A DNA stretch of 64,000 nucleotides from Noviherbaspirillum sedimenti (GTDB taxonomy: Bacteria > Pseudomonadota > Gammaproteobacteria > Burkholderiales > Burkholderiaceae_D): contig NZ_QYUQ01000002.1 in NCBI RefSeq assembly GCF_003590835.1, positions 2,294,001-2,358,000 on the forward strand, given 5' to 3'. The translations under genes were made by a program, and so were the position numbers. This document shows, one piece after another, positions 1 to 64,000 of the stretch. Every line of letters starts with the position of its first letter. The stretch's first letter is position 1. The notes beneath the pieces were generated by a model that did no database searches, was not told where the DNA came from, and worked only from the letters and a program-made list of their open reading frames with translations.

Positions 1-96
1 AAGCCGCACGCAGGTTCGCGTAAATTCGGCGACGCTCGGCAGATCGGAAAATTCCTGCCGGATGACGCCCCATACGTCCAGCCACCATCCATCCAT
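1..96 (-). CDS. Partial gene, N-terminus of a probable MgtC/SapB-like membrane protein
   Basis: Only the first 32 codons lie in the window; the gene runs off the left edge. The ATG at 96 is preceded by a good ribosome-binding sequence (AAGGAAG on the minus strand). The N-terminus is Trp-rich and acidic (MDGWWLDVWGVIRQEF, then a DLP-x-VAEFTR stretch). From memory this resembles the short leader before the first membrane helix of MgtC/SapB family proteins, but too little is visible to be sure. It is divergent from the monooxygenase gene at 272. Confidence 0.4.
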   Translation of the reverse strand, partial: MDGWWLDVWGVIRQEFSDLPSVAEFTRTCVRL

Positions 97-271
97 GTCA
101 ACTTCCTTGCCGGGTTGTTCGCATCCTTATTTATCGCAGCTGACCGGCCTGGCGTATTGATTCTTCGCAGGACACCCCGGCCTCGTCGCGGGCGCGCCAG
201 CGAACTCCAGCCGATCTGGTTACAATTTCAGGCTATTCACTCCCTGGCGCATCGCTGAATGCCTGCCTGAT

Positions 272-1291
272 ATGTCTGCCCCATCCGTTATTGCGCCTCT
301 TTCCGTACTCGACCTCTCCCCTATCCCAGAAGGCAGCGATGCCGCGCAATCCTTGCGCAATACGCTCGACCTCGCGCGCCATTGCGAGCGCCTGGGCTTT
401 CACCGCTACTGGCTGGCAGAACACCACAGCATGCCTGGCATCGCCAGTGCCGCCACCGCGGTCGTGATCGGCCATGTCGCTGCCGGCACCTCGACCATCC
501 GCGTCGGCGCCGGCGGCATCATGCTGCCCAATCATTCGCCGCTGGTGATCGCCGAGCAGTTCGGCACGCTGGAGTCGCTGTTCCCGGGCCGCATCGACCT
601 CGGCCTCGGTCGTGCACCAGGCTCGGACCAGGCCACCGCGCGCGCGTTGCGCCGCAACCTCGATTCCGACGCGGATCAATTTCCGCAGGACGTGCTGGAG
701 CTGATGCATTACTTCGAACCGCCACGGCCAGGCCAGACAGTGCGGGCGGTGCCCGGCACCGGCCTGCAGGTGCCGGTCTGGATTCTCGGCTCCAGCCTGT
801 TCGGCGCCCAGCTTGCCGCCGAACTCGGCTTGCCGTATGCCTTTGCCTCGCACTTCGCGCCGGCGCAGATGATGGATGCCATCGCCCTGTACCGGGCACG
901 CTTTCGGCCATCGCGCCATTTGCAAAAACCCTACGTGATGCTGGGCTTGAGCGTGTTCGCCGCCGACACCGACGAAGAAGCGCATTTCCTTGCCAGCTCG
1001 ATGCAGCAGGCCTTCGTCAACCTGCGCAGCGGCAATCCGACGCCGCTGCTGCCACCGGTAGAAGGCTACGTCGACAGCCTGATGCCGCACCAGCTCGCGA
1101 TCCTTGAGCACACGATGTCGTGCAGCGTCATCGGCGCCCCGGACACGGTGCGGCGCGGCATCGACGCCTTCGTCGCGCGCACCGGCGCCGATGAATTGAT
1201 GATCACCGCACAAATCTTCAGCCACACGGCGCGCCGGCATTCCTATGCACTGACGGCGGCGGCGACCGGCATGCGTGGCGGGACGGCCTGA
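272..1291 (+). CDS. LLM-class flavin-dependent oxidoreductase (luciferase-like monooxygenase)
   Basis: A 339-residue protein of the bacterial luciferase-like family, which uses reduced flavin and O2 to oxidise small substrates and folds as a TIM barrel. The family signature is clear: [13 protein letters not shown] near residues 47-59, the strand [17 protein letters not shown], and [11 protein letters not shown] around 110-120. It is the compact YhbW-like type with no fused reductase, so it would need flavin from a separate reductase. The substrate cannot be predicted. The stop lies 4 nt before the next gene, an efflux permease, so the two are probably co-transcribed; a detoxification or secondary-metabolite role would fit but is inference. 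Confidence 0.85.
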
Positions 1292-1295
1292 CCCC

Positions 1296-2534
1296 ATGCA
1301 GACCACGCCCACGCCCGCGCCAACACATATCCGCCCCCCTTCCCCTACCCTGCTGGCAATCCTGCTGGCAGGCCTGGCGATGCTTGGACCATTTTCGATT
1401 GACACCTACCTGCCCGCCTTCCCCGACATCCAGGCCGGGCTGCATGCCAGCGCAATCGAAGTGCAGCAGACGCTGACCGCCTACATGTTGTCATTCGCGC
1501 TGATGATCCTGTGGCATGGCGCGCTGTCGGATGCCTTTGGCCGGCGCAACATCACGCTCGGTTCGCTGGCGGTGTTTGCCGTCGCCTCGCTGGGCTGCGC
1601 CGCGGCGCACAGCGTCGAATACCTGTGGGCCTTCCGCATCCTGCAAGGCGTGTCGGCCGGCGCCGGCGTCGTCATCGGCCGCGCGGTCATCCGCGACATG
1701 TACGCCGATGCGCGCGCCGCGCGCCTGCTGTCGCTGGTGACCATGATCTTTTCGATCGCGCCGGCGATTGCGCCGATACTGGGCGGCTGGATCGTCAAGC
1801 TGCTGGACTGGCGCTCGATCTTCCTGTTCCTGTTCGCCTTTACGGTACTGCTGCTGTGGTTTTGCTACAAGCGCCTGCCGGAAACCCTGCCGCCCGAACA
1901 GCGGCAACCGTTCAACCCCGCCTTCCTGGCGCAAAGCTACAAGAAAGTGCTGCGCTCGCCGCGGTTCCATCTGAAGACCGGCGTGGTCGCCTTCAATTTC
2001 GCCGGGCTGTTCCTGTACGTTGCCGCAGCGCCGATCTTCATCACCCGGCACCTTGGGCTGGGTCCCGGCCAGTTCGGCTGGCAATTCATCCCGGCCGTGG
2101 GCGGGATTTTCCTGGGGGCGCTGGCGGCCAACCGCCTGGCCGGGAAAATGCCGGTACCAAGGCAAGTCATCATCGGTTTCTGCTTTTTGATCGGCGCCGG
2201 ACTGTTCAATGTCCTTTACCATGCTTTTTTCCCACCGGCCCTGCCATGGTCGGTCGTGCCGCTGTTTTTCTATTGCTTCGGCATGTCGGTGGTGGCGCCC
2301 GGGGTGACTTTCATGGTGCTCGACCTGTTCCCCGAAATTCGCGGCACGGTCGCATCCTGCCAGTCCTTCGTGCAAACCATGCTGGGCGCCCTCGTCGCCG
2401 GCGTGATCGCGCCGTTGTTATGGGGCTCGGTGCTATGGCTGGCGGCCGGTCAGCTGATTTTCGCCACCGTGGGACTGGCCCTGTGGCTGGCAGTCGGCCC
2501 GTATCGCCGCCGCGCTCAGATGGTTTTGGAGTAG
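1296..2534 (+). CDS. Bcr/CflA family multidrug efflux MFS transporter
   Basis: A major facilitator superfamily drug/proton antiporter of 412 residues in the inner membrane, with about 12 hydrophobic segments. The first helix carries the Bcr/CflA hallmark FSIDTYLPAFPDI. The loop after helix 2 has the MFS motif A form GALSDAFGRRN. Family members export drugs such as bicyclomycin or chloramphenicol, or sulfonamides and Cys metabolites; the substrate here is unknown. I chose the ATG at 1296 over an in-frame GTG at 1275 because the GTG lies inside the upstream gene. It is 4 nt downstream of the monooxygenase gene and convergent with hemN. Confidence 0.88.
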   Translation: MQTTPTPAPTHIRPPSPTLLAILLAGLAMLGPFSIDTYLPAFPDIQAGLHASAIEVQQTLTAYMLSFALMILWHGALSDAFGRRNITLGSLAVFAVASLGCAAAHSVEYLWAFRILQGVSAGAGVVIGRAVIRDMYADARAARLLSLVTMIFSIAPAIAPILGGWIVKLLDWRSIFLFLFAFTVLLLWFCYKRLPETLPPEQRQPFNPAFLAQSYKKVLRSPRFHLKTGVVAFNFAGLFLYVAAAPIFITRHLGLGPGQFGWQFIPAVGGIFLGALAANRLAGKMPVPRQVIIGFCFLIGAGLFNVLYHAFFPPALPWSVVPLFFYCFGMSVVAPGVTFMVLDLFPEIRGTVASCQSFVQTMLGALVAGVIAPLLWGSVLWLAAGQLIFATVGLALWLAVGPYRRRAQMVLE

Positions 2535-3946
2535 CGCAGGCGTTCCAGTTTGATTGCGTGCGGCATGCCCAGATAGCGGTCGAATACCATGCAGATATTG
2601 CGGATCAGGAGGCGCCCCTTGGGCGTCACCATAATTTCGCCCTCGGCCAGGCGTAGCAGGCCGTCTTCCTGCAGCGCCTGCAGCTGTTGCAATTCGCTGC
2701 CAAAGTAAGCGCCGAAGTCGATGGCAAATTCCTTTTCGAGCGCCGGCATCGACAGCGCAAAATCGCATGCCAGCAACTGGATCACCCGACGGCGCAAAAA
2801 ATCGTCGGCTTGCAGCGCCAGCCCGCGCGTCACCGGCAATTCGCCGGCATCGATGCGCAGGTAATAAGCTTCCAGCTTTTTCTCGTTCTGGCTGTAGGTG
2901 CCGCCGACCGCGCTGATGCCGGACACGCCGCATGACACCAGTTCAGCTTCGGCATGCGTCGAGTAACCCTGGAAATTGCGCTGCAGGCGTTTTTCGTGCT
3001 GCGCAACCGCCAGGTCGTCGCCGGGCTTGGCGAAGTGGTCCATGCCGATATACACATAACCGGCGCCGGTCAGCCGTTCGATGCACAAGGCCAGCATGTC
3101 GAGCTTGGTTTCGGGGCTCGGCAAGTCCTCTTCCAGGATCAGTTTTTGCGACTTGAACAACTGCGGCATGTGCGCATAGTTGTAGATCGAGATGCGATCC
3201 GGATCGGCGTCGATCACCTTCGCCAGCGTCGCGCGCATCGTCCGCATGTTCTGCCTGGGCAGGCCGTAGATCAGGTCGATGCTGATCGAACGGAAACCTG
3301 CCGCGCGCGCAGCCTCGATCACCGCGACGGTCTGTTGCTGCGGCTGGATGCGATTGACCGCCTTTTGCACTTCCGCATCGAAATCCTGCACGCCCAGGCT
3401 GATGCGGTTGAACCCTTGCGCGCGCAGCACATGCACGCGCGCCGGATCGACCGTGCGCGGATCGATTTCGATCGCATATTCCCCGACCTCGTCAGGGGCG
3501 AAGTCGAACGCGCGGCGCAAGTGCGCCAGCAAGCCATCCATCTGCGCGTTCGACAGGTAAGTCGGCGTGCCGCCGCCGAAATGCAATTGTTCGACCTGGT
3601 TGATGCCTTCGAAAAGGCGGGCTTGCATCGAGATTTCCCGCCGCAGATAGTCGAGGTAGACATCCGCCTTGTCATGCTCGCGCGTGATGATCTTGTTGCA
3701 GCCGCAGTAGTAGCAGAGCGATTCGCAAAACGGGATGTGCACGTAGAGCGACAGGGGTTTTGCCGCACCCGCCGCGCGCACGCGGGACACCGCCTGCAGG
3801 TAGTCTGCCGTGCCGAATCCCGGCGTGAAGCGGTCTGCCGTCGGATACGAGGTATACCGCGGCCCCTGCCTGCTGTGACGGCGGATCAGATCGGCGTCGA
3901 ACTGGACAAGCGGACCGGTGACGGGTAACTCTGCTGGGACTGTCAT
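2516..3946 (-). CDS. hemN: Oxygen-independent coproporphyrinogen III dehydrogenase
   Basis: A radical-SAM enzyme that converts coproporphyrinogen III to protoporphyrinogen IX without O2, in the cytoplasm. The 476-residue protein has the cluster-binding C74-x3-C78-x2-C81 followed by GC (FCESLCYYCGC), the HemN N-terminal RYTSYPTADRF, and the glycine-rich FGGGTPT. The ATG at 3946 is preceded by GAGGAG, a strong ribosome-binding site; a longer in-frame extension to 4024 lacks one. An FNR-type site and a -10 element sit upstream (4002-4044), as expected for an anaerobic heme gene. The O2-dependent counterpart hemF is also in this window at 43393. The 3' end overlaps the MFS gene by 19 bp. Confidence 0.95.
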   Translation of the reverse strand: MTVPAELPVTGPLVQFDADLIRRHSRQGPRYTSYPTADRFTPGFGTADYLQAVSRVRAAGAAKPLSLYVHIPFCESLCYYCGCNKIITREHDKADVYLDYLRREISMQARLFEGINQVEQLHFGGGTPTYLSNAQMDGLLAHLRRAFDFAPDEVGEYAIEIDPRTVDPARVHVLRAQGFNRISLGVQDFDAEVQKAVNRIQPQQQTVAVIEAARAAGFRSISIDLIYGLPRQNMRTMRATLAKVIDADPDRISIYNYAHMPQLFKSQKLILEEDLPSPETKLDMLALCIERLTGAGYVYIGMDHFAKPGDDLAVAQHEKRLQRNFQGYSTHAEAELVSCGVSGISAVGGTYSQNEKKLEAYYLRIDAGELPVTRGLALQADDFLRRRVIQLLACDFALSMPALEKEFAIDFGAYFGSELQQLQALQEDGLLRLAEGEIMVTPKGRLLIRNICMVFDRYLGMPHAIKLERLRYSKTI

Positions 3947-4001
3947 GCTGCGCACTCCTCGTGACTCAATCGGGCGGGCCTTTTTACAGGCCGGATGCCC
4001 A

Positions 4002-4044
4002 AGTGTACGAGCGCAGTGCAGCAAATGTGGTTGATCCAGGTCAA
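4002..4044 (-). promoter_or_regulatory. FNR/Anr-dependent promoter of hemN
   Basis: TTGATCCAGGTCAA at 4031-4044 matches the FNR consensus TTGAT-N4-ATCAA at 9 of 10 positions. On the minus strand a -10-like TACACT lies at 4007-4002. A start near 3996 would put the centre of the box at about -41.5, the class II activator position. The hemN ATG is 50 nt further on. The geometry is read from sequence; the regulator is inferred. Confidence 0.7.
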
Positions 4045-4081
4045 TCCAAACCGGGCCGAATTGGTGCCCGGCACCGCCAGA

Positions 4082-4522
4082 TCAGCGTGTGCGGGAAAAC
4101 TTCGCTGCCAGCTGATTGAGTTTTTCAGAGCGCCGCTGTTCCTCTTCCTCGGCCTTTTTCTGTGCTTCCTGCGTCTGGCGTTGCGCCTTGCGCTGTTCGG
4201 CATCCTTCTTCAGCCGCTCGTCAAGCATCTTCGCCGCATGCGCGCGCTGCTCTTCGGTGACTTCACCGGCGGCGTTGCCGTCGAGGTCGAACCTGGCCGT
4301 GGCCTTTTTCATCGCCTTCAGGTAGCGCAATGAATTGGTATGCATGCCAAGTGCGATGCGCAGCGCCTTGCGGTTCAGATCGGGCTGACGGCCAATCAGC
4401 TGCTTGTCGATGCCGATTGCCAGCGGCTGGCAATCGCGCAAAACGGCAAAATTTGCCTGCAATTCCTTCAGCAGCGCACGGGCGACTTGAAAAGGGCTGG
4501 GCGCGGTGGTGTCCATACTCAT
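4082..4522 (-). CDS. ProQ/FinO-domain RNA chaperone
   Basis: A 146-residue protein whose first about 95 residues match the ProQ/FinO fold: the PLAIGIDKQLIGR segment near residue 32, then ALRIALGMHTNSLRYLKAM with the conserved tyrosine and lysine, then FDLDG and VTEEQRAHA. Such proteins bind structured small RNAs and mRNA 3' ends and act as post-transcriptional regulators. The rest is a charged, coiled-coil-like Lys/Glu/Gln tail (QRKAQRQTQEAQKKAEEEE). Two in-frame ATGs (4522 and 4516) are possible. It is divergent from the kinase gene, whose possible extended 5' end overlaps it. The family is clear; the RNA targets are unknown. Confidence 0.85.
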   Translation of the reverse strand: MSMDTTAPSPFQVARALLKELQANFAVLRDCQPLAIGIDKQLIGRQPDLNRKALRIALGMHTNSLRYLKAMKKATARFDLDGNAAGEVTEEQRAHAAKMLDERLKKDAEQRKAQRQTQEAQKKAEEEEQRRSEKLNQLAAKFSRTR

Positions 4523-4661
4523 TCAGGGTAAAAAAATTGGATTTCGAAAGGAGTGCAGGATATCACGGAGTGGCGACCGGCCCCGCAGTCCAGGGCGCAC
4601 AAGAATGCTGCAATTTGCCGCTTATTCGCAGGATAGCGTAAAAAATACTGGCAAACTGGCA

Positions 4662-5705
4662 ATGTTAATGGCATTCTTCCTGCACATGACCCTTGCCACC
4701 GCCATCCCCATCAGCACAGCCACCGTCAACCGCATCGGCCGCTTCCGTATCATTCGCGAGCTCGGCCGCGGCACCATCGGCTGCGTCTATCTCGGCCACG
4801 ATCCGGTCATCGACCGCGAAGTCGCGATCAAGACCTTCCTGCCCTCGATGTCGGCGGTGGAGCGCAAGCGCATCGAAGAGCAGTTCATCAATGAAGCGCG
4901 CGCCTCGGGACGGCTGAACCACACGAATATCGTGACGATCTACGAAGCTTACTCGGAAGGCGGCACGACCTATATCGCGATGGAATACCTGCAGGGCACC
5001 GAACTGCACCGGCTGCTGGCAACCCAGCACAAGTTCGCCACCAGCGACGTCGCCTCGATCATCTACCGGCTCGCCAACGCCCTCGACTTCGCGCACAACA
5101 ATAACGTCGTCCACCGCGACATCAAGCCGGCCAATATCTTCCTGGTGGCCGACAATCAGCCCAAGCTGATGGATTTCGGCATTGCCCGCGCGCCCAACCG
5201 CGTGGCCGATGAATTCGCCGGCAGCGACGATGCGCCCTTCACCCTCTATTGCAAGGAAAACCTGCTGGGCACGCCCAACTACATGTCGCCGGAACAGGCC
5301 ACCTATTCCCGAGTGGACCACCGCACCGACATCTATTCGCTGGGCGCGGTGATGTACGAGATGCTGACCGGGCGCAGGCCCTTCGTGGCGGAAAACGTCG
5401 AGAAGCTGCTGGAAAAAATCGCCCACAGGGCGCCAAAAGCGCCGCATGAGATCAACCCGGAAGTGCCGGAAGGCTTGTCGGCGATCGTCATGCGCGCCAT
5501 GAGCAAGCGCCCGGAAAAGCGCTATGCCAGCGCCCACGACATGGCCGAAGAAATCAAGCGGTATGTCCTCGCCGGCCAGCGGCGCCGCCGCGAAGACCGC
5601 ATGCGGCAAGGGGAAGAACAACGGCGCCGTACCGACCGTCCGCAGGACGGCACCAGTCCCGGCTTGCTCGACAAGCTCTTCAGGAATGTCTTGCGCAAAT
5701 CCTGA
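4662..5705 (+). CDS. Serine/threonine protein kinase (Hanks type)
   Basis: A 347-residue kinase with a complete catalytic core: Gly-rich loop GRGTIG (residues 35-40), VAIK lysine (57), HRDIKPAN catalytic loop (151-158), DFG (171-173), and GTPNYMSPEQ before the APE-like helix. It has no transmembrane helix or PASTA repeats; the C-terminus is a short Arg-rich tail (RRRREDRMRQ). It is therefore probably a soluble cytoplasmic kinase. The start is uncertain: in-frame ATGs lie at 4605, 4662, 4668 and 4686, none with a strong ribosome-binding site. No cognate phosphatase is adjacent; the neighbour is a divergent ProQ/FinO protein. The substrate is unknown. Confidence 0.85.
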   Translation: MLMAFFLHMTLATAIPISTATVNRIGRFRIIRELGRGTIGCVYLGHDPVIDREVAIKTFLPSMSAVERKRIEEQFINEARASGRLNHTNIVTIYEAYSEGGTTYIAMEYLQGTELHRLLATQHKFATSDVASIIYRLANALDFAHNNNVVHRDIKPANIFLVADNQPKLMDFGIARAPNRVADEFAGSDDAPFTLYCKENLLGTPNYMSPEQATYSRVDHRTDIYSLGAVMYEMLTGRRPFVAENVEKLLEKIAHRAPKAPHEINPEVPEGLSAIVMRAMSKRPEKRYASAHDMAEEIKRYVLAGQRRRREDRMRQGEEQRRRTDRPQDGTSPGLLDKLFRNVLRKS

Positions 5706-5711
5706 CGCATC

Positions 5712-6212
5712 TCAGCAGGAGCGCGCCGTCTGCGCGCTGCGGCCTGCGCGCAGATGTCGTGCCAGGCCGATGCCGCCTGCACGCATGATCGCATCGTGGT
5801 TCCAGCGGAACAGCGGCTTCGCCAGCGGGGCCAGCAGGTTCATCCACAATCGGGTCGTGCGCACCTGCCATTCGTAGCGCACGGTGGTGAGGCCCTGATC
5901 CCGTTCGAAGCGCCAGCAGCCTGTGCCTTCGAGATCGCCCTCGACGCAGCCTTCGAGCAGCCGCAAAGGCTCGATCCGGGTCACGCGCATGACGAAGCTC
6001 AGACGATACGGCAGTACGCCCTTCCAGGTGTAACGCTGCCGCGCCCCCAGGCCGTCTGCTTCCCCGCGCTCGAGGGTGACGATGCATTCGGCACCATTCC
6101 ACCATCCCGGCCACGCTTCCGAGTGGAAGATCGCATCCCACACGATCTCGAGCGGCGCATCGAATTGCCACAGCGTGGTCAAATGATAGTGATGATTGCC
6201 GGCTTCGCGCAT
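5712..6212 (-). CDS. SRPBCC-fold (polyketide cyclase/START-like) protein
   Basis: A 166-residue protein starting HYHLTTLWQFDAPLEIVWD, the usual first strand and helix of the SRPBCC lipid-binding fold, followed by WPGWWNGAE and alternating strand patterns. Such proteins bind hydrophobic ligands in a deep cavity. There is no signal peptide, so it is cytoplasmic. GAGGAT precedes the start. It is the third gene of a minus-strand operon: 15 nt after the DUF1571 gene, itself 3 nt after the cupredoxin gene. It is convergent with the kinase (6 nt gap). No specific function can be given. Confidence 0.75.
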   Translation of the reverse strand: MREAGNHHYHLTTLWQFDAPLEIVWDAIFHSEAWPGWWNGAECIVTLERGEADGLGARQRYTWKGVLPYRLSFVMRVTRIEPLRLLEGCVEGDLEGTGCWRFERDQGLTTVRYEWQVRTTRLWMNLLAPLAKPLFRWNHDAIMRAGGIGLARHLRAGRSAQTARSC

Positions 6213-6227
6213 GCGATCCTCGTCAGA

Positions 6228-6854
6228 TCAGGGAGCGAAAAACCGCTCGGAAAACCGGACGTCGATTTCGACATCGCGCATGTCGACCGTCTCGATCAGG
6301 TCGCCGGCAGCATCGAAACTTTCCACTTTTAACGGAAACCGGGTGTCATGCGCCAGCCACACCCGATAACGATGCACGCCAGCCACGGCATTGCCCGCAT
6401 CACCAAGGATATCGAAGCCTGCGGCTGACTGCGCAGCGAGTTCCGTGTCGCCGAGTGGCGTCATGCGGCCGCGCGCCCGCAATTGCAGCAGATTCGCCAG
6501 CAGCGCACCGACGTCGGAGCGATCGATCCGCTGGCCGCTGCGGCTGCGCACCAGCGGATTGTCCGGCGCGAAGGTCAGCGTCGGCCGATGGTTCAGGCCG
6601 AATGGCCAAAGACGCACCTTGCGCACGGCCGGATCGTAGATCAGCACCAGGCCCGCGTGCGGCTGGACGAATTCCATCCGCACCCAGCCTGGCTTGCGAT
6701 AGAAATAATGGATCACTTGCCGCTCACCATCGGCGGCCGTCGATTGCACCGTAACCTGATAGGAATTCAGCGCGCGGAAACGGGCTTCGGCCTCGTCCAG
6801 CGGGTCGGCCATGACCTCAGCGGCCAGTGCGACGGCGAATAGGCTCCATAGCAC
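6228..6854 (-). CDS. Exported DUF1571/LolA-like protein
   Basis: A 208-residue protein with a short hydrophobic N-terminus ending near MADPLDEAE, consistent with secretion to the periplasm. The body (YQVTVQSTAADGERQVIHYFYRKPG, cut here into its recognisable parts: an SYQVTVQS strand, HYFYRKPGWVRMEF, and a C-terminal PLKVESFDAAGDLIETV) resembles the DUF1571/LolA-like half-barrel that carries lipids or lipoproteins. It starts 3 nt downstream of the cupredoxin stop, so translation is probably coupled. Together with the cupredoxin and an SRPBCC protein it suggests a periplasmic module handling a hydrophobic or metal-linked substrate; that is inference. Confidence 0.65.
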   Translation of the reverse strand: MLWSLFAVALAAEVMADPLDEAEARFRALNSYQVTVQSTAADGERQVIHYFYRKPGWVRMEFVQPHAGLVLIYDPAVRKVRLWPFGLNHRPTLTFAPDNPLVRSRSGQRIDRSDVGALLANLLQLRARGRMTPLGDTELAAQSAAGFDILGDAGNAVAGVHRYRVWLAHDTRFPLKVESFDAAGDLIETVDMRDVEIDVRFSERFFAP

Positions 6855-6857
6855 ACG

Positions 6858-7274
6858 CTACTCCCTGACCTCCAGCACGCCGGCCATGCCGCGCTCGCGA
6901 TGGCTCTTGAAACCCAGCAGCCGTTTCGAGCAATAGAATACGTACTTGCCGGCCGTCAGGTTAAAGCGCAGCGTTTGCGCCTCTTCACCGAGTTTTACGT
7001 CCGCCAGCGAGGTGCCATCCGCAGCCTCCAGCACGAAACTGTGCGGGACGACGCCCGGCTCCACCTTCACGCTGATCTCCAGCGGCTGACCGGCCTGCGC
7101 GACGATATGCTCAGGTCGAAAGAAATAGTTGCCGCCCACCAAGGCAACCCGCTGCACGCCATCGGCGTCCCTGCTGGCCTGATAGGAGAGCGCATCCGGC
7201 CCAGCGGCACTCGTCCCGAACGCGAGCATGGCGATAGCAATGGCGCAGCAGCGGGCGAACATGGCAGGTTTCAT
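6858..7274 (-). CDS. Periplasmic cupredoxin-domain protein
   Basis: A 138-residue exported protein. Residues 1-24 form a signal peptide (ending TSAAG). The mature part has the cupredoxin pattern with all four type 1 copper ligands apparent: His78 (VPHSF), Cys115 (YVFYCSK), His125 and Met130 (SHRERGM), with C-x9-H-x4-M spacing. It should bind one copper and shuttle electrons or act as a copper chaperone. The Cys-loop is longer than in plastocyanin. It is first in an operon with a DUF1571 and an SRPBCC gene. Confidence 0.75.
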   Translation of the reverse strand: MKPAMFARCCAIAIAMLAFGTSAAGPDALSYQASRDADGVQRVALVGGNYFFRPEHIVAQAGQPLEISVKVEPGVVPHSFVLEAADGTSLADVKLGEEAQTLRFNLTAGKYVFYCSKRLLGFKSHRERGMAGVLEVRE

Positions 7275-7358
7275 GGCTCAAACCCCGTATCAAAATCATC
7301 CAGCACAGCATATAAGATTCCGCACTGGAAGTTTGGTTCGCGGCGCGCCGTTCGGCCC

Positions 7359-7380
7359 GAACTCCATTCGAACTCCATTC
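7359..7380. repeat. Tandem 11-bp repeat CGAACTCCATT
   Basis: Two head-to-tail copies of CGAACTCCATT (7359-7369 and 7370-7380) lie in the 190-bp gap between the divergent cupredoxin operon and the small gene at 7468. They could be an operator or simple slippage; nothing else supports a role. Confidence 0.4.
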
Positions 7381-7467
7381 ATCCGCAGCCATCTAAATGC
7401 TCTTCCAGCCTGGGCATTTTTACTGCAGTCTTTTTTCCAGCGCATGGATTTACAAAAGGAGCTCGTA

Positions 7468-7680
7468 ATGACTATCAGCAAGCCAAACCGGACGCATGTC
7501 CAGTCTTCCGATCCGATGCAAATGAAGCGGCATAAAGAGTCGGGTGACCAGCACATTCTTCCGATCGACGAACCGGCCGAGTCGCCGCACCGGCCGCATC
7601 GACTCAGCCGGCAGGACATGCAAAAGACCCTGCCGCCGGAAAGAGAAAGCGCCGCGCCAGAGGAACCGGAATCTCCGTAA
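7468..7680 (+). CDS. Small hydrophilic protein of unknown function
   Basis: A 70-residue reading frame with a good ribosome-binding site (AAAAGGAG, 7454-7461) 6 nt before the ATG at 7468. The product is hydrophilic, His/Pro/Glu-rich and probably disordered (PHRPHRLSRQ, then PPERESAAPEEPE). I recognise no domain. The good start site is the main reason to keep it. It has no obvious operon partner. Confidence 0.5.
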   Translation: MTISKPNRTHVQSSDPMQMKRHKESGDQHILPIDEPAESPHRPHRLSRQDMQKTLPPERESAAPEEPESP

Positions 7681-7711
7681 GTCGCCCGGTCCGGGCACCG
7701 TATCGAAGAGC

Positions 7712-7720
7712 TTTACAGTG
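7712..7720 (+). promoter_or_regulatory. Possible activator site TTTACAGTG upstream of the sigma-54 promoter
   Basis: TTTACAGTG at 7712-7720 resembles TTTACACTG at 22228-22236, which lies upstream of the other PEP-CTERM gene. Distances to the respective -24 GG are about 66 and 44 bp, differing by two helical turns. Only two sites are compared, so this is a suggestion. Confidence 0.25.
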
Positions 7721-7780
7721 CTCGCCGAATTTCAAAATGCAAATCCAATAACCCATTGAAAAATTTGATATTTATAGAAT

Positions 7781-7796
7781 TGGTGCCGTACTTGCT
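7781..7796 (+). promoter_or_regulatory. Sigma-54 (-24/-12) promoter of PEP-CTERM gene 1
   Basis: TGGTGCCGTACTTGCT fits the sigma-54 pattern TGGYRY-N5-TTGCW. The invariant GG (7782-7783) and GC (7794-7795) are separated by exactly 10 nt. The predicted start near 7807 leaves a leader of about 31 nt to the ATG at 7838. PEP-CTERM genes are known to be RpoN-dependent, with the PrsK/PrsR system, in some betaproteobacteria; PrsR control here is inference. Confidence 0.75.
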
Positions 7797-7837
7797 TGAT
7801 TAGAAAAAGCAATACAACCCAACTTGAAGAATATCAA

Positions 7838-8518
7838 ATGAAGCTATTCAGGAAAATGACTTTAGGCATGGCATCCCTTGGGTTCCTTGCGGTTGCGTCG
7901 ACGGCACAGGCCATCACCTTAGATGTCACCGCCTCCCTCACGCCTGGCTCCGGATACGGCATCGATACTGGCTCGAATGACGAGAATGGGGGTACGCTGC
8001 TGAATGTGTTGTTCACGAACACGGGTATGCTGCAGAGCTTCCCCCTGAACGCCATTAACGATGCCTTTACTTTCACCATCGGGACGGTGAATTTCGCTGA
8101 GCCCAACACCGGCAGTGGCGGCAACCCGGGCATCAACAACAATGAAATGGACAATCTCAGCGTGCTTGCTTCCTTTGTCTTCACCAATCCGCTGGGGACA
8201 ACGCAAACCCTGACGGCGACCGGCGTGGCCACTCAAGGCTCAATCAGCGATTCTGCTGTGGATTACACGCTGAGCTGGAATCCGCTTGCTGTGGGTTTTG
8301 GTTCAGGCGGTCAATTCGAAATTGATCTGCTCGACCTTTCCTTCAGCAACACTGGCACTCAAAACCAAACCGCGACGATCAAGTTGCTGGCGCTGCCGAC
8401 GACGACGTCCGACGTTCCCGAGCCGGCTTCGCTGGCGCTGTTGGGACTGGGTCTTGCCGGGCTTGGCTTTGCCCGGCGAAAGTCGGTATCATTCTTACAA
8501 GAAATAACAATAACATAA
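7838..8518 (+). CDS. PEP-CTERM sorting-domain exported protein, with altered C-terminus
   Basis: A 226-residue exported protein: signal peptide MKLFRKMTLGMASLGFLAVA ending at AQA, a beta-rich Asn/Thr/Gly body, then the sorting signal VPEPASLALLGLGLAGLGFARRK, here given as VPEPASLAL, a hydrophobic helix and ARRK. The tripartite tail directs the protein to the exosortase EpsH/archaeosortase-type system for surface or exopolysaccharide delivery. Normally the protein ends just after the Arg cluster; here about nine extra residues (SFLQEITIT) follow, encoded by the start of the fic direct repeat (8483 on). The original 3' end was therefore replaced by recombination. A sigma-54 promoter lies upstream. 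I chose the ATG at 7838 because the signal peptide starts there. Confidence 0.85.
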   Translation: MKLFRKMTLGMASLGFLAVASTAQAITLDVTASLTPGSGYGIDTGSNDENGGTLLNVLFTNTGMLQSFPLNAINDAFTFTIGTVNFAEPNTGSGGNPGINNNEMDNLSVLASFVFTNPLGTTQTLTATGVATQGSISDSAVDYTLSWNPLAVGFGSGGQFEIDLLDLSFSNTGTQNQTATIKLLALPTTTSDVPEPASLALLGLGLAGLGFARRKSVSFLQEITIT

Positions 8519-9785
8519 TGCCGCTTAAAAATTTTCTTCCTTGTTGAGCCGAATATGCTATCTTTTCAGCTCAAATATTGAGCCGAAAATGACATGAATT
8601 CGCCTCATTCAGCAAAATACATCTGGCAACAGCCAGGCTGGCCAGCGCTACGCTACGACCTTGCGACACTCGCGCCGGAACTGGGTGCGGCCAGACGAGC
8701 GCAAGGCAACGTGCTTGGCCGGGCAGAAGCCATCGGGCTGGAGCAACTGGCCAGCATCACGAATGCCATCTGGGTCGACGAAGTGATTGCCACGGCGGCA
8801 ATTGAGGGCGAAGCCCTGAACCTGGATGCGGTGCGTTCTTCCGTGGCCCGTAAACTCGGCTTGGGCGAAGGCGGCCCTGTCGCCAGAAATGTGGATGGCC
8901 TGGTGGATGTGATGCATGACGCCGGCAGCGCATTTGCCGACAGGCTGGATGCCGACCGGCTTTGCCGCTGGCATTCTGCGCTCTTCCCCGGCGGCACTTC
9001 CGGCATTCGGCGCATCGAGGTGGGCCGCTACCGTTCGTTTTCCGACCCGATGCAAATCATTAGCGGCCGCCCCGGCAAGGAAGTCATTCACTATGAAGCG
9101 CCGCCATCGGCACGTGTGGCCGCTGAAATGGACGCCTTTATCGACTGGTTCAATTCATCAGCCACTGCCGGCGAAGATGGCCTCATCCGCGCCGCCCTGG
9201 CGCATTTGTGGTTCGAGACCATCCATCCTTTCGAGGATGGCAATGGCAGAATCGGCCGCGCCATCGTCGATCTGGCGCTGGCACAGGATCTGGGTGCCGC
9301 CACGCGCCTTTACAGCATGTCGCGCCAGCTTCGGGAAAACCGGCGCGCGTATTACGATGCGCTCAACCAGGCCCAGTCCGGCGCACTGGACGTTACCGAC
9401 TGGGTGGCCTGGTTCGCACGCCAGTTCGCCTTGGCCTGCGAAAAATCCGGCCAGATCATCCAGGCGGCCCTCGCCAAGCAGCGGTTCTGGGCACAGCATG
9501 CCGGCGTGCCGCTCAACGAGCGGCAGCGCAAAGCAATACAGAAGCTGCTCGATGTCGGCGACAGCGGTTTTCAGGGCGGGCTGAGCGCGGAAAAATATGG
9601 CGCGATCACGGGAGCGTCAAAGGCGACCGCGACGCGCGATCTGACGGCGCTGGCGGAACACGGCCTGCTGTTTGTCAGCGGACAGGGGCGAAGTACGCGG
9701 TATGCGTTGAAGAAGGGTTAAGCCGCGATCAACGTGCGCCCCACCCTGGAAAATTACGGCAATCGAAATCCACCTCTCCCTCGCG
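8483..9785 (+). repeat. Direct repeat copy 1 (1303 bp) carrying fic
   Basis: Positions 8483-9785 align without gaps to 28694-29996 (offset 20,211 bp). Both edges are sharp: on the left the PEP-CTERM reading frame joins the repeat at the ARRK/VSFL junction; on the right the match ends at CTCGCG. The left edge of copy 2 lies 3 bp from the hsdR start codon, so copy 2 looks like the original location and copy 1 the derived one. Confidence 0.95.
8594..9721 (+). CDS. fic: Fic-family protein AMP-transferase-like, copy 1
   Basis: A 375-residue Fic-domain protein. The catalytic motif HPFEDGNGRIGR is at residues 211-222 with His211 as the base, so it should transfer AMP (or another NMP) from a nucleotide to a hydroxyl side chain. 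The N-terminal part has T67-x3-E71-G72 (TAAIEG), the inhibitory-helix motif of class II Fic proteins, implying self-inhibition relieved by a signal. The C-terminus (about 310-375) looks like a winged helix (ITGASKATATRDLTALAEHG), suggesting DNA binding or autoregulation. It differs from copy 2 at only six or so residues (for example N39 to S, and the AR/AH and LA/EA changes near 278-283). Here it has lost the neighbouring RM genes. Confidence 0.9.
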   Translation: MNSPHSAKYIWQQPGWPALRYDLATLAPELGAARRAQGNVLGRAEAIGLEQLASITNAIWVDEVIATAAIEGEALNLDAVRSSVARKLGLGEGGPVARNVDGLVDVMHDAGSAFADRLDADRLCRWHSALFPGGTSGIRRIEVGRYRSFSDPMQIISGRPGKEVIHYEAPPSARVAAEMDAFIDWFNSSATAGEDGLIRAALAHLWFETIHPFEDGNGRIGRAIVDLALAQDLGAATRLYSMSRQLRENRRAYYDALNQAQSGALDVTDWVAWFARQFALACEKSGQIIQAALAKQRFWAQHAGVPLNERQRKAIQKLLDVGDSGFQGGLSAEKYGAITGASKATATRDLTALAEHGLLFVSGQGRSTRYALKKG

Positions 9786-9873
9786 GAAATACGCCCGTTT
9801 AAAAAACGTGAAAAAAGGAACGCCAGTAAAGTAGTGTGTGGCTTTCTTAACTATGTGGTTCGACTTGAGAAGC

Positions 9874-10506
9874 TCAAGCCCGCAAGAAAGATTTTTGAAC
9901 GGCTGCGTTTTCAATGTCGGTCTTAAACCAGCGCAGAAGATCAAGAACTTCTTCTACTAGGCTATCAAAACGCGGCGTATCAATCACCAGATATTCTCCA
10001 TGGGCTATCCCATTACGTGTCCCTAACAAAGTCTTGTCGATCAGCGTGAAGCGGGTTGAATACTTTGCCGGAACGATCCCGATCCAGCCAACGATGTTCG
10101 TGAACACATCTGAGTTCAGATTGCTCTGCGCACTGATTGCCTCAACCGCCGGTAATTTAATTGGCCTATTCAGTTCATCGATTAAATACGAGACGGTGGC
10201 TACTGCAATAGCTGATTGCGCTGATGTCTGAGTAGATAACATTATTGATTTCATACCTAAAGCGACGAAGCAAGGCTTTAGGTCACACATGCGATCCCCG
10301 CGAAATGACAGGTAGCTCACATACGCATTTGCAGCTCCTTTAACGAAATCTTCCCAATGAGCATACAGCATCGCTACACCAGCCCGAATGTGCGCATCTA
10401 TATTTTTTCCTTTAGCACTTTGAACAGCACTTCGCAGCTCGTGCATCTCCTTTAGGATCACAAATGTCGCAAAGCGACCCAGGCTGTGTAAAAACGCGCT
10501 TATCAA
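9874..10506 (-). CDS. HEPN-like (MAE_28990/MAE_18760-type) protein, 5' end disrupted by an IS
   Basis: About 200 residues with the pattern of the MAE_28990/MAE_18760 HEPN-like family: LYAHWEDFVKGAANAY near the N-terminus and a C-terminal R-N-x3-H motif (TRNGIAHGEYL), the RNase active-site form of HEPN domains. Such proteins are frequent in defence islands and act in toxin-like RNA cleavage. The last about 26 nt of the reading frame (10480-10506) lie inside the IS end, so the N-terminus is chimeric. Joining the flanks across the IS does not restore an upstream frame (a TGA appears), so the gene was probably already damaged or begins internally. Confidence 0.55.
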   Translation of the reverse strand: MISAFLHSLGRFATFVILKEMHELRSAVQSAKGKNIDAHIRAGVAMLYAHWEDFVKGAANAYVSYLSFRGDRMCDLKPCFVALGMKSIMLSTQTSAQSAIAVATVSYLIDELNRPIKLPAVEAISAQSNLNSDVFTNIVGWIGIVPAKYSTRFTLIDKTLLGTRNGIAHGEYLVIDTPRFDSLVEEVLDLLRWFKTDIENAAVQKSFLRA

Positions 10507-12115
10507 GTAAACGAATTTTGCTACGGCTTGTCATACTGATATCTCACATGAGCGTCGAGGTGTCGAATGAAACGCTTCATCCAAGGCAGCGATCGAACAC
10601 AAGGCATCTTGCTTCCTGAGCAGTTGGACGACTATGTGGCAGAAGAGAACACTGTGCGGGTGATCGATGTCTTTGTTGATGAACTGGATCTGGCAACGTT
10701 GGGTTTTGCAGGTGTTGCTCCTGCCAACACTGGGCGCCCTGCATACCACCCAGGCGACCTGTTGAAGATCTACATCTACGGATACCTGAACCGCATTCAG
10801 TCAAGCCGCCGCCTGGAACGTGAAGCCCAGCGCAACATTGAGTTGATGTGGCTGACTGGCCGGCTAACACCGGACTTCAAGACGATCGCCAACTTCCGCA
10901 AGGACAATGGCACCGGAATACGAAACGTCTGTCGTCAATTCGTGCTGCTGTGCAGGAATCTGGACCTGTTTACGCAGCAGCTTGTAGCCATTGATGGCAG
11001 CAAGTTCAAGGCCGTCAATAACCGCGACCGAAACTTTACCAAGGCGAAGGTCCAGGCGCGCATGCAGCAGATCGAGGTCAGTATCGAGCGCTACCTGAGC
11101 ATGCTGGACACAGCTGACCGCACGGAGCCTGCAGAAGCGCCGGCAAAGGCTGCCCGACTGCAGGACAAGATCACCCTCCTGAAGGAAAAGATGCAGCACC
11201 TGAAGGAGGTTGAGGTACGCCTTCAGGATGCGCCTGATCAGCAGATATCCTTGACCGATCCCGATGCCCGCTCCATGGCCACCAGTGGCCGTGGCACTGG
11301 AATGGTTGGCTACAACGTGCAGACTGCTGTCGATACGACGTATCACCTCATCGTCGCTCATGAAGTCACCAATATTGGCAACGACAGAAGCCAGTTGGCG
11401 AACATGTCTGAACAAGCACGAAAAGCCACGGGCATTGAGAAGTTGGCCGTCGTTGCAGACCGCGGGTATTTTAGCGGCGAAGAAGTCCTGGCTTGCGACC
11501 AGGCTGGCATCACCGCATACGTCCCCAAGCCGCTCACGTCAGGCGCTAAGGCAGACGGCCGGTTCGGCAAGCAAGACTTCGTGTACATGCCCGATCGGGA
11601 TGAGTACCGTTGTCCCGCCGGTCACCCAATGACGCGCCGCTTTGCAACGGTTGAACATGGACTCACCTTGAATGCATACGCGACCCCGGAATGCAGGCGA
11701 TGTCTGCTCAAGCCCCAGTGCACAACCGGTCCGGAACGTCGCATCAAACGATGGGAGCATGAAGCGGTCATTGACGCGATGCAGGAACGGCTCAGTAAAG
11801 CGCCTGACCAAATGCGCTTGCGACGGCAAACTGTGGAGCATCCATTCGGCACCCTCAAGGCATGGATGGGTGCCACGCATTTCCTGACGAAGACCCTTGA
11901 CCGGGTCAGCACGGAAATGAGCCTGCATGTGCTGGCTTATAACTTCAAGCGGCTCCTCAGCATTCTGGGTACAGAATTGATGATGAAACTGGCCAAGGCC
12001 TGATCGACCTTCCGCAGCAACACGCTGCTTCCTATCCCATAAAGCCAATCAAGTCCGCGACCAAGCCTTGCCGCCGGCGCATCTATCTCTGTACCTTCTG
12101 TTTTTACACAGCCTG
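10480..12115 (+). mobile_element. IS1182-family insertion sequence
   Basis: A 1636-bp element. The ends are inverted repeats of at least 16 bp: CAGGCTGTGTAAAAAC at 10480-10495 and its complement GTTTTTACACAGCCTG at 12100-12115. It is flanked by the 4-bp direct repeat GACC (10476-10479 and 12116-12119), consistent with a recent clean insertion. It carries one intact transposase gene. It sits at the 5' edge of the HEPN-like gene. Confidence 0.85.
10567..12003 (+). CDS. IS1182-family transposase
   Basis: A 478-residue DDE transposase. The N-terminal third is typical of IS1182 (FIQGSDRTQGILLPEQLDDY and GDLLKIYIYGYLNRIQSSRR). Likely catalytic residues lie in AIDGSKFKAVN (first Asp), VVADRGYFSGEE (second Asp) and VEHPFGTLKAWMG (Glu). 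A Cys cluster (ECRRCLLKPQC) lies before the last motif. The frame is complete, so the element may be active. It fills most of the element between the inverted repeats. Confidence 0.92.
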   Translation: MKRFIQGSDRTQGILLPEQLDDYVAEENTVRVIDVFVDELDLATLGFAGVAPANTGRPAYHPGDLLKIYIYGYLNRIQSSRRLEREAQRNIELMWLTGRLTPDFKTIANFRKDNGTGIRNVCRQFVLLCRNLDLFTQQLVAIDGSKFKAVNNRDRNFTKAKVQARMQQIEVSIERYLSMLDTADRTEPAEAPAKAARLQDKITLLKEKMQHLKEVEVRLQDAPDQQISLTDPDARSMATSGRGTGMVGYNVQTAVDTTYHLIVAHEVTNIGNDRSQLANMSEQARKATGIEKLAVVADRGYFSGEEVLACDQAGITAYVPKPLTSGAKADGRFGKQDFVYMPDRDEYRCPAGHPMTRRFATVEHGLTLNAYATPECRRCLLKPQCTTGPERRIKRWEHEAVIDAMQERLSKAPDQMRLRRQTVEHPFGTLKAWMGATHFLTKTLDRVSTEMSLHVLAYNFKRLLSILGTELMMKLAKA

Positions 12116-12119
12116 GACC

Positions 12120-12449
12120 CGTTGCAGCCGGTCAGCTTAACAATTTTTCTTCGAAACCGACAACAGCCCAGTCGCCGCGCCAACACAAGAGATTGCGCCC
12201 ACGCAAACCCAAGAGCATCCCCAATTCGCGTGTGTGTTGACAACCACGACATTCGCCCTGTAACGTTCGGCTTGTACGCCAGTTCGGAATTGACCATCTG
12301 AGTGTTTTGATGCCGCGGTTACTGTGCTGTCGGACGATACTGTCGTTCGCACTACGCAAACCTATTTATCAAGACAAGTCCGCAAATTTCGTTGATCAAG
12401 GTATCCCAGTAGTCTGGCCGCCATCAACTTAACGCATAGGAATAAAAAG
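12120..12449. other. Intergenic stretch between the IS1182 element and the cyanophycinase gene
   Basis: About 330 bp with no convincing gene. TTGACA at 12237-12242 could be a -35 element but has no matching -10 at the right spacing. The last bases hold a plausible ribosome-binding site (AGGAA, 12438-12442) for the gene at 12450. Confidence 0.4.
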
Positions 12450-13559
12450 ATGAAAAATCCTACACGCCGCGCTTGGCTTGGATTGGCTCGCGACCTACTG
12501 GCTCTGGCCGCCGCTTCGTTTGTTCTTATTTCTCCTGTGCAGGCGGCGGGCGGCGGCAGCGGAACTGGCGCCAAGCCTACCCTCAGCACCAAAGACTTCG
12601 ATTTTTACCTCACGGGTAATTCAACCGATAGGTCACCCAGTCAGCCTACATCGCAGATGACTGTGCTGATGGGTGGCGGGCTCGACGTTGATCAGGCCTT
12701 CAAGGACATGATTGCCAAGGCTGGAGGTAGCGCCACCAACAAGATTGATGTCGTCGTCATCCGCGCTTCAGGTGCAGATGGCTACAACCCATACTTGTTC
12801 ACCATGGACGGCGTCGATTCGGTCGAAACCCTTGTCATCAAAACTCCAAATGGGGCTAACGATCCGAAGGTCACGAGCGTCATGCTCGGGGCAGACGTGT
12901 TGTTCATCGCCGGAGGCGACCAGTGGAGCTACATCGGTCAGTGGAACCAGACTTCCGTCGAGGCGATTATCAGGACTGTGCTGCTTCCGAAAAACGTGCC
13001 TATCGGCGGAACGAGCGCGGGCCTCGCCGTGTTGGGCGCTGTAGATTTTTCGGCACAGTACGGCACGATCACTTCGTCAGATGCGCTCAGCAACCCGTAT
13101 CACCGCAGGCTCACCCTTGACGACACGTTCCTGGAGACCATTCCCAAACTCCAGAATACGATCGTGGATGCCCATCTGGTGAGCCGCGACCGCATGGGAC
13201 GCCTGGTGACCTTTCTGGCGAGGATGATTAAAGACGGTATGCCCTGGAGTGCTGCACGGGCCATCGGTGTCGACGAGGGAACTGCCGTCGTGATCGATGG
13301 TGACATCGCCACCGTGCGTGCCAACAGCGGCGGAACTGGGGCTGCGTACTTCTTGCAACTGCCGCAAGACCCGGGCACTTCCTTGATTGTCAAGCCTAAA
13401 ACCCCGCTCGAAGTCTCGTCGGTACAGGTTGATAAGCTCACTCAGGCGGCAGGGGGCCACTTCGACATGGTCAACTGGCTGCGGAACGGTGGCGGTAGTA
13501 CGTACTCCCTGTATGTCCAACGTGGCGTGCTGTATGGGCCGGGCAATAACCCTTACTGA
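12450..13559 (+). CDS. Exported cyanophycinase-like serine peptidase (family S51)
   Basis: A 369-residue protein with an N-terminal signal peptide that ends at VQAAGG; a twin-arginine pair (TRRAWLGLA) precedes the hydrophobic core, so Tat export is possible. The body matches cyanophycinase: TVLMGGGLDVDQAF, LFIAGGDQWSY, the nucleophile elbow IGGTSAG with Ser189, and VDAHLVSRDRMGRL, a conserved His-containing segment. Cyanophycinases cut the storage polymer multi-L-arginyl-poly-L-aspartate into dipeptides; an exported form would feed on polymer released by other cells. No cyanophycin synthetase is in the window. The stop codon (13557-13559) abuts the IS6 element, but the C-terminus looks complete. 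Confidence 0.8.
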   Translation: MKNPTRRAWLGLARDLLALAAASFVLISPVQAAGGGSGTGAKPTLSTKDFDFYLTGNSTDRSPSQPTSQMTVLMGGGLDVDQAFKDMIAKAGGSATNKIDVVVIRASGADGYNPYLFTMDGVDSVETLVIKTPNGANDPKVTSVMLGADVLFIAGGDQWSYIGQWNQTSVEAIIRTVLLPKNVPIGGTSAGLAVLGAVDFSAQYGTITSSDALSNPYHRRLTLDDTFLETIPKLQNTIVDAHLVSRDRMGRLVTFLARMIKDGMPWSAARAIGVDEGTAVVIDGDIATVRANSGGTGAAYFLQLPQDPGTSLIVKPKTPLEVSSVQVDKLTQAAGGHFDMVNWLRNGGGSTYSLYVQRGVLYGPGNNPY

Positions 13560-14391
13560 GGCATTGTCACGTTAATGATCAACGCTGGTAAAGTTGATCG
13601 ATGAAGACACCCAAAGCCCTTTATCATCGCCATCGTTTCCCCGGAGCGGTCATCAGTTGTGCCGTGCGCTGGTATTTCAGATTCCAGCTCAGTTTGCGGG
13701 ATATCGAAGAGCTGCTCTTTGAGCGCGGCGTGATAGTGAGCTATGAGACGATCCGGCGGTGGTGTGACAAGTTCGGTCGGCAGTTTGCACGGCAAGCGAA
13801 GCAGGTGCGACCGGTGCCCGGTACGACCTGGCATCTGGACGAAGTCTTCGTCAACATCGACGGTGAACCTTACCTGTTATGGCGTGCCGTCGACCAGCAT
13901 GGGGCCGAACTCGATATCCTGCTGCAAAAACGCCGCGACAAAGCCGCCACCAAACGCTTCTTCCAGCGGCTGCTGGCCCAATATCCGAATGGGCCACGAA
14001 AGATCGTCACTGACCAGTTGCGCAGTTATCCGGCCGCGAAAGCAGAGCTGCCAGCCCTCGACGGCGTCAAGCATGTATTCGTGAAAGCAGCGGCCCGGGT
14101 CAACAACCGGGCCGAGAATAGCCACCAGCCGACACGGGAACGGGAGCGGCGCATGAAGGGTTTTCGTTCAGCGAGACGGACACAACAATTCCTGTCCAGC
14201 TTCGGGCCGATCCGCCAACATTTCGCGATTAACCGCCAGCGCCTCGGCGCCGCGCAGCATCGTATTCAGCTGACCAAACGCTTCGCTGTGTGGCATCACA
14301 TCACCGGCGGCACCCAAAATCCGTCTACCGCAGGGTGAGCACCGGCCGACCAGCCCTCTCTTTGCTTTAGCTACGTTAAGTTGACAGTGCC
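13560..14391 (+). mobile_element. IS6-family insertion sequence (IS26-like)
   Basis: An 832-bp element with imperfect terminal inverted repeats: GGCATTGTCACGTTAA at 13560-13575 and GGCACTGTCAACTTAA on the other strand ending at 14391. The flanking 8-mers (13552-13559 and 14392-14399) do not match, so there is no target duplication. This suggests deletion or cointegrate formation next to the element, which IS6 elements often cause. Confidence 0.85.
13601..14338 (+). CDS. IS6-family transposase
   Basis: A 245-residue DDE transposase. The helix-turn-helix region FQLSLRDIEELLFERGVIVS leads to the catalytic triad in WHLDEVFVNIDG (Asp), TDQLRSYPAA (Asp) and NRAENSHQPTRERERRMKGF (Glu), the standard IS6/IS26 layout. 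Length and motifs are complete, so it may be active. IS6 elements move by replicative cointegrate formation and commonly gather unrelated DNA, which fits the patchwork on either side. Confidence 0.93.
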   Translation: MKTPKALYHRHRFPGAVISCAVRWYFRFQLSLRDIEELLFERGVIVSYETIRRWCDKFGRQFARQAKQVRPVPGTTWHLDEVFVNIDGEPYLLWRAVDQHGAELDILLQKRRDKAATKRFFQRLLAQYPNGPRKIVTDQLRSYPAAKAELPALDGVKHVFVKAAARVNNRAENSHQPTRERERRMKGFRSARRTQQFLSSFGPIRQHFAINRQRLGAAQHRIQLTKRFAVWHHITGGTQNPSTAG

Positions 14392-14730
14392 GTTTGCAGG
14401 GCTTAGGGGAACGAAGTTTTGCGGCGGAAAGCCCGGCCAACACTTCCGGATAGTTCACTGGCATATTAGGAACATGCTGTCCCTTGGTTAATGCTTGGTT
14501 TTTGGGTCAACATGCTTGATTCGTACTGACTCTGCGAAACGGCGTCTACCATGTAGCAGCGCATAAATTTGGCCCCGATTGGTACCGAATCATCGCCCAA
14601 CAACTTGAATTTAAAAAAATGTAACCTATGCTGTCGGAACCCATATCCTGAACTATAGTGCATTGCAGCAAATTCGACTTTCGTGGCGAATGTCGCTTGC
14701 CATCCGCCATGGCAACTCATGGAGTCCAAA
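14392..14730. other. Intergenic stretch upstream of the DUF3141 gene
   Basis: About 340 bp without a supported gene. An AT-rich run near 14610-14625 and CTATAG at 14654-14659 might be promoter parts. GGAG at 14720-14723, 7 nt before the ATG at 14731, is the ribosome-binding site that decides the start of the next gene. Confidence 0.4.
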
Positions 14731-17157
14731 ATGAATTCCCTGATACCGACACCTTCGGCAGCCGTGCTGGCCTTCATGGATCCGTTCGGTTTCGGACGTT
14801 CCGCCTTCGACTACTGGCGGGATGCACTGGAGCGCAGCGTGCTCTACATGGATGTCATGCGCCGTCGGGGTAACCAGTACCTCGAGCATATCGAGAAGAC
14901 CAAGCCCAGCGTGATGCGCTTCGAGACCGAGGTGCTGATGGACGGTCGCAAGCTGCCGCGGCCGGTCAACTATGAACTGCTGCGGATCCTACCCCCCGCG
15001 AGCATCAAGATCGACCCGCTGATGCGACCTTTCGTGGTAGTGGACCCGCGGGCTGGGCATGGCCCCGGCATCGGTGGCTTCAAGTCCGACAGCGAGATCG
15101 GCGTGGCCCTGCGCGCCGGGCATCCCTGCTACTTCATCGGCTTTCTGCCCTATCCTGAGCCGGGGCAGACGGTAGAAGACGTGGTCGTCGGGGAGGCCGC
15201 CTTTCTGCGTCACGTCATCGAACGTCATCCGGAAACCTCGGAAAAGCCCATAGTGGTGGGCAACTGCCAGGCCGGCTGGCAGATCATGATGGCCGCGGCT
15301 CTGGAGCCGGACCTCTTCGGTCCTATCCTGATCGCCGGCACACCGCTTTCCTACTGGGCTGGCGAACGCGGCAAGGCGCCGATGCGCTACACCGGCGGCA
15401 TGACCGGCGGCAGCTGGATGACCTCGCTGTTGAGCGACCTGGGCAGCGGGCTGTTCGACGGTGCCTGGCTGGTGCAGAACTTCGAAAACCTCAACCCGGC
15501 CAACACCTGGTGGACCAAGCAGTACCGGTTGTTCAACAGCGTGGATATCGAGGGCAGGCGCTATCTGGAGTTCGAGCGCTGGTGGGGTGACCACGTGGTG
15601 CTCGGCGGTGAGGAGATCCAGTACATCGTCGACAACCTGTTCGTCGGCAACCGGCTCTCCACCGCCCAGTTGGTGACCTCCGACGGGCGTCGCATCGACC
15701 TGAGCAACGTGCGTTCGCCGGTGGTGGTATTCTGCTCGCGGGGCGACGACATTACCCCGCCGCCCCAAGCCCTGGGCTGGGTGCGCGACCTCTATGAAGG
15801 GGTCGACGACATCATCGCCAACGAGCAGACCATCGTCTACTGCGTGCATGACACCACCGGTCACCTGGGCATCTTCGTATCGGGCAGCGTCTCGCGCAAG
15901 GAACATACCGAGTTCACCGCCAACATGGACTACATCGACGTGCTGCCGCCAGGACTCTACGAAGCCTCGATTTCCCGCGCCGATGAGCGCAGCGATGCCG
16001 GACTGATCGAGCGCGAGTACCTGCTGGAGTTCACGTCGCGCACCGTGGAGGAGCTTGACCGGGAGATCCAGCATCGTCCCGAAGATGACACCCGCTTCGC
16101 CACCGTGGCCCGCATCTCCGAGATCAACCTGGGCCTCTATCGCTTGTTCGTGCAGCCCTGGATCCGCGCGCTGGCGACGCCCGAGTCGGCGAAATGGATG
16201 CGGCGCATGCATCCCAACCGCCTGGGCTACGAGCTGCTTTCCGACCGCAACCCACTGACGGCGCCACTGCCAGTGCTGGCCGAGAAGGTGCGGGCCGATC
16301 GGAATCCGGTCGGCGAGGACAATGTCTTCCGCATGGCCGAGAGTCTCTTTTCCGACCAGATCACCCGCGGCCTCGATGCCTGGCGCGACCTGCGCGACAG
16401 GTCCAGCGAGCGGCTCTTTCTGGATATCTATGGCCAGCCGCTGCTGCAGGCTCTCGTCGGCATCGGCGGCGACGCCCATGTGAATCGCCGCCGCCCCGGC
16501 ACCGAGCTCGAGCATCGGCGCTTCATCGAGCGCCGGCAGGCCGAGCTGCGCGTTCGTATCGCCGAAGGTGGCAGGCACGAGGCGGTGATGCGCTCGATCA
16601 TCTATGTGTTGGGCGGGGCGCCTGCCACCGACGAACGCAATTTCAAGCGGATGCGCGCCGCGCGTGCGAAGCTGGAGCCAGGCATCCCGCTGGCCAACTT
16701 CAAGCACCTTCTGCGCGAGCAGTTCTTCATCCTCAAGCATGACCGGGAGGCGGCGCTGGAAGCGATCCCGGCCCTGCTCGAGGGGCAGAGCGCCGCTGAG
16801 ATCGATGCGCATCTCGATCACATCAAGCATGTGTTGGCGGCCAGTGGCGAGCTCAGCGTCCATGCCGCGAATCGCTTCGAGCGCATCAGGGCTCTGTTCC
16901 TGCGCGCCCGCCCGACGGCGCCCGCGCCGCCGTCTCCGCCCGGTGATGCCATGCCGGACGCCCAGCTGGCCGGCACGAACGAACCCGAGTCGCCCGTTCC
17001 GGTCTCCGTGACGGCCGAGCCGCAAGCAGCCAACGAGAGCGATGCCCCGGTCGCCGAGTCTCCGGACAGGCAAAGCAGCGGCACCCGTCGCAAGTCAAAC
17101 AGCGGCAAGGCCAGTACTCCGCGATCACGCACCACACGCAAGCTGCGCGACACCTGA
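14731..17157 (+). CDS. DUF3141 alpha/beta-hydrolase-like protein (PHA-synthase-related)
   Basis: An 808-residue cytoplasmic protein of the DUF3141 family, whose N-terminal half resembles class poly(3-hydroxyalkanoate) synthases and other alpha/beta hydrolases. Seen: FGRSAFDYWRDALERSVLY at the start; VVDPRAGHGPGIGGFKSDSE; a nucleophile-elbow-like GNCQAGW with Cys in place of Ser (residues about 188-194), as in PHA synthases; an Asp-containing PVVVFCSRGDDITPP; and a His in HDTTGHLGIF. These could form a Cys-Asp-His triad. The C-terminal 100 residues are Pro/Ala/Glu- then Lys/Arg/Ser-rich, probably disordered. Codon usage is unlike the neighbours and the gene lies between an IS6 element and phage remnants, so it was probably acquired horizontally. 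The function is not established. Confidence 0.75.
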   Translation: MNSLIPTPSAAVLAFMDPFGFGRSAFDYWRDALERSVLYMDVMRRRGNQYLEHIEKTKPSVMRFETEVLMDGRKLPRPVNYELLRILPPASIKIDPLMRPFVVVDPRAGHGPGIGGFKSDSEIGVALRAGHPCYFIGFLPYPEPGQTVEDVVVGEAAFLRHVIERHPETSEKPIVVGNCQAGWQIMMAAALEPDLFGPILIAGTPLSYWAGERGKAPMRYTGGMTGGSWMTSLLSDLGSGLFDGAWLVQNFENLNPANTWWTKQYRLFNSVDIEGRRYLEFERWWGDHVVLGGEEIQYIVDNLFVGNRLSTAQLVTSDGRRIDLSNVRSPVVVFCSRGDDITPPPQALGWVRDLYEGVDDIIANEQTIVYCVHDTTGHLGIFVSGSVSRKEHTEFTANMDYIDVLPPGLYEASISRADERSDAGLIEREYLLEFTSRTVEELDREIQHRPEDDTRFATVARISEINLGLYRLFVQPWIRALATPESAKWMRRMHPNRLGYELLSDRNPLTAPLPVLAEKVRADRNPVGEDNVFRMAESLFSDQITRGLDAWRDLRDRSSERLFLDIYGQPLLQALVGIGGDAHVNRRRPGTELEHRRFIERRQAELRVRIAEGGRHEAVMRSIIYVLGGAPATDERNFKRMRAARAKLEPGIPLANFKHLLREQFFILKHDREAALEAIPALLEGQSAAEIDAHLDHIKHVLAASGELSVHAANRFERIRALFLRARPTAPAPPSPPGDAMPDAQLAGTNEPESPVPVSVTAEPQAANESDAPVAESPDRQSSGTRRKSNSGKASTPRSRTTRKLRDT

Positions 17158-17279
17158 TTCGGCGTTACGCCCGAGCCGGTCCAGAGTCAACACCACCAGC
17201 GTGTAATGCCGGCGGATTCCAGGTATGGCGGCAGTACGTGGTCCTGCAATGTCGCGAGGGACCGAAGGCCGCTGCGAAA

Positions 17280-17582
17280 TCATGAGACCATCTCGCGCGC
17301 CACGCCGACCAACTTGTGGCGGTCCGACGGCGACATTCGATGAAATACCACCAGCAGCCAAGCAGCTTCATCATCCTTCGCGTAAAAGTAGGACTCGGGC
17401 ACGTTGAGCGCTTTGGCGATGCGCTCGACCATTGAGAAGTCAGGCTCGTGCTTTCCGCGCTCATACTGATTCATCCGTGCACTCGATGACATCTCGTCGA
17501 TGTCTGCCATAACGCCCAAGCGCTCCTGGGACAGGCCGGCGCGAGTGCGCGCTTCCTTCAGTCTCTTCGTGAACACAGACAT
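17280..17582 (-). CDS. XRE-family helix-turn-helix regulator
   Basis: A 100-residue regulator with a typical HTH_3 domain in its first 65 residues (RLKEARTRAGLSQERLG as helices 1-2, MNQYERGKHEPD after the recognition helix, VERIAKALNVPESYFY as the last helix). The C-terminal 30 residues (LLVVFHRMSPSDRHKLVGVA) are the short tail often seen in phage-like repressors. It is divergent from the LAGLIDADG gene; inverted repeats between them are probable operators. Confidence 0.85.
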   Translation of the reverse strand: MSVFTKRLKEARTRAGLSQERLGVMADIDEMSSSARMNQYERGKHEPDFSMVERIAKALNVPESYFYAKDDEAAWLLVVFHRMSPSDRHKLVGVAREMVS

Positions 17583-17630
17583 TCTTGGCCCCTAAAGGCT
17601 AAGATAATCTGAGTATTTGGTTGACCTAAC

Positions 17631-17657
17631 ACTAAGGAATGCTTAGTATTACTTAGT
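17631..17657. promoter_or_regulatory. Candidate XRE operator, repeated ACTAAG/CTTAGT
   Basis: ACTAAG (17631-17636) and CTTAGT (17642-17647) form a perfect 6-bp inverted repeat with a 5-nt spacer. Another CTTAGT lies at 17652-17657 and a CTAAG at 17599-17603. They sit between the divergent XRE and LAGLIDADG genes, where an autorepressor would bind. Confidence 0.5.
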
Positions 17658-17709
17658 GGTGTCTTCGGAATTGCGCGGAATACGTCTTTGCAATATGACC
17701 AGGACCAAT

Positions 17710-18660
17710 ATGGCCACCAACACAACGAAAGCTAGGGTTAGCGGACTCGACATCGGGTGGCTGATTGGCTTCCTAGAAGGCGAAGGCAGCATCTGTTTGC
17801 TGGTAAATCGCCGCAAAAACCGGACGCAGACTCTGCGGGTAGTGCCAAAGGTGATTTGGACCAATTGCGATTACGCGATGATCGAGAAGTGCGTCGACAT
17901 CCTTAAACGTATGGGCGTTGATAGCGTAGTGCCGGAAAAGAACCCGCGCAATAACCCTAATGGTCTCGTCAAAAATGGGTCGAAAGCTATTTATTATGTC
18001 AACGTTTGGGGCCTTTCCCGAATAGGTCGGCTGTTCTCTTTCATTGGTGGACGCATTGTCGGCGAAAAGGCAGAACGAGTCGACGTGTTGCACCGCTTTA
18101 TTCAACGGCGCTTGGCACTCGCTGAAAAGCTTCAGCTTAAGCACCTCCATTACGATCAAGTCGATGTGAAACTGATGCTGGAGTTTTTGGTGCTGACCAA
18201 ATGCAGGAGCATCGAGCGGGTTACCCGCCTACTGGAGGCCTACACATCTAACGCTCGGTATGCCGACCGATCGACCGACCTTAGTGAATTTGCTGCGCCG
18301 GGGGAGCGAAGCTGTTCGCTGCCGGACTGCAACCGCAAGCACTATGGCCTGGGCTATTGCAGTCGGCACTGGCAGCAACATCGGGCGGGCATTGAGTTAC
18401 CATCCCCTCCAGAACGTACAAAATCTTCAAGCCAGCCGATCAGCACCAGGGCGTCGGCCAAGCCTTTGATGCAGGTCTTGCAGTCGACCGCGTGTAGTGT
18501 CAAGCCGAAGATATGTGATCAACTGCAGTTCACTCCTCAACCGAGTTCGAGAAAAGGCCGTCAGGCGGACAGGGAGGAGTTTTCGATCCCGTCCTGCCTA
18601 CGCAAGCCGCGTCTACGGGTACGCGCCACGGTATGGGAGCTGACGGCACTTCCAGTATAG
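17710..18660 (+). CDS. LAGLIDADG-type homing endonuclease-like protein with a C-terminal Cys/His cluster
   Basis: About 316 residues. One clear LAGLIDADG helix is present near the N-terminus (GWLIGFLEGEGSI, residues 16-28), with the acidic catalytic residue in the GEG end, followed by a strand pattern typical of the DNA-binding saddle. A single motif implies a homodimer, unless a degenerate second copy lies in the middle part. Residues about 203-230 hold a possible zinc knuckle (CSLPDCNRKHYGLGYCSRHW: C-x4-C-x9-C-x3-H). The last about 40 residues are basic and may be read from unrelated DNA up to the phage gene. ATG 17710 is preceded by AGGA; an in-frame ATG at 17695 is also possible. It is not inside a recognisable intron or intein. 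Confidence 0.65.
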   Translation: MATNTTKARVSGLDIGWLIGFLEGEGSICLLVNRRKNRTQTLRVVPKVIWTNCDYAMIEKCVDILKRMGVDSVVPEKNPRNNPNGLVKNGSKAIYYVNVWGLSRIGRLFSFIGGRIVGEKAERVDVLHRFIQRRLALAEKLQLKHLHYDQVDVKLMLEFLVLTKCRSIERVTRLLEAYTSNARYADRSTDLSEFAAPGERSCSLPDCNRKHYGLGYCSRHWQQHRAGIELPSPPERTKSSSQPISTRASAKPLMQVLQSTACSVKPKICDQLQFTPQPSSRKGRQADREEFSIPSCLRKPRLRVRATVWELTALPV

Positions 18661-21521
18661 ACACGGCGGGCGGAGCGCTGCTCCCCCGCAAGACCAATCA
18701 CACCTATACTGAGCAATATGACAAGCTACCCGCTGCCGTCCGAGACGATCCACGCTACCGCGACGCCGCCCCGGCCCTACGGGACGTGGACACCGCGCGC
18801 GCCTTACGTCGTGCGCTGGCGGCCTTCGAGCAAGCCACCTACCCCGGCGAAACAGCCACCACCTACGCCCTCGACGACGACGGCAATGTAGTCGTGCTGC
18901 GCGACGGCCTGGCCGCCGCACAGGCCGCCGAAGCCTTTGCCGCCGAGCATGACCTGGGCATCATCGTGCGCCATTCGGCCGGCGGCACCCTGGAAGACTA
19001 CATCGACGCCGGCTTCACCCCAGAAATCAGCCTGGGCTACTACACCGGCCTGGGCGGCTACACTGGCGTCGGCGGCTTAAACACCATCGTTGCCAGCAAG
19101 CACCTGCGCGGCATCCCGCTGTTTTCCATCGGCGACGACGATGGTCTGCTGGCACGCGGCGCGGCCGCCGCCACCGGCGGAAAGCTTGGCCTCGGCGCCC
19201 GCCTGGCCCATTACCGAGGCATCGGCCTGCAAATGCTAGGGCGGCGCCAGCTGGTCGACTACTTCGGCCCGCTGTTCCAGACCAGCCCCGGCCAGACCGA
19301 CCTGATGGAGCAATACAGCAACCTGGTCATGCGCATGGACGCCGACAAGAACGCCGCCGGCGCCGCCGCCGATGCCCTGGCCGACCGCTGGGGCAAGCTG
19401 CCAGACGCGGGTAAACTGGCCGAACTGATGCACGACGCCACCCGCTACGAAATCGACCCCGACAAGCCGATGCCGCCGGGCGTCATCCCGGCCCTGTACC
19501 GGGGCTTGAAGACCCGCTTCGAGGCCCTTTCGCACGCCGCCCAGACGCTCTACCGCGAGGCCCGCGCCGCCTACGAGACGCATTACCAGGCGGTCAAGGA
19601 CGCCGTGCGCGAGCGCATCCTGCGCGCGCTGCCGGACCATCCGCACCGTGCGCAATTGCTGGCCCGCATGGACAGCGAATTCTTCGGCCGCGTCAAGGGC
19701 GTGTATTTCCCGCTGGCCCGCTTCGGCGATTACCTGGTGCGCGTATCGGACGACAACGGCCACCATGGCGAAGCGGTGCATTTCGCCGAAACCCTGGCCG
19801 AGGCCGAGGCGCTGCGCGCCAAGCTGCTTGCGCAGTACCCGGCCAATCGCGGCTACGTGGTCAGCAAGGTGACGCGCCGCGCCAAATTCAACGCCGCGCG
19901 CGACATGGTCGGACGCGGCTTCTTGAAGGAACTGTTCGGCGTGCTCGGCCAGTCCGGCGTCGGCCCCGAGCTGCAGGACGCCATCAACCAGCTCTACCTG
20001 ACCAGCCTGCCCGACCTGTCCTGGGCCAAGCACGGCATCCACCGCAAGGGCACGCCGGGCTTTTCGCAGGACGCCCGCCGCGCCTTCGCCCACAACATGT
20101 TCCACGGCGCGCGCTACCTGGCCAAGCTGCGCTACGCCGACCAGTTGAGCGAACGCCTGGACGACATGCAGGAACACGCCGATGCCAACGCCCAAGTCGA
20201 GGATTACGACCAGGTCGCCGCGCAGCAGGTCATCGACGAAATGCACAAGCGCCATGACGCCTACCTCAACCCCAACAGCCACCCGCTGGCGACCGCGCTG
20301 ACCTCGGCCGGCTTCCTGTTCTATCTCGGCCTGTCGCCGGCCTCGGCGGCGGTCAACCTGACGCAGGTGCCGCTGGTGGCCCTGCCGATCCTGGGCGGCA
20401 AGTACGGCTTCGGCCGCGCAGCAGCCGCGCTGCTGACGGCGGCCAGCAGTGTGGCCAAGAGCAAGAACAGCCTCGCCGAAATGTTGGCCGGCGACGAGCT
20501 GGCCATGATCCAGCAAGCCATCAAGGACGGCGCCGTGGACGTGTCGATGGCGCATGACCTGGCCGGCATCGCCCAGGGCGAAGACCACAAGCTGTGGGGC
20601 AAGCTGCGCCCGGTCATGAAGATCGCCTCGTTCATGTTCCATCACGCCGAGCGCTTCAACCGCCAGGCCGCCCTGCTGGCGGCCTACCGTCTGGCGCGCC
20701 AGGGCGGCGCCGACCACGCCGGCACCTATGCCCGCGCGGTCGAGGACGTGTATGCGTCGCAGTTCGATTACAGCGCCGGCAATCGCCCGCGCATCATGCA
20801 GGGCAACGTCGCCCGCGTGCTGCTGCTGTTCAAGCAGTATGCGCAAAACATGATCTTCACGCTGGGACACAATGCGCAACTGGCCGTGCGCGGCGACCGC
20901 CAGGCCGCCAAGACCTTCGCCGGCCTCCTGGTCACGCATGCGCTGGCCGCCGGCGCCCTCGGCCTGCCGGTGGTGGGGCCGCTCCTGGCCCTGGCGTCGC
21001 TGTTGGGCCACGACGATGACGAGCCGTGGGATGCCGAAGTGGCCCTGCGCAACCTGCTGGCCGAGACCTTCGGCGACAAGACCGCCGAAGTCATGGTGCA
21101 TGGTCTCAGCCGCCTGACGCCGTGGGATATTTCCGGGCGCGTGGGCCTGGACCGCCTGCTGCTGCCGGACGTGCAGGAAGGGCTGGAAGGCCAGCACCTG
21201 GCCGAGTCGTGGCTGGCCGCCGCGCTGGGGCCGGTGGCGGGTCCTTGGCGCAGATCAGTAGCCGGTGCCGTATTCCTGCTCCGCCTGGTCAGACGGCGGG
21301 CAGGCGACGTTGGCCATGCTTCTGTTCCAGGGTCACGCGCTGCGCCATGTTCGATTCAACAGCCATGCGGGCCGCAGCGGGCTTCCCAGCGCGCTTATGG
21401 GCCTTCGGTGTGGCATCGGCGGGCGGCTGTTGCGCCGGCGCCGCCACGGCGTCCTGCTGCGGCTTCACGATGGCCAGGATGGTCGCCCGCGCCACGTCGA
21501 ACTGCCGCGCCAGTGCGCTGA
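18633..21521 (+). CDS. PLxRFG-domain phage-type protein, truncated at both ends
   Basis: An open frame of 962 codons, of which about 870 are recognisable. It contains the eponymous PLARFGDYLVRVSD (around residue 358), long Ala-rich helices, a Gly-rich hydrophobic segment (SAGFLFYLGLSPASAAVNLT) and NMFHGARYLAKLRYAD. PLxRFG proteins are very long (often over 2000 residues) virion-associated or prophage proteins, so the N-terminal majority is missing. Homology-like sequence stops near 21245 (ALGPVAGPW); the rest of the frame reads Arg/Pro-rich shadow sequence of the opposite-strand resolvase. It has no ribosome-binding site and is best seen as a decayed prophage fragment. Confidence 0.7.
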   Translation: MGADGTSSIDTAGGALLPRKTNHTYTEQYDKLPAAVRDDPRYRDAAPALRDVDTARALRRALAAFEQATYPGETATTYALDDDGNVVVLRDGLAAAQAAEAFAAEHDLGIIVRHSAGGTLEDYIDAGFTPEISLGYYTGLGGYTGVGGLNTIVASKHLRGIPLFSIGDDDGLLARGAAAATGGKLGLGARLAHYRGIGLQMLGRRQLVDYFGPLFQTSPGQTDLMEQYSNLVMRMDADKNAAGAAADALADRWGKLPDAGKLAELMHDATRYEIDPDKPMPPGVIPALYRGLKTRFEALSHAAQTLYREARAAYETHYQAVKDAVRERILRALPDHPHRAQLLARMDSEFFGRVKGVYFPLARFGDYLVRVSDDNGHHGEAVHFAETLAEAEALRAKLLAQYPANRGYVVSKVTRRAKFNAARDMVGRGFLKELFGVLGQSGVGPELQDAINQLYLTSLPDLSWAKHGIHRKGTPGFSQDARRAFAHNMFHGARYLAKLRYADQLSERLDDMQEHADANAQVEDYDQVAAQQVIDEMHKRHDAYLNPNSHPLATALTSAGFLFYLGLSPASAAVNLTQVPLVALPILGGKYGFGRAAAALLTAASSVAKSKNSLAEMLAGDELAMIQQAIKDGAVDVSMAHDLAGIAQGEDHKLWGKLRPVMKIASFMFHHAERFNRQAALLAAYRLARQGGADHAGTYARAVEDVYASQFDYSAGNRPRIMQGNVARVLLLFKQYAQNMIFTLGHNAQLAVRGDRQAAKTFAGLLVTHALAAGALGLPVVGPLLALASLLGHDDDEPWDAEVALRNLLAETFGDKTAEVMVHGLSRLTPWDISGRVGLDRLLLPDVQEGLEGQHLAESWLAAALGPVAGPWRRSVAGAVFLLRLVRRRAGDVGHASVPGSRAAPCSIQQPCGPQRASQRAYGPSVWHRRAAVAPAPPRRPAAASRWPGWSPAPRRTAAPVR

Positions 21522-22023
21522 TGGACGTGCCCTTGCCGTGCGCCTGGATGATGCTGGCGCGCTGCTCCGACGTGGTCTTGGCCGGCCGGCCGAGCACCTT
21601 CCCTTCGGCCTTGGCGCGCTCTAGGCCAGCTTGGGTACGCTCGATCAGCAGGTCGCGCTCCATCTCGGCCACGGCCCCGAGCATCGCCATCATCAGCTTG
21701 CCGGCAGCGGATGCCAGGTCGAGCTGGCCGAGTTGCAGCACGATGACCTTGATCTTGCGCTTGGCCAGCGCCTTGACCGTCGCGGTGACATCCATGGCAT
21801 CACGCCCGAGCCGGTCGAGCCGGCTGACGATCAATGTCTCGCCATCGCGGATTTTATCCAACATCGCTTTGAACTGCGGTCGTTGCGCCGCCGGGATCGC
21901 GCCGCTGATGCCTTCGTCGGCAAACCAGTAATCGACCTGGTAGCCGGCGCGTTCGATCTCAAGCCGCTGGTTCTGGACGGTCTGCCCGGTAGAGCTGACC
22001 CTGGTGTATGCGAATGTCGCCAT
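21289..22023 (-). CDS. Serine recombinase (resolvase/invertase family)
   Basis: A 244-residue small serine recombinase. The catalytic Ser10 is in YTRVSSTGQ; LIVSRLDRLGRD and the VIVLQLG strand follow; the E-helix region EMERDLLIERTQAGLERAKAEGK leads to LGRPAKT and a C-terminal helix-turn-helix (SISALARQFDVARATI). The tail (about 190-244) is Ala/Pro/Lys-rich and longer than usual. Enzymes of this type resolve Tn3-like cointegrates or invert DNA. It lies at the edge of the phage remnant; no transposase partner is present. A possible recombination site is upstream at 22040-22150. Confidence 0.9.
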   Translation of the reverse strand: MATFAYTRVSSTGQTVQNQRLEIERAGYQVDYWFADEGISGAIPAAQRPQFKAMLDKIRDGETLIVSRLDRLGRDAMDVTATVKALAKRKIKVIVLQLGQLDLASAAGKLMMAMLGAVAEMERDLLIERTQAGLERAKAEGKVLGRPAKTTSEQRASIIQAHGKGTSISALARQFDVARATILAIVKPQQDAVAAPAQQPPADATPKAHKRAGKPAAARMAVESNMAQRVTLEQKHGQRRLPAV

Positions 22024-22039
22024 ATGATGTTCCCGACGT

Positions 22040-22150
22040 GTTGGAAAGGTAGCTGGAGAATATCCAACATGCCGGAAAGTCGAAAGCCTACTTTTTCAAC
22101 AGTCTGATCGGCATCAATCCGACCCTGTTGGCAAACGGTCGGTTTCCAAC
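22040..22150. other. Possible res/recombination site upstream of the resolvase
   Basis: The region upstream of the recombinase start has several GTTGG/CCAAC half-sites: GTTGGAAA (22040-22047), ATCCAAC (22062-22068), TGTTGGCAAAC (22128-22138) and TTTCCAAC (22143-22150). GTTGGAAA and TTTCCAAC form a perfect inverted pair. Resolvases bind such arrays beside their own gene. Confidence 0.3.
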
Positions 22151-22227
22151 GGGCCAATAAATAGTTATTCCGGCATGCAATGGTTAATATCCTCCGCGTC
22201 ATCTCCCAATTCTGCATGTCGAGAAGT

Positions 22228-22290
22228 TTTACACTGAGCAGGCGCGCTTCTCGTAACTCATTGATTTATCAAGGTGGTATTAAACTTGCT
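22228..22290 (+). promoter_or_regulatory. Sigma-54 promoter (22275-22290) and possible activator site of PEP-CTERM gene 2
   Basis: TGGTATTAAACTTGCT at 22275-22290 has the sigma-54 GG (22276-22277) and GC (22288-22289) exactly 10 nt apart, as in the promoter at 7781. The predicted start is near 22301, 30 nt before the ATG. TTTACACTG at 22228-22236 resembles the site at 7712. It lies within a CGAAGAAG-like dyad: CGAGAAG at 22220-22226 and CTTCTCG at 22247-22253. Confidence 0.7.
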
Positions 22291-22330
22291 ATTACTAATT
22301 TCCCAAACTTATGAAAAAGGAGAGAACTTT

Positions 22331-23071
22331 ATGAAAGCAATAAAGCGATTTGTTCACATCATGAGAGGCTGGAGGCTAAACGTCTTTACCGTTGTAGCTG
22401 CGCTGTTTGTATCAATGAGCGCGCAAGCAGCCGTCATTACAGTGCAAGGAACCAACTCCTTCGGACCTGTAAATTGCATCCCATTCGGCTGTCCCGCTTT
22501 CTATGATCCTCATATGGGCTTCATTTATAAGAATCTTCCTGCATTTACTCTTAATCCGGGAGATATTCTGGCCTACGACTTAGGTCAGGCAAACGATTTG
22601 CCTTTATCTTTTACCATCTCCTTAGCAGCAACAACAAACAACGGCGGCACAATTGCAGCAAGCCCTTTCACTACAATTGCTACCAATTCAACGCCGGCAG
22701 TGCCAACGGGCGATAACATCCCATACAACTATGAATTGGCTTTTACCATCACCAATAGTTTTAATTTTTCAGGGGGAGGACTAATTGTTGATTTTCTGCC
22801 TACTGGACTTTCAACTACGGATGCTACCGGGGACCAAGTATTGATGGTTTCAAATGGTAACGATCCATCTGGGTTCTTCGTTCAGCGTTACTATTTTGGA
22901 GCCTTTGCAGGCGACACAAGTAGCGGGGATACGTCTCATATTGGAAACTTCCGTATCATTACCAATGATGTTCATCAGGTCCCAGAGCCAGCATCTCTTG
23001 CCCTGCTCAGTGTTGGTCTGTTCGGCTTTATCGCATCCCGTCGCAAGTCGGAGAAAAGTAAGAACGTCTAA
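22331..23071 (+). CDS. PEP-CTERM sorting-domain exported protein 2
   Basis: A 246-residue exported protein. The start at 22331 follows AAAGGAGAGAA. Residues 1-34 are a long signal peptide (RLNVFTVVAALFVSMSAQA). The body is rich in Asn, Thr, Gly and aromatic residues, compatible with an all-beta extracellular fold. The sorting tail is intact: VPEPASLALLSVGLFGFIASRRK plus a short basic end, given here as VPEPASLAL, a hydrophobic helix and ASRRKSEKSK. It should be processed by an exosortase, not encoded in this window. A sigma-54 promoter precedes it and a strong terminator follows. Confidence 0.9.
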   Translation: MKAIKRFVHIMRGWRLNVFTVVAALFVSMSAQAAVITVQGTNSFGPVNCIPFGCPAFYDPHMGFIYKNLPAFTLNPGDILAYDLGQANDLPLSFTISLAATTNNGGTIAASPFTTIATNSTPAVPTGDNIPYNYELAFTITNSFNFSGGGLIVDFLPTGLSTTDATGDQVLMVSNGNDPSGFFVQRYYFGAFAGDTSSGDTSHIGNFRIITNDVHQVPEPASLALLSVGLFGFIASRRKSEKSKNV

Positions 23072-23092
23072 ACCAACATAGCCATGGCAGCG

Positions 23093-23117
23093 AAGCCCGC
23101 CGAGTGCGGGCTTTTTT
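23093..23117 (+). terminator. Rho-independent terminator after PEP-CTERM gene 2
   Basis: GCCCGC (23095-23100), loop CGAGT, GCGGGC (23106-23111), extended by AA/TT pairs and followed by six T residues. Confidence 0.88.
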
Positions 23118-23189
23118 GTTTTTAAGCCGTCGTTTTCTGGCGGGAATGCGAATGCGCAATCAGGGGTCGGCTCAAAGCTGAGCTGCAAT

Positions 23190-23308
23190 TGAAAAGCCCT
23201 CCGCAGAAGGGAGGGCTTGGTATTTGGTGCCGGTATTATTGCCGACCGCCAGCTCCGGTGGATGCAACCTATTCTTTTGAAAACTTTGTCTCACTCCAAA
23301 AGTTGCAT
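23190..23308 (-). ncRNA. Candidate FNR-controlled small RNA
   Basis: On the minus strand a perfect FNR box (23362-23375) is followed by a -10-like TATAGT (23321-23316), giving a start near 23307-23309 and placing the box at about -60 to -61.5, the class I position. About 115 nt later a hairpin AAGCCCTCC-CTTCTGC-GGAGGGCTT with a T-rich end (23218-23190) would terminate it. No reading frame of useful size fits inside. The RNA would have an internal stem ATGCAAC/GTTGCAT (7 bp, enclosing about 33 nt) and a CCTCCC stretch in the terminator stem/loop region. It is convergent with PEP-CTERM gene 2. No homology search was possible. Confidence 0.45.
23194..23218 (-). terminator. Hairpin terminator of the candidate small RNA
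   Basis: A perfect 9-bp stem AAGCCCTCC/GGAGGGCTT with a 7-nt loop; on the minus strand it is followed by TTCAATT. There is no T-run on the plus strand, so it works best for minus-strand transcription. Confidence 0.6.
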
Positions 23309-23315
23309 GGGCGGA

Positions 23316-23375
23316 ACTATACAAGACATTTCGTCACCCAGTGTTCCTTGCATTTGAGATATTGATTTGTATCAA
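23316..23375 (-). promoter_or_regulatory. Perfect FNR box with downstream -10 element
   Basis: TTGATTTGTATCAA at 23362-23375 matches the FNR/Anr consensus at all ten defined positions. The minus-strand -10 TATAGT (23321-23316) matches the sigma-70 consensus at 5 of 6. No protein-coding gene starts downstream on either strand within 250 bp. Confidence 0.65.
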
Positions 23376-23682
23376 GTGCGCTTGACGGTGCGGGTGGTCG
23401 GCGCGGTCGCTCCACGCCGACCATTCGGCAACGGTTTCGGGCGGCCTGTACGAATTCGTCTGTTTTCCGGCCCGTCAATGCAATGCTTAAAAATTCGGCA
23501 TAAGTTACACACAAATTCTGTGCGCAACTCGGTGGATATCTCATAGGAAATATTGGTAAGGTACTGATTCATATCAGAAATGTTGCGCTGCTCAAAAACC
23601 GATATGGAAATCTATTCACAGACCTTTCCATTGTGTAATCTACAGGAAACGCCTACGGTCCATGCACAGGTAATGCACAGGG
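23376..23682. other. Non-coding stretch between the FNR box and the umuC remnant
   Basis: About 300 bp, increasingly AT-rich towards the right. No convincing gene or hairpin was found on either strand. It may be what remains of the upstream region of a gene lost when the umuC fragment was joined. Confidence 0.35.
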
Positions 23683-24345
23683 TTGCGCGCGGCGTCGCCC
23701 AAGTGGTTGCGGGCGCAGTTCGGCGTGATGATGGAACGCACCGGAAATGAGTTGCGTGGCATTTCCTGCCTGGCGCTGGAAGATGCCGTGCCGCCCAAAC
23801 AGCAAATCGTTACCTCGCGCTCCTTCGGCCAGATGGTGCTTGTGCTCGATGAACTCAATGAGGCGGTAGCGACCTACATGACGCGCGCTGCCGAAAAGCT
23901 GCGGCATCAGCATGCCGTGTGCGGCGCCGTCTACGTCTTTATCCATACCAACCAGTTCCGGCCGCAGGACAGGCAGTACGGCAACGGCGTGGTGATGCCG
24001 CTTGCAGAGGCGACCAGTGATACCCGATGGCTGACGGCCGCCGCGCTGGCGGGTTTGAAGCGCATCTATCGGCCAGGCTATGCCTACAAGAAGGCTGGCG
24101 TCATGCTGCTTGAGCTGTCGCCGGCAGGCATAAGGCAGGCGTCGCTGTTCGACCCGGAGGGGAAGGGCGCTGTCCAGTCGGCCGCCGTGATGCGGGCCGT
24201 CGATACCCTGAATCGGGCGTATGGGCGAAATACCGTGATGGTGGGGGCGGCCGGCATGCAGCGGCGCTGGAGCATGAGGTCGGAAAACAGGAGTCCCCGG
24301 TTTACGACGCGGTGGGAGGAGATGCCGGTGGCGCTGGCGAGGTGA
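23683..24345 (+). pseudogene. umuC: umuC fragment (C-terminal half of DNA polymerase V subunit)
   Basis: About 220 codons matching the C-terminal half of UmuC: ASPKWLRAQFGVMMERTGNE, LALEDAVPPKQQIVTSRSFG (little-finger start), TRAAEKLRHQ, and the end SPRFTTRWEEMPVA, plus the KKAGVMLLELSPAG segment. The whole N-terminal palm with the catalytic Asp/Glu residues is missing; an in-frame TAA lies just upstream at 23671-23673. No start signal exists, so it cannot make an active polymerase. It is a remnant, probably from a plasmid- or phage-borne umuDC or rulAB operon; no umuD is nearby. Confidence 0.8.
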
Positions 24346-24389
24346 CCGGCATGTGTAGCTTGTCTTTGACTTCCGAGGAGAGGCCACCC

Positions 24390-24488
24390 TCAGGCGGTTG
24401 CTTTCGGCTGCTTGGACAGGAAGACCACTTTCGCGCCGGCCTGCGCCGCCACCAACTGCTCGCTCCACCAGTACCACTGTGGTGTCAG
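24390..24488 (-). pseudogene. Unidentified C-terminal coding fragment
   Basis: On the minus strand about 33 codons read as a sensible protein end (QWYWWSEQLVAAQAGAKVVF, then LSKQPKATA and TGA). It has good codon usage, but the frame has no start and I do not recognise the family. It is probably debris next to the umuC remnant. Confidence 0.25.
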
Positions 24489-24611
24489 ATGTTGCTAATT
24501 GCTCATTATCAAAATATTGCTTCGATGGTAATGCAACAATGTTAAGACACTTGGCTTTCTTGATTCAATGAGGCGCGGACCCCAATTGCCGGAAGTTGAT
24601 GAAAAATAAAA

Positions 24612-24722
24612 ATGACAGCACAGATTCCTGACACTTGTACTTTTGAGGGGCGAAAGTGGACGCTCGATGAGTGGGATGGACCAACTCAATGCGTGCCTAC
24701 CGACGAGCTCCAACAAGCATAA
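24612..24722 (+). CDS. Possible 36-residue protein or N-terminal gene remnant
   Basis: ATG 24612 to TAA 24720-24722. The start (MTAQIPDTCTFEGRKWTLDE) resembles the beginning of longer proteins of unknown function found in genomic islands, so this may be a gene cut short. Only a weak purine-rich stretch precedes it. Confidence 0.3.
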   Translation: MTAQIPDTCTFEGRKWTLDEWDGPTQCVPTDELQQA

Positions 24723-24794
24723 AGTGTAGTCAGTTTTTTCAGATGAGGGGATGGATGCCCCGGGAGTATCGAGTAATTTTTCGCCTGTAGAAAG

Positions 24795-25424
24795 ATGGTG
24801 AATATGACGAACAAAATTGAAGACGTGCCTCGCTTATTGCGATTGCCTGGAGCGATAGCTCTTCGTCGCCAGATGCTTGGGGAAGCTCACATTGCTCCAT
24901 TAACGCAGTATGTAGAGAGCTTGAGAGCAAAGCATCCGACGTGGGAATTTCAGGACTTTGACCCGATGGATGGCGGGGTAGAAGCGGACATGCTGTTTCT
25001 GATGGAAAAGCCCGGCCCCATGACTTCGCCCACTGGCAAGAAGCAAGGATCTGGCTTCATCTCGCGTAACAACGATGATCCAACGGCTGAAGCGACATTC
25101 AACTTCATGGTTGCGGCCGGTATTCCCAGAAAGCGGGTGGTGCTATGGAACGTGATACCAGGCTGGAACGGAACCATCAGCATGACGGTTGCCGAGTGCC
25201 GCTCTGGTGTGGAAGAGTTGAACGACCTGTTGCTGTTGCTGCCAAAAATCAAGACCGTGGTTCTGGTGGGTGGTAAGGCCGGACGTGCTCAAAAGCTTCT
25301 GGAAGGCATGAACCTGAGAATCTTCACGTCAGCCCATCCCTCTCCCAAGGTGCGCTCCATCAAACGGGCAATGTGGGACTTGATACCCAGGCAATGGGAA
25401 GAGGCGTATAAGTGTTGTCGCTGA
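24795..25424 (+). CDS. Uracil-DNA glycosylase-superfamily protein
   Basis: A 209-residue protein with the UDG-fold pattern: ADMLFLMEKPGP in the place of the water-activating motif 1, SRNNDDPTAEATFNF, RVVLWNVIPGWNG, the strand KTVVLVGGKAG, and motif 2 TSAHPSPKVRS with the conserved HPS. The usual motif 1 Asp/Asn is not obvious, so it may act on a different base or only bind DNA. No iron-sulfur cysteines are apparent. It is convergent with hsdR and close to the RM locus, a context suggesting a role in defence or DNA modification. The family is moderately sure; the substrate is unknown. Confidence 0.6.
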   Translation: MVNMTNKIEDVPRLLRLPGAIALRRQMLGEAHIAPLTQYVESLRAKHPTWEFQDFDPMDGGVEADMLFLMEKPGPMTSPTGKKQGSGFISRNNDDPTAEATFNFMVAAGIPRKRVVLWNVIPGWNGTISMTVAECRSGVEELNDLLLLLPKIKTVVLVGGKAGRAQKLLEGMNLRIFTSAHPSPKVRSIKRAMWDLIPRQWEEAYKCCR

Positions 25425-25435
25425 CGCGATTTTGA

Positions 25436-25533
25436 CCCAGGCTGCCGATTTTGACTGCCCAACTTCAAAAATTCCATAGCAGTCAATCGGGTGCCATGCA
25501 TGTGAGTGGGCCAACGAATTTCGGCAGCCTGGG
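25436..25533. repeat. Inverted-repeat pair, possible miniature element
   Basis: CCCAGGCTGCCGA (25436-25448) and TCGGCAGCCTGGG (25521-25533) are perfect 13-bp inverted repeats enclosing about 72 bp between the convergent UDG-like and hsdR genes. A TTTTGAC occurs on both sides of the left copy. It could be a small non-autonomous element, an IS remnant, or a transcription terminator pair. Confidence 0.45.
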
Positions 25534-25610
25534 GACGAACTCGGAATTTCGCCATCTGACACACCCTGTCGGATAAAGTTACGACTTATACAGGAAAGTG
25601 CTGGTCGCGG

Positions 25611-28600
25611 TCACGCCCACTCCGCACTGAGCGTCTCCGCCTGCGCCAGCACCAGTTGCACTGCCTCTTCCCGCTTCACCGGCGGGTACTTGTACTTGCG
25701 CAGGATGCGCTTGACCATCAGCCGCAATTTCGCCCGCACGCTTTCCCGCACGGACCAATCCACACTGACATTCTGGCGCAAGCTTTCCGCCAGTTCATGG
25801 GCGATCTTTTTAAGTGTCTCGTCGCCCAACTCCCGCACAGAGTCCTCATTGTTGGCCAGTGCATCATAAAAGGCCAATTCATCGGAATTCAAGCCCAAGT
25901 CCGCGCCCCGGTCAGCCGCCTCCTGGAATTTCTTGGCCATCTCGATTAATTCCTCGATCACCTGCGCGGTTTCAATCGAGCGGTTCTGATACCGCTTGAT
26001 GACGTTGGCAAGCAACTCCGAGAATTTATTGTTCTGCACCAGGTTGCTGGCGAAGCGGCTCTTGATTTCCCCTTCCAGCAGCCGCTCCAGCAATTCCACG
26101 GCAAGATTTCTCTCCGGCAGATTGCGCACTTCGTTCAGGAAATCGTCATCGAGAATCCCGATGTTTGGCTTGTCCAGCCCCGCTGCACCGAAAATATCGA
26201 CCACTTCGGTGGACACCACTGCCGAGTCGATGATCTGGCGAACCGCCAGCTCCCGTTCCTCGTCGGCCAGTTTTTTGGCGCTGATATCTTTTTTGGTCAG
26301 CAGCACCTTCACCGCCTGGAAAAACGCCACTTCTTCCCGTGCTGCCTTGGCCTCATCCAGCGTGCAGCACAGCGTGAATGCCTTGGACATGGCCAAGGCG
26401 GTGTCAGCAAAGCGCTTCTTGCCATCCTGGACGCCGAGGACATGATTGGCGGCCTTGGCCAGCAAGCCGTGCCCGCCAGTCAGGAAACCGCTATAGTCAA
26501 AACTATGCAACATGGCGCGCAACACGTCCAACTTTTCTTCCATGACCGCATACGCCTCATGCGCATCGACAGTCGGCCGGCCACGCCCGTTGCTGGCGGT
26601 ATATTCCTTGAGGGCCTGCTTCAGGTCGTTGGCAATGCCGATGTAATCGACCACCAAGCCGCCCTGCTTGTCGCGGAACACGCGGTTTACGCGCGCAATC
26701 GCCTGCATCAGGTTATGGCCCTTCATCGGCTTGTCCACGTACAGCGTATGCACGCAGGGCGCGTCAAAGCCGGTCAACCACATGTCCCTCACGATCACCA
26801 GCTTTAATGCATCTGCGGGGTCTTTAAACCGCTTTTCCAGCCGTTTCTTGACCTGTTTGGAGTATATGTGCGGGCGTAGCAGTGCCTTGTCGCTGGCCGA
26901 GCCGGTCATGACGATCTTAATTGCGCCCTTTTCGGGATCAGCGTCATGCCAGTCGGGCCACAAGGCGACGAGGGCATCGTACAAGTGCACGCAGATCTCG
27001 CGGCTCATCGCCACGACCATCGCCTTGCCGTTTTGCGCCTTGTTGCGCTCCTCGAAGTGCGCGACAAGATCTGCGGCCACTTGATGGACGCGCGGCGCGG
27101 CACCCACAACCTTTTCCAGAGCTGCCCATCTGCTTTTCAGCTTGGCCTGTTCGTCGCCTTCCTCGTCTTCAGCCAACTCATCGACCTCGGCATCGATAGT
27201 CGATAGCTCATCCTCCTTCAAGCCGAGCTTGGCCAGGCGCGATTCATAGTAAATCGCCACCGTCGCGCCATCATCGCGCGCTTGCTGCATGTCGTAGACG
27301 TGGATGTAGTCGCCGAACACGGCCCGCGTGTCGCGGTCTTCGCTGGAAACCGGAGTGCCGGTAAAGGCGACGAAAGTCGCGTTGGGCAGCGCGTCGCGCA
27401 GATGCTGCGCATAGCCGACCTGGTAGCCCTTGGCATCACCTTTGAATTTCGCCTCGAAGCCATACTGCGTGCGGTGCGCTTCATCAGCGATGACGACGAT
27501 ATTGCTGCGGTCGGAAAGTACCGGGAATGTATCTTCATCCTCGCCAGGCATGAACTTCTGGATGGTGGCAAAAACGATACCACCCGATGGCCGGTTGGCC
27601 AGCTTGGCGCGCAAGTCTTGGCGAGTCTCACCCTGCACCGGCTGCTCACGCAACAAATCCTGCGATAGCGAAAACACGCCGAACAGTTGGCCATCGAGGT
27701 CATTGCGGTCGGTGATGACGACGATGGTTGGGTTTTCCATCGCCGATTCGCGCATCACGCGGGCGGCAAAGCAGGTCATCGTGATGCTCTTGCCAGATCC
27801 CTGTGTATGCCACACCACGCCGCCCTTGTGATTGCCATCCGGGCGCGACGCCGCCACGACCTGATTGATCGCTGACCGCACTGCATGGAACTGGTGATAG
27901 CCGGCGACCTTCTTGACCAGCGTGCCGTCATCCTCGAACAGCACAAAGAAACGCAGGAAATCCAGCAGATAGGCCGGGGCCAGCACGCCACGCACCAGGG
28001 TTTCCAGCTCGTTAAATTGCCCCAGCGGGTCAAGCGTGATGCCGTCAATCGTGCGCCAGGCCATGTAACGCTCGGCAGTGGCCGACAACGCCCCCATGCG
28101 CGCCTCGGTGCCATCCGAAATCACCAGTACCTCGTTGTACTGGAACACATCCGGGATTTGTTCCTTGTAGGTTTCAATCTGGTCAAAGGCTTTCCAGATA
28201 TCGGCATTTTGGTCGGCGGGGTTCTTCAGCTCCAGCAGAACCAACGGAAAACCATTGATGAACAGGATGATGTCGGGGCGGCGGGTATATTTGGCGCCCT
28301 TGATCGAGAACTGATTGATCGCCAGCCATTCGTTGGCAGTGACATCGGCAAAGTCGATCAGGCGCACGAAGTCGCCGCGTGTCTCCCCGTCTTTTTGGTA
28401 TTCCACCGGTACGCCATTGACCAGCATGCGGTGGAAGTTGCGGTTGGCTGGCAGCAGCGCGGGCGTGTCAAGATTGAGCACCTGCCGCAGCGCATCCTCG
28501 CGCGCGGCCGCCGGCACCGAAGGATTCAAGCGGGCGATGGCGTCGCGCAGGCGGCCGGCAAGGATGACTTCGCGGTAGTGGGCGCGTTCCGGGCTATCAC

Positions 28601-28691
28601 CGTCGGGCGCGATATCGGGGCCGTACAAGGGCGTGTAACCAGTATCGGCCAGCCAGCCGAGGGTTTCCAGTTCGAGTTGGTCTTCAGTCAT
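25611..28691 (-). CDS. hsdR: Type I restriction enzyme, R (motor/nuclease) subunit
   Basis: A 1026-residue HsdR. The N-terminal PD-(D/E)xK nuclease shows RPDIILF (138-144) and VLLELKNP (151-158). The SF2 translocase has Walker A HTQGSGKSIT (295-304), DEAH in VVIADEAHRTQ (403-406), FTGTP and later helicase motifs (DMWLTGFDAP, IARVNR). The C-terminus is the usual helical region that contacts HsdM. It cuts unmethylated DNA after ATP-driven translocation. The ATG at 28691 (MTEDQLELET) is chosen over an upstream start in the repeat. It is separated from hsdM-hsdS by fic copy 2 on the opposite strand, so it needs its own promoter in the 113-bp gap at 28692-28804. Confidence 0.95.
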   Translation of the reverse strand: MTEDQLELETLGWLADTGYTPLYGPDIAPDGDSPERAHYREVILAGRLRDAIARLNPSVPAAAREDALRQVLNLDTPALLPANRNFHRMLVNGVPVEYQKDGETRGDFVRLIDFADVTANEWLAINQFSIKGAKYTRRPDIILFINGFPLVLLELKNPADQNADIWKAFDQIETYKEQIPDVFQYNEVLVISDGTEARMGALSATAERYMAWRTIDGITLDPLGQFNELETLVRGVLAPAYLLDFLRFFVLFEDDGTLVKKVAGYHQFHAVRSAINQVVAASRPDGNHKGGVVWHTQGSGKSITMTCFAARVMRESAMENPTIVVITDRNDLDGQLFGVFSLSQDLLREQPVQGETRQDLRAKLANRPSGGIVFATIQKFMPGEDEDTFPVLSDRSNIVVIADEAHRTQYGFEAKFKGDAKGYQVGYAQHLRDALPNATFVAFTGTPVSSEDRDTRAVFGDYIHVYDMQQARDDGATVAIYYESRLAKLGLKEDELSTIDAEVDELAEDEEGDEQAKLKSRWAALEKVVGAAPRVHQVAADLVAHFEERNKAQNGKAMVVAMSREICVHLYDALVALWPDWHDADPEKGAIKIVMTGSASDKALLRPHIYSKQVKKRLEKRFKDPADALKLVIVRDMWLTGFDAPCVHTLYVDKPMKGHNLMQAIARVNRVFRDKQGGLVVDYIGIANDLKQALKEYTASNGRGRPTVDAHEAYAVMEEKLDVLRAMLHSFDYSGFLTGGHGLLAKAANHVLGVQDGKKRFADTALAMSKAFTLCCTLDEAKAAREEVAFFQAVKVLLTKKDISAKKLADEERELAVRQIIDSAVVSTEVVDIFGAAGLDKPNIGILDDDFLNEVRNLPERNLAVELLERLLEGEIKSRFASNLVQNNKFSELLANVIKRYQNRSIETAQVIEELIEMAKKFQEAADRGADLGLNSDELAFYDALANNEDSVRELGDETLKKIAHELAESLRQNVSVDWSVRESVRAKLRLMVKRILRKYKYPPVKREEAVQLVLAQAETLSAEWA

Positions 28692-28693
28692 TA

Positions 28694-29996
28694 TCGGTAT
28701 CATTCTTGCAAGCAATAACAATACCATAATGCAGCTTAAAAATTTTCTTCCTTGTTGAGCCGAATATGCTATCTTTTCAGCTCAAATATTGAGCCGTAAA
28801 TGACATGAATTCGCCTCATTCAGCAAAATACATCTGGCAACAGCCAGGCTGGCCAGCGCTACGCTATGACCTGGCGACACTCGCGCCGGAACTGGGTGCG
28901 GCCCGACGAGCGCAAGGCAGCGTGCTTGGCCGGGCAGAAGCCATCGGGCTGGAGCAACTGGCCAGCATCACGAATGCCATCTGGGTCGACGAGGTGATTG
29001 CCACGGCGGCGATTGAAGGCGAAGCCCTGAACCTGGATGCCGTTCGTTCGTCCGTGGCCCGTAAACTCGGCTTGGGCGAAGGCGGCCCGGTCGCCAGAAA
29101 TGTGGACGGTCTGGTGGATGTGATGCATGACGCCGGCAGCGCATTTGCCGACAGGCTGGATGCCGACCGGCTTTGCCGCTGGCATTCTGCGCTCTTCCCC
29201 GGCGGCACTTCCGGCATTCGGCGCATCGAGGTGGGCCGCTACCGTTCGTTTTCCGACCCGATGCAAATCATTAGCGGCCGCCCCGGCAAGGAAGTCATTC
29301 ACTATGAAGCGCCGCCATCGGCACGTGTGGCCGCTGAAATGGACGCCTTTATCGACTGGTTCAATTCATCAGCCACTGCCGGCGAAGATGGCCTCATCCG
29401 CGCCGCCCTGGCGCATTTGTGGTTCGAGACCATCCATCCTTTCGAGGATGGCAATGGCAGAATCGGCCGCGCCATCGTCGATCTGGCGCTGGCGCAGGAT
29501 CTGGGCGCCGCCACGCGCCTTTACAGCATGTCGCGCCAGCTTCGGGAAAACCGGCGCGCATATTACGATGCGCTCAACCAGGCTCAGTCCGGCGCACTGG
29601 ACGTCACCGGCTGGGTGGCCTGGTTCGCCCACCAGTTTGCCGAGGCCTGCGAAAAATCCGGCCAGATCATCCAGGCGGCCCTTGCCAAGCAGCGGTTCTG
29701 GGCACAGCATGCCGGCGTGCCGCTCAACGAGCGGCAGCGCAAAGCAATACAGAAGCTGCTCGATGTCGGCGACAGCGGTTTTCAGGGCGGGCTGAGCGCG
29801 GAAAAATATGGCGCAATCACTGGAGCGTCAAAGGCGACCGCGACGCGCGATCTGACGGCGCTGGCGGAACACGGCCTGCTGTTTGTCAGCGGACAGGGGC
29901 GAAGTACGCGGTATGCGTTGAAGAGGGATTAAGCCGCGATAAACGTGTGCCCCACCCTGGAAAATTACGGCAATCGAAATCCGCCTCCCCCTCGCG
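28694..29996 (+). repeat. Direct repeat copy 2 (1303 bp) carrying fic
   Basis: Ungapped match to 8483-9785. Differences are few and clustered: an uninterrupted identical block of about 380 bp (about 28903-29282 in this copy) is flanked by more diverged segments, a sign of gene conversion. Confidence 0.95.
28805..29932 (+). CDS. fic: Fic-family protein, copy 2 (within the type I RM locus)
   Basis: A 375-residue Fic protein nearly identical to the copy at 8594: catalytic HPFEDGNGRIGR at 211-222, class II inhibitory TAAIEG at 67-72, and a C-terminal winged-helix-like region. It lies head-to-head with hsdR (113-bp gap) and tail-to-tail with hsdS (167-bp gap). fic genes are often found inside type I RM loci, which suggests this is the ancestral position. 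Its role there (toxin, modifier of RM subunits, or guard against loss of the locus) is not known. Confidence 0.92.
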   Translation: MNSPHSAKYIWQQPGWPALRYDLATLAPELGAARRAQGSVLGRAEAIGLEQLASITNAIWVDEVIATAAIEGEALNLDAVRSSVARKLGLGEGGPVARNVDGLVDVMHDAGSAFADRLDADRLCRWHSALFPGGTSGIRRIEVGRYRSFSDPMQIISGRPGKEVIHYEAPPSARVAAEMDAFIDWFNSSATAGEDGLIRAALAHLWFETIHPFEDGNGRIGRAIVDLALAQDLGAATRLYSMSRQLRENRRAYYDALNQAQSGALDVTGWVAWFAHQFAEACEKSGQIIQAALAKQRFWAQHAGVPLNERQRKAIQKLLDVGDSGFQGGLSAEKYGAITGASKATATRDLTALAEHGLLFVSGQGRSTRYALKRD

Positions 29997-30099
29997 CCCT
30001 GCGCCGATGCGCAACGGCACGCAGCTTGGGCGCCAGAACAACTTCTGCTTCAACGTTGCGTACCATCGGACGTTGTGGCAATGAAGGTGGCATTCAGAA

Positions 30100-31347
30100 T
30101 CAAGCCAATGCTACGTCGATTTCCGAAGTCGCGTCCGGCAGGCGGAGCTGGCCCGAGATCAGGCGGGGGAGCAAGGTGTCGCGCAAGCTGGAAAGGGTTT
30201 GTGCCTGTTTTTCATTTTCGACCAGTCGCTCAAACAAACTGCCAGCAATATTTACAAATGCCTCATGCACAGGCGAAGGTGGAACGAGCATGGGAATCGG
30301 TCGAAAAGCCTTTTTACTGATTTCCATGAAAGTTGATCCATTAGCACGTGCCTTGATTGCTTCCATATTTTGCTTGCACCAGAACAGCATGAACAACGGA
30401 GAAAGCTGGCCGCCGGGTGGCATGGCAATATAGCCCTGATTAATCGCCAACGGGATTTGTGCAATGGCCAAGTAGCCAATCGGCGCACGCGAAGACATCA
30501 ACAATGTTCCAGCGGGCAGAAGCCCCGAACTTATTTTTGCCACCCCTTTGGCCGACAGTTTGCGTTCAGTGTCGAGCAAAATGGGAGATTGAATGCCCGA
30601 CAGATCTTTTGGCGTGGTCCAGCAATACTCGCCGGACTCCCAATAGCTTGCCTCCTTGGTATCCGGGGTTCCGCCGCCAACGCTTTCGATAACATCGCCT
30701 ACAGGAGTTACTTGCCATCCTATGGGCACTAATCCTAATTCCGACTCCTCAAAACCATCCGGGAAGAGCGCGGCAGTGACAGCATCCATTCCTTCCGGCG
30801 GACGGTCTTCCTGCTTGGCGCGCACCGGGTCGAAATTCACGAACCAGGATTTGAACAAGGCTTGGACGATGGCTTCGAGGGTGGCGTTGATTTCGCGCAG
30901 GAGGGCGATGCGGTCATCAATGAGGCCGAGAATTCTGGCAATCTTGCATTGTTCTTCAGGAGTAGGCCAAGAAACCTCAATGGGATGAACATGATTCCGG
31001 TTCAGTGTTGGATTGGCCGAACCGACATCTAGCGCGCTGAGTTCTTTCGCATGGGCGAGAAAGAAGTAGTAGACAAACAATGCATCGTTTCCGTGGAAGT
31101 CTTTAACCCAGAGGGATGTGTCATGCGGCCAATAGTCTTCCTTTATGAAATGGACGCTGCCGACGACCCCTTTTCGACCTAATACAACGCCAGGACCGCT
31201 GACCATCGCTGTGTCATGCCAACTGCTGATACCAGCAGAGGAGACAACTGGTATAGGACCTGGGCGCTGCGTTGCTTTTGTAATGTCAAAGCCTCGTTGC
31301 AGCGTTGCCTGTTCGCCTATTGTGGTTCGTATCCACTCAGAACTCAT
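30100..31347 (-). CDS. hsdS: Type I restriction enzyme, S (specificity) subunit
   Basis: A 415-residue HsdS with two target-recognition domains and two conserved helices. TRD1 covers roughly residues 1-140; the first conserved helix follows (EEQCKIARILGLIDDRIALL); a linker precedes TRD2 (from about 215, LGLVPIGWQVTPVGDVIE); the second helix is near the end (LRDTLLPRLISGQL). The GW-x-V pattern before each TRD is typical. It determines the bipartite DNA site jointly read by methylase and nuclease. It overlaps hsdM by 11 bp, so the two are translationally coupled. The target site cannot be predicted. Confidence 0.93.
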   Translation of the reverse strand: MSSEWIRTTIGEQATLQRGFDITKATQRPGPIPVVSSAGISSWHDTAMVSGPGVVLGRKGVVGSVHFIKEDYWPHDTSLWVKDFHGNDALFVYYFFLAHAKELSALDVGSANPTLNRNHVHPIEVSWPTPEEQCKIARILGLIDDRIALLREINATLEAIVQALFKSWFVNFDPVRAKQEDRPPEGMDAVTAALFPDGFEESELGLVPIGWQVTPVGDVIESVGGGTPDTKEASYWESGEYCWTTPKDLSGIQSPILLDTERKLSAKGVAKISSGLLPAGTLLMSSRAPIGYLAIAQIPLAINQGYIAMPPGGQLSPLFMLFWCKQNMEAIKARANGSTFMEISKKAFRPIPMLVPPSPVHEAFVNIAGSLFERLVENEKQAQTLSSLRDTLLPRLISGQLRLPDATSEIDVALA

Positions 31348-32890
31348 ATCCCAGCCCTCCTAGCTTCTGCCGAATCAGCTGGTCCAGTTCCACGCCCTTG
31401 GCCATCTGCTCCCCCAACTTCTCAGTGAACTGTTGCATCTTGGTGGCGAAGTCTTCGTCGTTGTCTTCTACTTCTTCCGCACCAACATAGCGGCCAGGAG
31501 TCAGCACATTCCCATGCTGGGCGATTTCAGCCAGCTTGACGCTGCGGCAGAAGCCAGCAATGTCCTGGTACTCACCAGCCTCTGCCTCGCCGCGCCAAGC
31601 AGCCACAACGCTCGCGATACGCTCAATCACCTCGTCAGTCAGCTCAGACTGCACGCGGCTAATCATGGTGGCCTGCTTGCGGGCATCAATGAACAGCACC
31701 TCACCCTTACGGTGGGTCTTCTGCTTAACCAGGAACCACAGGCAAGCCGGAATCTGGGTATTGAAGAACAACTGGCCCGGCAACGCCACCATCACTTCGA
31801 CCACGTCGGCATCCACCATTGCAGAGCGGATAACGCCTTCGTTGTTTTGGCTGGAACTCATGGAACCATTGGCCAACACGATGCCGGCACGGCCTGTTGG
31901 CTTGAGGTGGTAAAGCATATGCTGCAACCAGGCGTAATTGGCATTGCCTTGCGGAGGGTCGCCATAAACCCAGCGCGGGTCGCCAGTCAGGCTGCCGTGC
32001 CACCAGTCGGAGATATTGAATGGCGGGTTGGCCAGAATGAAATCGGCGCGCAGGTCCGCGTGCTGGTTGCGCACGAAGGTATCGGCCGGTTCGCGCCCGA
32101 GGTTGAAGTCGATGCCGCGAATGGCGAGGTTCATCGCCGCCAGGCGCCAGGTGGTGGGGTTGGCTTCCTGGCCATAGATGGAGACGTCGCCGATCTTGCC
32201 GCCGTGCGCCTCGATGAATTTTTCCGATTGAACGAACATGCCGCCCGAACCGCAGCAGGGGTCGTACACCTTGCCGTGGTGCGGCGCGAGGATGGCCACC
32301 AGGGTCTTGACGATGGAGGCCGGCGTATAGAACTGGCCGCCGCGCTTGCCTTCGGCACTGGCGAACATGCCGAGGAAGTATTCATACACTTGCCCGAGCA
32401 GGTCGCGCGCCTGCTGGCCAGGCGCATTGAAGCCGATGGAGGACACCAGGTCCACCAGTTCGCCCAGCTTGCCGTCGGGGAGCTGGGCGCGGGCGTAGCG
32501 CTTGTCGAGGATGCCCTTGAGCTTGGGGTTTTCCGTCTCGATCAGGGCCAGGGCGTCGTCGATGCGCTTGCCGATGTCGGCTTGCTTGGCTTGCGCGCGC
32601 AGGGTTTCCCATCGTGCCGCTTCGGGCACCCAGAAGACGTTGACTTCGGTGTAGTAGTCGCGCTCTTCCGGTTCGCTCGCCAACAGGCCCGGGTCGGCGT
32701 CGGGGATGAAATAGTCGTCGTTGGGGTCGATAAAGCGCCGGGTCAGGTCGTCGCGGCGGGTCTGGAAGGTGTCGGAAATGTATTTCAGGAAGATCAGGCC
32801 GAGCACGATGTGCTTGTATTCGGCTGCGTCCATATTGGCGCGCAGCTTGTCGGCGGTGGCCCAGAGGGTTTTTTTGATGTCTTCGATCAT
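31337..32890 (-). CDS. hsdM: Type I restriction enzyme, M (N6-adenine methylase) subunit
   Basis: A 517-residue HsdM. The N-terminal helical HsdM_N domain (about 1-150) is followed by the SAM-dependent methylase: AdoMet motif DPCCGSGG (210-217) and catalytic NPPF (288-291, in ILANPPFNISDWW), the gamma-class N6-adenine pattern. QFYTP at 186-190 is the usual conserved start of the catalytic domain. It pairs with HsdS to methylate host DNA and with HsdR to restrict foreign DNA. It is first of the hsdM-hsdS operon and divergent from the gene at 32983. Confidence 0.95.
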   Translation of the reverse strand: MIEDIKKTLWATADKLRANMDAAEYKHIVLGLIFLKYISDTFQTRRDDLTRRFIDPNDDYFIPDADPGLLASEPEERDYYTEVNVFWVPEAARWETLRAQAKQADIGKRIDDALALIETENPKLKGILDKRYARAQLPDGKLGELVDLVSSIGFNAPGQQARDLLGQVYEYFLGMFASAEGKRGGQFYTPASIVKTLVAILAPHHGKVYDPCCGSGGMFVQSEKFIEAHGGKIGDVSIYGQEANPTTWRLAAMNLAIRGIDFNLGREPADTFVRNQHADLRADFILANPPFNISDWWHGSLTGDPRWVYGDPPQGNANYAWLQHMLYHLKPTGRAGIVLANGSMSSSQNNEGVIRSAMVDADVVEVMVALPGQLFFNTQIPACLWFLVKQKTHRKGEVLFIDARKQATMISRVQSELTDEVIERIASVVAAWRGEAEAGEYQDIAGFCRSVKLAEIAQHGNVLTPGRYVGAEEVEDNDEDFATKMQQFTEKLGEQMAKGVELDQLIRQKLGGLGYEF

Positions 32891-32982
32891 AAAACAATAT
32901 ATGTTGCCAAAAGGAATATAGTGACGAATGTTAGCTTATCCACTCTTCGCACGCCCAAGAATTCTCGTCAGTCTACGCAGCC

Positions 32983-33669
32983 ATGAACACTTCCTTTGAA
33001 AATCTGATAAAGCAACTGACCCTGCCACACAATGGGCAATATCCGCGCCCTTGGATGACGAGAATGCGCGATCCACAGAATGCGAAAGTCTTCATTATTG
33101 GTAAAAATCAGGCGACGCCCTTCACTATCGAAAAGGTGGGAAGCCATGAACGCCATATTGATGCCTTATTCAATCGAAATGGCGAAACCTGCGATGAGCT
33201 TTACCATGCGGTACGAGACGGAAAATCATCCAGAAGTCGGCCAGTCATCGAAACGCTGACAACCCGGCTAGCGCAGCAGGGCATTCATGAAGTCCTGGAA
33301 ACCAATGTCATTTGCTACTCGACGCCCATGAGCCGCGACTTGGCGCAAGAAGTGCATGCAGGCGGGACAAAAAGGGGCGAAGAGATTTTCCACACACTGC
33401 TGAAGGTGATCCAGCCGCCAATTTTGATTGCTCATGGGCAAAGTGTCAGGACTGCTTTAGAGCAATCCTTGGGCCAACCTTTGCCTAGACTGCCAGAAAA
33501 CCCAACGAGCGATGTCGTTAGCACGGAATTACACTTTGGGAATTACAGGCCGGTGGTCATGGTAATCCCCAGCCTAGCCATGCCCCAAGCAAATAAATGG
33601 GCAAGCTGGAGGCCAGCTCATTTGGATAGCCTCGCCGAGAAAGTTGCAAGGGTTCTTGATGCTTTCTAG
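32983..33669 (+). CDS. Unknown protein, possibly a distant UDG-superfamily member
   Basis: A 228-residue cytoplasmic protein. The layout recalls the uracil-DNA-glycosylase fold: a first strand KVFIIGKNQATPF, an ETNVICYSTPMSRDL segment, ILIAHGQSVRTAL, and a late strand VVMVIPSLAMP where the HPS motif would be. The His of that motif is missing, so glycosylase activity is doubtful. It is divergent from hsdM (92-bp gap) and lies 85 bp from tRNA-Thr, at the end of the RM cluster. The remote resemblance to the protein at 24795 on the other side of the cluster is my own reading and weak. Keep as unknown. Confidence 0.45.
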   Translation: MNTSFENLIKQLTLPHNGQYPRPWMTRMRDPQNAKVFIIGKNQATPFTIEKVGSHERHIDALFNRNGETCDELYHAVRDGKSSRSRPVIETLTTRLAQQGIHEVLETNVICYSTPMSRDLAQEVHAGGTKRGEEIFHTLLKVIQPPILIAHGQSVRTALEQSLGQPLPRLPENPTSDVVSTELHFGNYRPVVMVIPSLAMPQANKWASWRPAHLDSLAEKVARVLDAF

Positions 33670-33716
33670 ACACTGGACCAAAGGGGCAGTAGCACCTTGG
33701 TAGCACCAAAAAAAAT

Positions 33717-33744
33717 GGGTTAGCACTTACTACAGCGCTAACCC
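33717..33744. terminator. Hairpin next to tRNA-Thr
   Basis: GGGTTAGC (33717-33724) and GCTAACCC (33737-33744) form a perfect 8-bp stem with a 12-nt loop, 11 bp past the tRNA 3' end. There is only a short T-run on the minus side, so it could end the tRNA transcript or mark an attachment region. Confidence 0.4.
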
Positions 33745-33754
33745 TTGATATTAC

Positions 33755-33830
<76 letters not shown>

Positions 33831-33891
33831 GAAGTTCGCTATTTTAGCAAAGAATTCGTTCTTTCCGCCAGCAATGCCTCACCCGGCGCAA

Positions 33892-34908
33892 TCAGGCCTC
33901 CTGATGATAGCCTGTGACGCGCTCGACTTCATTCTTCGAACCCAGGAAAACCGCCACCCGCTGGTGCAGCGCGGTCGGCTGGATTTCCATGATGCGCTGC
34001 GGGCCGTTGGTGGCGGCGCCGCCGGCCTGCTCGACGATGAACGCCATCGGGTTGGCTTCGTACATCAGGCGCAGCTTGCCAGGCTTGTCCGGTTCGCGGG
34101 CGTCGGCCGGATACATGAAGATGCCACCGCGGTTGAGGATGCGATGCACGTCGGCCACCATCGAAGCAATCCAGCGCGTATTGAAATCGACGCCGCGCGG
34201 GCCGGCCTTGCCTTCCAGCAGCTCACCGATGTAGCGCTGCACCGGTTCATACCAGTGGCGGGCGTTGGACGCATTGATCGCGTATTCCCTGGTGTCGGCC
34301 GGGATCTGGATATTCTGCTGGGTCAGCACCCACGAACCCATTTCGCGGTCGAGCGTGAAGCAGTTGACGCCATTGCCGGTGGTGAGCACCAGCACGGTTT
34401 GCGGGCCGTACACGGCATAGCCGGCGGCGACCTGGTGCGTGCCCGGCTGCAGGAAATCCTGTTCCGTCGGCGAAGCCATGCCTTCCGGCGCCTTCAGCAC
34501 CGAGAAGATGGTGCCGATGGAGACATTGACGTCGATGTTGGAAGAGCCGTCGAGCGGATCGAACAGCATCAGGTATTCTCCCTTCGGGTAGCGGTTCGGA
34601 ATCAGGTGGATGGTTTCCATCTCTTCCGATGCCATGGCCGCCAGGTGGCCGCCCCACTCGTTGGCTTCCAGCAGGATCTCGTTGGAGATGACGTCGAGCT
34701 TCTTCTGCACTTCGCCCTGCACGTTTTCGCTGCCGGCACTGCCCATCACTTCGCCCAGGGCGCCCTTGCCGACCGCGTGGCTGATGGTCTTGCAGGCACG
34801 GGCGACGACTTCGATCAACAGCCGCAGTTCAGCCGACACGGTGTTGTGCAGGCGCTGTTCTTCGACCAGGAATTGCGTAAGGCTGATACGTTTTGTGTTG
34901 GTTGTCAT
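33892..34908 (-). CDS. fbp: Fructose-1,6-bisphosphatase, class I
   Basis: A 338-residue enzyme of normal length that removes the C1 phosphate of fructose-1,6-bisphosphate in gluconeogenesis. Metal and substrate sites are clear: [28 protein letters not shown], and [15 protein letters not shown]. It is cytoplasmic. It is 9 nt downstream of pepN and probably transcribed with it. The start is ATG 34908 ([10 protein letters not shown]). Confidence 0.95.
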
Positions 34909-34917
34909 GGTGTTTCT

Positions 34918-37644
34918 TTAGTTGGCGAGGGATTTCGAGATAACTTCAAGCACGTCACCCGACAGTGCCGGGGTGTCTGCGACCCGCTGCAGGGCGGCGC
35001 GCATCTTTTCGCGCAGCGGCGGCGCATACTTGCGCCAGCGGTCGAGGGCGCGCGCCAGGCGCGCGGCGACCTGCGGGTTGATGGCGTTCAGGGCAATCAC
35101 GTGCTCGGCCCAGAAGGCATAGCCGCTGCCGTCGGCGGCATGGAATTGCGCCGGGTTGCTGCTACAGAAAGCCAGCACCAGGCTGCGCACGCGGTTGGGA
35201 TTTTTCAGGGTGAAGGCCGGATGGCGCGCCAGTGCGCGCACCGCGGCGACATCGGTGCTGCGCTCGGTGGCCTGCAGGGTGAACCATTTGTCGATCACCA
35301 GGGCTTCGTGTTCGAAGTCGCGGTAGAAATGCTCCAGGCTTGCCTGGCGGCCGGGCGCGCTGCTGTTGACCAGGGCGGTGAGCGCCGCCATGCGGTCGGT
35401 CATGTTGCCGGCGTGGTCGTACTGTGTCTGTATCAACGCATGCGTGCGCTCATCGTCGAGCTCGGACAGGTAGGACAAGGCCAGGTTCTTCAGGCCGCGC
35501 TTGCCGGCCGACTGCGCATCCGGGCTGTAGGGGCCGGGAGTCTGGTTGTCGTGGTAAGCCGCCTCCAGGTCTTCCCGCAACTGTTCGGCCAGGACGCGCC
35601 TCAACGCCTGGCGCGCGCGGTGGATGGCGTGCGGATGGATCACGTCCATCTGTTCGGACAGCATGGTTTCCGAAGGCAGCGTCAGCGCCACCTCGCGAAA
35701 CTCCGGATCAAGCCCGGTGTGGCGCAAGGTACTGCGCAGTGCACTCACCAGCGCGGACTGCTCGGCGACCGGGGCGCCGGCGCTTGCGGCCATGGCAGCG
35801 GCCGCGTCGGCAGCGTCGCCATCGAAGGTCTGCGCCGCCGAATCGGTCAGCAGCAGCTTGTCGACCAGCACCAGCAGGCGGCGCGTGGCCAGCCGCTGGC
35901 CGCCTTCCCAGCGGTTGAAGGGGTCGCTGTCATGCTCCATCAGGAAGGCCAGCTCGGCATCGGTGTAGTCATGGGAGAGCACCACCGGCGCCGAGAAATT
36001 GCGCAACAGCGAAGGCACCGGGTACTCGCCCACCTGGTGGAACACGAAGCTCTGGTGCGCTTCAGTCAGTTCGAGAACCGCAGTGGTCTGCGCATCGGCC
36101 GCCACCGCACCCGGGGTTTGCACCAGCGGCATGTCGTGGCCGCCGGCGTCGAGCAGGCCGACCGCCACCGGAATATGGAAAGGCAGCTTCTGTTCCTGGC
36201 CGGGCGTCGGCTTGCAGGTTTGCGCCAGCGTCAGGGTATAGGTGCGGGCTTGCGCATCGTATTCACCGGTAGCCGAGACATGCGGCGTGCCGGCCTGGCT
36301 GTACCAGCGCTCGAATTGCGACAGGTCGCGGCGGTTGGCGTCGGCCATGGCGGAGCGGAAATCGTCGCAGGTCACAGCCTGGCCGTCGTGCCGCTGGAAA
36401 TACAATGCCATGCCGCGGTTAAAGCCGTCGCGCCCCAGCAGGGTCTGGTACATGCGCACCACTTCGGCGCCCTTTTCATACACGGTCACGGTGTAGAAAT
36501 TATTGATCTCGATGTAGGAGTCCGGGCGCACCGGGTGCGCCATCGGGCCGGCATCTTCCGGGAACTGGGTCTGGCGCAGCACGCGCACATCCTCGATGCG
36601 CTTGACGGCGCGTCCCGAAGCGCTGCCGATCATGTCGGCGGAAAATTCCTGGTCGCGAAATACCGTCAGGCCTTCCTTCAGCGACAACTGGAACCAGTCG
36701 CGGCAGGTGACGCGGTTGCCGGTCCAGTTGTGGAAATATTCGTGGCCGACCACCGCTTCGATATTGGCGTAATCGATATCGGTGGCGATGCGCGGGTTGG
36801 CCAGCACATACTTGGTGTTGAAAATGTTCAGGCCCTTGTTTTCCATGGCGCCCATGTTGAAGTCGCCCACCGCCACGATCATGAAGCGATCCAGGTCCAG
36901 TTCCAGATTGAAGCGCTCCTCGTCCCAACGGATACTGTTCTTGAGCGAATCCATAGCGTGCTGGGTCTTGTCGAGGTTGCCGTGCTCGACCCACACCTGC
37001 AGCAGGACTTCGCGGCCGGACTTGAGCTGGAAGGCTTCTTCCTGGCACACCAGGTTGCCGGCCACCAGGGCAAACAGGTAGGACGGCTTCTTGAAAGGGT
37101 CTTCCCACAGGGCATAGTGGCGGCCATCACCCAGATCCCCTTGCTCGACCAGGTTGCCATTGCCAAGCAAGACCGGATAGCGCGCCTTGTCGGCGCGCAG
37201 CATCACGGTGTATTTCGCCATCACATCCGGCCGGTCCGGGAAATAGGTGATCTTGCGGAAGCCCTCGGCTTCGCACTGGGTAAAGAAATTGCCGCTGGAA
37301 ACATACAAGCCCATCAGCGAGGTATTGCGGCCGGGCTGCAGGGCGGTTTCAATGTCCAGGGTGACGCGGTGCGGCGCGCCGGCAATGCGCAGGGTGTCGC
37401 CATCCAGCTGATATTGCCCGGGCGACAAGACCTTGCCATTCATGCGAATCTGCACCAGCCGCAATTCGTGGCCGTGCAGCACCAGGTCGCCTTCCGGGCT
37501 GTCCGGGTTGCGCACCAGGGTACTGCGGGTGGCAACCCGGGTATCTTCAGGATCCAGATCGAAACCCATCTCGACCTGTTCGACCCGGTAAGCGGGAGCG
37601 GCATATTGCTGGCGATAGATCGTCGGAGGGGTATCGGTACGCAT
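34918..37644 (-). CDS. pepN: Aminopeptidase N
   Basis: A 908-residue M1-family zinc aminopeptidase that removes N-terminal residues from cytoplasmic peptides. The exopeptidase motif GAMEN is at 265-269, zinc ligands HEYFH at 301-305 with the downstream Glu in LSLKEG, and the long helical C-terminal domain is complete. The ATG at 37644 is used; the frame opens further to a TTG at 37662, which has no good ribosome-binding site. It is divergent from the lipoprotein gene at 37707 and just upstream of fbp. Confidence 0.95.
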   Translation of the reverse strand: MRTDTPPTIYRQQYAAPAYRVEQVEMGFDLDPEDTRVATRSTLVRNPDSPEGDLVLHGHELRLVQIRMNGKVLSPGQYQLDGDTLRIAGAPHRVTLDIETALQPGRNTSLMGLYVSSGNFFTQCEAEGFRKITYFPDRPDVMAKYTVMLRADKARYPVLLGNGNLVEQGDLGDGRHYALWEDPFKKPSYLFALVAGNLVCQEEAFQLKSGREVLLQVWVEHGNLDKTQHAMDSLKNSIRWDEERFNLELDLDRFMIVAVGDFNMGAMENKGLNIFNTKYVLANPRIATDIDYANIEAVVGHEYFHNWTGNRVTCRDWFQLSLKEGLTVFRDQEFSADMIGSASGRAVKRIEDVRVLRQTQFPEDAGPMAHPVRPDSYIEINNFYTVTVYEKGAEVVRMYQTLLGRDGFNRGMALYFQRHDGQAVTCDDFRSAMADANRRDLSQFERWYSQAGTPHVSATGEYDAQARTYTLTLAQTCKPTPGQEQKLPFHIPVAVGLLDAGGHDMPLVQTPGAVAADAQTTAVLELTEAHQSFVFHQVGEYPVPSLLRNFSAPVVLSHDYTDAELAFLMEHDSDPFNRWEGGQRLATRRLLVLVDKLLLTDSAAQTFDGDAADAAAAMAASAGAPVAEQSALVSALRSTLRHTGLDPEFREVALTLPSETMLSEQMDVIHPHAIHRARQALRRVLAEQLREDLEAAYHDNQTPGPYSPDAQSAGKRGLKNLALSYLSELDDERTHALIQTQYDHAGNMTDRMAALTALVNSSAPGRQASLEHFYRDFEHEALVIDKWFTLQATERSTDVAAVRALARHPAFTLKNPNRVRSLVLAFCSSNPAQFHAADGSGYAFWAEHVIALNAINPQVAARLARALDRWRKYAPPLREKMRAALQRVADTPALSGDVLEVISKSLAN

Positions 37645-37706
37645 CAAGGTGGAGTCCTGCAAAAGAAAGGCGCAAAATAGGATTTTACCAATCCCAAGAG
37701 AGAATC

Positions 37707-38048
37707 ATGAAATTTGTATCAGCGGCCGCCCTGCTTTGCCTCATGCTTGGACTCGTATCCTGTACCCAAGAGCAACAAAACCAGATCAGCCGCTCGGTGC
37801 AGAACTGGACCGGCACCAATGGCGTGCTGGAATTCTATGCCGGCGACAAGCTGGCGCGGCGCTTCCTGCACATCGACAAGATTTCCACCGCCATGGGAAC
37901 AGACGATGCCCGGCCGCGTTCTTACCGTTATGGTTATGGCATCCTGGATGAAAACCAGAACATGGTGGCCGACTCTGGCGAAAAGAAGGTGTACTTTGAA
38001 ATCAGCGATTTTGGCAGCAACTACATTTTCTTCGAGAGCCCGCGTTAA
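37707..38048 (+). CDS. Small lipoprotein of unknown function
   Basis: A 113-residue protein with a lipoprotein signal (hydrophobic core, then LVSC with the lipidated Cys19). The mature part is short and soluble (VLEFYAGDKLARRFLHIDKI and a Tyr-rich RSYRYGYGIL). I recognise no family. A ribosome-binding AGAGA precedes the ATG. It is divergent from pepN. Confidence 0.75.
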   Translation: MKFVSAAALLCLMLGLVSCTQEQQNQISRSVQNWTGTNGVLEFYAGDKLARRFLHIDKISTAMGTDDARPRSYRYGYGILDENQNMVADSGEKKVYFEISDFGSNYIFFESPR

Positions 38049-38155
38049 AGGGTAAGCAAGAACGCAGTCCGGATCGTCACGCTTACAATTTTTTACTGTT
38101 TTTCCTGGCGGTGCAACTATTATTCAGGATGTCATTGAATTAACCGGAGCATGCA

Positions 38156-38812
38156 ATGAAACGCGGTTTGCCCCTGATCCTGCTGGCAGCACTGGCGCTG
38201 CTGCTCGGCGGCTGCGCCGCCCCCACCCTGCGCAGCGAGGTGACGGCCTTCCACGAATGGCCGGCGCAACTGCCTGACCAATCCTTTGTCTTCGAGCGCA
38301 GCCGCGCGCAAGACAATGACCTGGAATACCGCAACTATGAAAACCTGGTGCGCGACGAACTGTTGCGCCTGGGCTTTACCGACCCCGCCGCGGCCGGGAA
38401 AGCCGCCCTGAAAATCGGTCTGGCTTACCAGGTCAATGAGCGCGACGTACGGATAGTGGAGCCGGTCGTAGTCAATTCCGGCTGGGGCGCACCCTACTAC
38501 GGTCCGCGCTGGCCCTACCGCTATTACGATCCCTTCTATGACCCGTTCTGGTATTCACCGCCGGTAGTCAGCTATCAGGAATCGAATTACCGCCTGTACC
38601 GGCGCCAGCTGCAGGTCGGCATCACGCGCGTCAGCGATGGCAAGAAACTGTACGACGTCACCGTTATCAGCGAAGGCAAGACCGCGTCGCTGGCGGCGGC
38701 CATGCCTTACATGGTCAAAAGCGCCTTTGCCGATTTCCCCGGCAAGAGCGGCGTGCCACGTCAGGTCGAACTCGAGTTCAAGGAAGCCAAGACGAAAGCC
38801 CCTCAGGAATAA
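38156..38812 (+). CDS. DUF4136-like lipoprotein
   Basis: A 218-residue lipoprotein: signal peptide with lipobox LLGGC (Cys20), followed by a DUF4136-type domain (QSFVFERSRAQDNDLEYRNY, LVRDELLRLGF near residue 62, and a Tyr/Pro-rich middle RWPYRYYDPFYDPFWYSPP). Members sit in the outer membrane or periplasm; their function is unknown. It ends about 110 bp before a repeat array. It is unlikely to be operonic with the gene at 37707, since a 107-bp gap separates them. Confidence 0.75.
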   Translation: MKRGLPLILLAALALLLGGCAAPTLRSEVTAFHEWPAQLPDQSFVFERSRAQDNDLEYRNYENLVRDELLRLGFTDPAAAGKAALKIGLAYQVNERDVRIVEPVVVNSGWGAPYYGPRWPYRYYDPFYDPFWYSPPVVSYQESNYRLYRRQLQVGITRVSDGKKLYDVTVISEGKTASLAAAMPYMVKSAFADFPGKSGVPRQVELEFKEAKTKAPQE

Positions 38813-38934
38813 TAAGCCTCGGAAGCGACGGTAATCGCCACCACCAGCAGCACCGCGGCGACCAGCACAAGCAGCAAGCGCCCGAACTTCGGCAAATCAT
38901 CTTTGGGCTCAGTCAATTTGGGGTCAGAGTGCAT
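38803..38934 (-). CDS. Possible 43-residue single-pass membrane protein
   Basis: ATG 38934 to TGA 38803-38805 encodes a charged N-terminus (PKLTEPKDDLPKFGR), one strongly hydrophobic helix (LLLVLVAAVLLVVAITVA) and a short end. It overlaps the 3' end of the DUF4136 gene on the other strand by 10 bp. Its first codons lie inside a GGGGTCAGAGT repeat, so the native start may be downstream (TTG) or lost. The good helix is the reason to list it. Confidence 0.4.
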   Translation of the reverse strand: MHSDPKLTEPKDDLPKFGRLLLVLVAAVLLVVAITVASEAYYS

Positions 38935-39180
38935 AAAAAATTGGGGTCAGAGTCAAATTTTTCAAAATCAAGAATTCTTGGCAAACCAGCCGTGAATTGC
39001 AGTCGAGGTAAATCAAAAAAATGGGGTCAGAGTTAATTTTATAAAGCCGGAATTTCTGGCAAATCGCGGCGGCAAATTCAAGTCAGAAACAAATTTTCAA
39101 AAGATCCTGGAAATTGCACTCCGACCCCAATTACACCCAATTACATGAAGAGACTCCGGGAAATTGAACTCTGACCCCAA
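38920..39180. repeat. GGGGTCAGAGT repeat array
   Basis: Three direct copies of GGGGTCAGAGT (38920-38930, 38943-38953, 39023-39033) and two inverted copies (ACTCCGACCCC 39118-39128, ACTCTGACCCC 39168-39178) lie in 260 bp. The DNA between copies is itself partly repeated. Such TTGGGGTCAGAGT units commonly border REP-associated (RAYT/IS200-like) transposase genes in proteobacteria; no transposase is present here. Confidence 0.8.
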
Positions 39181-39188
39181 TTAAGCAA

Positions 39189-40163
39189 TCAAGGCAGCAA
39201 GATGGTCGAGCCAGTGGTCTTGCGGGCTTCGAGGTCGCGGTGCGCCTGCGCCGCATCCTTGAGGGCGTAACGCTGGTTGACCGGGATTTTGATCTTGCCG
39301 CTTCCCACCATGAGAAACAGTTCGGCCGCCATCTGCTCCAGGTCATCCCGCCTGGCGATATGGGTAAACAAGGTCGGCCGGGTCACATACAGCGAACCGC
39401 GCGAGGCCAGTTCCTGCAGAGAAAACGGCGGCACCGGGCCGGAGGCGGCGCCGAAGCTGACCAGCATGCCCAGCGGCGCCAGGCAATCCAGCGATCCCGT
39501 AAAGGTATCCTTGCCGATCGAGTCGTACACCACCGGCACGCCAGCGCCGCCGGTGATCTCGCGCACCCGTTCGACGAAATTTTCCTTGTTGTAGTTGATC
39601 ACATGGGCGCAACCATGCGCCCTGGCCAGCGCGGCTTTTTCATCCGAGCCGACCGTGCCGATCATGGTCACGCCCAGCGCCCGCGCCCACTGACAGGCGA
39701 TCAGGCCGACGCCGCCGGCAGCCGCATGGAACAGAATGGTTTCGCCGCCACGCAAGGGATAGGTGCGACGGAACAGGTATTGCACCGTCAGGCCCTGCAG
39801 CATCATCGCCGCGCCGGTATCGAAATCGATCGCCGCCGGCAGCCGCACCACCTGCGCGGCTGGCATCACGCGCTCCTCGGCATAGGCCCCCGGCGGGCGC
39901 GCCGCATAGGCTACATGGTCGCCGGGCTGCAGGTGCGTCACATCCGCGCCGACCGCCTCGACCACTCCAGCCGCTTCCATGCCCAGCCCCGCCGGCAAGG
40001 GTTGCGGATAGGCGCCGTTGCGGTAATACACATCAATGTAATTCAAACCGATGGCGGCATGCCGCACCCGCACCTCGCCCGGCCCGGGCGCGCCAACGTC
40101 GACCTCGACATATTCCATGACTTCCGGGCCGCCGACCCGGGAAATTCTGATTGCTTTAGACAT
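39189..40163 (-). CDS. NADPH:quinone oxidoreductase (zeta-crystallin type)
   Basis: A 324-residue zinc-free MDR-family reductase that passes electrons from NADPH to quinones. Seen: the N-terminal VGGPEVMEYVEVDVGAPGPG; GLNYIDVYYRNG, which takes the place of the catalytic-zinc site; and the nucleotide-binding FHAAAGGVGLIACQWARALG. Structural-zinc cysteines are absent, as expected for the quinone reductase group. It is cytoplasmic. The 3' end is 9 bp from the repeat array. It is followed upstream by an EamA gene on the same strand. Confidence 0.9.
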   Translation of the reverse strand: MSKAIRISRVGGPEVMEYVEVDVGAPGPGEVRVRHAAIGLNYIDVYYRNGAYPQPLPAGLGMEAAGVVEAVGADVTHLQPGDHVAYAARPPGAYAEERVMPAAQVVRLPAAIDFDTGAAMMLQGLTVQYLFRRTYPLRGGETILFHAAAGGVGLIACQWARALGVTMIGTVGSDEKAALARAHGCAHVINYNKENFVERVREITGGAGVPVVYDSIGKDTFTGSLDCLAPLGMLVSFGAASGPVPPFSLQELASRGSLYVTRPTLFTHIARRDDLEQMAAELFLMVGSGKIKIPVNQRYALKDAAQAHRDLEARKTTGSTILLP

Positions 40164-40220
40164 GCGCGCCTCGCCTGGTAAATGGATGATCGATGTGGGA
40201 TGACGTGATTGTAAGCCTGC

Positions 40221-41135
40221 TCAAACCTTCTTGCGCGACAACAGGTACATCCCGCACAAGACCAGCGCCGTGCCCGCCAGCTGGATCGACGTCACCGGCT
40301 CGCCCAGGATCAGCGCCGCCAGGAACAGGTTCGATACCGGCCCGACCATGCCGGCCTGGGAAGCGCTGGCCGCGCCGATCTTTTCCACCGCCAGCATGGT
40401 CAGGTAGACCGGCAGCACCGTGCAAAATACGGCATTGACCAGCGACAGGCCATACACCTCGACAGGCTGCACCAGCATGGCGGCCGGCCGCAGCAGGAAA
40501 AACTGCACGATACACGCCGCGCTGGAGACGCACATGGCATAGGCCACCAGGCGCAGGGTGCCGACCTTGCGCACCAGCTCCCCCGACAGCAGCAGGTACA
40601 GCGCATAGCTCATCGCGCTGGCCAGCACCAGGCTACCGCCCAGGGCGATATTGCCGCCGCCGGCGCGCACATCGTGCAGGAATACCAGCGCCGTGCCGCC
40701 ATAGGAAACCATCAAGGCCAGCCACTCCAGCCGCGCGACCTTCCTTTTCAGGAAGGCGAAGGAAATCAGCAGGACGAAGGATGGCGACAGGAACAGGATC
40801 AAGCGCTCGAGGCCGGCGCTGATGTATTGCAGACCAAGGAAATCGAGAAAGCTCGACAGGTAGTAGCCGATCAGCCCGAGCAGCACGATCTTGCCCCGTT
40901 CGACACGCGACAGCGGCGCTGCCGTGCCGGCCTGCCAGAGCGCGATGGCGGCAAAGAATGGCAGGGAAAACAGCATGCGGAAGGCGATCAGGGTAACCGC
41001 ATCGACGTGGTAACGGTAAATCAGTTTGGCGACGATCGCCTTGGCGGAGAAAAAGACCGCGCCCAGGACCGCGATCGCCAGGCCGGCCAGAAACGCGCGA
41101 CGCGCCGGCGCTTGAGAGGGAAAACTTGCAGACAT
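40221..41135 (-). CDS. EamA/DMT-family permease
   Basis: A 304-residue inner-membrane protein with about ten hydrophobic helices in two EamA repeats (GLAIAVLGAVFFSAKAIVAK near the start and SNLFLAALILGEPVTSIQLA in the second half). Members export amino acids or other small metabolites; the substrate is unknown. ATG 41135 (MSASFPSQAP) is chosen as the hydrophobic part begins soon after. It is divergent from yebC. Confidence 0.88.
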   Translation of the reverse strand: MSASFPSQAPARRAFLAGLAIAVLGAVFFSAKAIVAKLIYRYHVDAVTLIAFRMLFSLPFFAAIALWQAGTAAPLSRVERGKIVLLGLIGYYLSSFLDFLGLQYISAGLERLILFLSPSFVLLISFAFLKRKVARLEWLALMVSYGGTALVFLHDVRAGGGNIALGGSLVLASAMSYALYLLLSGELVRKVGTLRLVAYAMCVSSAACIVQFFLLRPAAMLVQPVEVYGLSLVNAVFCTVLPVYLTMLAVEKIGAASASQAGMVGPVSNLFLAALILGEPVTSIQLAGTALVLCGMYLLSRKKV

Positions 41136-41391
41136 GCACGGATTGTAGGCTTTCCGCAGCTTCCTTGCCACGCGCGCTTACTATCTGCCTACTGTCTGCC
41201 GGCCATCTGCCTGCCGTCGCCGCCAGTTCGCCCGGTGGGCATGGACCTTGCGCAGGGTCGCTTTGGGACGGTGCCGGTATGGTAAAATCCGCACTCATTT
41301 TGGTGTCTGCGGTCGCCCAGGCCGGATCGAAAAACCCCCGTTTTTCCCTTCACAAACAGATACTTGCAAACGCTTACGGGAAAGAGTCGTC

Positions 41392-42117
41392 ATGGCAGGA
41401 CATAGCAAATGGGCCAACATCAAGCATAAGAAGGCGGCAACCGACGCCAAGCGTGGCAAGATCTGGACCCGGCTGATCAAGGAAATCACGGTGGCCGCGC
41501 GCATGGGTGGCGGCGACATCAATGCCAACCCGCGCCTGCGCCTGGCGGTGGACAAGGCGGCCGACGCCAACATGCCCAAGGATAACGTCACTCGCGCCAT
41601 CCAGCGCGGCACCGGCGGCCTGGAAGGCGTCAACTACGAAGAAATCCGCTATGAAGGCTATGGCATCAACGGCGCCGCCATCATCGTCGATTGCCTGACC
41701 GACAACCGCGTGCGCACCGTGGCCGAAGTACGCCACGCCTTTTCCAAGTTCGGCGGCAACATGGGCACGGAAGGCTCGGTAGCTTTCCTGTTCAAGCATT
41801 GCGGCCAGTTCTTCTTTGCCCCCGGCACCAATGAAGACGCCCTGATGGAAGCGGCGCTCGAAGCCGGCGCCGAGGACGTCCTGACCGACGACGAAGGCGG
41901 CATCGAAGTGCTGTGCCCGCCGCACGATTTTTCCGCAGTCAAGGATGCACTGGAAAAGGCCGGCTTCAAGGCCGAGATGGCCGAAGTCACGATGAAACCG
42001 GCCACCGAAACCGGATTCACCGGCGAAGATGCCGAAAAAATGCAGAAACTGCTGGATGCGCTGGAAAACCTGGACGACGTCCAGGACGTCTATAGCAACG
42101 CCGTAATCGAGGAATAA
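41392..42117 (+). CDS. yebC: YebC/PmpR-family regulator
   Basis: A 241-residue protein of normal length that starts [20 protein letters not shown] and shows the three YebC domains, including [17 protein letters not shown] and [14 protein letters not shown]. The family was described as transcriptional regulators (TACO1/PmpR group); recent work links members to relief of ribosome stalling at polyproline. GGAAAGAG precedes the start. It is the first gene of a run ending with rng; purD follows after 4 nt. Confidence 0.95.
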
Positions 42118-42121
42118 GAAC

Positions 42122-43390
42122 ATGAAAGTACTGGTAGTTGGTTCCGGCGGCCGCGAACACGCGCTGGCCTGGAAAATCGCACAATCGCCGCGCATCCAGG
42201 TGGTCTATGTCGCGCCCGGCAATGGCGGCACCGAACTCGATTCGCGCCTGCAAAACGTGGCGATCACCGATCCGGCGTGGCTGGCGCAATTCGCCATCAA
42301 GGAAGGCATCGGCCTCACCCTGGTCGGCCCGGAAACCCCGCTGGCTGCCGGCATCGTCAACATCTTCCGCGACCTCGGCCTGAAAATCTTCGGCCCCACC
42401 AAAGAAGCCGCGCAACTGGAAAGCTCCAAGGATTTCGCCAAGTCCTTCATGCAGCGCCACGGCATTCCCACTGCGGAATACCAGACCTTCGCCGACGCTG
42501 CTGCCGCGCACGACTATGTCAATCGCAAGGGCGCGCCGATCGTCATCAAGGCCGACGGCCTGGCCGCCGGCAAGGGCGTCGTCGTGGCGATGAGCCTGGA
42601 CGAGGCGCATGCCGCCATCGATGCCATGCTGTCGGATAACAAGCTTGGCGACGCCGGTGCCCGCGTGGTGATCGAGGAATTCCTCGATGGCGAGGAAGCC
42701 AGCTTCATCGTCATGGTCGACGGCCACAACATCCTGCCGATGGCCACCAGCCAGGACCACAAGCGCCTGCTGGATGACGACCAGGGCCCCAATACCGGCG
42801 GCATGGGCGCCTATTCGCCGGCGCCGATCGTCACGCCCGCGCTGCACGCGCGGGTCATGCGCGAAATCATTCAGCCGACCGTGCAGGGCATGGCCCGCGA
42901 CGGCATCCCGTTTTCCGGCTTCCTGTATGCCGGCCTGATGATCGACAAGGATGGCAACCCCAAGACGCTGGAATTCAACTGCCGCATGGGCGACCCGGAA
43001 ACCCAGCCGATCATGGCGCGCCTGAAGACCGATTACCTCACCGTGCTCGAACACGCCGTCGCCGGCACGCTCGACCAGATCGAACTGGAATGGGACCGCC
43101 GCACCGCGCTGGGCGTGGTGATGGCCGCCGCCGGCTACCCGGAAGCGCCGCGCAAGGGCGACGCCATCCACGGCATCCCCGCCGAGACAAGCGATTGCGT
43201 GACTTTCCATGCCGGCACCACCAGCGCTGACGGCCACCTGGTGACATCGGGCGGCCGGGTATTGTGCGTGGTCGGCCTGGGCGACAGCGTCAAGATGGCG
43301 CAGCGCCAGGCTTACCAGACCGTGGAAAAAATCCAGTTCAGCGGCATGCAATACCGCCACGACATCGGCTGGCGCGCGATCAAGCGCTAG
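42122..43390 (+). CDS. purD: Phosphoribosylamine-glycine ligase (GAR synthetase)
   Basis: A 422-residue ATP-grasp enzyme for the second step of purine synthesis: phosphoribosylamine plus glycine plus ATP gives GAR. Seen: [18 protein letters not shown], the ATP-grasp [15 protein letters not shown], and [24 protein letters not shown] near the metal site. It is full length and cytoplasmic. It lies 4 nt after yebC and 2 nt before hemF, so it is in the same transcript. Confidence 0.97.
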
Positions 43391-43392
43391 GC

Positions 43393-44319
43393 ATGACAGC
43401 AATAAGCATGACAGCGACCAACATGAACACCGCCCCCGTCAAAGCCTGGCTGCTCGAACTGCAGAGCCGTATCGTCGGCGGCCTGGAAGCCATCGACGGC
43501 AAGCCCTTCCTCACCGACAGTTGGGAGCGCGCCGAAGGCGGCGGCGGCATTTCGCGCATCATCGAGGAAGGCAATGTCTTCGAGCGCGGCGGCGTCGGCT
43601 TTTCCCATGTGATGGGCAAGAACCTGCCGCCGTCCGCAGCCGCCAACCGGCCGGAAATCGCCGGGCGCAATTGGGAAGCCATGGGCGTGTCGCTGGTGCT
43701 GCACCCGCGCAACCCGTATGCGCCGACGGTGCACATGAATGTGCGCTTCTTTATCGCCATCGCCGAAGGCCAGGAACCGGTATGGTGGTTCGGCGGCGGC
43801 ATGGATCTCACGCCCTATTACGGCTTCGAGGAAGATGCCCGCCACTTCCACCAGACCTGCAAGGATGCCCTGACGCCGTTTCGCGGCGACCTGCACCCGC
43901 GCTTCAAGCAATGGTGCGACGACTATTTCTTCCTCAAGCACCGCAATGAACCGCGTGGCGTCGGCGGCATTTTTTACGACGATTTCAATGCCCTCGGCTT
44001 CGAACAAAGCTTCGCCATGACGCAAAGCGTCGGCGACGCTTTCTTGACGGCGTACGTCCCCATCCTCAGCCGTCGCAAGGACACCCCCTACGGCGAGCGC
44101 GAGCGCGATTTCCAGGCGTACCGGCGCGGCCGCTATGTCGAATTCAACCTGGTGTTCGACCGCGGCACCCATTTCGGCCTGCAATCGGGCGGCCGCACCG
44201 AATCGATCCTGATGTCGCTGCCGCCCGTTGTGAAGTGGCGCTACAACTGGAGCCCGGCTGCCGGCAGCGCCGAAGCGCAACTGTATTCCAATTTCCTGAT
44301 CCACCGCGAGTGGGTCTGA
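43393..44319 (+). CDS. hemF: Oxygen-dependent coproporphyrinogen III oxidase
   Basis: A 308-residue HemF, the aerobic counterpart of hemN at 2516: it uses O2 to turn coproporphyrinogen III into protoporphyrinogen IX. Seen: the conserved [57 protein letters not shown] and [13 protein letters not shown]. The start could be ATG 43393 or either of two following ATGs (43408, 43423). Carrying both hemF and hemN suits a facultative lifestyle. Confidence 0.97.
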
Positions 44320-44359
44320 AGCACCTGCTGCCTTTAGGCAATAACAAGCAATAAGCGCT

Positions 44360-44385
44360 TGCCGGCGGTGCCGTCGCCGCCGGCA
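44360..44385 (+). terminator. Strong hairpin between hemF and rsfS
   Basis: TGCCGGCGG (44360-44368) pairs perfectly with CCGCCGGCA (44377-44385) around an 8-nt loop. There is no T-run, so it may only attenuate or process the message. Confidence 0.5.
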
Positions 44386-44434
44386 GTGTTAAACTACGCC
44401 TAACAACATCATCTCTACCGGAACCAAGCCCCGC

Positions 44435-45178
44435 ATGGATATCAAAAAACTACAAGCCCTCGTCGTTGACGCCCTCTCAGACGTCAAGGCCCAAGACATC
44501 CGTGTCTACGACACCACCAAGCTGACCAGCCTGTTCGACCGCGTGGCGATTGCCTCCGGCACCTCCAACCGGCAAACCAAGGCGCTGGCCGCCTCGGTAC
44601 GCGACAAGGTCAAGGCAAACGGCGGCACGCTCGTCAGCATGGAAGGCGAGGACACCGGTGAATGGGTGCTGGTCGACCTGGGCGACATGATCGTGCACAT
44701 CATGCAACCGGCCATCCGCGACTATTACCGCCTGGAAGAAATCTGGGGCGTGACGGAAGTCAAGATGGGCGCCGCCAAGCGCGTCTCGCAACGCACCGCC
44801 TCTGAGCCGGACGAAGAGGAAGCGCCCGCCAAGAAGCGCGGCCGCCATCTGACGACCAGCCAGCCCGAGATCGACGTCGCAGAAGCGCCGAAAAAGGCCC
44901 CGGCACGCAAGACCGCCACCGGCGCTGCCAAAACGGCAACGAAGACTGCGACGAAGACGGCGACGAAAACAGCAGCGAAAACAGCCAGCAAGACTGCGGC
45001 GAAGTCCCCCCGGACCGCCACCAAAACCACTGCGAGCAAAACCGCCGCAACGAAGACCGCCGCGCCGCGCAAGACGGCAGCCAAAACTGCCGGCAAATCT
45101 GCAGCCGACAACGTCGTCAAGGTGAAGGTCGCCACCCGCAAGGCACCGCCGAAGAAGTCACCGGCAAAAAAAGCCTGA
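44435..45178 (+). CDS. rsfS: Ribosome silencing factor RsfS with a histone-H1-like C-terminal extension
   Basis: Residues 1-115 are a standard RsfS/YbeB domain (MDIKKLQALVVDALSDVKAQ, IASGTSNRQTKALA, GEWVLVDLGDMIVHIMQP, DYYRLEEIW), which binds L14 and blocks subunit joining in starved cells. The remaining 130 residues are a low-complexity Lys/Ala/Thr/Pro tail with KTATKTATKTA-type repeats, like histone H1 or AlgP tails, which bind nucleic acids. The usual length is about 115-130, so the protein is doubled. The tail could add rRNA or DNA binding; that is inference. It is followed 19 nt later by rlmH. Confidence 0.93.
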   Translation: MDIKKLQALVVDALSDVKAQDIRVYDTTKLTSLFDRVAIASGTSNRQTKALAASVRDKVKANGGTLVSMEGEDTGEWVLVDLGDMIVHIMQPAIRDYYRLEEIWGVTEVKMGAAKRVSQRTASEPDEEEAPAKKRGRHLTTSQPEIDVAEAPKKAPARKTATGAAKTATKTATKTATKTAAKTASKTAAKSPRTATKTTASKTAATKTAAPRKTAAKTAGKSAADNVVKVKVATRKAPPKKSPAKKA

Positions 45179-45197
45179 TAAGCGATAAGCGCCAGGC

Positions 45198-45668
45198 ATG
45201 CAGTTGATCATCGCCGCGGTCGGCCACAAGATGCCGGTCTGGATCGAAACCGGCTTTGCCGAATATGCCAAGCGCATGCCGCCTGAATGCCGCCTGCTCC
45301 TCAAGGAAATCAAGCCGGCCGACCGTGCCGGCGGCAGGACCGCCGAGACTGTCATGGCGCAGGAACGCACCCGCATCGAGGCGGCCATCCCGAAAGGCGC
45401 GCGCATCATCGCGCTGGATGAGCGCGGCAAGGACATTACTACTGTACAACTTTCCAAATATCTGACAGAGTGGCAACAAGATGGCCGGGATGTTACATTC
45501 GTCGTCGGCGGCGCGGACGGCCTGGATGCGCAATTCAAGGCTGGCGCCGATCTGCTGGTACGCATTTCCAGCCTGACCCTGCCGCATGGCATGGTGCGGG
45601 TACTCCTGGCAGAACAGCTTTACCGCGCGTGGTCGATCACGCAAAATCACCCCTATCACCGGGTATAG
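45198..45668 (+). CDS. rlmH: 23S rRNA pseudouridine-1915 N3-methyltransferase
   Basis: A 156-residue SPOUT methyltransferase of normal size that methylates pseudouridine 1915 in helix 69 on assembled 70S ribosomes. Seen: the deep-knot [12 protein letters not shown] and the C-terminal [18 protein letters not shown]. The conserved neighbourhood rsfS-rlmH supports the call. The GGCADG region binds AdoMet. Confidence 0.96.
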
Positions 45669-45712
45669 TCAAACCAACTGGCACGTAAAAAAGACATTTG
45701 ACCAAGCAGGGC

Positions 45713-46348
45713 ATGAAACAAAGCGACCAGAAAATCTACCTCGCCTCCAAGAGCGCCCGCAGACGCGAGCTACTGCGCCAGATCGGGGTGGAATTCGAAT
45801 TATTGCTGCTGCGCGACCAGACGCCGCGCGGGCCGGAAGTCAGCGAAGAAGTCCTGCCGGATGAAGCCGCCGATGCCTATGTCGCCCGCGTGACGCTGGA
45901 AAAGGCCGAGTGCGCGCACCACACCATGCTCTGGCGCAAATTGCCAATTCGCCCGGTGCTGGCGGCCGACACCACGGTGGTGGTCGATGGCCGCATTCTC
46001 GGCAAGCCGGCCGGCTACGCCGAAGCGGCCGAGATGCTGCGCCTGCTCTCGGGGCGTACCCATGAGGTCCTGACCAGCATCGCCGTGCGTCATCACGACG
46101 ACACCTGGCAAGTCACGCAACGCTCGGCCGTGCGTTTCACCGCCCTGAATGAAACTGCGATCCATGCCTATTGCATGAGCACCGAGCCCTACGACAAGGC
46201 CGGCGGCTACGGCATCCAGGGCATGGCGGCAGTTTTCATCGAGGAAATCGCGGGCAGCCATTCCGGCATCATGGGCTTGCCCCTGTTCGAAACGACCCAG
46301 TTGCTGCGCCAGGCTGGCGTGCGCATTCTTGGCGTCAATAGCCACTGA
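45713..46348 (+). CDS. maf: Maf-family nucleoside triphosphate pyrophosphatase
   Basis: About 211 residues of the Maf/YhdE family, which hydrolyse dTTP/UTP and modified nucleotides to monophosphates. Seen: IYLASKSARRRELLRQIG, VLAADTTVVVDGRILGKP and YDKAGGYGIQGMAAVFIEEI. ATG 45713 is used; a TTG at 45698 is an alternative start with a purine-rich leader. It lies between rlmH and rng in the conserved order. Confidence 0.94.
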   Translation: MKQSDQKIYLASKSARRRELLRQIGVEFELLLLRDQTPRGPEVSEEVLPDEAADAYVARVTLEKAECAHHTMLWRKLPIRPVLAADTTVVVDGRILGKPAGYAEAAEMLRLLSGRTHEVLTSIAVRHHDDTWQVTQRSAVRFTALNETAIHAYCMSTEPYDKAGGYGIQGMAAVFIEEIAGSHSGIMGLPLFETTQLLRQAGVRILGVNSH

Positions 46349-46367
46349 GCGGCCACTGAACCTTTCC

Positions 46368-47828
46368 ATGAGCGAAGACCTTCTCGTCAACATCACCCCG
46401 CAGGAAACCCGGGTCGCGCTGATCCTGCAAGGCAGCGTGCAGGAATTGCACATCGAGCGCACCCTGTCGCGCGGCATGGCTGGCAATATCTACCTCGGCA
46501 AGGTGGTGCGCGTCTTGCCCGGTATGCAATCGGCCTTCATCGACATCGGCCTGGAACGCGCCGCCTTCCTGCACGTGGCCGATATCTGGGAAGCCCGCTC
46601 GCGCGAAGGCAGCGGCACCCTCACGCCCATCGAAAAATTGCTATTCGACGGCCAGGCGCTGATGGTGCAGGTGGTCAAGGACCCGATCGGCACCAAGGGC
46701 GCGCGCCTGTCCACGCAAATCTCGATCGCCGGGCGCATGCTGGTCTACCTGCCGCAGGATCCGCACATCGGCATCTCCCAGCGCATCGAAAACGAAGCCG
46801 GACGCGAGCTGCTCAAGCAACGCGTGCAGCGCCTGCTGCCGCCCGAAGAAAAAGGCGGATTCATCATCCGCACCATGGCCGAGGACGCCTCCGAAGCCGA
46901 CCTGCAGATGGATGTCGATTACCTGCGCAAGACCTGGTCCAACCTCAGCGCCCGCGCCAAGACGCAGCCGGCGCCGACGCTGCTGTACCAGGACCTGAAC
47001 CTGGCGCAACGGGTGCTGCGCGACTTCGTCAACGACGACACCTCCAGCATCCAGGTCGATTCGCGCGAAAACTTCCTGATGCTGCAGCAGTTCGCCGGCA
47101 CCTACACGCCCTCGGTACTGCCGCGCCTGATGCACTATACCGGCGAGCGCCCGGTATTCGAACTGTACGGCGTGGAAGAAGAAATCCAGCGGGCGCTGGG
47201 GCGCCGGGTCGACCTGAAATCCGGCGGCTACCTGATCGTCGACCAGACCGAAGCGATGACCACCATCGACGTCAACACCGGCAGCTACGTCACCGGCCGC
47301 AACTTCGACGACACCATCTTCAAGACCAACCTGGAAGCGGCGCACGCCATCGCCCGCCAGCTCAGGCTGCGAAACCTCGGCGGCATCATCATCCTCGATT
47401 TCATCGACATGGAAAACGCCGAGCACAAGACCGCCGTGCTGGCCGAACTGCACAAGGCGCTGGCGCGCGACCGCACCAAGATTTCCGTCTCGGGTTTCTC
47501 CGCCCTGGGCCTGGTGGAAATGACCAGGAAGCGCACCCGCGAATCGCTCGCGCATATCCTGTGCGAACCCTGCCCGGCCTGCGCCGGCAAGGGCCAAGTC
47601 AAGACCCCCCGCACCATCTGCTATGAAATCCTGCGCGAACTGCTGCGCGAAGCGCGCCAGTTCAACCCGCGCGAATTCCGCATCCTCGCCTCACAAGTAG
47701 TGGTGGACATGTTCCTCGAAGAAGAATCGCAGCACATGGCGATGCTGGGCGACTTCATCGGCAAGCCAATCTCGCTGCAGGTCGAGTCGCAGTTCCACCA
47801 GGAACAGTACGACATCATCCTAATGTAA
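46368..47828 (+). CDS. rng: Ribonuclease G
   Basis: A 486-residue RNase G: an S1-containing N-terminal domain (GNIYLGKVVRVLPGMQSAF), the RNase E/G catalytic region (DVNTGSYVTGRNFDDTIFKT with the Mg-binding Asp), and the Zn-link CEPCPACAGKGQV. It processes the 16S rRNA 5' end and degrades certain mRNAs. It lacks the long RNase E scaffold tail. ATG 46368 (MSEDLLVNIT) is chosen. It is the last gene of the yebC run and convergent with the DUF3460 gene. Confidence 0.96.
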   Translation: MSEDLLVNITPQETRVALILQGSVQELHIERTLSRGMAGNIYLGKVVRVLPGMQSAFIDIGLERAAFLHVADIWEARSREGSGTLTPIEKLLFDGQALMVQVVKDPIGTKGARLSTQISIAGRMLVYLPQDPHIGISQRIENEAGRELLKQRVQRLLPPEEKGGFIIRTMAEDASEADLQMDVDYLRKTWSNLSARAKTQPAPTLLYQDLNLAQRVLRDFVNDDTSSIQVDSRENFLMLQQFAGTYTPSVLPRLMHYTGERPVFELYGVEEEIQRALGRRVDLKSGGYLIVDQTEAMTTIDVNTGSYVTGRNFDDTIFKTNLEAAHAIARQLRLRNLGGIIILDFIDMENAEHKTAVLAELHKALARDRTKISVSGFSALGLVEMTRKRTRESLAHILCEPCPACAGKGQVKTPRTICYEILRELLREARQFNPREFRILASQVVVDMFLEEESQHMAMLGDFIGKPISLQVESQFHQEQYDIILM

Positions 47829-47839
47829 ACATTCAACCT

Positions 47840-48040
47840 TTAATCATACTCGTAAGGTTTCATCTTTACATCAGACATTCGTTCACGCGCCATTTCGTCC
47901 AGATCGAGCGGTGGCTTGTCCCACCAGAGTGCGCGTGCTTCACGCTGTTTTTTCTCGGTATCTGGATGTTGCCGCTTGAATTGCTTGATGAATTGCGTAA
48001 ACTCGGATTCGTAGGGCGTAGAAAATTGAGTGTATTTCAT
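47840..48040 (-). CDS. DUF3460 family small protein
   Basis: A 66-residue protein matching a Burkholderiales-specific family: YTQFSTPYESEFTQFIKQFK, HPDTEKKQREARALWWDK and PLDLDEMARER. I chose the ATG at 48040, where family similarity starts, over an upstream ATG at 48100. The function is unknown. It is soluble, charged and helical. It follows the hsp20 gene by 56 nt on the same strand. Confidence 0.8.
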   Translation of the reverse strand: MKYTQFSTPYESEFTQFIKQFKRQHPDTEKKQREARALWWDKPPLDLDEMARERMSDVKMKPYEYD

Positions 48041-48096
48041 GATGATCAAAAAAGATTCGTGTTCAAGCTTGATTTCAATAGTCGGCAAAGAACAAA

Positions 48097-48609
48097 TCAT
48101 GCATCCGTAACCTCGACCCTCACCTTACGAGGCTTGTCTACCTGCACTTTCGGCAGTTCCACCCGCAATACACCGTTTTTGTAAATAGCCTTGGCCTGAT
48201 CGGACAATACGGCTGTCGGCAACGGCACCACCCGACGGAAGTCGCCGTAAGCGCATTGCAGGATGCGATAGCGCCCTTCCGTATCCTCGCGCTCGAAACG
48301 TTTCTCGCCGCGCACGACAAGCGCATCGCCCTGCACCTGCACATCCAGTTCGTTTTTGTCCATGCCTGGCACTTCCACCCGGACAATCACCCGCTGGTCA
48401 TCTTCAAACACATCGCCACCCAGCATGGACCAGCCAATCGACGGCAAGTAAAACGCATCATCGACATCGCTTCTTGTCGGCAGATTGGTATGTTGACCGG
48501 GCCGGAATCCGGTGAGTGCGCTGGAAGCTGATTGACGCAAATGTTGCCAGCCCTCAGCAACCGAATCCAGCCACGAAGACAAGCCCTGTTTGATCTCATC
48601 GAGTTTCAT
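48097..48609 (-). CDS. Hsp20/alpha-crystallin family small heat-shock protein
   Basis: About 170 residues with the alpha-crystallin domain in the C-terminal half: VIVRVEVPGMDKNELDVQVQ, LVVRGEKRFE, YGDFRRVVPLP and KNGVLRVELPKV, the conserved A-x-x-x-n-GVL-type end. The N-terminal about 60 residues are variable and aromatic-poor. Such proteins hold unfolded proteins in oligomers. Two adjacent ATGs (48612 and 48609) are possible. No ROSE-type thermometer was searched for in detail. Confidence 0.9.
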   Translation of the reverse strand: MKLDEIKQGLSSWLDSVAEGWQHLRQSASSALTGFRPGQHTNLPTRSDVDDAFYLPSIGWSMLGGDVFEDDQRVIVRVEVPGMDKNELDVQVQGDALVVRGEKRFEREDTEGRYRILQCAYGDFRRVVPLPTAVLSDQAKAIYKNGVLRVELPKVQVDKPRKVRVEVTDA

Positions 48610-48693
48610 CATTTATCCAGTTGAACAGAACAAACCTTAGATTTTTATAAAAAAAATATGTTCCGTTTATACCGAATCCGCCTCCGATCTGCC

Positions 48694-50418
48694 CTACGAA
48701 AACTGCAGCTGGTACAGCTTGGCGTAAATGCCGTTCTTTTCCAGCAGCGCCGCATGGGTGCCGGTCTCTGCGATGCGGCCGCCGTCCAGCACCACGATGC
48801 GGTCGGCGCGCTCGATGGTCGACAGCCGGTGCGCAATCACCAGCGTGGTGCGGCCGTGCATCAATTCATCCAGCGCCGCCTGCACGGCGCGCTCGGACTC
48901 GGTATCCAGCGCCGACGTCGCCTCGTCGAGGATCAGGATCGGCGCATCCTTGTAGATTGCCCGCGCGATCGCCAGGCGCTGACGCTGGCCGCCGGACAGG
49001 CGCATGCCGTTGTTGCCAACCGAAGTCTCCAGTCCCTGCGGCAGGTTGGCGATCACATCCTCCAGGTGCGCCGCCCGCACCGCCGCCGCGATGCGGGCAC
49101 GGTCCGGCTGCACGTCGCCATAGGCAATGTTGGCAGCGACCGTATCGTCAAACAGCACCACGTTCTGGCTGACCATGGCGATCTGCGCGCGCAGGCTCTC
49201 CAGGGCGAGTTGTCCGACCGCTTCGCCGTCGAGACGGATTTCGCCGGCAGTCGGCGTATAAAAATCCGGCACCAGGTTCACCAGGGTCGATTTGCCGCCG
49301 CCGGAAGTGCCGACAAAGGCCACGGTTTCGCCCGGCTGGATCGATAAATTCACCCCTGTCAACGCCGCGCGCTCCTGTCCCGGATAGGCAAAACCGACAT
49401 CGATGAAGTCCAGCCGGCCGGCGGCGCGTCCTGGCAGGGCCTTGCCACCGGTGCGCTCCGGCGCCGCGTCGATCAGGCCGAAGACGTTTTCCGCTGCCGC
49501 CAGCCCGCGCTGTAGCGGCCCGTTGATTTCGGCCAGGTGTTTCAAAGGCGTCAACAGCATCAGCATGGCCGTGATGAAGGAGGCGAAGCCGCCCACCGTG
49601 GCCTGGCCCTCGCCTGCCTGCAGCAGCGCGATCACGATCACCACCGACACCGCGCAAGCCGTCATCACCTGCGTGACAGGCACGGTGGCCGCGAAGGTGC
49701 TGGCCATGCGCATGGCAAAGCCGCGCAGCTTGTCGGCGCGCCGCTCGAAGCGCGTCTTTTCATAGTGCTGGCCGCCGAAGATCTTGATCACCTGGACCGC
49801 GCGGGTGGTTTCCTCGATCACCTGGGTCAGCTCGGCATTGATTTCCAGGAAGGTCGTGGTCAGCCGGCGATAGCGCTTGCCGGTCAGGCGCACCACGCCG
49901 GCAATCAGCGGGATCAGTACCAGGGTCACCAGGGTCAGGCGCCAGTTCAGCCAGAACAGGTAGCTCAGCAAGCCAACCACGGTCAGGCTGTCGCGGATCA
50001 TCGCCGTCAAGACATTCTTGAGCATATCGACGATCTGCTGCACCTCGAACATCATCGAATTGATCACTTGTCCGACCGAACTCCTGGCGTAATAGCCGAG
50101 CGGCACATCCAGCAACCGTCCGAACATCGCCTCGCGCAGGCGATTCTGCAGCCGGGTCGAAACCCACGAGATCATGTAGGTCGTGAGGAAGGTAGACACC
50201 CCGCGCAACAGGAAAATGCCGACCACGAAGGCCGGCACCGCCCAGAGCGAAAAACTCGGCTTGCCGGAGAACCCTTTGTCGAGCAGGAGCTTCATCATCG
50301 CCGCCAGCGCCGGCTCGGTAGTCGCGGTCAGGGCCATGCCCAGCAAGGCCAGCGCCAGGCGTCCCTTGTAGGGCGCCAGCATGCCGACCAGGCGTTTCAA
50401 ATGCTCAGGAAATGTCAT
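48694..50418 (-). CDS. msbA: Lipid A export ABC transporter (permease plus ATPase)
   Basis: A 574-residue half-transporter: six membrane helices (residues about 15-290), then the ATPase with Walker A GTSGGGKST (370-378), signature LSGGQ (474-478) and Walker B LILDEATSALD. It forms a homodimer that flips lipid A-core across the inner membrane. It is of MsbA length and type. Position next to a glycosyltransferase and opposite an LPS cluster supports the call over a drug exporter. Confidence 0.9.
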   Translation of the reverse strand: MTFPEHLKRLVGMLAPYKGRLALALLGMALTATTEPALAAMMKLLLDKGFSGKPSFSLWAVPAFVVGIFLLRGVSTFLTTYMISWVSTRLQNRLREAMFGRLLDVPLGYYARSSVGQVINSMMFEVQQIVDMLKNVLTAMIRDSLTVVGLLSYLFWLNWRLTLVTLVLIPLIAGVVRLTGKRYRRLTTTFLEINAELTQVIEETTRAVQVIKIFGGQHYEKTRFERRADKLRGFAMRMASTFAATVPVTQVMTACAVSVVIVIALLQAGEGQATVGGFASFITAMLMLLTPLKHLAEINGPLQRGLAAAENVFGLIDAAPERTGGKALPGRAAGRLDFIDVGFAYPGQERAALTGVNLSIQPGETVAFVGTSGGGKSTLVNLVPDFYTPTAGEIRLDGEAVGQLALESLRAQIAMVSQNVVLFDDTVAANIAYGDVQPDRARIAAAVRAAHLEDVIANLPQGLETSVGNNGMRLSGGQRQRLAIARAIYKDAPILILDEATSALDTESERAVQAALDELMHGRTTLVIAHRLSTIERADRIVVLDGGRIAETGTHAALLEKNGIYAKLYQLQFS

Positions 50419-50466
50419 TGCCCTCTATGTCCGTTATTCGTCCGTTATGCGACTGTTATGCGTCCG

Positions 50467-51222
50467 TTATTCACGCCAGTGCGCGGCGATCCAGGGCGCC
50501 CGGCGCACAAATCGCAAAGCCCGGTTGCGCCTGCCGTCGAGCGCATCCGGCGGATTGACCTCGCCATGAAAGATCACGATGCGCGTACCGGCAGGGATTT
50601 TCGGATCAAGAAAGTAATTCAATGGCCAGCGCGGAATGCAGTGATATTTATAGCTGCAGCACCAGTCGCTTGGCCAATAAGCAAGTTTGCCCTGCTTGTG
50701 CAAGACATCCGACAGGTAGGCCTGCTCATTGCGGAAGGTCTTGCGCGCCTCTGCCTGCGTGGCGCGGAATTGCGCCAATACGTCAGCATGGGCGCCCAGC
50801 TTGAAGCGATACACGGATGAATTGCCGGTGACGCGCCAGGGCCGCTTCCAGTCATGGATGATGAGGAATTCGCCGGGCTGTTCAAAAAAACAATCGATGC
50901 TGTCGGTGATTACCACGTCCAGGTCGAGAAACAGCGCCGTTCCCTGCAAGCCATGCAAGTCAGCCTCAAATGTTGTCAGTTTCTTCCAGCCGCGCTCGGG
51001 CAAGCCTTCGGGCAGCCTCAGATCGGGAATCGGCAGGCACTCCACCTCCGAGCGTATGCCCTCATTGCGGTCGGTCAGGCAGACAAACCGGAACGTCCCC
51101 TGCAAATGGCGGCGCACCATGGCGTACAAGCGATTGACATATTCCGGACCGTACTTGACGCCCCATTTCATACATAGGATCACGCGATCATCAGTCGTCG
51201 CCACGGTGCTGGGTGTTGTCAA
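50467..51222 (-). CDS. Glycosyltransferase of unknown specificity, probably LPS related
   Basis: A 251-residue cytoplasmic protein. The likely nucleotide-sugar site is FLDLDVVITDSID (DxD form) near residue 97, preceded by RFVCLTDRNEG and followed by NEQAYLSDVL. The layout resembles GT8-like enzymes, though no close family name is offered. No membrane helix or signal peptide is present. It is 48 nt upstream of msbA on the same strand. LPS core or O-antigen assembly is inferred from context. Confidence 0.65.
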   Translation of the reverse strand: MTTPSTVATTDDRVILCMKWGVKYGPEYVNRLYAMVRRHLQGTFRFVCLTDRNEGIRSEVECLPIPDLRLPEGLPERGWKKLTTFEADLHGLQGTALFLDLDVVITDSIDCFFEQPGEFLIIHDWKRPWRVTGNSSVYRFKLGAHADVLAQFRATQAEARKTFRNEQAYLSDVLHKQGKLAYWPSDWCCSYKYHCIPRWPLNYFLDPKIPAGTRIVIFHGEVNPPDALDGRRNRALRFVRRAPWIAAHWRE

Positions 51223-51413
51223 AAATTACTCCGCCTGGTAGGGATAAATGGAAACGGTATCGAATCGGCGATTATCCCCCGGCTGCGACTACTTGTGCAA
51301 TGCCTCCCTCGCGCCCTTGCCGGCGGGCTGAGGGGACGGAATTTTCCCCATGATAAAATCCGGCCTTCGCCGCACAGTCACGTTCTGCAAGCCGGAACAC
51401 TGGAAATAACGAT

Positions 51414-52310
51414 ATGACATCCCCACCAGGTAGCGCTGACGTCACCGTCATCGTTGTCACTTACAACAGTGCCCACTGCATCGACGGCCTGGCGCCGACG
51501 CTGGCAGCGCTGCCGCATGTGACGATCGTCGACAATGCCAGCAACGATGGCACAGTGGAAGCGGTGGCGCGCGCCATGCCGAACGCCCTGATCTTGCGCA
51601 ATCAGGAAAACCGTGGCTTTGGCGCGGCAAACAACCTGGCCCTGCGCCAGGTAAAAACCCCTTATGCGCTGCTGCTCAATCCGGACTGCCTGCCGACGCC
51701 GGATTTGCTGGCGCGCCTGCTGGAAGTGGCGCGGGCCTATCCGGACGCGGCCATGATTGCGCCGCATCTGATCCGCCGCAACGGCGAAGTCGAGGTCAGC
51801 TACCGCTGGCCGGGCACCCACTGGCGCTCCCGCGGGCCCGCCGCCGAAGGCATTTGCTGCGTCGGCTTCGTCTGCGGCGCAGTCATGCTGATCAATATCG
51901 CGGCAATGCAGGAAATCGGCTTCTTCGACGAAGATTTTTTCCTGTACTACGAAGATGAAGATTTATGCCAACGCATTTTCACCAGGCGCAAAGCAATCAT
52001 TGTGGCGCCTCATGTCACGGTGACCCACCTGTCACGCGGCTCGGTGCGCGGCAACAGCCCGCTGCGCGCAGAATTCTACCGCGGCTATCACCATGCCCAG
52101 TCCAAGCTGATTTTCACGGAAAAGCACCTGGGCGCAGCACATGCCGCACGCCTGCGCCGAAAAACCCTGGCGCTGGCAGTCGCTGCGCTGCTGCCGCGAC
52201 TGCTGGTGCCGGCGCCGCGCTACGTGGCGCGCCTGCTTGGCCGCATCCGCGGCCTGTGCGCAGCCACCATCCCGTATAGCGCGCAGGCGAACCACACACA
52301 AACCACATGA
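51414..52310 (+). CDS. GT2-family glycosyltransferase (WbbL/rhamnosyltransferase-like)
   Basis: A 298-residue GT-A-fold enzyme: VTVIVVTYNSAHCIDGL, IVDNASNDGTVE, YALLLNPDCLPTPDLLA (the metal-binding acidic site), and DEDFFLYYEDEDLCQRI (catalytic-loop type ED). The basic C-terminus (RLRRKTLALAVAALLPRLL) has an amphipathic segment for membrane contact. It resembles rhamnosyltransferases of O-antigen or core synthesis. It overlaps the next gene by 4 nt (ATGA), so both are co-translated. Confidence 0.85.
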   Translation: MTSPPGSADVTVIVVTYNSAHCIDGLAPTLAALPHVTIVDNASNDGTVEAVARAMPNALILRNQENRGFGAANNLALRQVKTPYALLLNPDCLPTPDLLARLLEVARAYPDAAMIAPHLIRRNGEVEVSYRWPGTHWRSRGPAAEGICCVGFVCGAVMLINIAAMQEIGFFDEDFFLYYEDEDLCQRIFTRRKAIIVAPHVTVTHLSRGSVRGNSPLRAEFYRGYHHAQSKLIFTEKHLGAAHAARLRRKTLALAVAALLPRLLVPAPRYVARLLGRIRGLCAATIPYSAQANHTQTT

Positions 52311-53125
52311 ACCAGCCATTGCCAGGACAACCTGAAAAAAACGCCGCGTCGCCGAAACTGACGATCGGCATTCTCACGCTCAACGAAGAGAAGCGCATCG
52401 CCAATTGCATCGCCAGCGCGAAATTCGCCGACCAGATTATCGTCGTCGACAGCGGCAGCAAGGACCGAACCTGTGAAATTGCCGCTGCGCTTGGCGCCGA
52501 AGTCCATGCCTATCCACAGTGGCAAGGCTTTGCCGTGCAGCGCAACCGCGTCCTGCAACATGCCAAGGGCGACTACATTTTCTTTCTCGACGCCGACGAG
52601 GAAATACCGCCGGCGCTGCAACAGGAAATCGCCGCCGTGGTCGCCGCCGGCAAGGACGAAATCTGGGAAGTGCAATGGAACCAGGTAGCGTTCGGCCGGC
52701 CGCTGACGCTGATGAAAAGTACCGGCGGCATCCAGCGCATGTTCCGCACCGGGTCGATTCGCGAATTCACCGGCCTGGTCCACGAGCACGCCGACATGCA
52801 TGGCGACAGCCGAGCGGTACATCTATTCCGCGCCCGCTTGCTGCATTATTCGCGCGAATCGATCTACAGCAGCCTCAACAAGCTGGCGCAATATGTCCAG
52901 CTCGGCGCGGCCAAACGCGCGCAGGCGGGCAAAAAAGGCGGCGTGCTGCGTGGCATGGCCTCGGCACTTGCCATCTTCCTGAAGCTCTATGTTTTCCGGC
53001 GCGGCTTCCTGTGCGGCGCAGCAGGCTTCCTGTTTTGTTTCTTTATCGCGCTTGAGTGTTTCTTCCGCCACACCGCAATCAAATACGATGCCGGCAGGCT
53101 GGAACAAGCTGCCATGCGTGGATGA
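52307..53125 (+). CDS. GT2-family LPS core glycosyltransferase (WaaE/KdtX-like)
   Basis: A 272-residue glycosyltransferase: LTIGILTLNEEKRIANCI, IIVVDSGSKDRTCEIA, VQRNRVLQHAKGDYIFFLDA and DEEIPPALQQE. The W-Q-G-F-A-V-Q-R-N pattern is typical of WaaE, which adds beta-glucose to heptose I of the inner core. The C-terminal half has a hydrophobic segment (LCGAAGFLFCFFIALECFF), likely membrane-bound. It overlaps both neighbours by ATGA. Confidence 0.85.
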   Translation: MNQPLPGQPEKNAASPKLTIGILTLNEEKRIANCIASAKFADQIIVVDSGSKDRTCEIAAALGAEVHAYPQWQGFAVQRNRVLQHAKGDYIFFLDADEEIPPALQQEIAAVVAAGKDEIWEVQWNQVAFGRPLTLMKSTGGIQRMFRTGSIREFTGLVHEHADMHGDSRAVHLFRARLLHYSRESIYSSLNKLAQYVQLGAAKRAQAGKKGGVLRGMASALAIFLKLYVFRRGFLCGAAGFLFCFFIALECFFRHTAIKYDAGRLEQAAMRG

Positions 53126-54357
53126 GCGTGCCAACCATGCACCCGCTAGCAAAAACACTGCCGGTCCTGGCAACGCTGGTTTTCCTGACATTCCCCGTCG
53201 CCATGGGCGTCGCCAATGCCCTGACGCTGCTGTTGCTGCTTGCCTGGATCTTCAGTGGCAATCACCGCGCGCACTGGCACGCCATCCGCGCCAATCCGGT
53301 GATCATGATGGCATTGCTTTTATATGGCGTGATACTGCTGGGCGCGAGCTATTCCGCGGCGCCCGCAGCGGATATCACCCTGCATCTCACCAAGTACGCC
53401 AAGCTGCTCTTCGTTGCCGTACTTTTTTCCATCCTCGGCGACCGCACCTGGCAGCGCCGCTGCATGGTCGCCTTCACGGCAGCCATGCTGTTCATTCTGG
53501 CGTCGACCTGGATGAACCTCTGGTTTGTCCTGCCCTGGTCGAAAACCCAGACACCCGGATGGGGGCTTTCCCATCACGTCTTTGGTGACTACATCACGCA
53601 AAACGTAATGATGGCCTTCTTCGTGCTGTGGTCGCTGGTGTCTGCCAAGGCCCAGAAAACCGTCGCAAGACGCGCGGCCTGGCTGGCGATTGCCCTGTTG
53701 GCCGCCGTGAGCATCACGCACCTGTCCGACGGCCGGTCCGGCTATCTTCTGCTGGCGACGACATTGCTGATCTTTGTGCTTGCCACCCTGCGCGGCAAGG
53801 CGCTCTGGGCCATGCTCATCGCCAGCGTTCTCGGCCTGGGCGTGACCCTGATGAGTTCCCAGTCGCTGATGCAACGCTTTGAACGGGCGGCAGTGGAAGC
53901 CCGGCAAAGCGAAACAGACAATCAGTCATCCATCGGGCACCGCCTGTACAACTACCGGAAAACCCCCGAACTGATCATGGAAAAGCCTCTACTGGGATGG
54001 GGCACAGGAGCCTACCACACGCAAATCTGCCGGATCGTCGAAAAGCCCGAATGGTGTCCGGTATTTAACTGGCACCCGCATAACCAGTACCTGTTTTTAG
54101 GCGCCGATCATGGCATGCTGGGCATTCTTGCCTATCTGGCCCTGATGGCCTCCATGGTATGGCTGGCGTTGCGCGACCAGGACATCAGTTCACGCACGCT
54201 GCTACTGGGATTGGCAGGCCTGCTGGCAGTGAATAGCCTGGTCAATTCGCCGCTCTGGAGTTCACGCGAAAGCCATTTTTTCATGTTCATGATGGCACTG
54301 CTGGCCGCCCGCAGCGGCCTTGCTCTGCAAGCGGAAGCAAAATCGCCCCCTGCCTAA
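53122..54357 (+). CDS. O-antigen ligase family protein (WaaL-like)
   Basis: A 411-residue polytopic membrane protein with about 11 hydrophobic helices. The large periplasmic loop contains the Wzy_C pattern: SSIGHRLYNYRKTPELIMEK, LLGWGTGAYH and NWHPHNQYLFLGADHG. The Arg and His residues there are those needed by ligases or polymerases. WaaL joins O-antigen to lipid A-core on the periplasmic side. ATG 53122 overlaps the previous stop. The stop overlaps the stop of dnaE on the opposite strand. Confidence 0.85.
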   Translation: MSVPTMHPLAKTLPVLATLVFLTFPVAMGVANALTLLLLLAWIFSGNHRAHWHAIRANPVIMMALLLYGVILLGASYSAAPAADITLHLTKYAKLLFVAVLFSILGDRTWQRRCMVAFTAAMLFILASTWMNLWFVLPWSKTQTPGWGLSHHVFGDYITQNVMMAFFVLWSLVSAKAQKTVARRAAWLAIALLAAVSITHLSDGRSGYLLLATTLLIFVLATLRGKALWAMLIASVLGLGVTLMSSQSLMQRFERAAVEARQSETDNQSSIGHRLYNYRKTPELIMEKPLLGWGTGAYHTQICRIVEKPEWCPVFNWHPHNQYLFLGADHGMLGILAYLALMASMVWLALRDQDISSRTLLLGLAGLLAVNSLVNSPLWSSRESHFFMFMMALLAARSGLALQAEAKSPPA

Positions 54358-57300
54358 TACTCAAACCAGACGTTCTCGTCCTTCAGCCATGCGCCCAGCT
54401 GGCTGCGCAAGGCATCGTCGCCGCGCACGCGCCAGCTGTCCGATAACTGCCACTCGCCCAGCGCGCCGTCCTTCGTGTACTGCACGATGATGCGGCAGGC
54501 GTCTTCGGCTTGCTGGTAGGGCGCCAGCAGTTCGCGCAACTTTTGCGCATCGGCCTGACCATTCATCGACAGCCGCAGGGCCTTGCCGAAGGCGGCGCGG
54601 GCGGCGGAGATATCCATGACGCGCTCGGCGGTGATGCGCAGGCCGCCGGAGAAGCGGTCTTCCGACACCTTGCCCTGCACCGCGAGGAATTCGTCCTCCT
54701 TGAACCAGCCCCGGTGCTGGTCGTACAGCTCGTTATACACCGTCACATCCACCGTGGCGCTACTATCGTCAAGGGTGACGATCACCATCTTGCCGCGCTG
54801 GGTCATCTGCGTGCGTACCGTCGTAATGACGCCGGCGATGAGGCGCGGATCGCGCGAGGGCGCAAGGTCGGCCAGCTTGGTGCGCACGAACTTGCGCGCC
54901 TCGGGCGCGTAGGCATTGAACAGGTGGCCTGACAGGTAAAAGCCGAGCGCGGCCTTTTCTTCAGTCAGGCGCTGCTTCTCGCTCCAGGCCGGCACCTTGA
55001 TGTAGTCCGGCGGCGCCGCCATGTCGCTGTCGTCGCCGAACAGGCTGACCTGGTTGGCGGCCGCCTGGGCCTGCTCAGCGCCTTCCAGCGCCAGCGATAC
55101 CGAAGCCAGCAGGATGGCGCGGTCGACCTTGAAGCAATCGAAGGCGCCGGCGCGAATCAGCGACTCGATGGTGCGGCGGTTGATCTGCTGCTTGTCCACC
55201 CGTTTGGTGAAATCGAACAGGTCGGTAAACGGCCCCGCCGCACGGGCAGCGACGATCGCCTCGATGGCGCCCTGGCCCGAGCCCTTGACCGCACCCAGGC
55301 CATAGCGGATCTGCATGGCCTTCTTGCCCGGCGCGCCCACCGGCATGAAACGATAATCCGAGAGATTGATATCCGGCGGCAGCAATGTCAGGCCGCAAAT
55401 ATCGACCGCATCCTCGACCAGGATCTTGACCTTGTCGGTATCGTCCATCGCCAGCGACATGTTGGCCGCCATGAACGCGGCCGGGTGGTGCGCCTTCAGG
55501 TAAGCCGTGTGATACGACAGCAACGCGTAGGCGGCGGCGTGCGACTTGTTGAAGCCGTAGCCGGCGAACTTTTCCATCAAGTCGAAGATCTCGTCGGCTT
55601 TTTCCTGCGTCAAGCCGTTCTTGGCGGCGCCGGCACGGAATATCTCGCGGTGCTCGGCCATCTCTTCGGCCTTCTTCTTGCCCATCGCGCGGCGCAGCAA
55701 ATCGGCGCCGCCGAGCGAATAGCCGCCGATCACCTGCGCCATCTGCATCACCTGCTCCTGGTACACCATGATGCCGTAGGTCTCGGACAGGATGCCCTCG
55801 GTACGCGGATCGGGATAGTCGAAGCGCTCGCCATGCTTGCGGCGGCAGAAATCCGGAATCAGGTCCATCGGGCCCGGACGGTACAGGGCCACGAGCGCAA
55901 TGATGTCCTCGAAGCGGTCTGGCCGCGCATCCTTCAGCATGCCTTGCATGCCGCGGCTTTCAAGCTGGAACACGGCAACGGTCTTCGCCTTGGTCAGCAA
56001 CTCATATGATGGCCGGTCATTCAGCGGCAGCCGCTCCAGCGCGAAATCGGCCATGGCCGGATCGAGCATCTTGATGTAGCGTACCGCGCGGTCCAGGATC
56101 GTCAGCGTGGTCAGGCCCAGGAAGTCGAACTTGACCAGGCCGACTGCCTCGACGTCATCCTTGTCGTACTGCGACACCACGCCGGCGTCGCCGCCCTGGG
56201 AGTAGAGCGGGCAGAAATCGGTGAGTTTGCCCGGCGCGATCAGCACGCCGCCGGCATGCATGCCGATATTGCGGGCGATGCCCTCGACCTGCTGGGCGAG
56301 ATCGAGCAGTTGCTTGACCTCTTCCTCGTTTTGCATGCGCTCCTTCAGGAGCGGCTCTTCTTCAATCGCGTCGGCGATGGTCACCTGCTTGCCCGGCTTG
56401 AACGGGATCAGCTTGGAGATGCCGTCGCAAAACATGTAGCTCATGTCGAGCACGCGGCCCACGTCGCGCACCGCGCCCTTGGCCGCCATGGTGCCGAAGG
56501 TGGCAATCTGCGACACGGCATCGCGGCCGTAGCGGTCCTTGACGTACTGGATCACGCGGTCGCGGTTTTCCTGGCAAAAGTCGATATCGAAGTCGGGCAT
56601 CGAGACGCGTTCCGGATTCAGGAAGCGCTCGAACAGCAAGTTGTACTGGAGCGGGTCGAGGTCGGTGATCTTGAGCGCATACGCCACCAGCGAGCCGGCG
56701 CCGGAGCCGCGGCCCGGCCCCACCGGCACGCCATTGTTCTTGCCCCACTGGATGAAGTCGGCCACGATCAGAAAGTAGCCGGGAAAGCCCATCTTGATGA
56801 TGGTATCGGTCTCGAATTTCAGGCGGTCTTCATAGCGTTGCCGCACTGCCTCGCGCCTGGCCTCATCCGGAAACAGTTGCAGCAGGCGCTGCTCCAGGCC
56901 GGTGCGCGCCTCATGCGCCAGGAAATCGTCGAGCGACATGCCGTCCGGAGTCGGAAACAGCGGCAGCTTGGGCTTGCCCAGCTCCAGGTTGAGGTTGCAG
57001 CGCCGGGCGATTTCCAGCGTATTCTGCAAGGCGGCCGGCATGTCGGCAAACAGCGCCGCCATTTCTTCCTGCGTCTTGAAATACTGCTGCTCGCTGAAGC
57101 GCTTGACGCGGCGCGTATTGGCGAGGATCTCCCCCTCGGCGATACAGGTGCGCGCCTCGTGGGCGGTAAATTCTTCCGGGCTCAGGAATTGCACCGGGTG
57201 CGTCGCCACCACCGGCAAGCCAAGTCGGGCCGCCAGCGCCACCGCTTGGCGCAGGGCCGGCTCGGCGTTGGCATGGCCGGGCCGCTGCACTTCGATGTAA

Positions 57301-57800
57301 AAATGGCCAGGGAAGATCGTCGCCCAGCGTTGCGCGCATCTTTCCGCAGCGGCCAGCTTGCCATTCTCGATCGCAATGGCGATATCGCCGTATTGGGCAC
57401 CCGACAGGGCGATCAGTCCGCCCGGCGGCAATTTCTCCAGCCATTCGGCGCGAATTTCGGCGCGGCCGCGATGCAGATTGGTCAACCAGGCCTGGCTCAG
57501 CAGTTCGCACAACTGCAGGTAGCCGTCGCGGTTCTTGACCAGCAAGAGCAGGCGCGAAGGCTTCTCGCGGTCGTCGTCGTTGGTAATCCAGACGTCGCAA
57601 CCGACGATCGGCTTGACGCCCTTGCCGCGCGTAGCCTTGTAGAACTTGACCATGCCAAACAGGTTGGCCAGGTCGGTGATGGCCAGCGCCGGCTGCTGGT
57701 CTTTCGCTGCCGCCTTGACAACATCATCGATGCGCACCAGGCCATCGGCGATCGAATATTCGGAGTGGAGGCGGAGATGGATAAATTGCGGGGAAGTCAT
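54354..57800 (-). CDS. dnaE: DNA polymerase III alpha subunit
   Basis: A 1148-residue replicative polymerase (DnaE1 type). PHP domain: FIHLRLHSEYSIADGLV at the start. Catalytic aspartates: PDFDIDFCQ with D403 and D405. PGRGSGAGSLVAYAL, GYGFNKSHAAAYALLSYHTA and the C-terminal OB domain (VTLDDSSATVDVTVYNE) are intact. It is convergent with waaL: the TAG at 54354-54356 overlaps the TAA at 54355-54357. Confidence 0.97.
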   Translation of the reverse strand: MTSPQFIHLRLHSEYSIADGLVRIDDVVKAAAKDQQPALAITDLANLFGMVKFYKATRGKGVKPIVGCDVWITNDDDREKPSRLLLLVKNRDGYLQLCELLSQAWLTNLHRGRAEIRAEWLEKLPPGGLIALSGAQYGDIAIAIENGKLAAAERCAQRWATIFPGHFYIEVQRPGHANAEPALRQAVALAARLGLPVVATHPVQFLSPEEFTAHEARTCIAEGEILANTRRVKRFSEQQYFKTQEEMAALFADMPAALQNTLEIARRCNLNLELGKPKLPLFPTPDGMSLDDFLAHEARTGLEQRLLQLFPDEARREAVRQRYEDRLKFETDTIIKMGFPGYFLIVADFIQWGKNNGVPVGPGRGSGAGSLVAYALKITDLDPLQYNLLFERFLNPERVSMPDFDIDFCQENRDRVIQYVKDRYGRDAVSQIATFGTMAAKGAVRDVGRVLDMSYMFCDGISKLIPFKPGKQVTIADAIEEEPLLKERMQNEEEVKQLLDLAQQVEGIARNIGMHAGGVLIAPGKLTDFCPLYSQGGDAGVVSQYDKDDVEAVGLVKFDFLGLTTLTILDRAVRYIKMLDPAMADFALERLPLNDRPSYELLTKAKTVAVFQLESRGMQGMLKDARPDRFEDIIALVALYRPGPMDLIPDFCRRKHGERFDYPDPRTEGILSETYGIMVYQEQVMQMAQVIGGYSLGGADLLRRAMGKKKAEEMAEHREIFRAGAAKNGLTQEKADEIFDLMEKFAGYGFNKSHAAAYALLSYHTAYLKAHHPAAFMAANMSLAMDDTDKVKILVEDAVDICGLTLLPPDINLSDYRFMPVGAPGKKAMQIRYGLGAVKGSGQGAIEAIVAARAAGPFTDLFDFTKRVDKQQINRRTIESLIRAGAFDCFKVDRAILLASVSLALEGAEQAQAAANQVSLFGDDSDMAAPPDYIKVPAWSEKQRLTEEKAALGFYLSGHLFNAYAPEARKFVRTKLADLAPSRDPRLIAGVITTVRTQMTQRGKMVIVTLDDSSATVDVTVYNELYDQHRGWFKEDEFLAVQGKVSEDRFSGGLRITAERVMDISAARAAFGKALRLSMNGQADAQKLRELLAPYQQAEDACRIIVQYTKDGALGEWQLSDSWRVRGDDALRSQLGAWLKDENVWFEY

Positions 57801-57929
57801 CCGGCTATTTTACCTGCTCGTACCTGAATTTCATGGGTGCAATTTCATATAGCGCATGGCGCATGGTGACGTGCCGGATCGACTCGCGGCAGAAATGCGT
57901 TGAATCTCGAAATTCATCCCAGCAAGGCT

Positions 57930-57935
57930 TATAAT
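57930..57935 (+). promoter_or_regulatory. -10 element TATAAT upstream of trhO
   Basis: A perfect sigma-70 -10 hexamer 31 bp before the trhO ATG. The -35 is unclear: TTGAAT lies 24 bp upstream, too far; a weak TCGAAA lies at 17 bp. Confidence 0.45.
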
Positions 57936-57965
57936 GGCGCCAAATCAAAGACTTAGAGAATTTAC

Positions 57966-58811
57966 ATGCAGTCAGCCACCACCCCCATCGTCAACATCGC
58001 CGCCTACAAGTTCATCAGCTTCGACGACACCCAAGAAAAGCGCGCCGAGTTCCAGGCCATCTGCAAGGAACTCGACCTGAAAGGCACCATCCTGCTCACG
58101 CCGGAGGGCATCAACCTGTTCCTCGCCGGCGTGCGCGCCTCGGTCGACCGCTTCCTCGCCTGGCTGCGCAGCGATGCGCGCTTTACCGATATCGAAGTCA
58201 AGGAAAGCTATTCCGACGACCAGCCTTTCAAGCGCATGCTGGTCAAATTGAAGCGCGAAATCATCACCATGAAGATGCCGCTGATCCAGCCGGAAAAAGG
58301 CCGCGCACCGGCAGTCGACGCCAAGACGCTCAAGCGCTGGCTGGACGCTGGCGTTGACGACGCCGGCAAGCCGGTGGTCATGATGGACACCCGCAACGCC
58401 TTCGAAGTCGATGTCGGCACCTTCGACAATACGCTCGACTACCGCATCAAGAAATTCAGCGAATTCCCGGAAGTGGTGGCAAAGCACAAGGATGAACTGG
58501 CCGACAAGACCGTGGTTACTTTCTGCACCGGCGGCATCCGCTGCGAAAAGGCGGCGATCCACATGCAGAATATCGGCTATGAAAGCGTGTACCAGCTGGA
58601 AGGCGGCATCCTGAAATATTTCGAGGAAGTCGGCGGCGTTCATTACACGGGATCCTGCTTCGTGTTCGATTACCGCACGGCACTCAACCCCGAGCTGGAA
58701 CCGTCAGGGGAAATCCGCTGCCGCAATTGCGATGCGGTGGTCAAGCCGAGCGAGCAGGCATCGCCGTTATTCATCTATGGGAAGTTCTGCCCGCGTTGCG
58801 CGGAGGGGTAA
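57966..58811 (+). CDS. trhO: tRNA uridine(34) hydroxylase (rhodanese family)
   Basis: A 281-residue TrhO/YceA. The N-terminal acylphosphatase-like domain ([20 protein letters not shown]) is followed by a rhodanese domain with the catalytic Cys187 in [12 protein letters not shown], and by Cys pairs in the tail ([20 protein letters not shown]). It makes ho5U34 in tRNAs with O2. The ATG at 57966 suits the family start. The last 119 bp are repeated at 60027, on the far side of the PIN module. Confidence 0.94.
58683..58801 (+). repeat. trhO 3'-end repeat, copy A
   Basis: Matches 60027-60145 without gaps; five mismatches in 119 bp. Confidence 0.93.
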
Positions 58812-58898
58812 CCGTACGGAGGATCGGGTTCTTCCAATGCCGCCTTCAACGCAGCGGCTGCGCCGAAAGATGCGGGCCTGATTTCTCCCTCCAGCCGC

Positions 58899-59471
58899 TC
58901 ACATGGCCACAATCCATTGGCGCATCACCGCCACCGATTGCGTCAATCCCTGTGCCAGCAAAGTGTCCAGGTATTCGTCTGCCGTCTTGGGTGGCGACTT
59001 CAATGACCGTCGATGGCTGGCCGCCGCCTCCAGCACGCCAGCCGGGTGCAGATCGAGAAGATCAACGATGAAGTCATCCGGGTGCTGGGCGACCAGGTTA
59101 TAAGGCTTGAGCGCCTTGGGCGGAAAGTCCTTGAGGTTGAATGTGACGATCAGGCTGGCCCCGGAATGAATGGCGGCCGCCACCACATGCCGGTCGTCCG
59201 GATCAGGCAGATTGACCGACGAAATCATATACTCGAAGCCGGTAACAACGCAGTCGCGTACAGCATGGTTCATCCGAGCGCGCGTCTGCTCCAAACGATC
59301 AAGGCTGAGATCGGGACGGTTCGCGTGAACATTGCGTATCCACTCGTCGTGGATCATGTTGCTCCAGCGCGCCCGAAATAGATCAGAGAGCGCCAAATGC
59401 ATCAGCAGATCACGCAGTGGGGCTGGATAGAGAACGCAGGCATCGTAGACGACGGTGAAATGTGAACCCAT
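58899..59471 (-). CDS. PIN-domain toxin (putative RNase)
   Basis: A 190-residue PIN-domain protein. The first catalytic Asp is D10 in VVYDACVLYPAPLRDLL; the acidic residues of the second half lie in LPDPDDRHVVAAAI and VTFNLKDFP. This is the longer PIN type with an extended C-terminus (KTADEYLDTLLAQGLTQS). It probably cleaves tRNA or mRNA when released from its antitoxin. ATG 59471 is used because similarity starts there, 4 nt after the antitoxin stop, so the pair forms one operon with the antitoxin first. Confidence 0.82.
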   Translation of the reverse strand: MGSHFTVVYDACVLYPAPLRDLLMHLALSDLFRARWSNMIHDEWIRNVHANRPDLSLDRLEQTRARMNHAVRDCVVTGFEYMISSVNLPDPDDRHVVAAAIHSGASLIVTFNLKDFPPKALKPYNLVAQHPDDFIVDLLDLHPAGVLEAAASHRRSLKSPPKTADEYLDTLLAQGLTQSVAVMRQWIVAM

Positions 59472-59475
59472 CCAA

Positions 59476-59937
59476 TCAATACCCCATACCGAGTTCTTGC
59501 GCCTCTGCCGCCAATTCATCCAGTGCTTTGCGGCGCTTGGCATCAATCCGCGTCTTGTAGGCGATCACATCCTGGTAGCGCACTCGGCGATGGGTGCCGA
59601 TTTTGCGGAACTGCATCTCACCTTTTTCCAGCAACTGGACAAGAAAGGGACGAGAGACGTTCAGCACGTCAGCAGCTTCCTGCGTGGTTAATTCTGCATG
59701 GATGGGGATGATCGACACGGCATTGCCTTGACCGATTTCAGTGAGCACCTCAAGTAGCAAGCGCAAAGCCGAGGTCGGCATATTCACTGCACGCACGGCT
59801 CCCTTGTCATCGTGAAAGTCGATTTGCTGAGTCTCAGAGCGGGTCAGCAAGACGGTTGACAACGCTCGACCCGACTCGCGGGCAAGCGCGATGTCCTCTT
59901 CCGAAGGCAGGGTTTTGGTGACTGCGGGAGCATTCAT
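59476..59937 (-). CDS. Antitoxin with excisionase-type helix-turn-helix domain
   Basis: A 153-residue protein. The C-terminal half has a MerR/excisionase-like HTH (LTTQEAADVLNVSRPFLVQL, then GTHRRVRYQDVIAYKTRIDA), a frequent DNA-binding domain of antitoxins paired with PIN toxins. The N-terminal half probably binds the toxin. A ribosome-binding GAGGAG precedes the start. Just upstream, a 10-bp repeat (59981-60005) is the likely operator for autoregulation. Confidence 0.8.
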   Translation of the reverse strand: MNAPAVTKTLPSEEDIALARESGRALSTVLLTRSETQQIDFHDDKGAVRAVNMPTSALRLLLEVLTEIGQGNAVSIIPIHAELTTQEAADVLNVSRPFLVQLLEKGEMQFRKIGTHRRVRYQDVIAYKTRIDAKRRKALDELAAEAQELGMGY

Positions 59938-59980
59938 AGATATCTCCTCATGAGGATAAAATTCAGACTAACATCATTAT

Positions 59981-60005
59981 AAACGAAATATTCGAAAACG
60001 AAATA
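59981..60005 (-). promoter_or_regulatory. Probable operator, two AAACGAAATA repeats
   Basis: Two identical 10-bp sites (59981-59990 and 59996-60005) with a 15-bp period lie 44 bp before the antitoxin start. The first overlaps CGAAATATTCG, a near-palindrome. Confidence 0.55.
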
Positions 60006-60026
60006 ACCGAAACAGCATGACTCATT

Positions 60027-60155
60027 CTCAACCCCGAACTGGAACCGTCCGGGGAAATCCGTTGCCGCAATTGTGATGCGGTGGTCAAGCCGAGCGCGCA
60101 GGCATCGCCGTTATTCATCTATGGGAAGTTCTGCCCGCGTTGCGCAACCGCATAG
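60027..60155 (+). pseudogene. trhO: Detached 3' end of trhO (copy B)
   Basis: Forty-two codons in frame reading the TrhO tail ([20 protein letters not shown], then [13 protein letters not shown] and TAG at 60153-60155). Of five differences from copy A over the shared 119 bp, four are synonymous and one changes Glu to Ala. It therefore evolved as functional coding sequence before being cut off. It marks the far boundary of the PIN module insertion. Confidence 0.85.
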
Positions 60156-60214
60156 CTCGCGCCATGCAGGTGAAGCAAAACAGTCGCAAAAAATAATAAG
60201 ATCCGACTTTCGCA

Positions 60215-60245
60215 ATATATAATGTTTATTATATATATACGGAGG
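60215..60245 (+). promoter_or_regulatory. Promoter/operator and RBS of the AbrB-Doc operon
   Basis: ATATATAAT (60215-60223) and ATTATATAT (60228-60236) form a perfect 9-bp inverted repeat that overlaps a TATAAT -10 (60218-60223), so a bound antitoxin would block transcription. GGAGG (60241-60245) is the ribosome-binding site for the ATG at 60250. Confidence 0.65.
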
Positions 60246-60249
60246 CATC

Positions 60250-60477
60250 ATGCTGACTTTCAAATTGACAACGGTAGGCGCATCCGAAGGCTTCATCGTG
60301 AATAAAGAAGCCAAGGCAAAACTGGGGGTGCAAAAAGGCGATGCGCTGTATTTGACCGAGGCACCGGGCGGCGGATATCGCCTCACTCCCTACAACCCGG
60401 ATTTTGCACGGCAAATGGCCTTGGCCGAACAAATCATGCACGACGATCGCGAAATCCTTCGTGTGCTGGCCAAATGA
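60250..60477 (+). CDS. AbrB/MazE-type antitoxin
   Basis: A 75-residue protein with an AbrB-like swapped-hairpin DNA-binding N-terminus (KLTTVGASEGFIVNKEAKAK, then LGVQKGDALYLTE) and an acidic C-terminus (LAEQIMHDDREILRVLAK) that probably covers the toxin. It overlaps the Doc gene by ATGA. The pairing AbrB-Doc is an established alternative to Phd-Doc. Confidence 0.85.
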   Translation: MLTFKLTTVGASEGFIVNKEAKAKLGVQKGDALYLTEAPGGGYRLTPYNPDFARQMALAEQIMHDDREILRVLAK

Positions 60478-60860
60478 ACTGGCGCTGGGTCAGGGAGGAC
60501 GTTGTACTGGCAGTGCATGATGTCCAGTTGGCCCAGCACGGCGGCCTGGATGGCGTGCGCGACATGAATGCCATCCAGGCCGCCCTCGCGCGTCCGCAGC
60601 AACTGGATACCTACGGCGATCCTGCGCCAGATGTATTCGATCTCGCAGCCGCCTATGCCTACGGCCTCGCAAAAAATCATGGCTTTGCCGATGGCAACAA
60701 ACGTACAGCATGGATCGTTGCGCGGCTTTTCCTGCTCGACAATGATATAAAAATCCAGTTCAGCCAGCCAGATGCCATTCAAGCCATGCTGGGTGTGGCA
60801 GGCGGAACAATGGAGGAAGCGGTGTTTGCCCAATGGCTTCGGACACGCCAGTTCACTTGA
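60474..60860 (+). CDS. doc: Death-on-curing (Doc) toxin
   Basis: A 128-residue Doc-type toxin with the Fic-fold motif HGFADGNKR (residues 69-77), in which Lys replaces Gly of true Fic. Doc toxins phosphorylate EF-Tu and stop translation. The N-terminus (NWRWVREDVVLAVHDVQLAQ) carries the usual GLDGVRD segment. It is the second gene of the operon; length is normal. Confidence 0.9.
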   Translation: MNWRWVREDVVLAVHDVQLAQHGGLDGVRDMNAIQAALARPQQLDTYGDPAPDVFDLAAAYAYGLAKNHGFADGNKRTAWIVARLFLLDNDIKIQFSQPDAIQAMLGVAGGTMEEAVFAQWLRTRQFT

Positions 60861-61003
60861 TGTCCTTGGCGCGGCCCGGACTTGCTAAAAATGCCAACGT
60901 TATGAACGCACCAGGATGGCGCCTGCATGCCAGTCTTCATTTAAAATGTGAGCTATCATAAAATTAATACTCTTGTCGTTGCGCCAATCAATGGAAAAAT
61001 GGA

Positions 61004-61291
61004 ATGGAAGTCAAAAGCTTTAAGACAGCAAATGAACTTTCGATCTATCAACATGATCGCGAAGTAAAAGAAGCATTACATGTGCAATCGATGACTGGCG
61101 CCGAGCGTTTCCAGTGGCTTGCCGATAATTGGGGACGCCTTCAAGACGGAGCAAATACGCTGTTCACGGATGCACCCGAGAGGCAAGCGACGGCCCGATG
61201 CTTTGCTTCCATGGAAGAGAAAAACCGTTTCGACCGGGAGCGCGAAGTACAATTCGCCCTGCAACACAAGTTGCGGACAATCCATCCATGA
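61004..61291 (+). CDS. Small protein of unknown function preceding a nucleotidyltransferase gene
   Basis: A 95-residue soluble, charged protein (EVKSFKTANELSIYQHDREV; later FDREREVQFALQHKL). I recognise no domain. It overlaps the following gene by ATGA, so the two are co-translated. Placement in a toxin-antitoxin cluster and the coupled nucleotidyltransferase suggest a two-component module, antitoxin or toxin not decided. Confidence 0.6.
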   Translation: MEVKSFKTANELSIYQHDREVKEALHVQSMTGAERFQWLADNWGRLQDGANTLFTDAPERQATARCFASMEEKNRFDREREVQFALQHKLRTIHP

Positions 61292-62082
61292 GCGCAAACA
61301 GACAACCCAATCAGTCAGATCTGCTCATGCTTGCCGAAGCGCTTGCCAATTGCGGCGTCGAGTATGTGGTGATCGGTGGCGCCGCCATGGCTCTGCATGG
61401 GTTCCCGCGCATGACGAAGGACATAGATTTGCTTCTTCCGATCAACGCTGAAAACAACAAACGGCTGCTACGAGCATTGGAATCCCTCCCCAATGGAAAG
61501 GAAGCCCTGGCCGCGTTGCGCCCAGAATGGATGGACAAAGGCTTTTCGACGGCATTGGAAGCTGAAATCTATGTTGATTTGCTTTACGTCGCCGCCGAAA
61601 ACTCGTTTGAGGATTTGCGCAAGCATATCCAGACCGTGATGGTGAATGGCGTTCCCATCATTACACTGGATGTCGATGGCATGCTCCTGTCCAAGAATAC
61701 GACGCGGGAAGAAGATATCCCTGATCGGCTGAAGCTTGGGCGACTAAAGAATGCACAACACGATTTCGAAGTGCAAGCGCGAATCGACGATTTGCCAAAA
61801 CTTGAGCACACTGCTGGAGTGTCATCTACATTTTGGAGAAATGCGGACGCCGCGATTAAGCAAGCCGGGGGCGCCCCCAACAAGGTGACATGGAAGCAAG
61901 TCGAAGAAATCACGATCATGGAATGCATTGGTGAGGCGCTTTGTGCTTACAGTCCGGGAGCGGCCTCGATAAAAAAACGTGAAGCGATACATGCGCTCAT
62001 CGAAAAACTTGCCCCTACGCTGCAAGCGAAGTATGAGCAATCACGTTCTGATTCGGCAAACAAAGGTTATGTTCCAAATTGA
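61288..62082 (+). CDS. Nucleotidyltransferase-fold protein (DUF6036/AbiEii-like)
   Basis: A 264-residue protein with a DNA-polymerase-beta-like nucleotidyltransferase core: VVIGGAAMALHGFPRMTKDI then DLLLP. This is the GG-x-A-x(n)-D-x-D pattern (DID near 47-49) of NTase antitoxin/toxin proteins. A third acidic residue may be in YVDLLYVAAENSFED. The C-terminal part (WKQVEEITIMECIGEALCAY) is helical. NTase proteins of this type either pyrimidylate tRNA or AMPylate partner toxins; which, here, is open. ATG 61288 overlaps the upstream stop. Confidence 0.65.
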   Translation: MSANRQPNQSDLLMLAEALANCGVEYVVIGGAAMALHGFPRMTKDIDLLLPINAENNKRLLRALESLPNGKEALAALRPEWMDKGFSTALEAEIYVDLLYVAAENSFEDLRKHIQTVMVNGVPIITLDVDGMLLSKNTTREEDIPDRLKLGRLKNAQHDFEVQARIDDLPKLEHTAGVSSTFWRNADAAIKQAGGAPNKVTWKQVEEITIMECIGEALCAYSPGAASIKKREAIHALIEKLAPTLQAKYEQSRSDSANKGYVPN

Positions 62083-62376
62083 CCGGCATCCTTGCCTTAC
62101 CCGACTGGACGATTAACCGCAGCCCGATAAATAAAGCGGCTTAGGGCTGGCTTGGTGGGCATCCCTTGCTCCCCAATTGGAATGCATCTATTGCAACATT
62201 GCATTAAAGTATTTGTATATACGACCGTTGGTGATGTATAGTTCGACGTCCACCAATTTTTGCCTAAAATGTTTCTTATTCGCAATAGTGTGATTGTTTT
62301 CCGCTGAATCTTCTCAAGCATCGTAGAACTACGCGTTGCAATATGTCCAAAGAATAAATATATTTGTATATACAAA
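62083..62376 (+). promoter_or_regulatory. Intergenic region with two TATTTGTATATAC operator copies
   Basis: Mostly non-coding. TATTTGTATATAC occurs at 62210-62222 and 62361-62373. The second is part of a perfect 14-bp palindrome TTTGTATATACAAA (62363-62376), 8 bp before the toxin ATG. Such sites suit autoregulation by the ribbon-helix-helix antitoxin. Confidence 0.55.
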
Positions 62377-62384
62377 GTGAACCA

Positions 62385-62672
62385 ATGAGACCGATCATTA
62401 TCTCATCAAGAATAGATGGCAAACTAGACGCCAAGCACACAGTAACCCCCGACGAAGTTGACCAATGCTTTGATAACAAATGCGGCGTCAACCTTATTGA
62501 TGATAGGGAAAACAATCGAACAGACCCGCCTACCTTGTGGTTTATTGCCGAAACCAATAGAGGACGGTTACTCAAAATTATTTATGTTTATCGCGACGGA
62601 AACATTTATTTGAAGTCGGCTTATGAGCCAGGCCAAGTAGAAATAGATATATACGAGCGCGAAGGTAAATGA
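62385..62672 (+). CDS. BrnT-like toxin (often annotated ADP-ribosyl-dinitrogen-reductase-hydrolase-like)
   Basis: A 95-residue protein with the pattern PTLWFIAETNRGRLLKIIYV, then a short strand and SAYEPGQVEIDIY, resembling the BrnT/RelE-like ribonuclease fold; the N-terminal IISSRIDGKLDAKHTVTPDE is typical of proteins often labelled as ADP-ribosyl-(dinitrogen reductase) hydrolase, a name that is probably misleading. It precedes an RHH-type partner by 23 nt. Toxin activity is inferred from context. Confidence 0.6.
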   Translation: MRPIIISSRIDGKLDAKHTVTPDEVDQCFDNKCGVNLIDDRENNRTDPPTLWFIAETNRGRLLKIIYVYRDGNIYLKSAYEPGQVEIDIYEREGK

Positions 62673-62695
62673 AGGCTATTTAACTGGAGAGAGTA

Positions 62696-63040
62696 ATGAA
62701 AAATACGGCAAAAATCGAAGGCACAGCAGAGGCTTGGGAGTCTGGCGAGCTTGGCCGAGATCCCGCACATGCCAAGCGCGCACCCAAAGAGATTGAGCAG
62801 CAAGTTGATGATGCCCTTTGTCTGCAAGCAATTTCAATTCGGTTGAATAAAGAGTTGATTGAAGACTTTAAATTTATAGCTAAGCACCATGGCATTGGCT
62901 ACCAACCACTGATGCGTGATGCACTGAAGCGCTTTGCTGACGCCGAATATAAGCGGATCGCCATTCAGCTGGCCAACGAGAAGGCCGCCGAAGAAAAAGA
63001 GCGCGAAGCTAGTAGGCAAGAACATAAATTGGCAGCATAG
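62696..63040 (+). CDS. BrnA-like ribbon-helix-helix antitoxin
   Basis: A 114-residue protein. The central part AISIRLNKELIEDFKFIAKH, then GIGYQPLMRDALKRFAD, matches a ribbon-helix-helix DNA-binding domain. The N-terminus is acidic and the tail is charged (EKAAEEKEREASRQEHK). GGAGAGA precedes the ATG. It is the antitoxin and autorepressor of the pair; it comes second, as in brnTA. Confidence 0.7.
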   Translation: MKNTAKIEGTAEAWESGELGRDPAHAKRAPKEIEQQVDDALCLQAISIRLNKELIEDFKFIAKHHGIGYQPLMRDALKRFADAEYKRIAIQLANEKAAEEKEREASRQEHKLAA

Positions 63041-63058
63041 GCCTCCCCATGAGTACAT

Positions 63059-63080
63059 AAAACCCGCTCCGGCGGGTTTT
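63059..63080. terminator. Bidirectional Rho-independent terminator
   Basis: AAAACCCGC (63059-63067), loop TCCG, GCGGGTTTT (63072-63080): a perfect 9-bp stem with A/T ends on both sides, between two convergent genes. Confidence 0.88.
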
Positions 63081-63098
63081 GCCACGCCAATCCAACGC

Positions 63099-63782
63099 TC
63101 ATTCGCCGGCAGACAAGCTCACCTCGGCGCCCGCCGTCATGATGCCAGCGCCACCCTGCCCCGCTTCCACAGCATCCGCACGCGCCGGCGCCCCGGCCGC
63201 CTGCGCCACGGCAGCGGCGCGCAATGCGGCCAGGCGATCCTGCTCCTGATACTGGCCATCCATATGCATCCAGGTGGCGATGCCCATCATGATCCCGGCA
63301 AAGATCGACCACGGCCCGGGCGCCGCGAACAGCACCATCAGATTATTCACTGCGGCGCCACCCCACACTGCCGAGCCCGCCTTCATCGCCGTGCGCTTTT
63401 CCTCTTCCGGCAGGGTCTCGGCAAACTTGATCAGGCCGATTTTCAGGCCAGTCATGGCTACCAGGCCGAGCGGCGAAGACAGCAGAGGATTCATCTCGAT
63501 GGCGCCGCCAGCAGTCAGCGCCACGCCTGTCGTCAGACCATCAGCCAGCGCCGCCGTGATGGCATTGTCCGCGCCATCCATATCCTCCGCGGTGCGGCTG
63601 CGCGTCACGCCGTCCACGCCTACCGTTGTGCTCATTGCGTCAAACGCAACGGTGCCGGCACCAGGTTGATCAGGCCAGGGAGCCACCGCCTGGCCGTAGC
63701 CGTTCAGGGAGCACGTCCACAAGCACAGTGCAGCCATCTTCACCAACCAGAAACTGCTGCGCGTCCGCGATGAATTTGCCAT
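63099..63782 (-). CDS. Exported/membrane protein of unknown function (DUF5658-like motif)
   Basis: A 227-residue protein: signal peptide MANSSRTRSSFWLVKMAALC ending near GYGQA, then two hydrophobic regions (GLVAMTGLKIGLIKFAE; WSIFAGIMMGIATW). ADGLTTGVALTAGGAIEMNP resembles the D-x2-T-x(n)-G-x-E-x-NP pattern of DUF5658. The Ala-rich tail is probably disordered. The start at 63782 is chosen for the G-rich ribosome-binding run just upstream over an ATG at 63794. Confidence 0.6.
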   Translation of the reverse strand: MANSSRTRSSFWLVKMAALCLWTCSLNGYGQAVAPWPDQPGAGTVAFDAMSTTVGVDGVTRSRTAEDMDGADNAITAALADGLTTGVALTAGGAIEMNPLLSSPLGLVAMTGLKIGLIKFAETLPEEEKRTAMKAGSAVWGGAAVNNLMVLFAAPGPWSIFAGIMMGIATWMHMDGQYQEQDRLAALRAAAVAQAAGAPARADAVEAGQGGAGIMTAGAEVSLSAGE

Positions 63783-63794
63783 TTCCCCCCCCAT

Positions 63795-64000
63795 GTGCCG
63801 CTGGTGAACCAGGAACCGACAGACAAGGCATGCAAGCCAGTCTTGTCATGTCCTTAGGGTAAGGATTGCGGCGAGGAGGGAGGTTGATCGCGCCTAAGTG
63901 ATTTCCCGTTGGGATCGATGCAGATCAAACGATGTTGACGACATTGTTAAAATAATAAAACACCTGAAAAAATCAGTAGATTTTTGTGGTTTTTTCTGAA
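63795..64000. other. AT-rich right edge of the window
   Basis: About 200 bp, AT-rich from 63930. It may hold the promoter of the minus-strand gene above; no other feature is seen before the window ends. Confidence 0.35.

Follow-up and report, generated by a model that had tools for sequence, protein, structure and literature searches.

A predicted FNR-controlled small RNA of Noviherbaspirillum sedimenti and its family of core hairpins in Oxalobacteraceae

A 41-nt RNA hairpin that recurs through the Oxalobacteraceae forms the core of a predicted small RNA gene at 23309-23190, on the minus strand of the window, the whole 64,000-nucleotide stretch of Noviherbaspirillum sedimenti DNA that was analysed. 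The family to which this RNA belongs, with its variable 5' hairpin, its linker and its conserved core, is very probably real, judging from comparative sequence analysis; it is new to Rfam and has been found so far only in Oxalobacteraceae in the samples searched. We read the window copy as a stand-alone small RNA whose core would bind a conserved partner, the RNA acting as an oxygen-responsive decoy, and we give this reading as a whole a probability of about 0.48.

The initial annotation had proposed an FNR-controlled small RNA and had named a lack of conservation of the box and the hairpin in relatives as one finding that would speak against it. Both are conserved. In fact, the structure covaries and six related copies keep the box at one offset amid diverged DNA, so the proposal survives and gains support from its relatives. 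What the comparison adds is that the conserved part is a core common to the whole family, that most copies in the pattern set stand behind a Pho-type repeat rather than an FNR box, and that phages have the core as well.

A candidate small RNA gene behind an FNR-type box

The elements of the locus are the following.

23362-23375, minus strand: FNR-type box TTGATACAAATCAA, zero mismatches; six Noviherbaspirillum relatives have an FNR-type box at one offset
23316-23321, minus strand: -10 element TATAGT, read off the sequence; -10-like hexamers stand at the same place in relatives, by eye
23190-23309, minus strand: predicted small RNA of about 115-120 nt, from promoter and terminator anatomy and fold
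23262-23308, minus strand: 5' stem-loop SL1, arms 23308-23300 and 23270-23262, supported by covariation
23293-23289 (UGAGA) and 23282-23278 (UUUCA), minus strand: SL1 inner stem
23221-23261, minus strand: conserved core, 41 nt, from covariance model R1 and covariation
Parts of the core, minus strand: CCACC linker, then the hairpin 23256-23226 with stem GGAGCUGG / CCGGCACC and a 15-nt loop
23190-23218, minus strand: intrinsic terminator hairpin and short U tail, from the sequence; a shorter form appears in the terminator scan
23092-23114, plus strand: terminator-like hairpin of the convergent PEP-CTERM gene, a locus boundary outside the RNA
22274-23071: PEP-CTERM gene, convergent, beyond the RNA's terminator
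23683-24345, plus strand: UmuC fragment, covering positions 209-421 only of the 422-position UmuC model

A perfect FNR box, a -10 element with five of six letters at class I spacing and a 9-bp terminator hairpin with a T-rich end had all been claimed for this locus, and all are there. The box is the sole zero-mismatch one among the 31 matches with at most two mismatches in the 64-kb window, where 18.6 were expected, and its centre lies 59.5 or 60.5 bp upstream of a start at 23309 or 23308, near the class I position. Downstream of it, TATAGT (23321-23316) has no -35 hexamer, the best candidate at spacers of 15-19 nt having 2 of 6 letters, and a sigma-70 promoter scan of 20000-28000 listed nothing at the small RNA locus; together these fit an activator-dependent promoter. 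The terminator reads AAGCCCTCC-CTTCTGC-GGAGGGCTT and then TTCA (23218-23190), with 9 bp paired over 23218-23194 and a short T tail. Since the terminator scan of 20000-28000 found 9 terminator-like sites versus 8.8 in shuffles, a hairpin like this one could, by itself, be due to chance. Folding of the predicted 120 nt gives -40.9 kcal/mol (z -2.84), a value that 1 of 200 shuffles equalled.

The accessory mosaic in which the gene had been placed is equally apparent: 21289-29932 holds a serine recombinase, the PEP-CTERM gene, the UmuC remnant, HsdR, a Fic-domain gene and a weak match to uracil-DNA-glycosylase. Because of these surroundings, and because the core is found in one of the five listed genomes of the genus (the other four give no match), the small RNA locus looks acquired. 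The UmuC fragment that adjoins the small RNA lacks its N-terminal half.

A family of RNAs with one core hairpin

The core follows the consensus C-Y-A-C-C, GG-N-GCYGG, a 15-nt loop and CCRGC-A-CC-A. In the window copy the stem has one A.A mismatch and one U.G pair, and the loop is CGGUCGGCAAUAAUA. The initial annotation had suggested a check for covariation, and this was run on two alignments. For the core, alignment A5 comprises 66 matches (54 distinct) from 64 loci picked for diversity, divergent and phage copies included. Over its 54 distinct rows, 3 of 7 pairs have changed on both sides: U-A and C-G alternate in many rows, while C-G to U-A and G-C to A-U occur in one row each. Core cells are paired in 99.5% of cases, as against at most 58.5% when the two strands are slid. 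At the mismatch, A, C or G stands opposite A; a U, with which that A could pair, occurs in 0 of 54 distinct rows. In the loop, 7 of the 15 columns have one letter in at least 93% of rows, the rest varying. Two points weigh against the structure claim, namely that two of the three double changes come from single rows and that A5 is fitted to the model. For SL1, alignment A2 takes in 15 of 21 sequences, all long-form and the window included; one degraded copy was omitted and five copies of a second subclass were aligned apart (A3), their pairs uncounted. Here both sides have changed at 4 of the 8 outer and 1 of the 5 inner pairs.

Upstream of the core, the family changes its dress from copy to copy. 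Of 111 distinct copies (those left among the matches listed after removing repeats and short flanks), 65 have a helix no more than 5 nt away on the 5' side; the rate in mononucleotide shuffles is 18%, and 30 of 115 control segments have such a helix. The helices that abut the core have many different sequences. In three phage copies (L265, L266 and L259) we noticed by eye long complementary arms, CCAACA... and ...TGTTGG, 5' of the core and differing in sequence; an exact-helix search bears out a long helix for L265 and L266, and the helix that it finds in L259 is weaker and not the same one. A possible pseudoknot, in which the ACC preceding the stem would pair with a GGU of the loop, has a compensating C-G in two phage rows, and 11 of 54 rows are unpaired there. 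Among single copies, L224 (1501-1606) has two tandem cores, the second diverged, and L237 (1501-1589) has an altered core stem at 32.7 bits, its upstream region unlike that genome's other promoters by eye.

The BLAST search across Oxalobacteraceae that had also been suggested gave matches to the window stretch in 118 of 294 genomes, in most of them covering just a short segment towards the 3' end. With the covariance model R1, built on the 41-nt core, the family extends to 193 of 371 Oxalobacteraceae genomes and 24 of 40 genera, with a maximum of five matches per genome. In its own genome the window copy scores 57 bits and the next match 21 bits, which leaves one real copy. A pattern scan of public genomes returned at least 120 stretches, of which 119 are titled with Oxalobacteraceae genera or the family itself, if Telluria group genera are counted as Oxalobacteraceae, as we assume (the other genera were checked in part), and one, L139, is titled Burkholderiaceae bacterium. 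In 399 genomes of the order, R1 matches above 28 bits are found in Oxalobacteraceae only. Ten matches from outside the family, at 23.7-27.2 bits, were taken as chance-level; the best of them, L164, looks by eye like coding sequence. In 369 genomes of the class, matches at E <= 1e-4 were the window's own. The larger of these searches used Infernal's stricter filters, with which weak matches are lost. Plasmids searched with the window stretch gave 15 matches, each 29-31 bases long and at E 0.6, of which 10 fall in nhaB, and phage records searched with a prophage copy (L227:1440-1560) gave a single match at E 4.

No named relative had been recognised at the outset, and Rfam offers none: at the gathering score, Rfam 15 finds tRNA only in the whole window and no match for this RNA, and relaxed thresholds bring the best E in the window to 0.13 and in the phage copy L265 to 0.58. 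The relative L142 reaches E 2.3e-6 below gathering, with 28.6 of 50 bits, on its terminator, and a few of its matching spans reach over the core. At gathering, 18 relatives yield tmRNA and RF02278, both away from the core; the latter is the Betaproteobacteria toxic small RNA, found in L008 (2599-2661, minus strand) at 50.3 bits (gathering 50), with an FNR-type copy at a distance of about 1 kb. Among the titles and abstract openings of the openly licensed papers listed we recognised no description of this RNA, and by eye the core was not seen among the northern oligos in the excerpted part of PMC7011215.

Two kinds of promoter for sister copies

What drives these RNAs? For a first view of their promoters we used 124 copies that, among the matches listed, fit one pattern exactly in L001-L150, with duplicates removed and 20 nt of flank or more required; this way of choosing them itself accounts for part of their invariance. 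Within this set the repeat GTCA-N7-GT(C/A)A lies upstream of 79 of 124 copies, and the looser GT(C/A)A-N7-GT(C/A)A upstream of 84 of 124, or 79 of the 114 with full flanks. Its orientation is nearly fixed: in those 114 copies it is upstream on the same strand 79 times and in the other three positions 1, 1 and 0 times. Such a tandem 11-bp repeat before a -10 is, we presume, the Pho box motif. We read it so because the looser form precedes 15 of 16 pstS-family genes in nine Oxalobacteraceae genomes (16 of 18 matches were used and two weak ones dropped), and because the distance from repeat to -10-like hexamer is equal at pstS-family genes and core copies in the cases counted by hand. The window copy has no Pho-type repeat.

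FNR-type boxes are rarer. In the same set, among the matches listed, they lie upstream of 15 of 124 copies and overlap the Pho-type repeat in 7 of these 15; with full flanks required (114 copies), 15 boxes are upstream and 2 downstream. In L012, L016, L022, L028, L058, L059 and L125 it is the FNR-type sequence TTGATNCATGTCAA that overlaps the repeat, which may mean dual control or coincidence. Five same-spaced Noviherbaspirillum copies are invariant at 9 of 10 box columns, at 0 of 4 spacer columns, at 0 of 40 upstream columns and at 6 of 33 columns between box and -10; a sixth copy has a perfect FNR-type box at the same offset, the six coming from three genomes. The window box lies 6 nt farther out than these, at nearly the place where L217 and L221 have boxes of 9 and 8 of 10 letters, respectively. 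An FNR-type box is present in 7 of 22 distinct Noviherbaspirillum contexts and a Pho-type repeat in 3, and the remaining 12 have neither. The long-form copies L219 and L220 have, upstream of SL1, the palindrome GTTACTCAATGTAAC instead of an FNR or Pho box. Taken together, the comparison makes FNR-type control of the window copy probable.

Both kinds of promoter can occur on sister copies of one genome: Massilia sp. Root351 has one copy with an FNR-type box (L142) and one with a Pho-type repeat (L057), and Pseudoduganella aquatica likewise (L054 and L086). In L142 and L054, from these other genera, the FNR-type box stands by eye 21 nt before a -10-like hexamer, at about -41. At the other end of the RNA, a terminator-like hairpin occurs within 90 nt downstream of only 32 of 123 copies (123 of the 124, among the matches listed) versus 10 of 123 shuffles, so many copies have no obvious end.

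The protein that would act at the FNR-type box has several candidates. The genome has 11 HTH_Crp_2 matches, 8 of them above the cut-off. The FNR-type ExxSR motif is present in three proteins, L203, L204 and L209; the first two lack a cysteine cluster, and L209 has CNNCGGDC near its start. Of the two scanned against the NCBIfam Fnr model (cut-off 228 bits), L203 scores 152.1 and L209 65.4, both below; the best matches of both among solved structures are FNR entries. The protein at the box may also be a relative of FNR with no oxygen-sensing ability, and oxygen sensing there is presumed. By eye, Crp/Fnr-type-looking frames, one BLAST cluster, also lie near the core in L024, L034, L047, L061 and L079, on differing sides.

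A decoy for a conserved partner?

To explain these features, we propose that an FNR/Anr-type protein switches the small RNA on from its site near -60, at an activator-dependent promoter, and that transcription would end at the intrinsic terminator. From the conserved site we infer activation under low oxygen. The core would be the effector, and some conserved partner, most probably a protein, would recognise it, because its stem strands are nearly fixed save for paired exchanges, its mismatch never pairs and about half of its loop varies. Separate copies of the core are found behind Pho-type or FNR-type promoters, and some copies, in phage as in host DNA, lie shortly ahead of a start codon; the stress-induced decoy RNAs would compete with these leader copies for the partner. 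Taken by itself, this titration step is tentative.

The main rival to the decoy reading is a base-pairing small RNA, in which the core loop or SL1 would pair with mRNAs, with the help of Hfq or ProQ, and reprogramme low-oxygen metabolism as FnrS does. An FNR-type promoter, a terminator and a length of about 115 nt are the usual anatomy of such RNAs, and SL1 has conserved unpaired motifs. The rival stays alive because the core loop is partly conserved, about half of it; the 7 near-invariant loop columns, which count against a protein partner, are possible for a base-pairing RNA too. What it accounts for less well is the invariance of both core stem strands and the fixed mismatch, which target pairing does not need, and the recurrence of the core with many different 5' hairpins and at leader positions. 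All told, base pairing is a serious contender that we would still regard as rather less than an even bet.

Those leader positions could instead mean that the core is a cis-regulatory leader element, a riboswitch or protein operator, of which the stand-alone copies would be attenuated leaders. A frame of 63-65 aa follows the core in three phage or prophage sequences, at distances of 21, 27 and 29 nt; its versions in L227 and L236 match nothing in Pfam or PHROG. Core and small frame are flanked in L227 by an upstream DUF2303 gene and a downstream DUF3310 gene, and in L236 the core has the U-A double change. In cellular genomes, a LuxR-type gene (L047) follows the core after 26 nt and a DUF2252 gene (L068) after 35 nt. 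Longer gaps separate it from a transketolase frame in several loci of Collimonas (130-138 nt in L043 and L094) and from a galU-like frame in three loci of Undibacterium (114-449 nt); downstream frames in these two genera were checked with Pfam in L143 and L122. These positions suit a leader element, but its downstream genes are of no fixed class. In a crude ORF comparison of the 124 loci, among the matches listed, no cluster of downstream genes exceeds 13, and the window copy ends in a terminator, past which a convergent gene lies. A leader element is improbable as an account of this RNA. A general linkage of core and small phage gene was considered and rejected: in 25 loci, a subset of the matches to this gene, the core is just upstream in 2, both already known, and about 1.3 kb away in one.

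A DNA element, such as an operator or the end of a mobile element, would explain the inverted-repeat form, but it is very improbable given a nearly fixed orientation to promoter boxes, a 15-nt loop partly conserved on one strand and a covarying 5' hairpin beside the core. Equally far-fetched is a small protein gene, the absence of a credible frame having been claimed from the start and borne out: stops interrupt two of the three forward frames, while frame 0, open along the whole transcript, lacks an ATG and continues through the terminator. A five-codon frame from the second base of the transcript (AUG CAA CUU UUG GAG UGA) is, by eye, disrupted in L005 and L221, and the second subclass does not have it.

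Relation to known small RNAs

How would a decoy of this kind compare with known RNAs? CsrB is a decoy RNA of the same kind as RsmY, RsmZ and CrcZ, and decoys of the CsrA type have GGA motifs in hairpin loops; GlmY and GlmZ are sibling RNAs that share a protein-binding stem, bound by RapZ. The window RNA would share its decoy logic, here a proposal, with RsmY/RsmZ and CrcZ. Unlike them, its family usually has one core hairpin per copy, with no GGA in the core loop: in the window this CsrA-type motif is absent from the core loop, and the single GGA of SL1 sits in an internal loop. By description only, the family is like GlmY/GlmZ, sibling RNAs with a common stem, protein binding being proposed in our case. 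In the excerpts of PMC5703892, CrcZ and the Rsm RNAs sequester proteins, whereas PhrS of Pseudomonas aeruginosa, which depends on the FNR homologue ANR, base-pairs with its target. The window RNA is like PhrS in being a small RNA with FNR-type control, predicted here, the sequence comparison consisting of Rfam scans only.

FnrS of enterobacteria and Neisseria (the Neisseria RNA being, we assume, the one also named AniS) is likewise a short FNR-controlled RNA with a terminator, and the window RNA resembles it, its own control being predicted. It differs in having no Rfam match at gathering and in a core common to Pho-type copies. According to excerpts of PMC3032703, the gonococcal FnrS RNA is 108 nt long with a predicted class II site, and the FNR site of E. 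coli fnrS is at -41.5, unlike the window site near -60. Going by these partial accounts, the nearest RNAs in regulation are gonococcal FnrS and ANR-dependent PhrS.

A hairpin shared by stress regulons and phages?

The core family is a covariation-supported, family-wide candidate for Rfam, and its conserved hairpin provides an experimental handle, with low phosphate and low oxygen as the likely inducing conditions. In Oxalobacteraceae, which are mostly soil bacteria, this portable hairpin could be the recognition element of a post-transcriptional system, in which an RNA-binding factor acts on host and prophage leaders and is titrated by sibling decoys under phosphate-starvation or low-oxygen control. 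We regard this wider picture as speculative and rather unlikely in full. If true, one effector RNA would have been moved between stress regulators by promoter exchange, even among sister copies, and phages would be carrying their host's hairpin.
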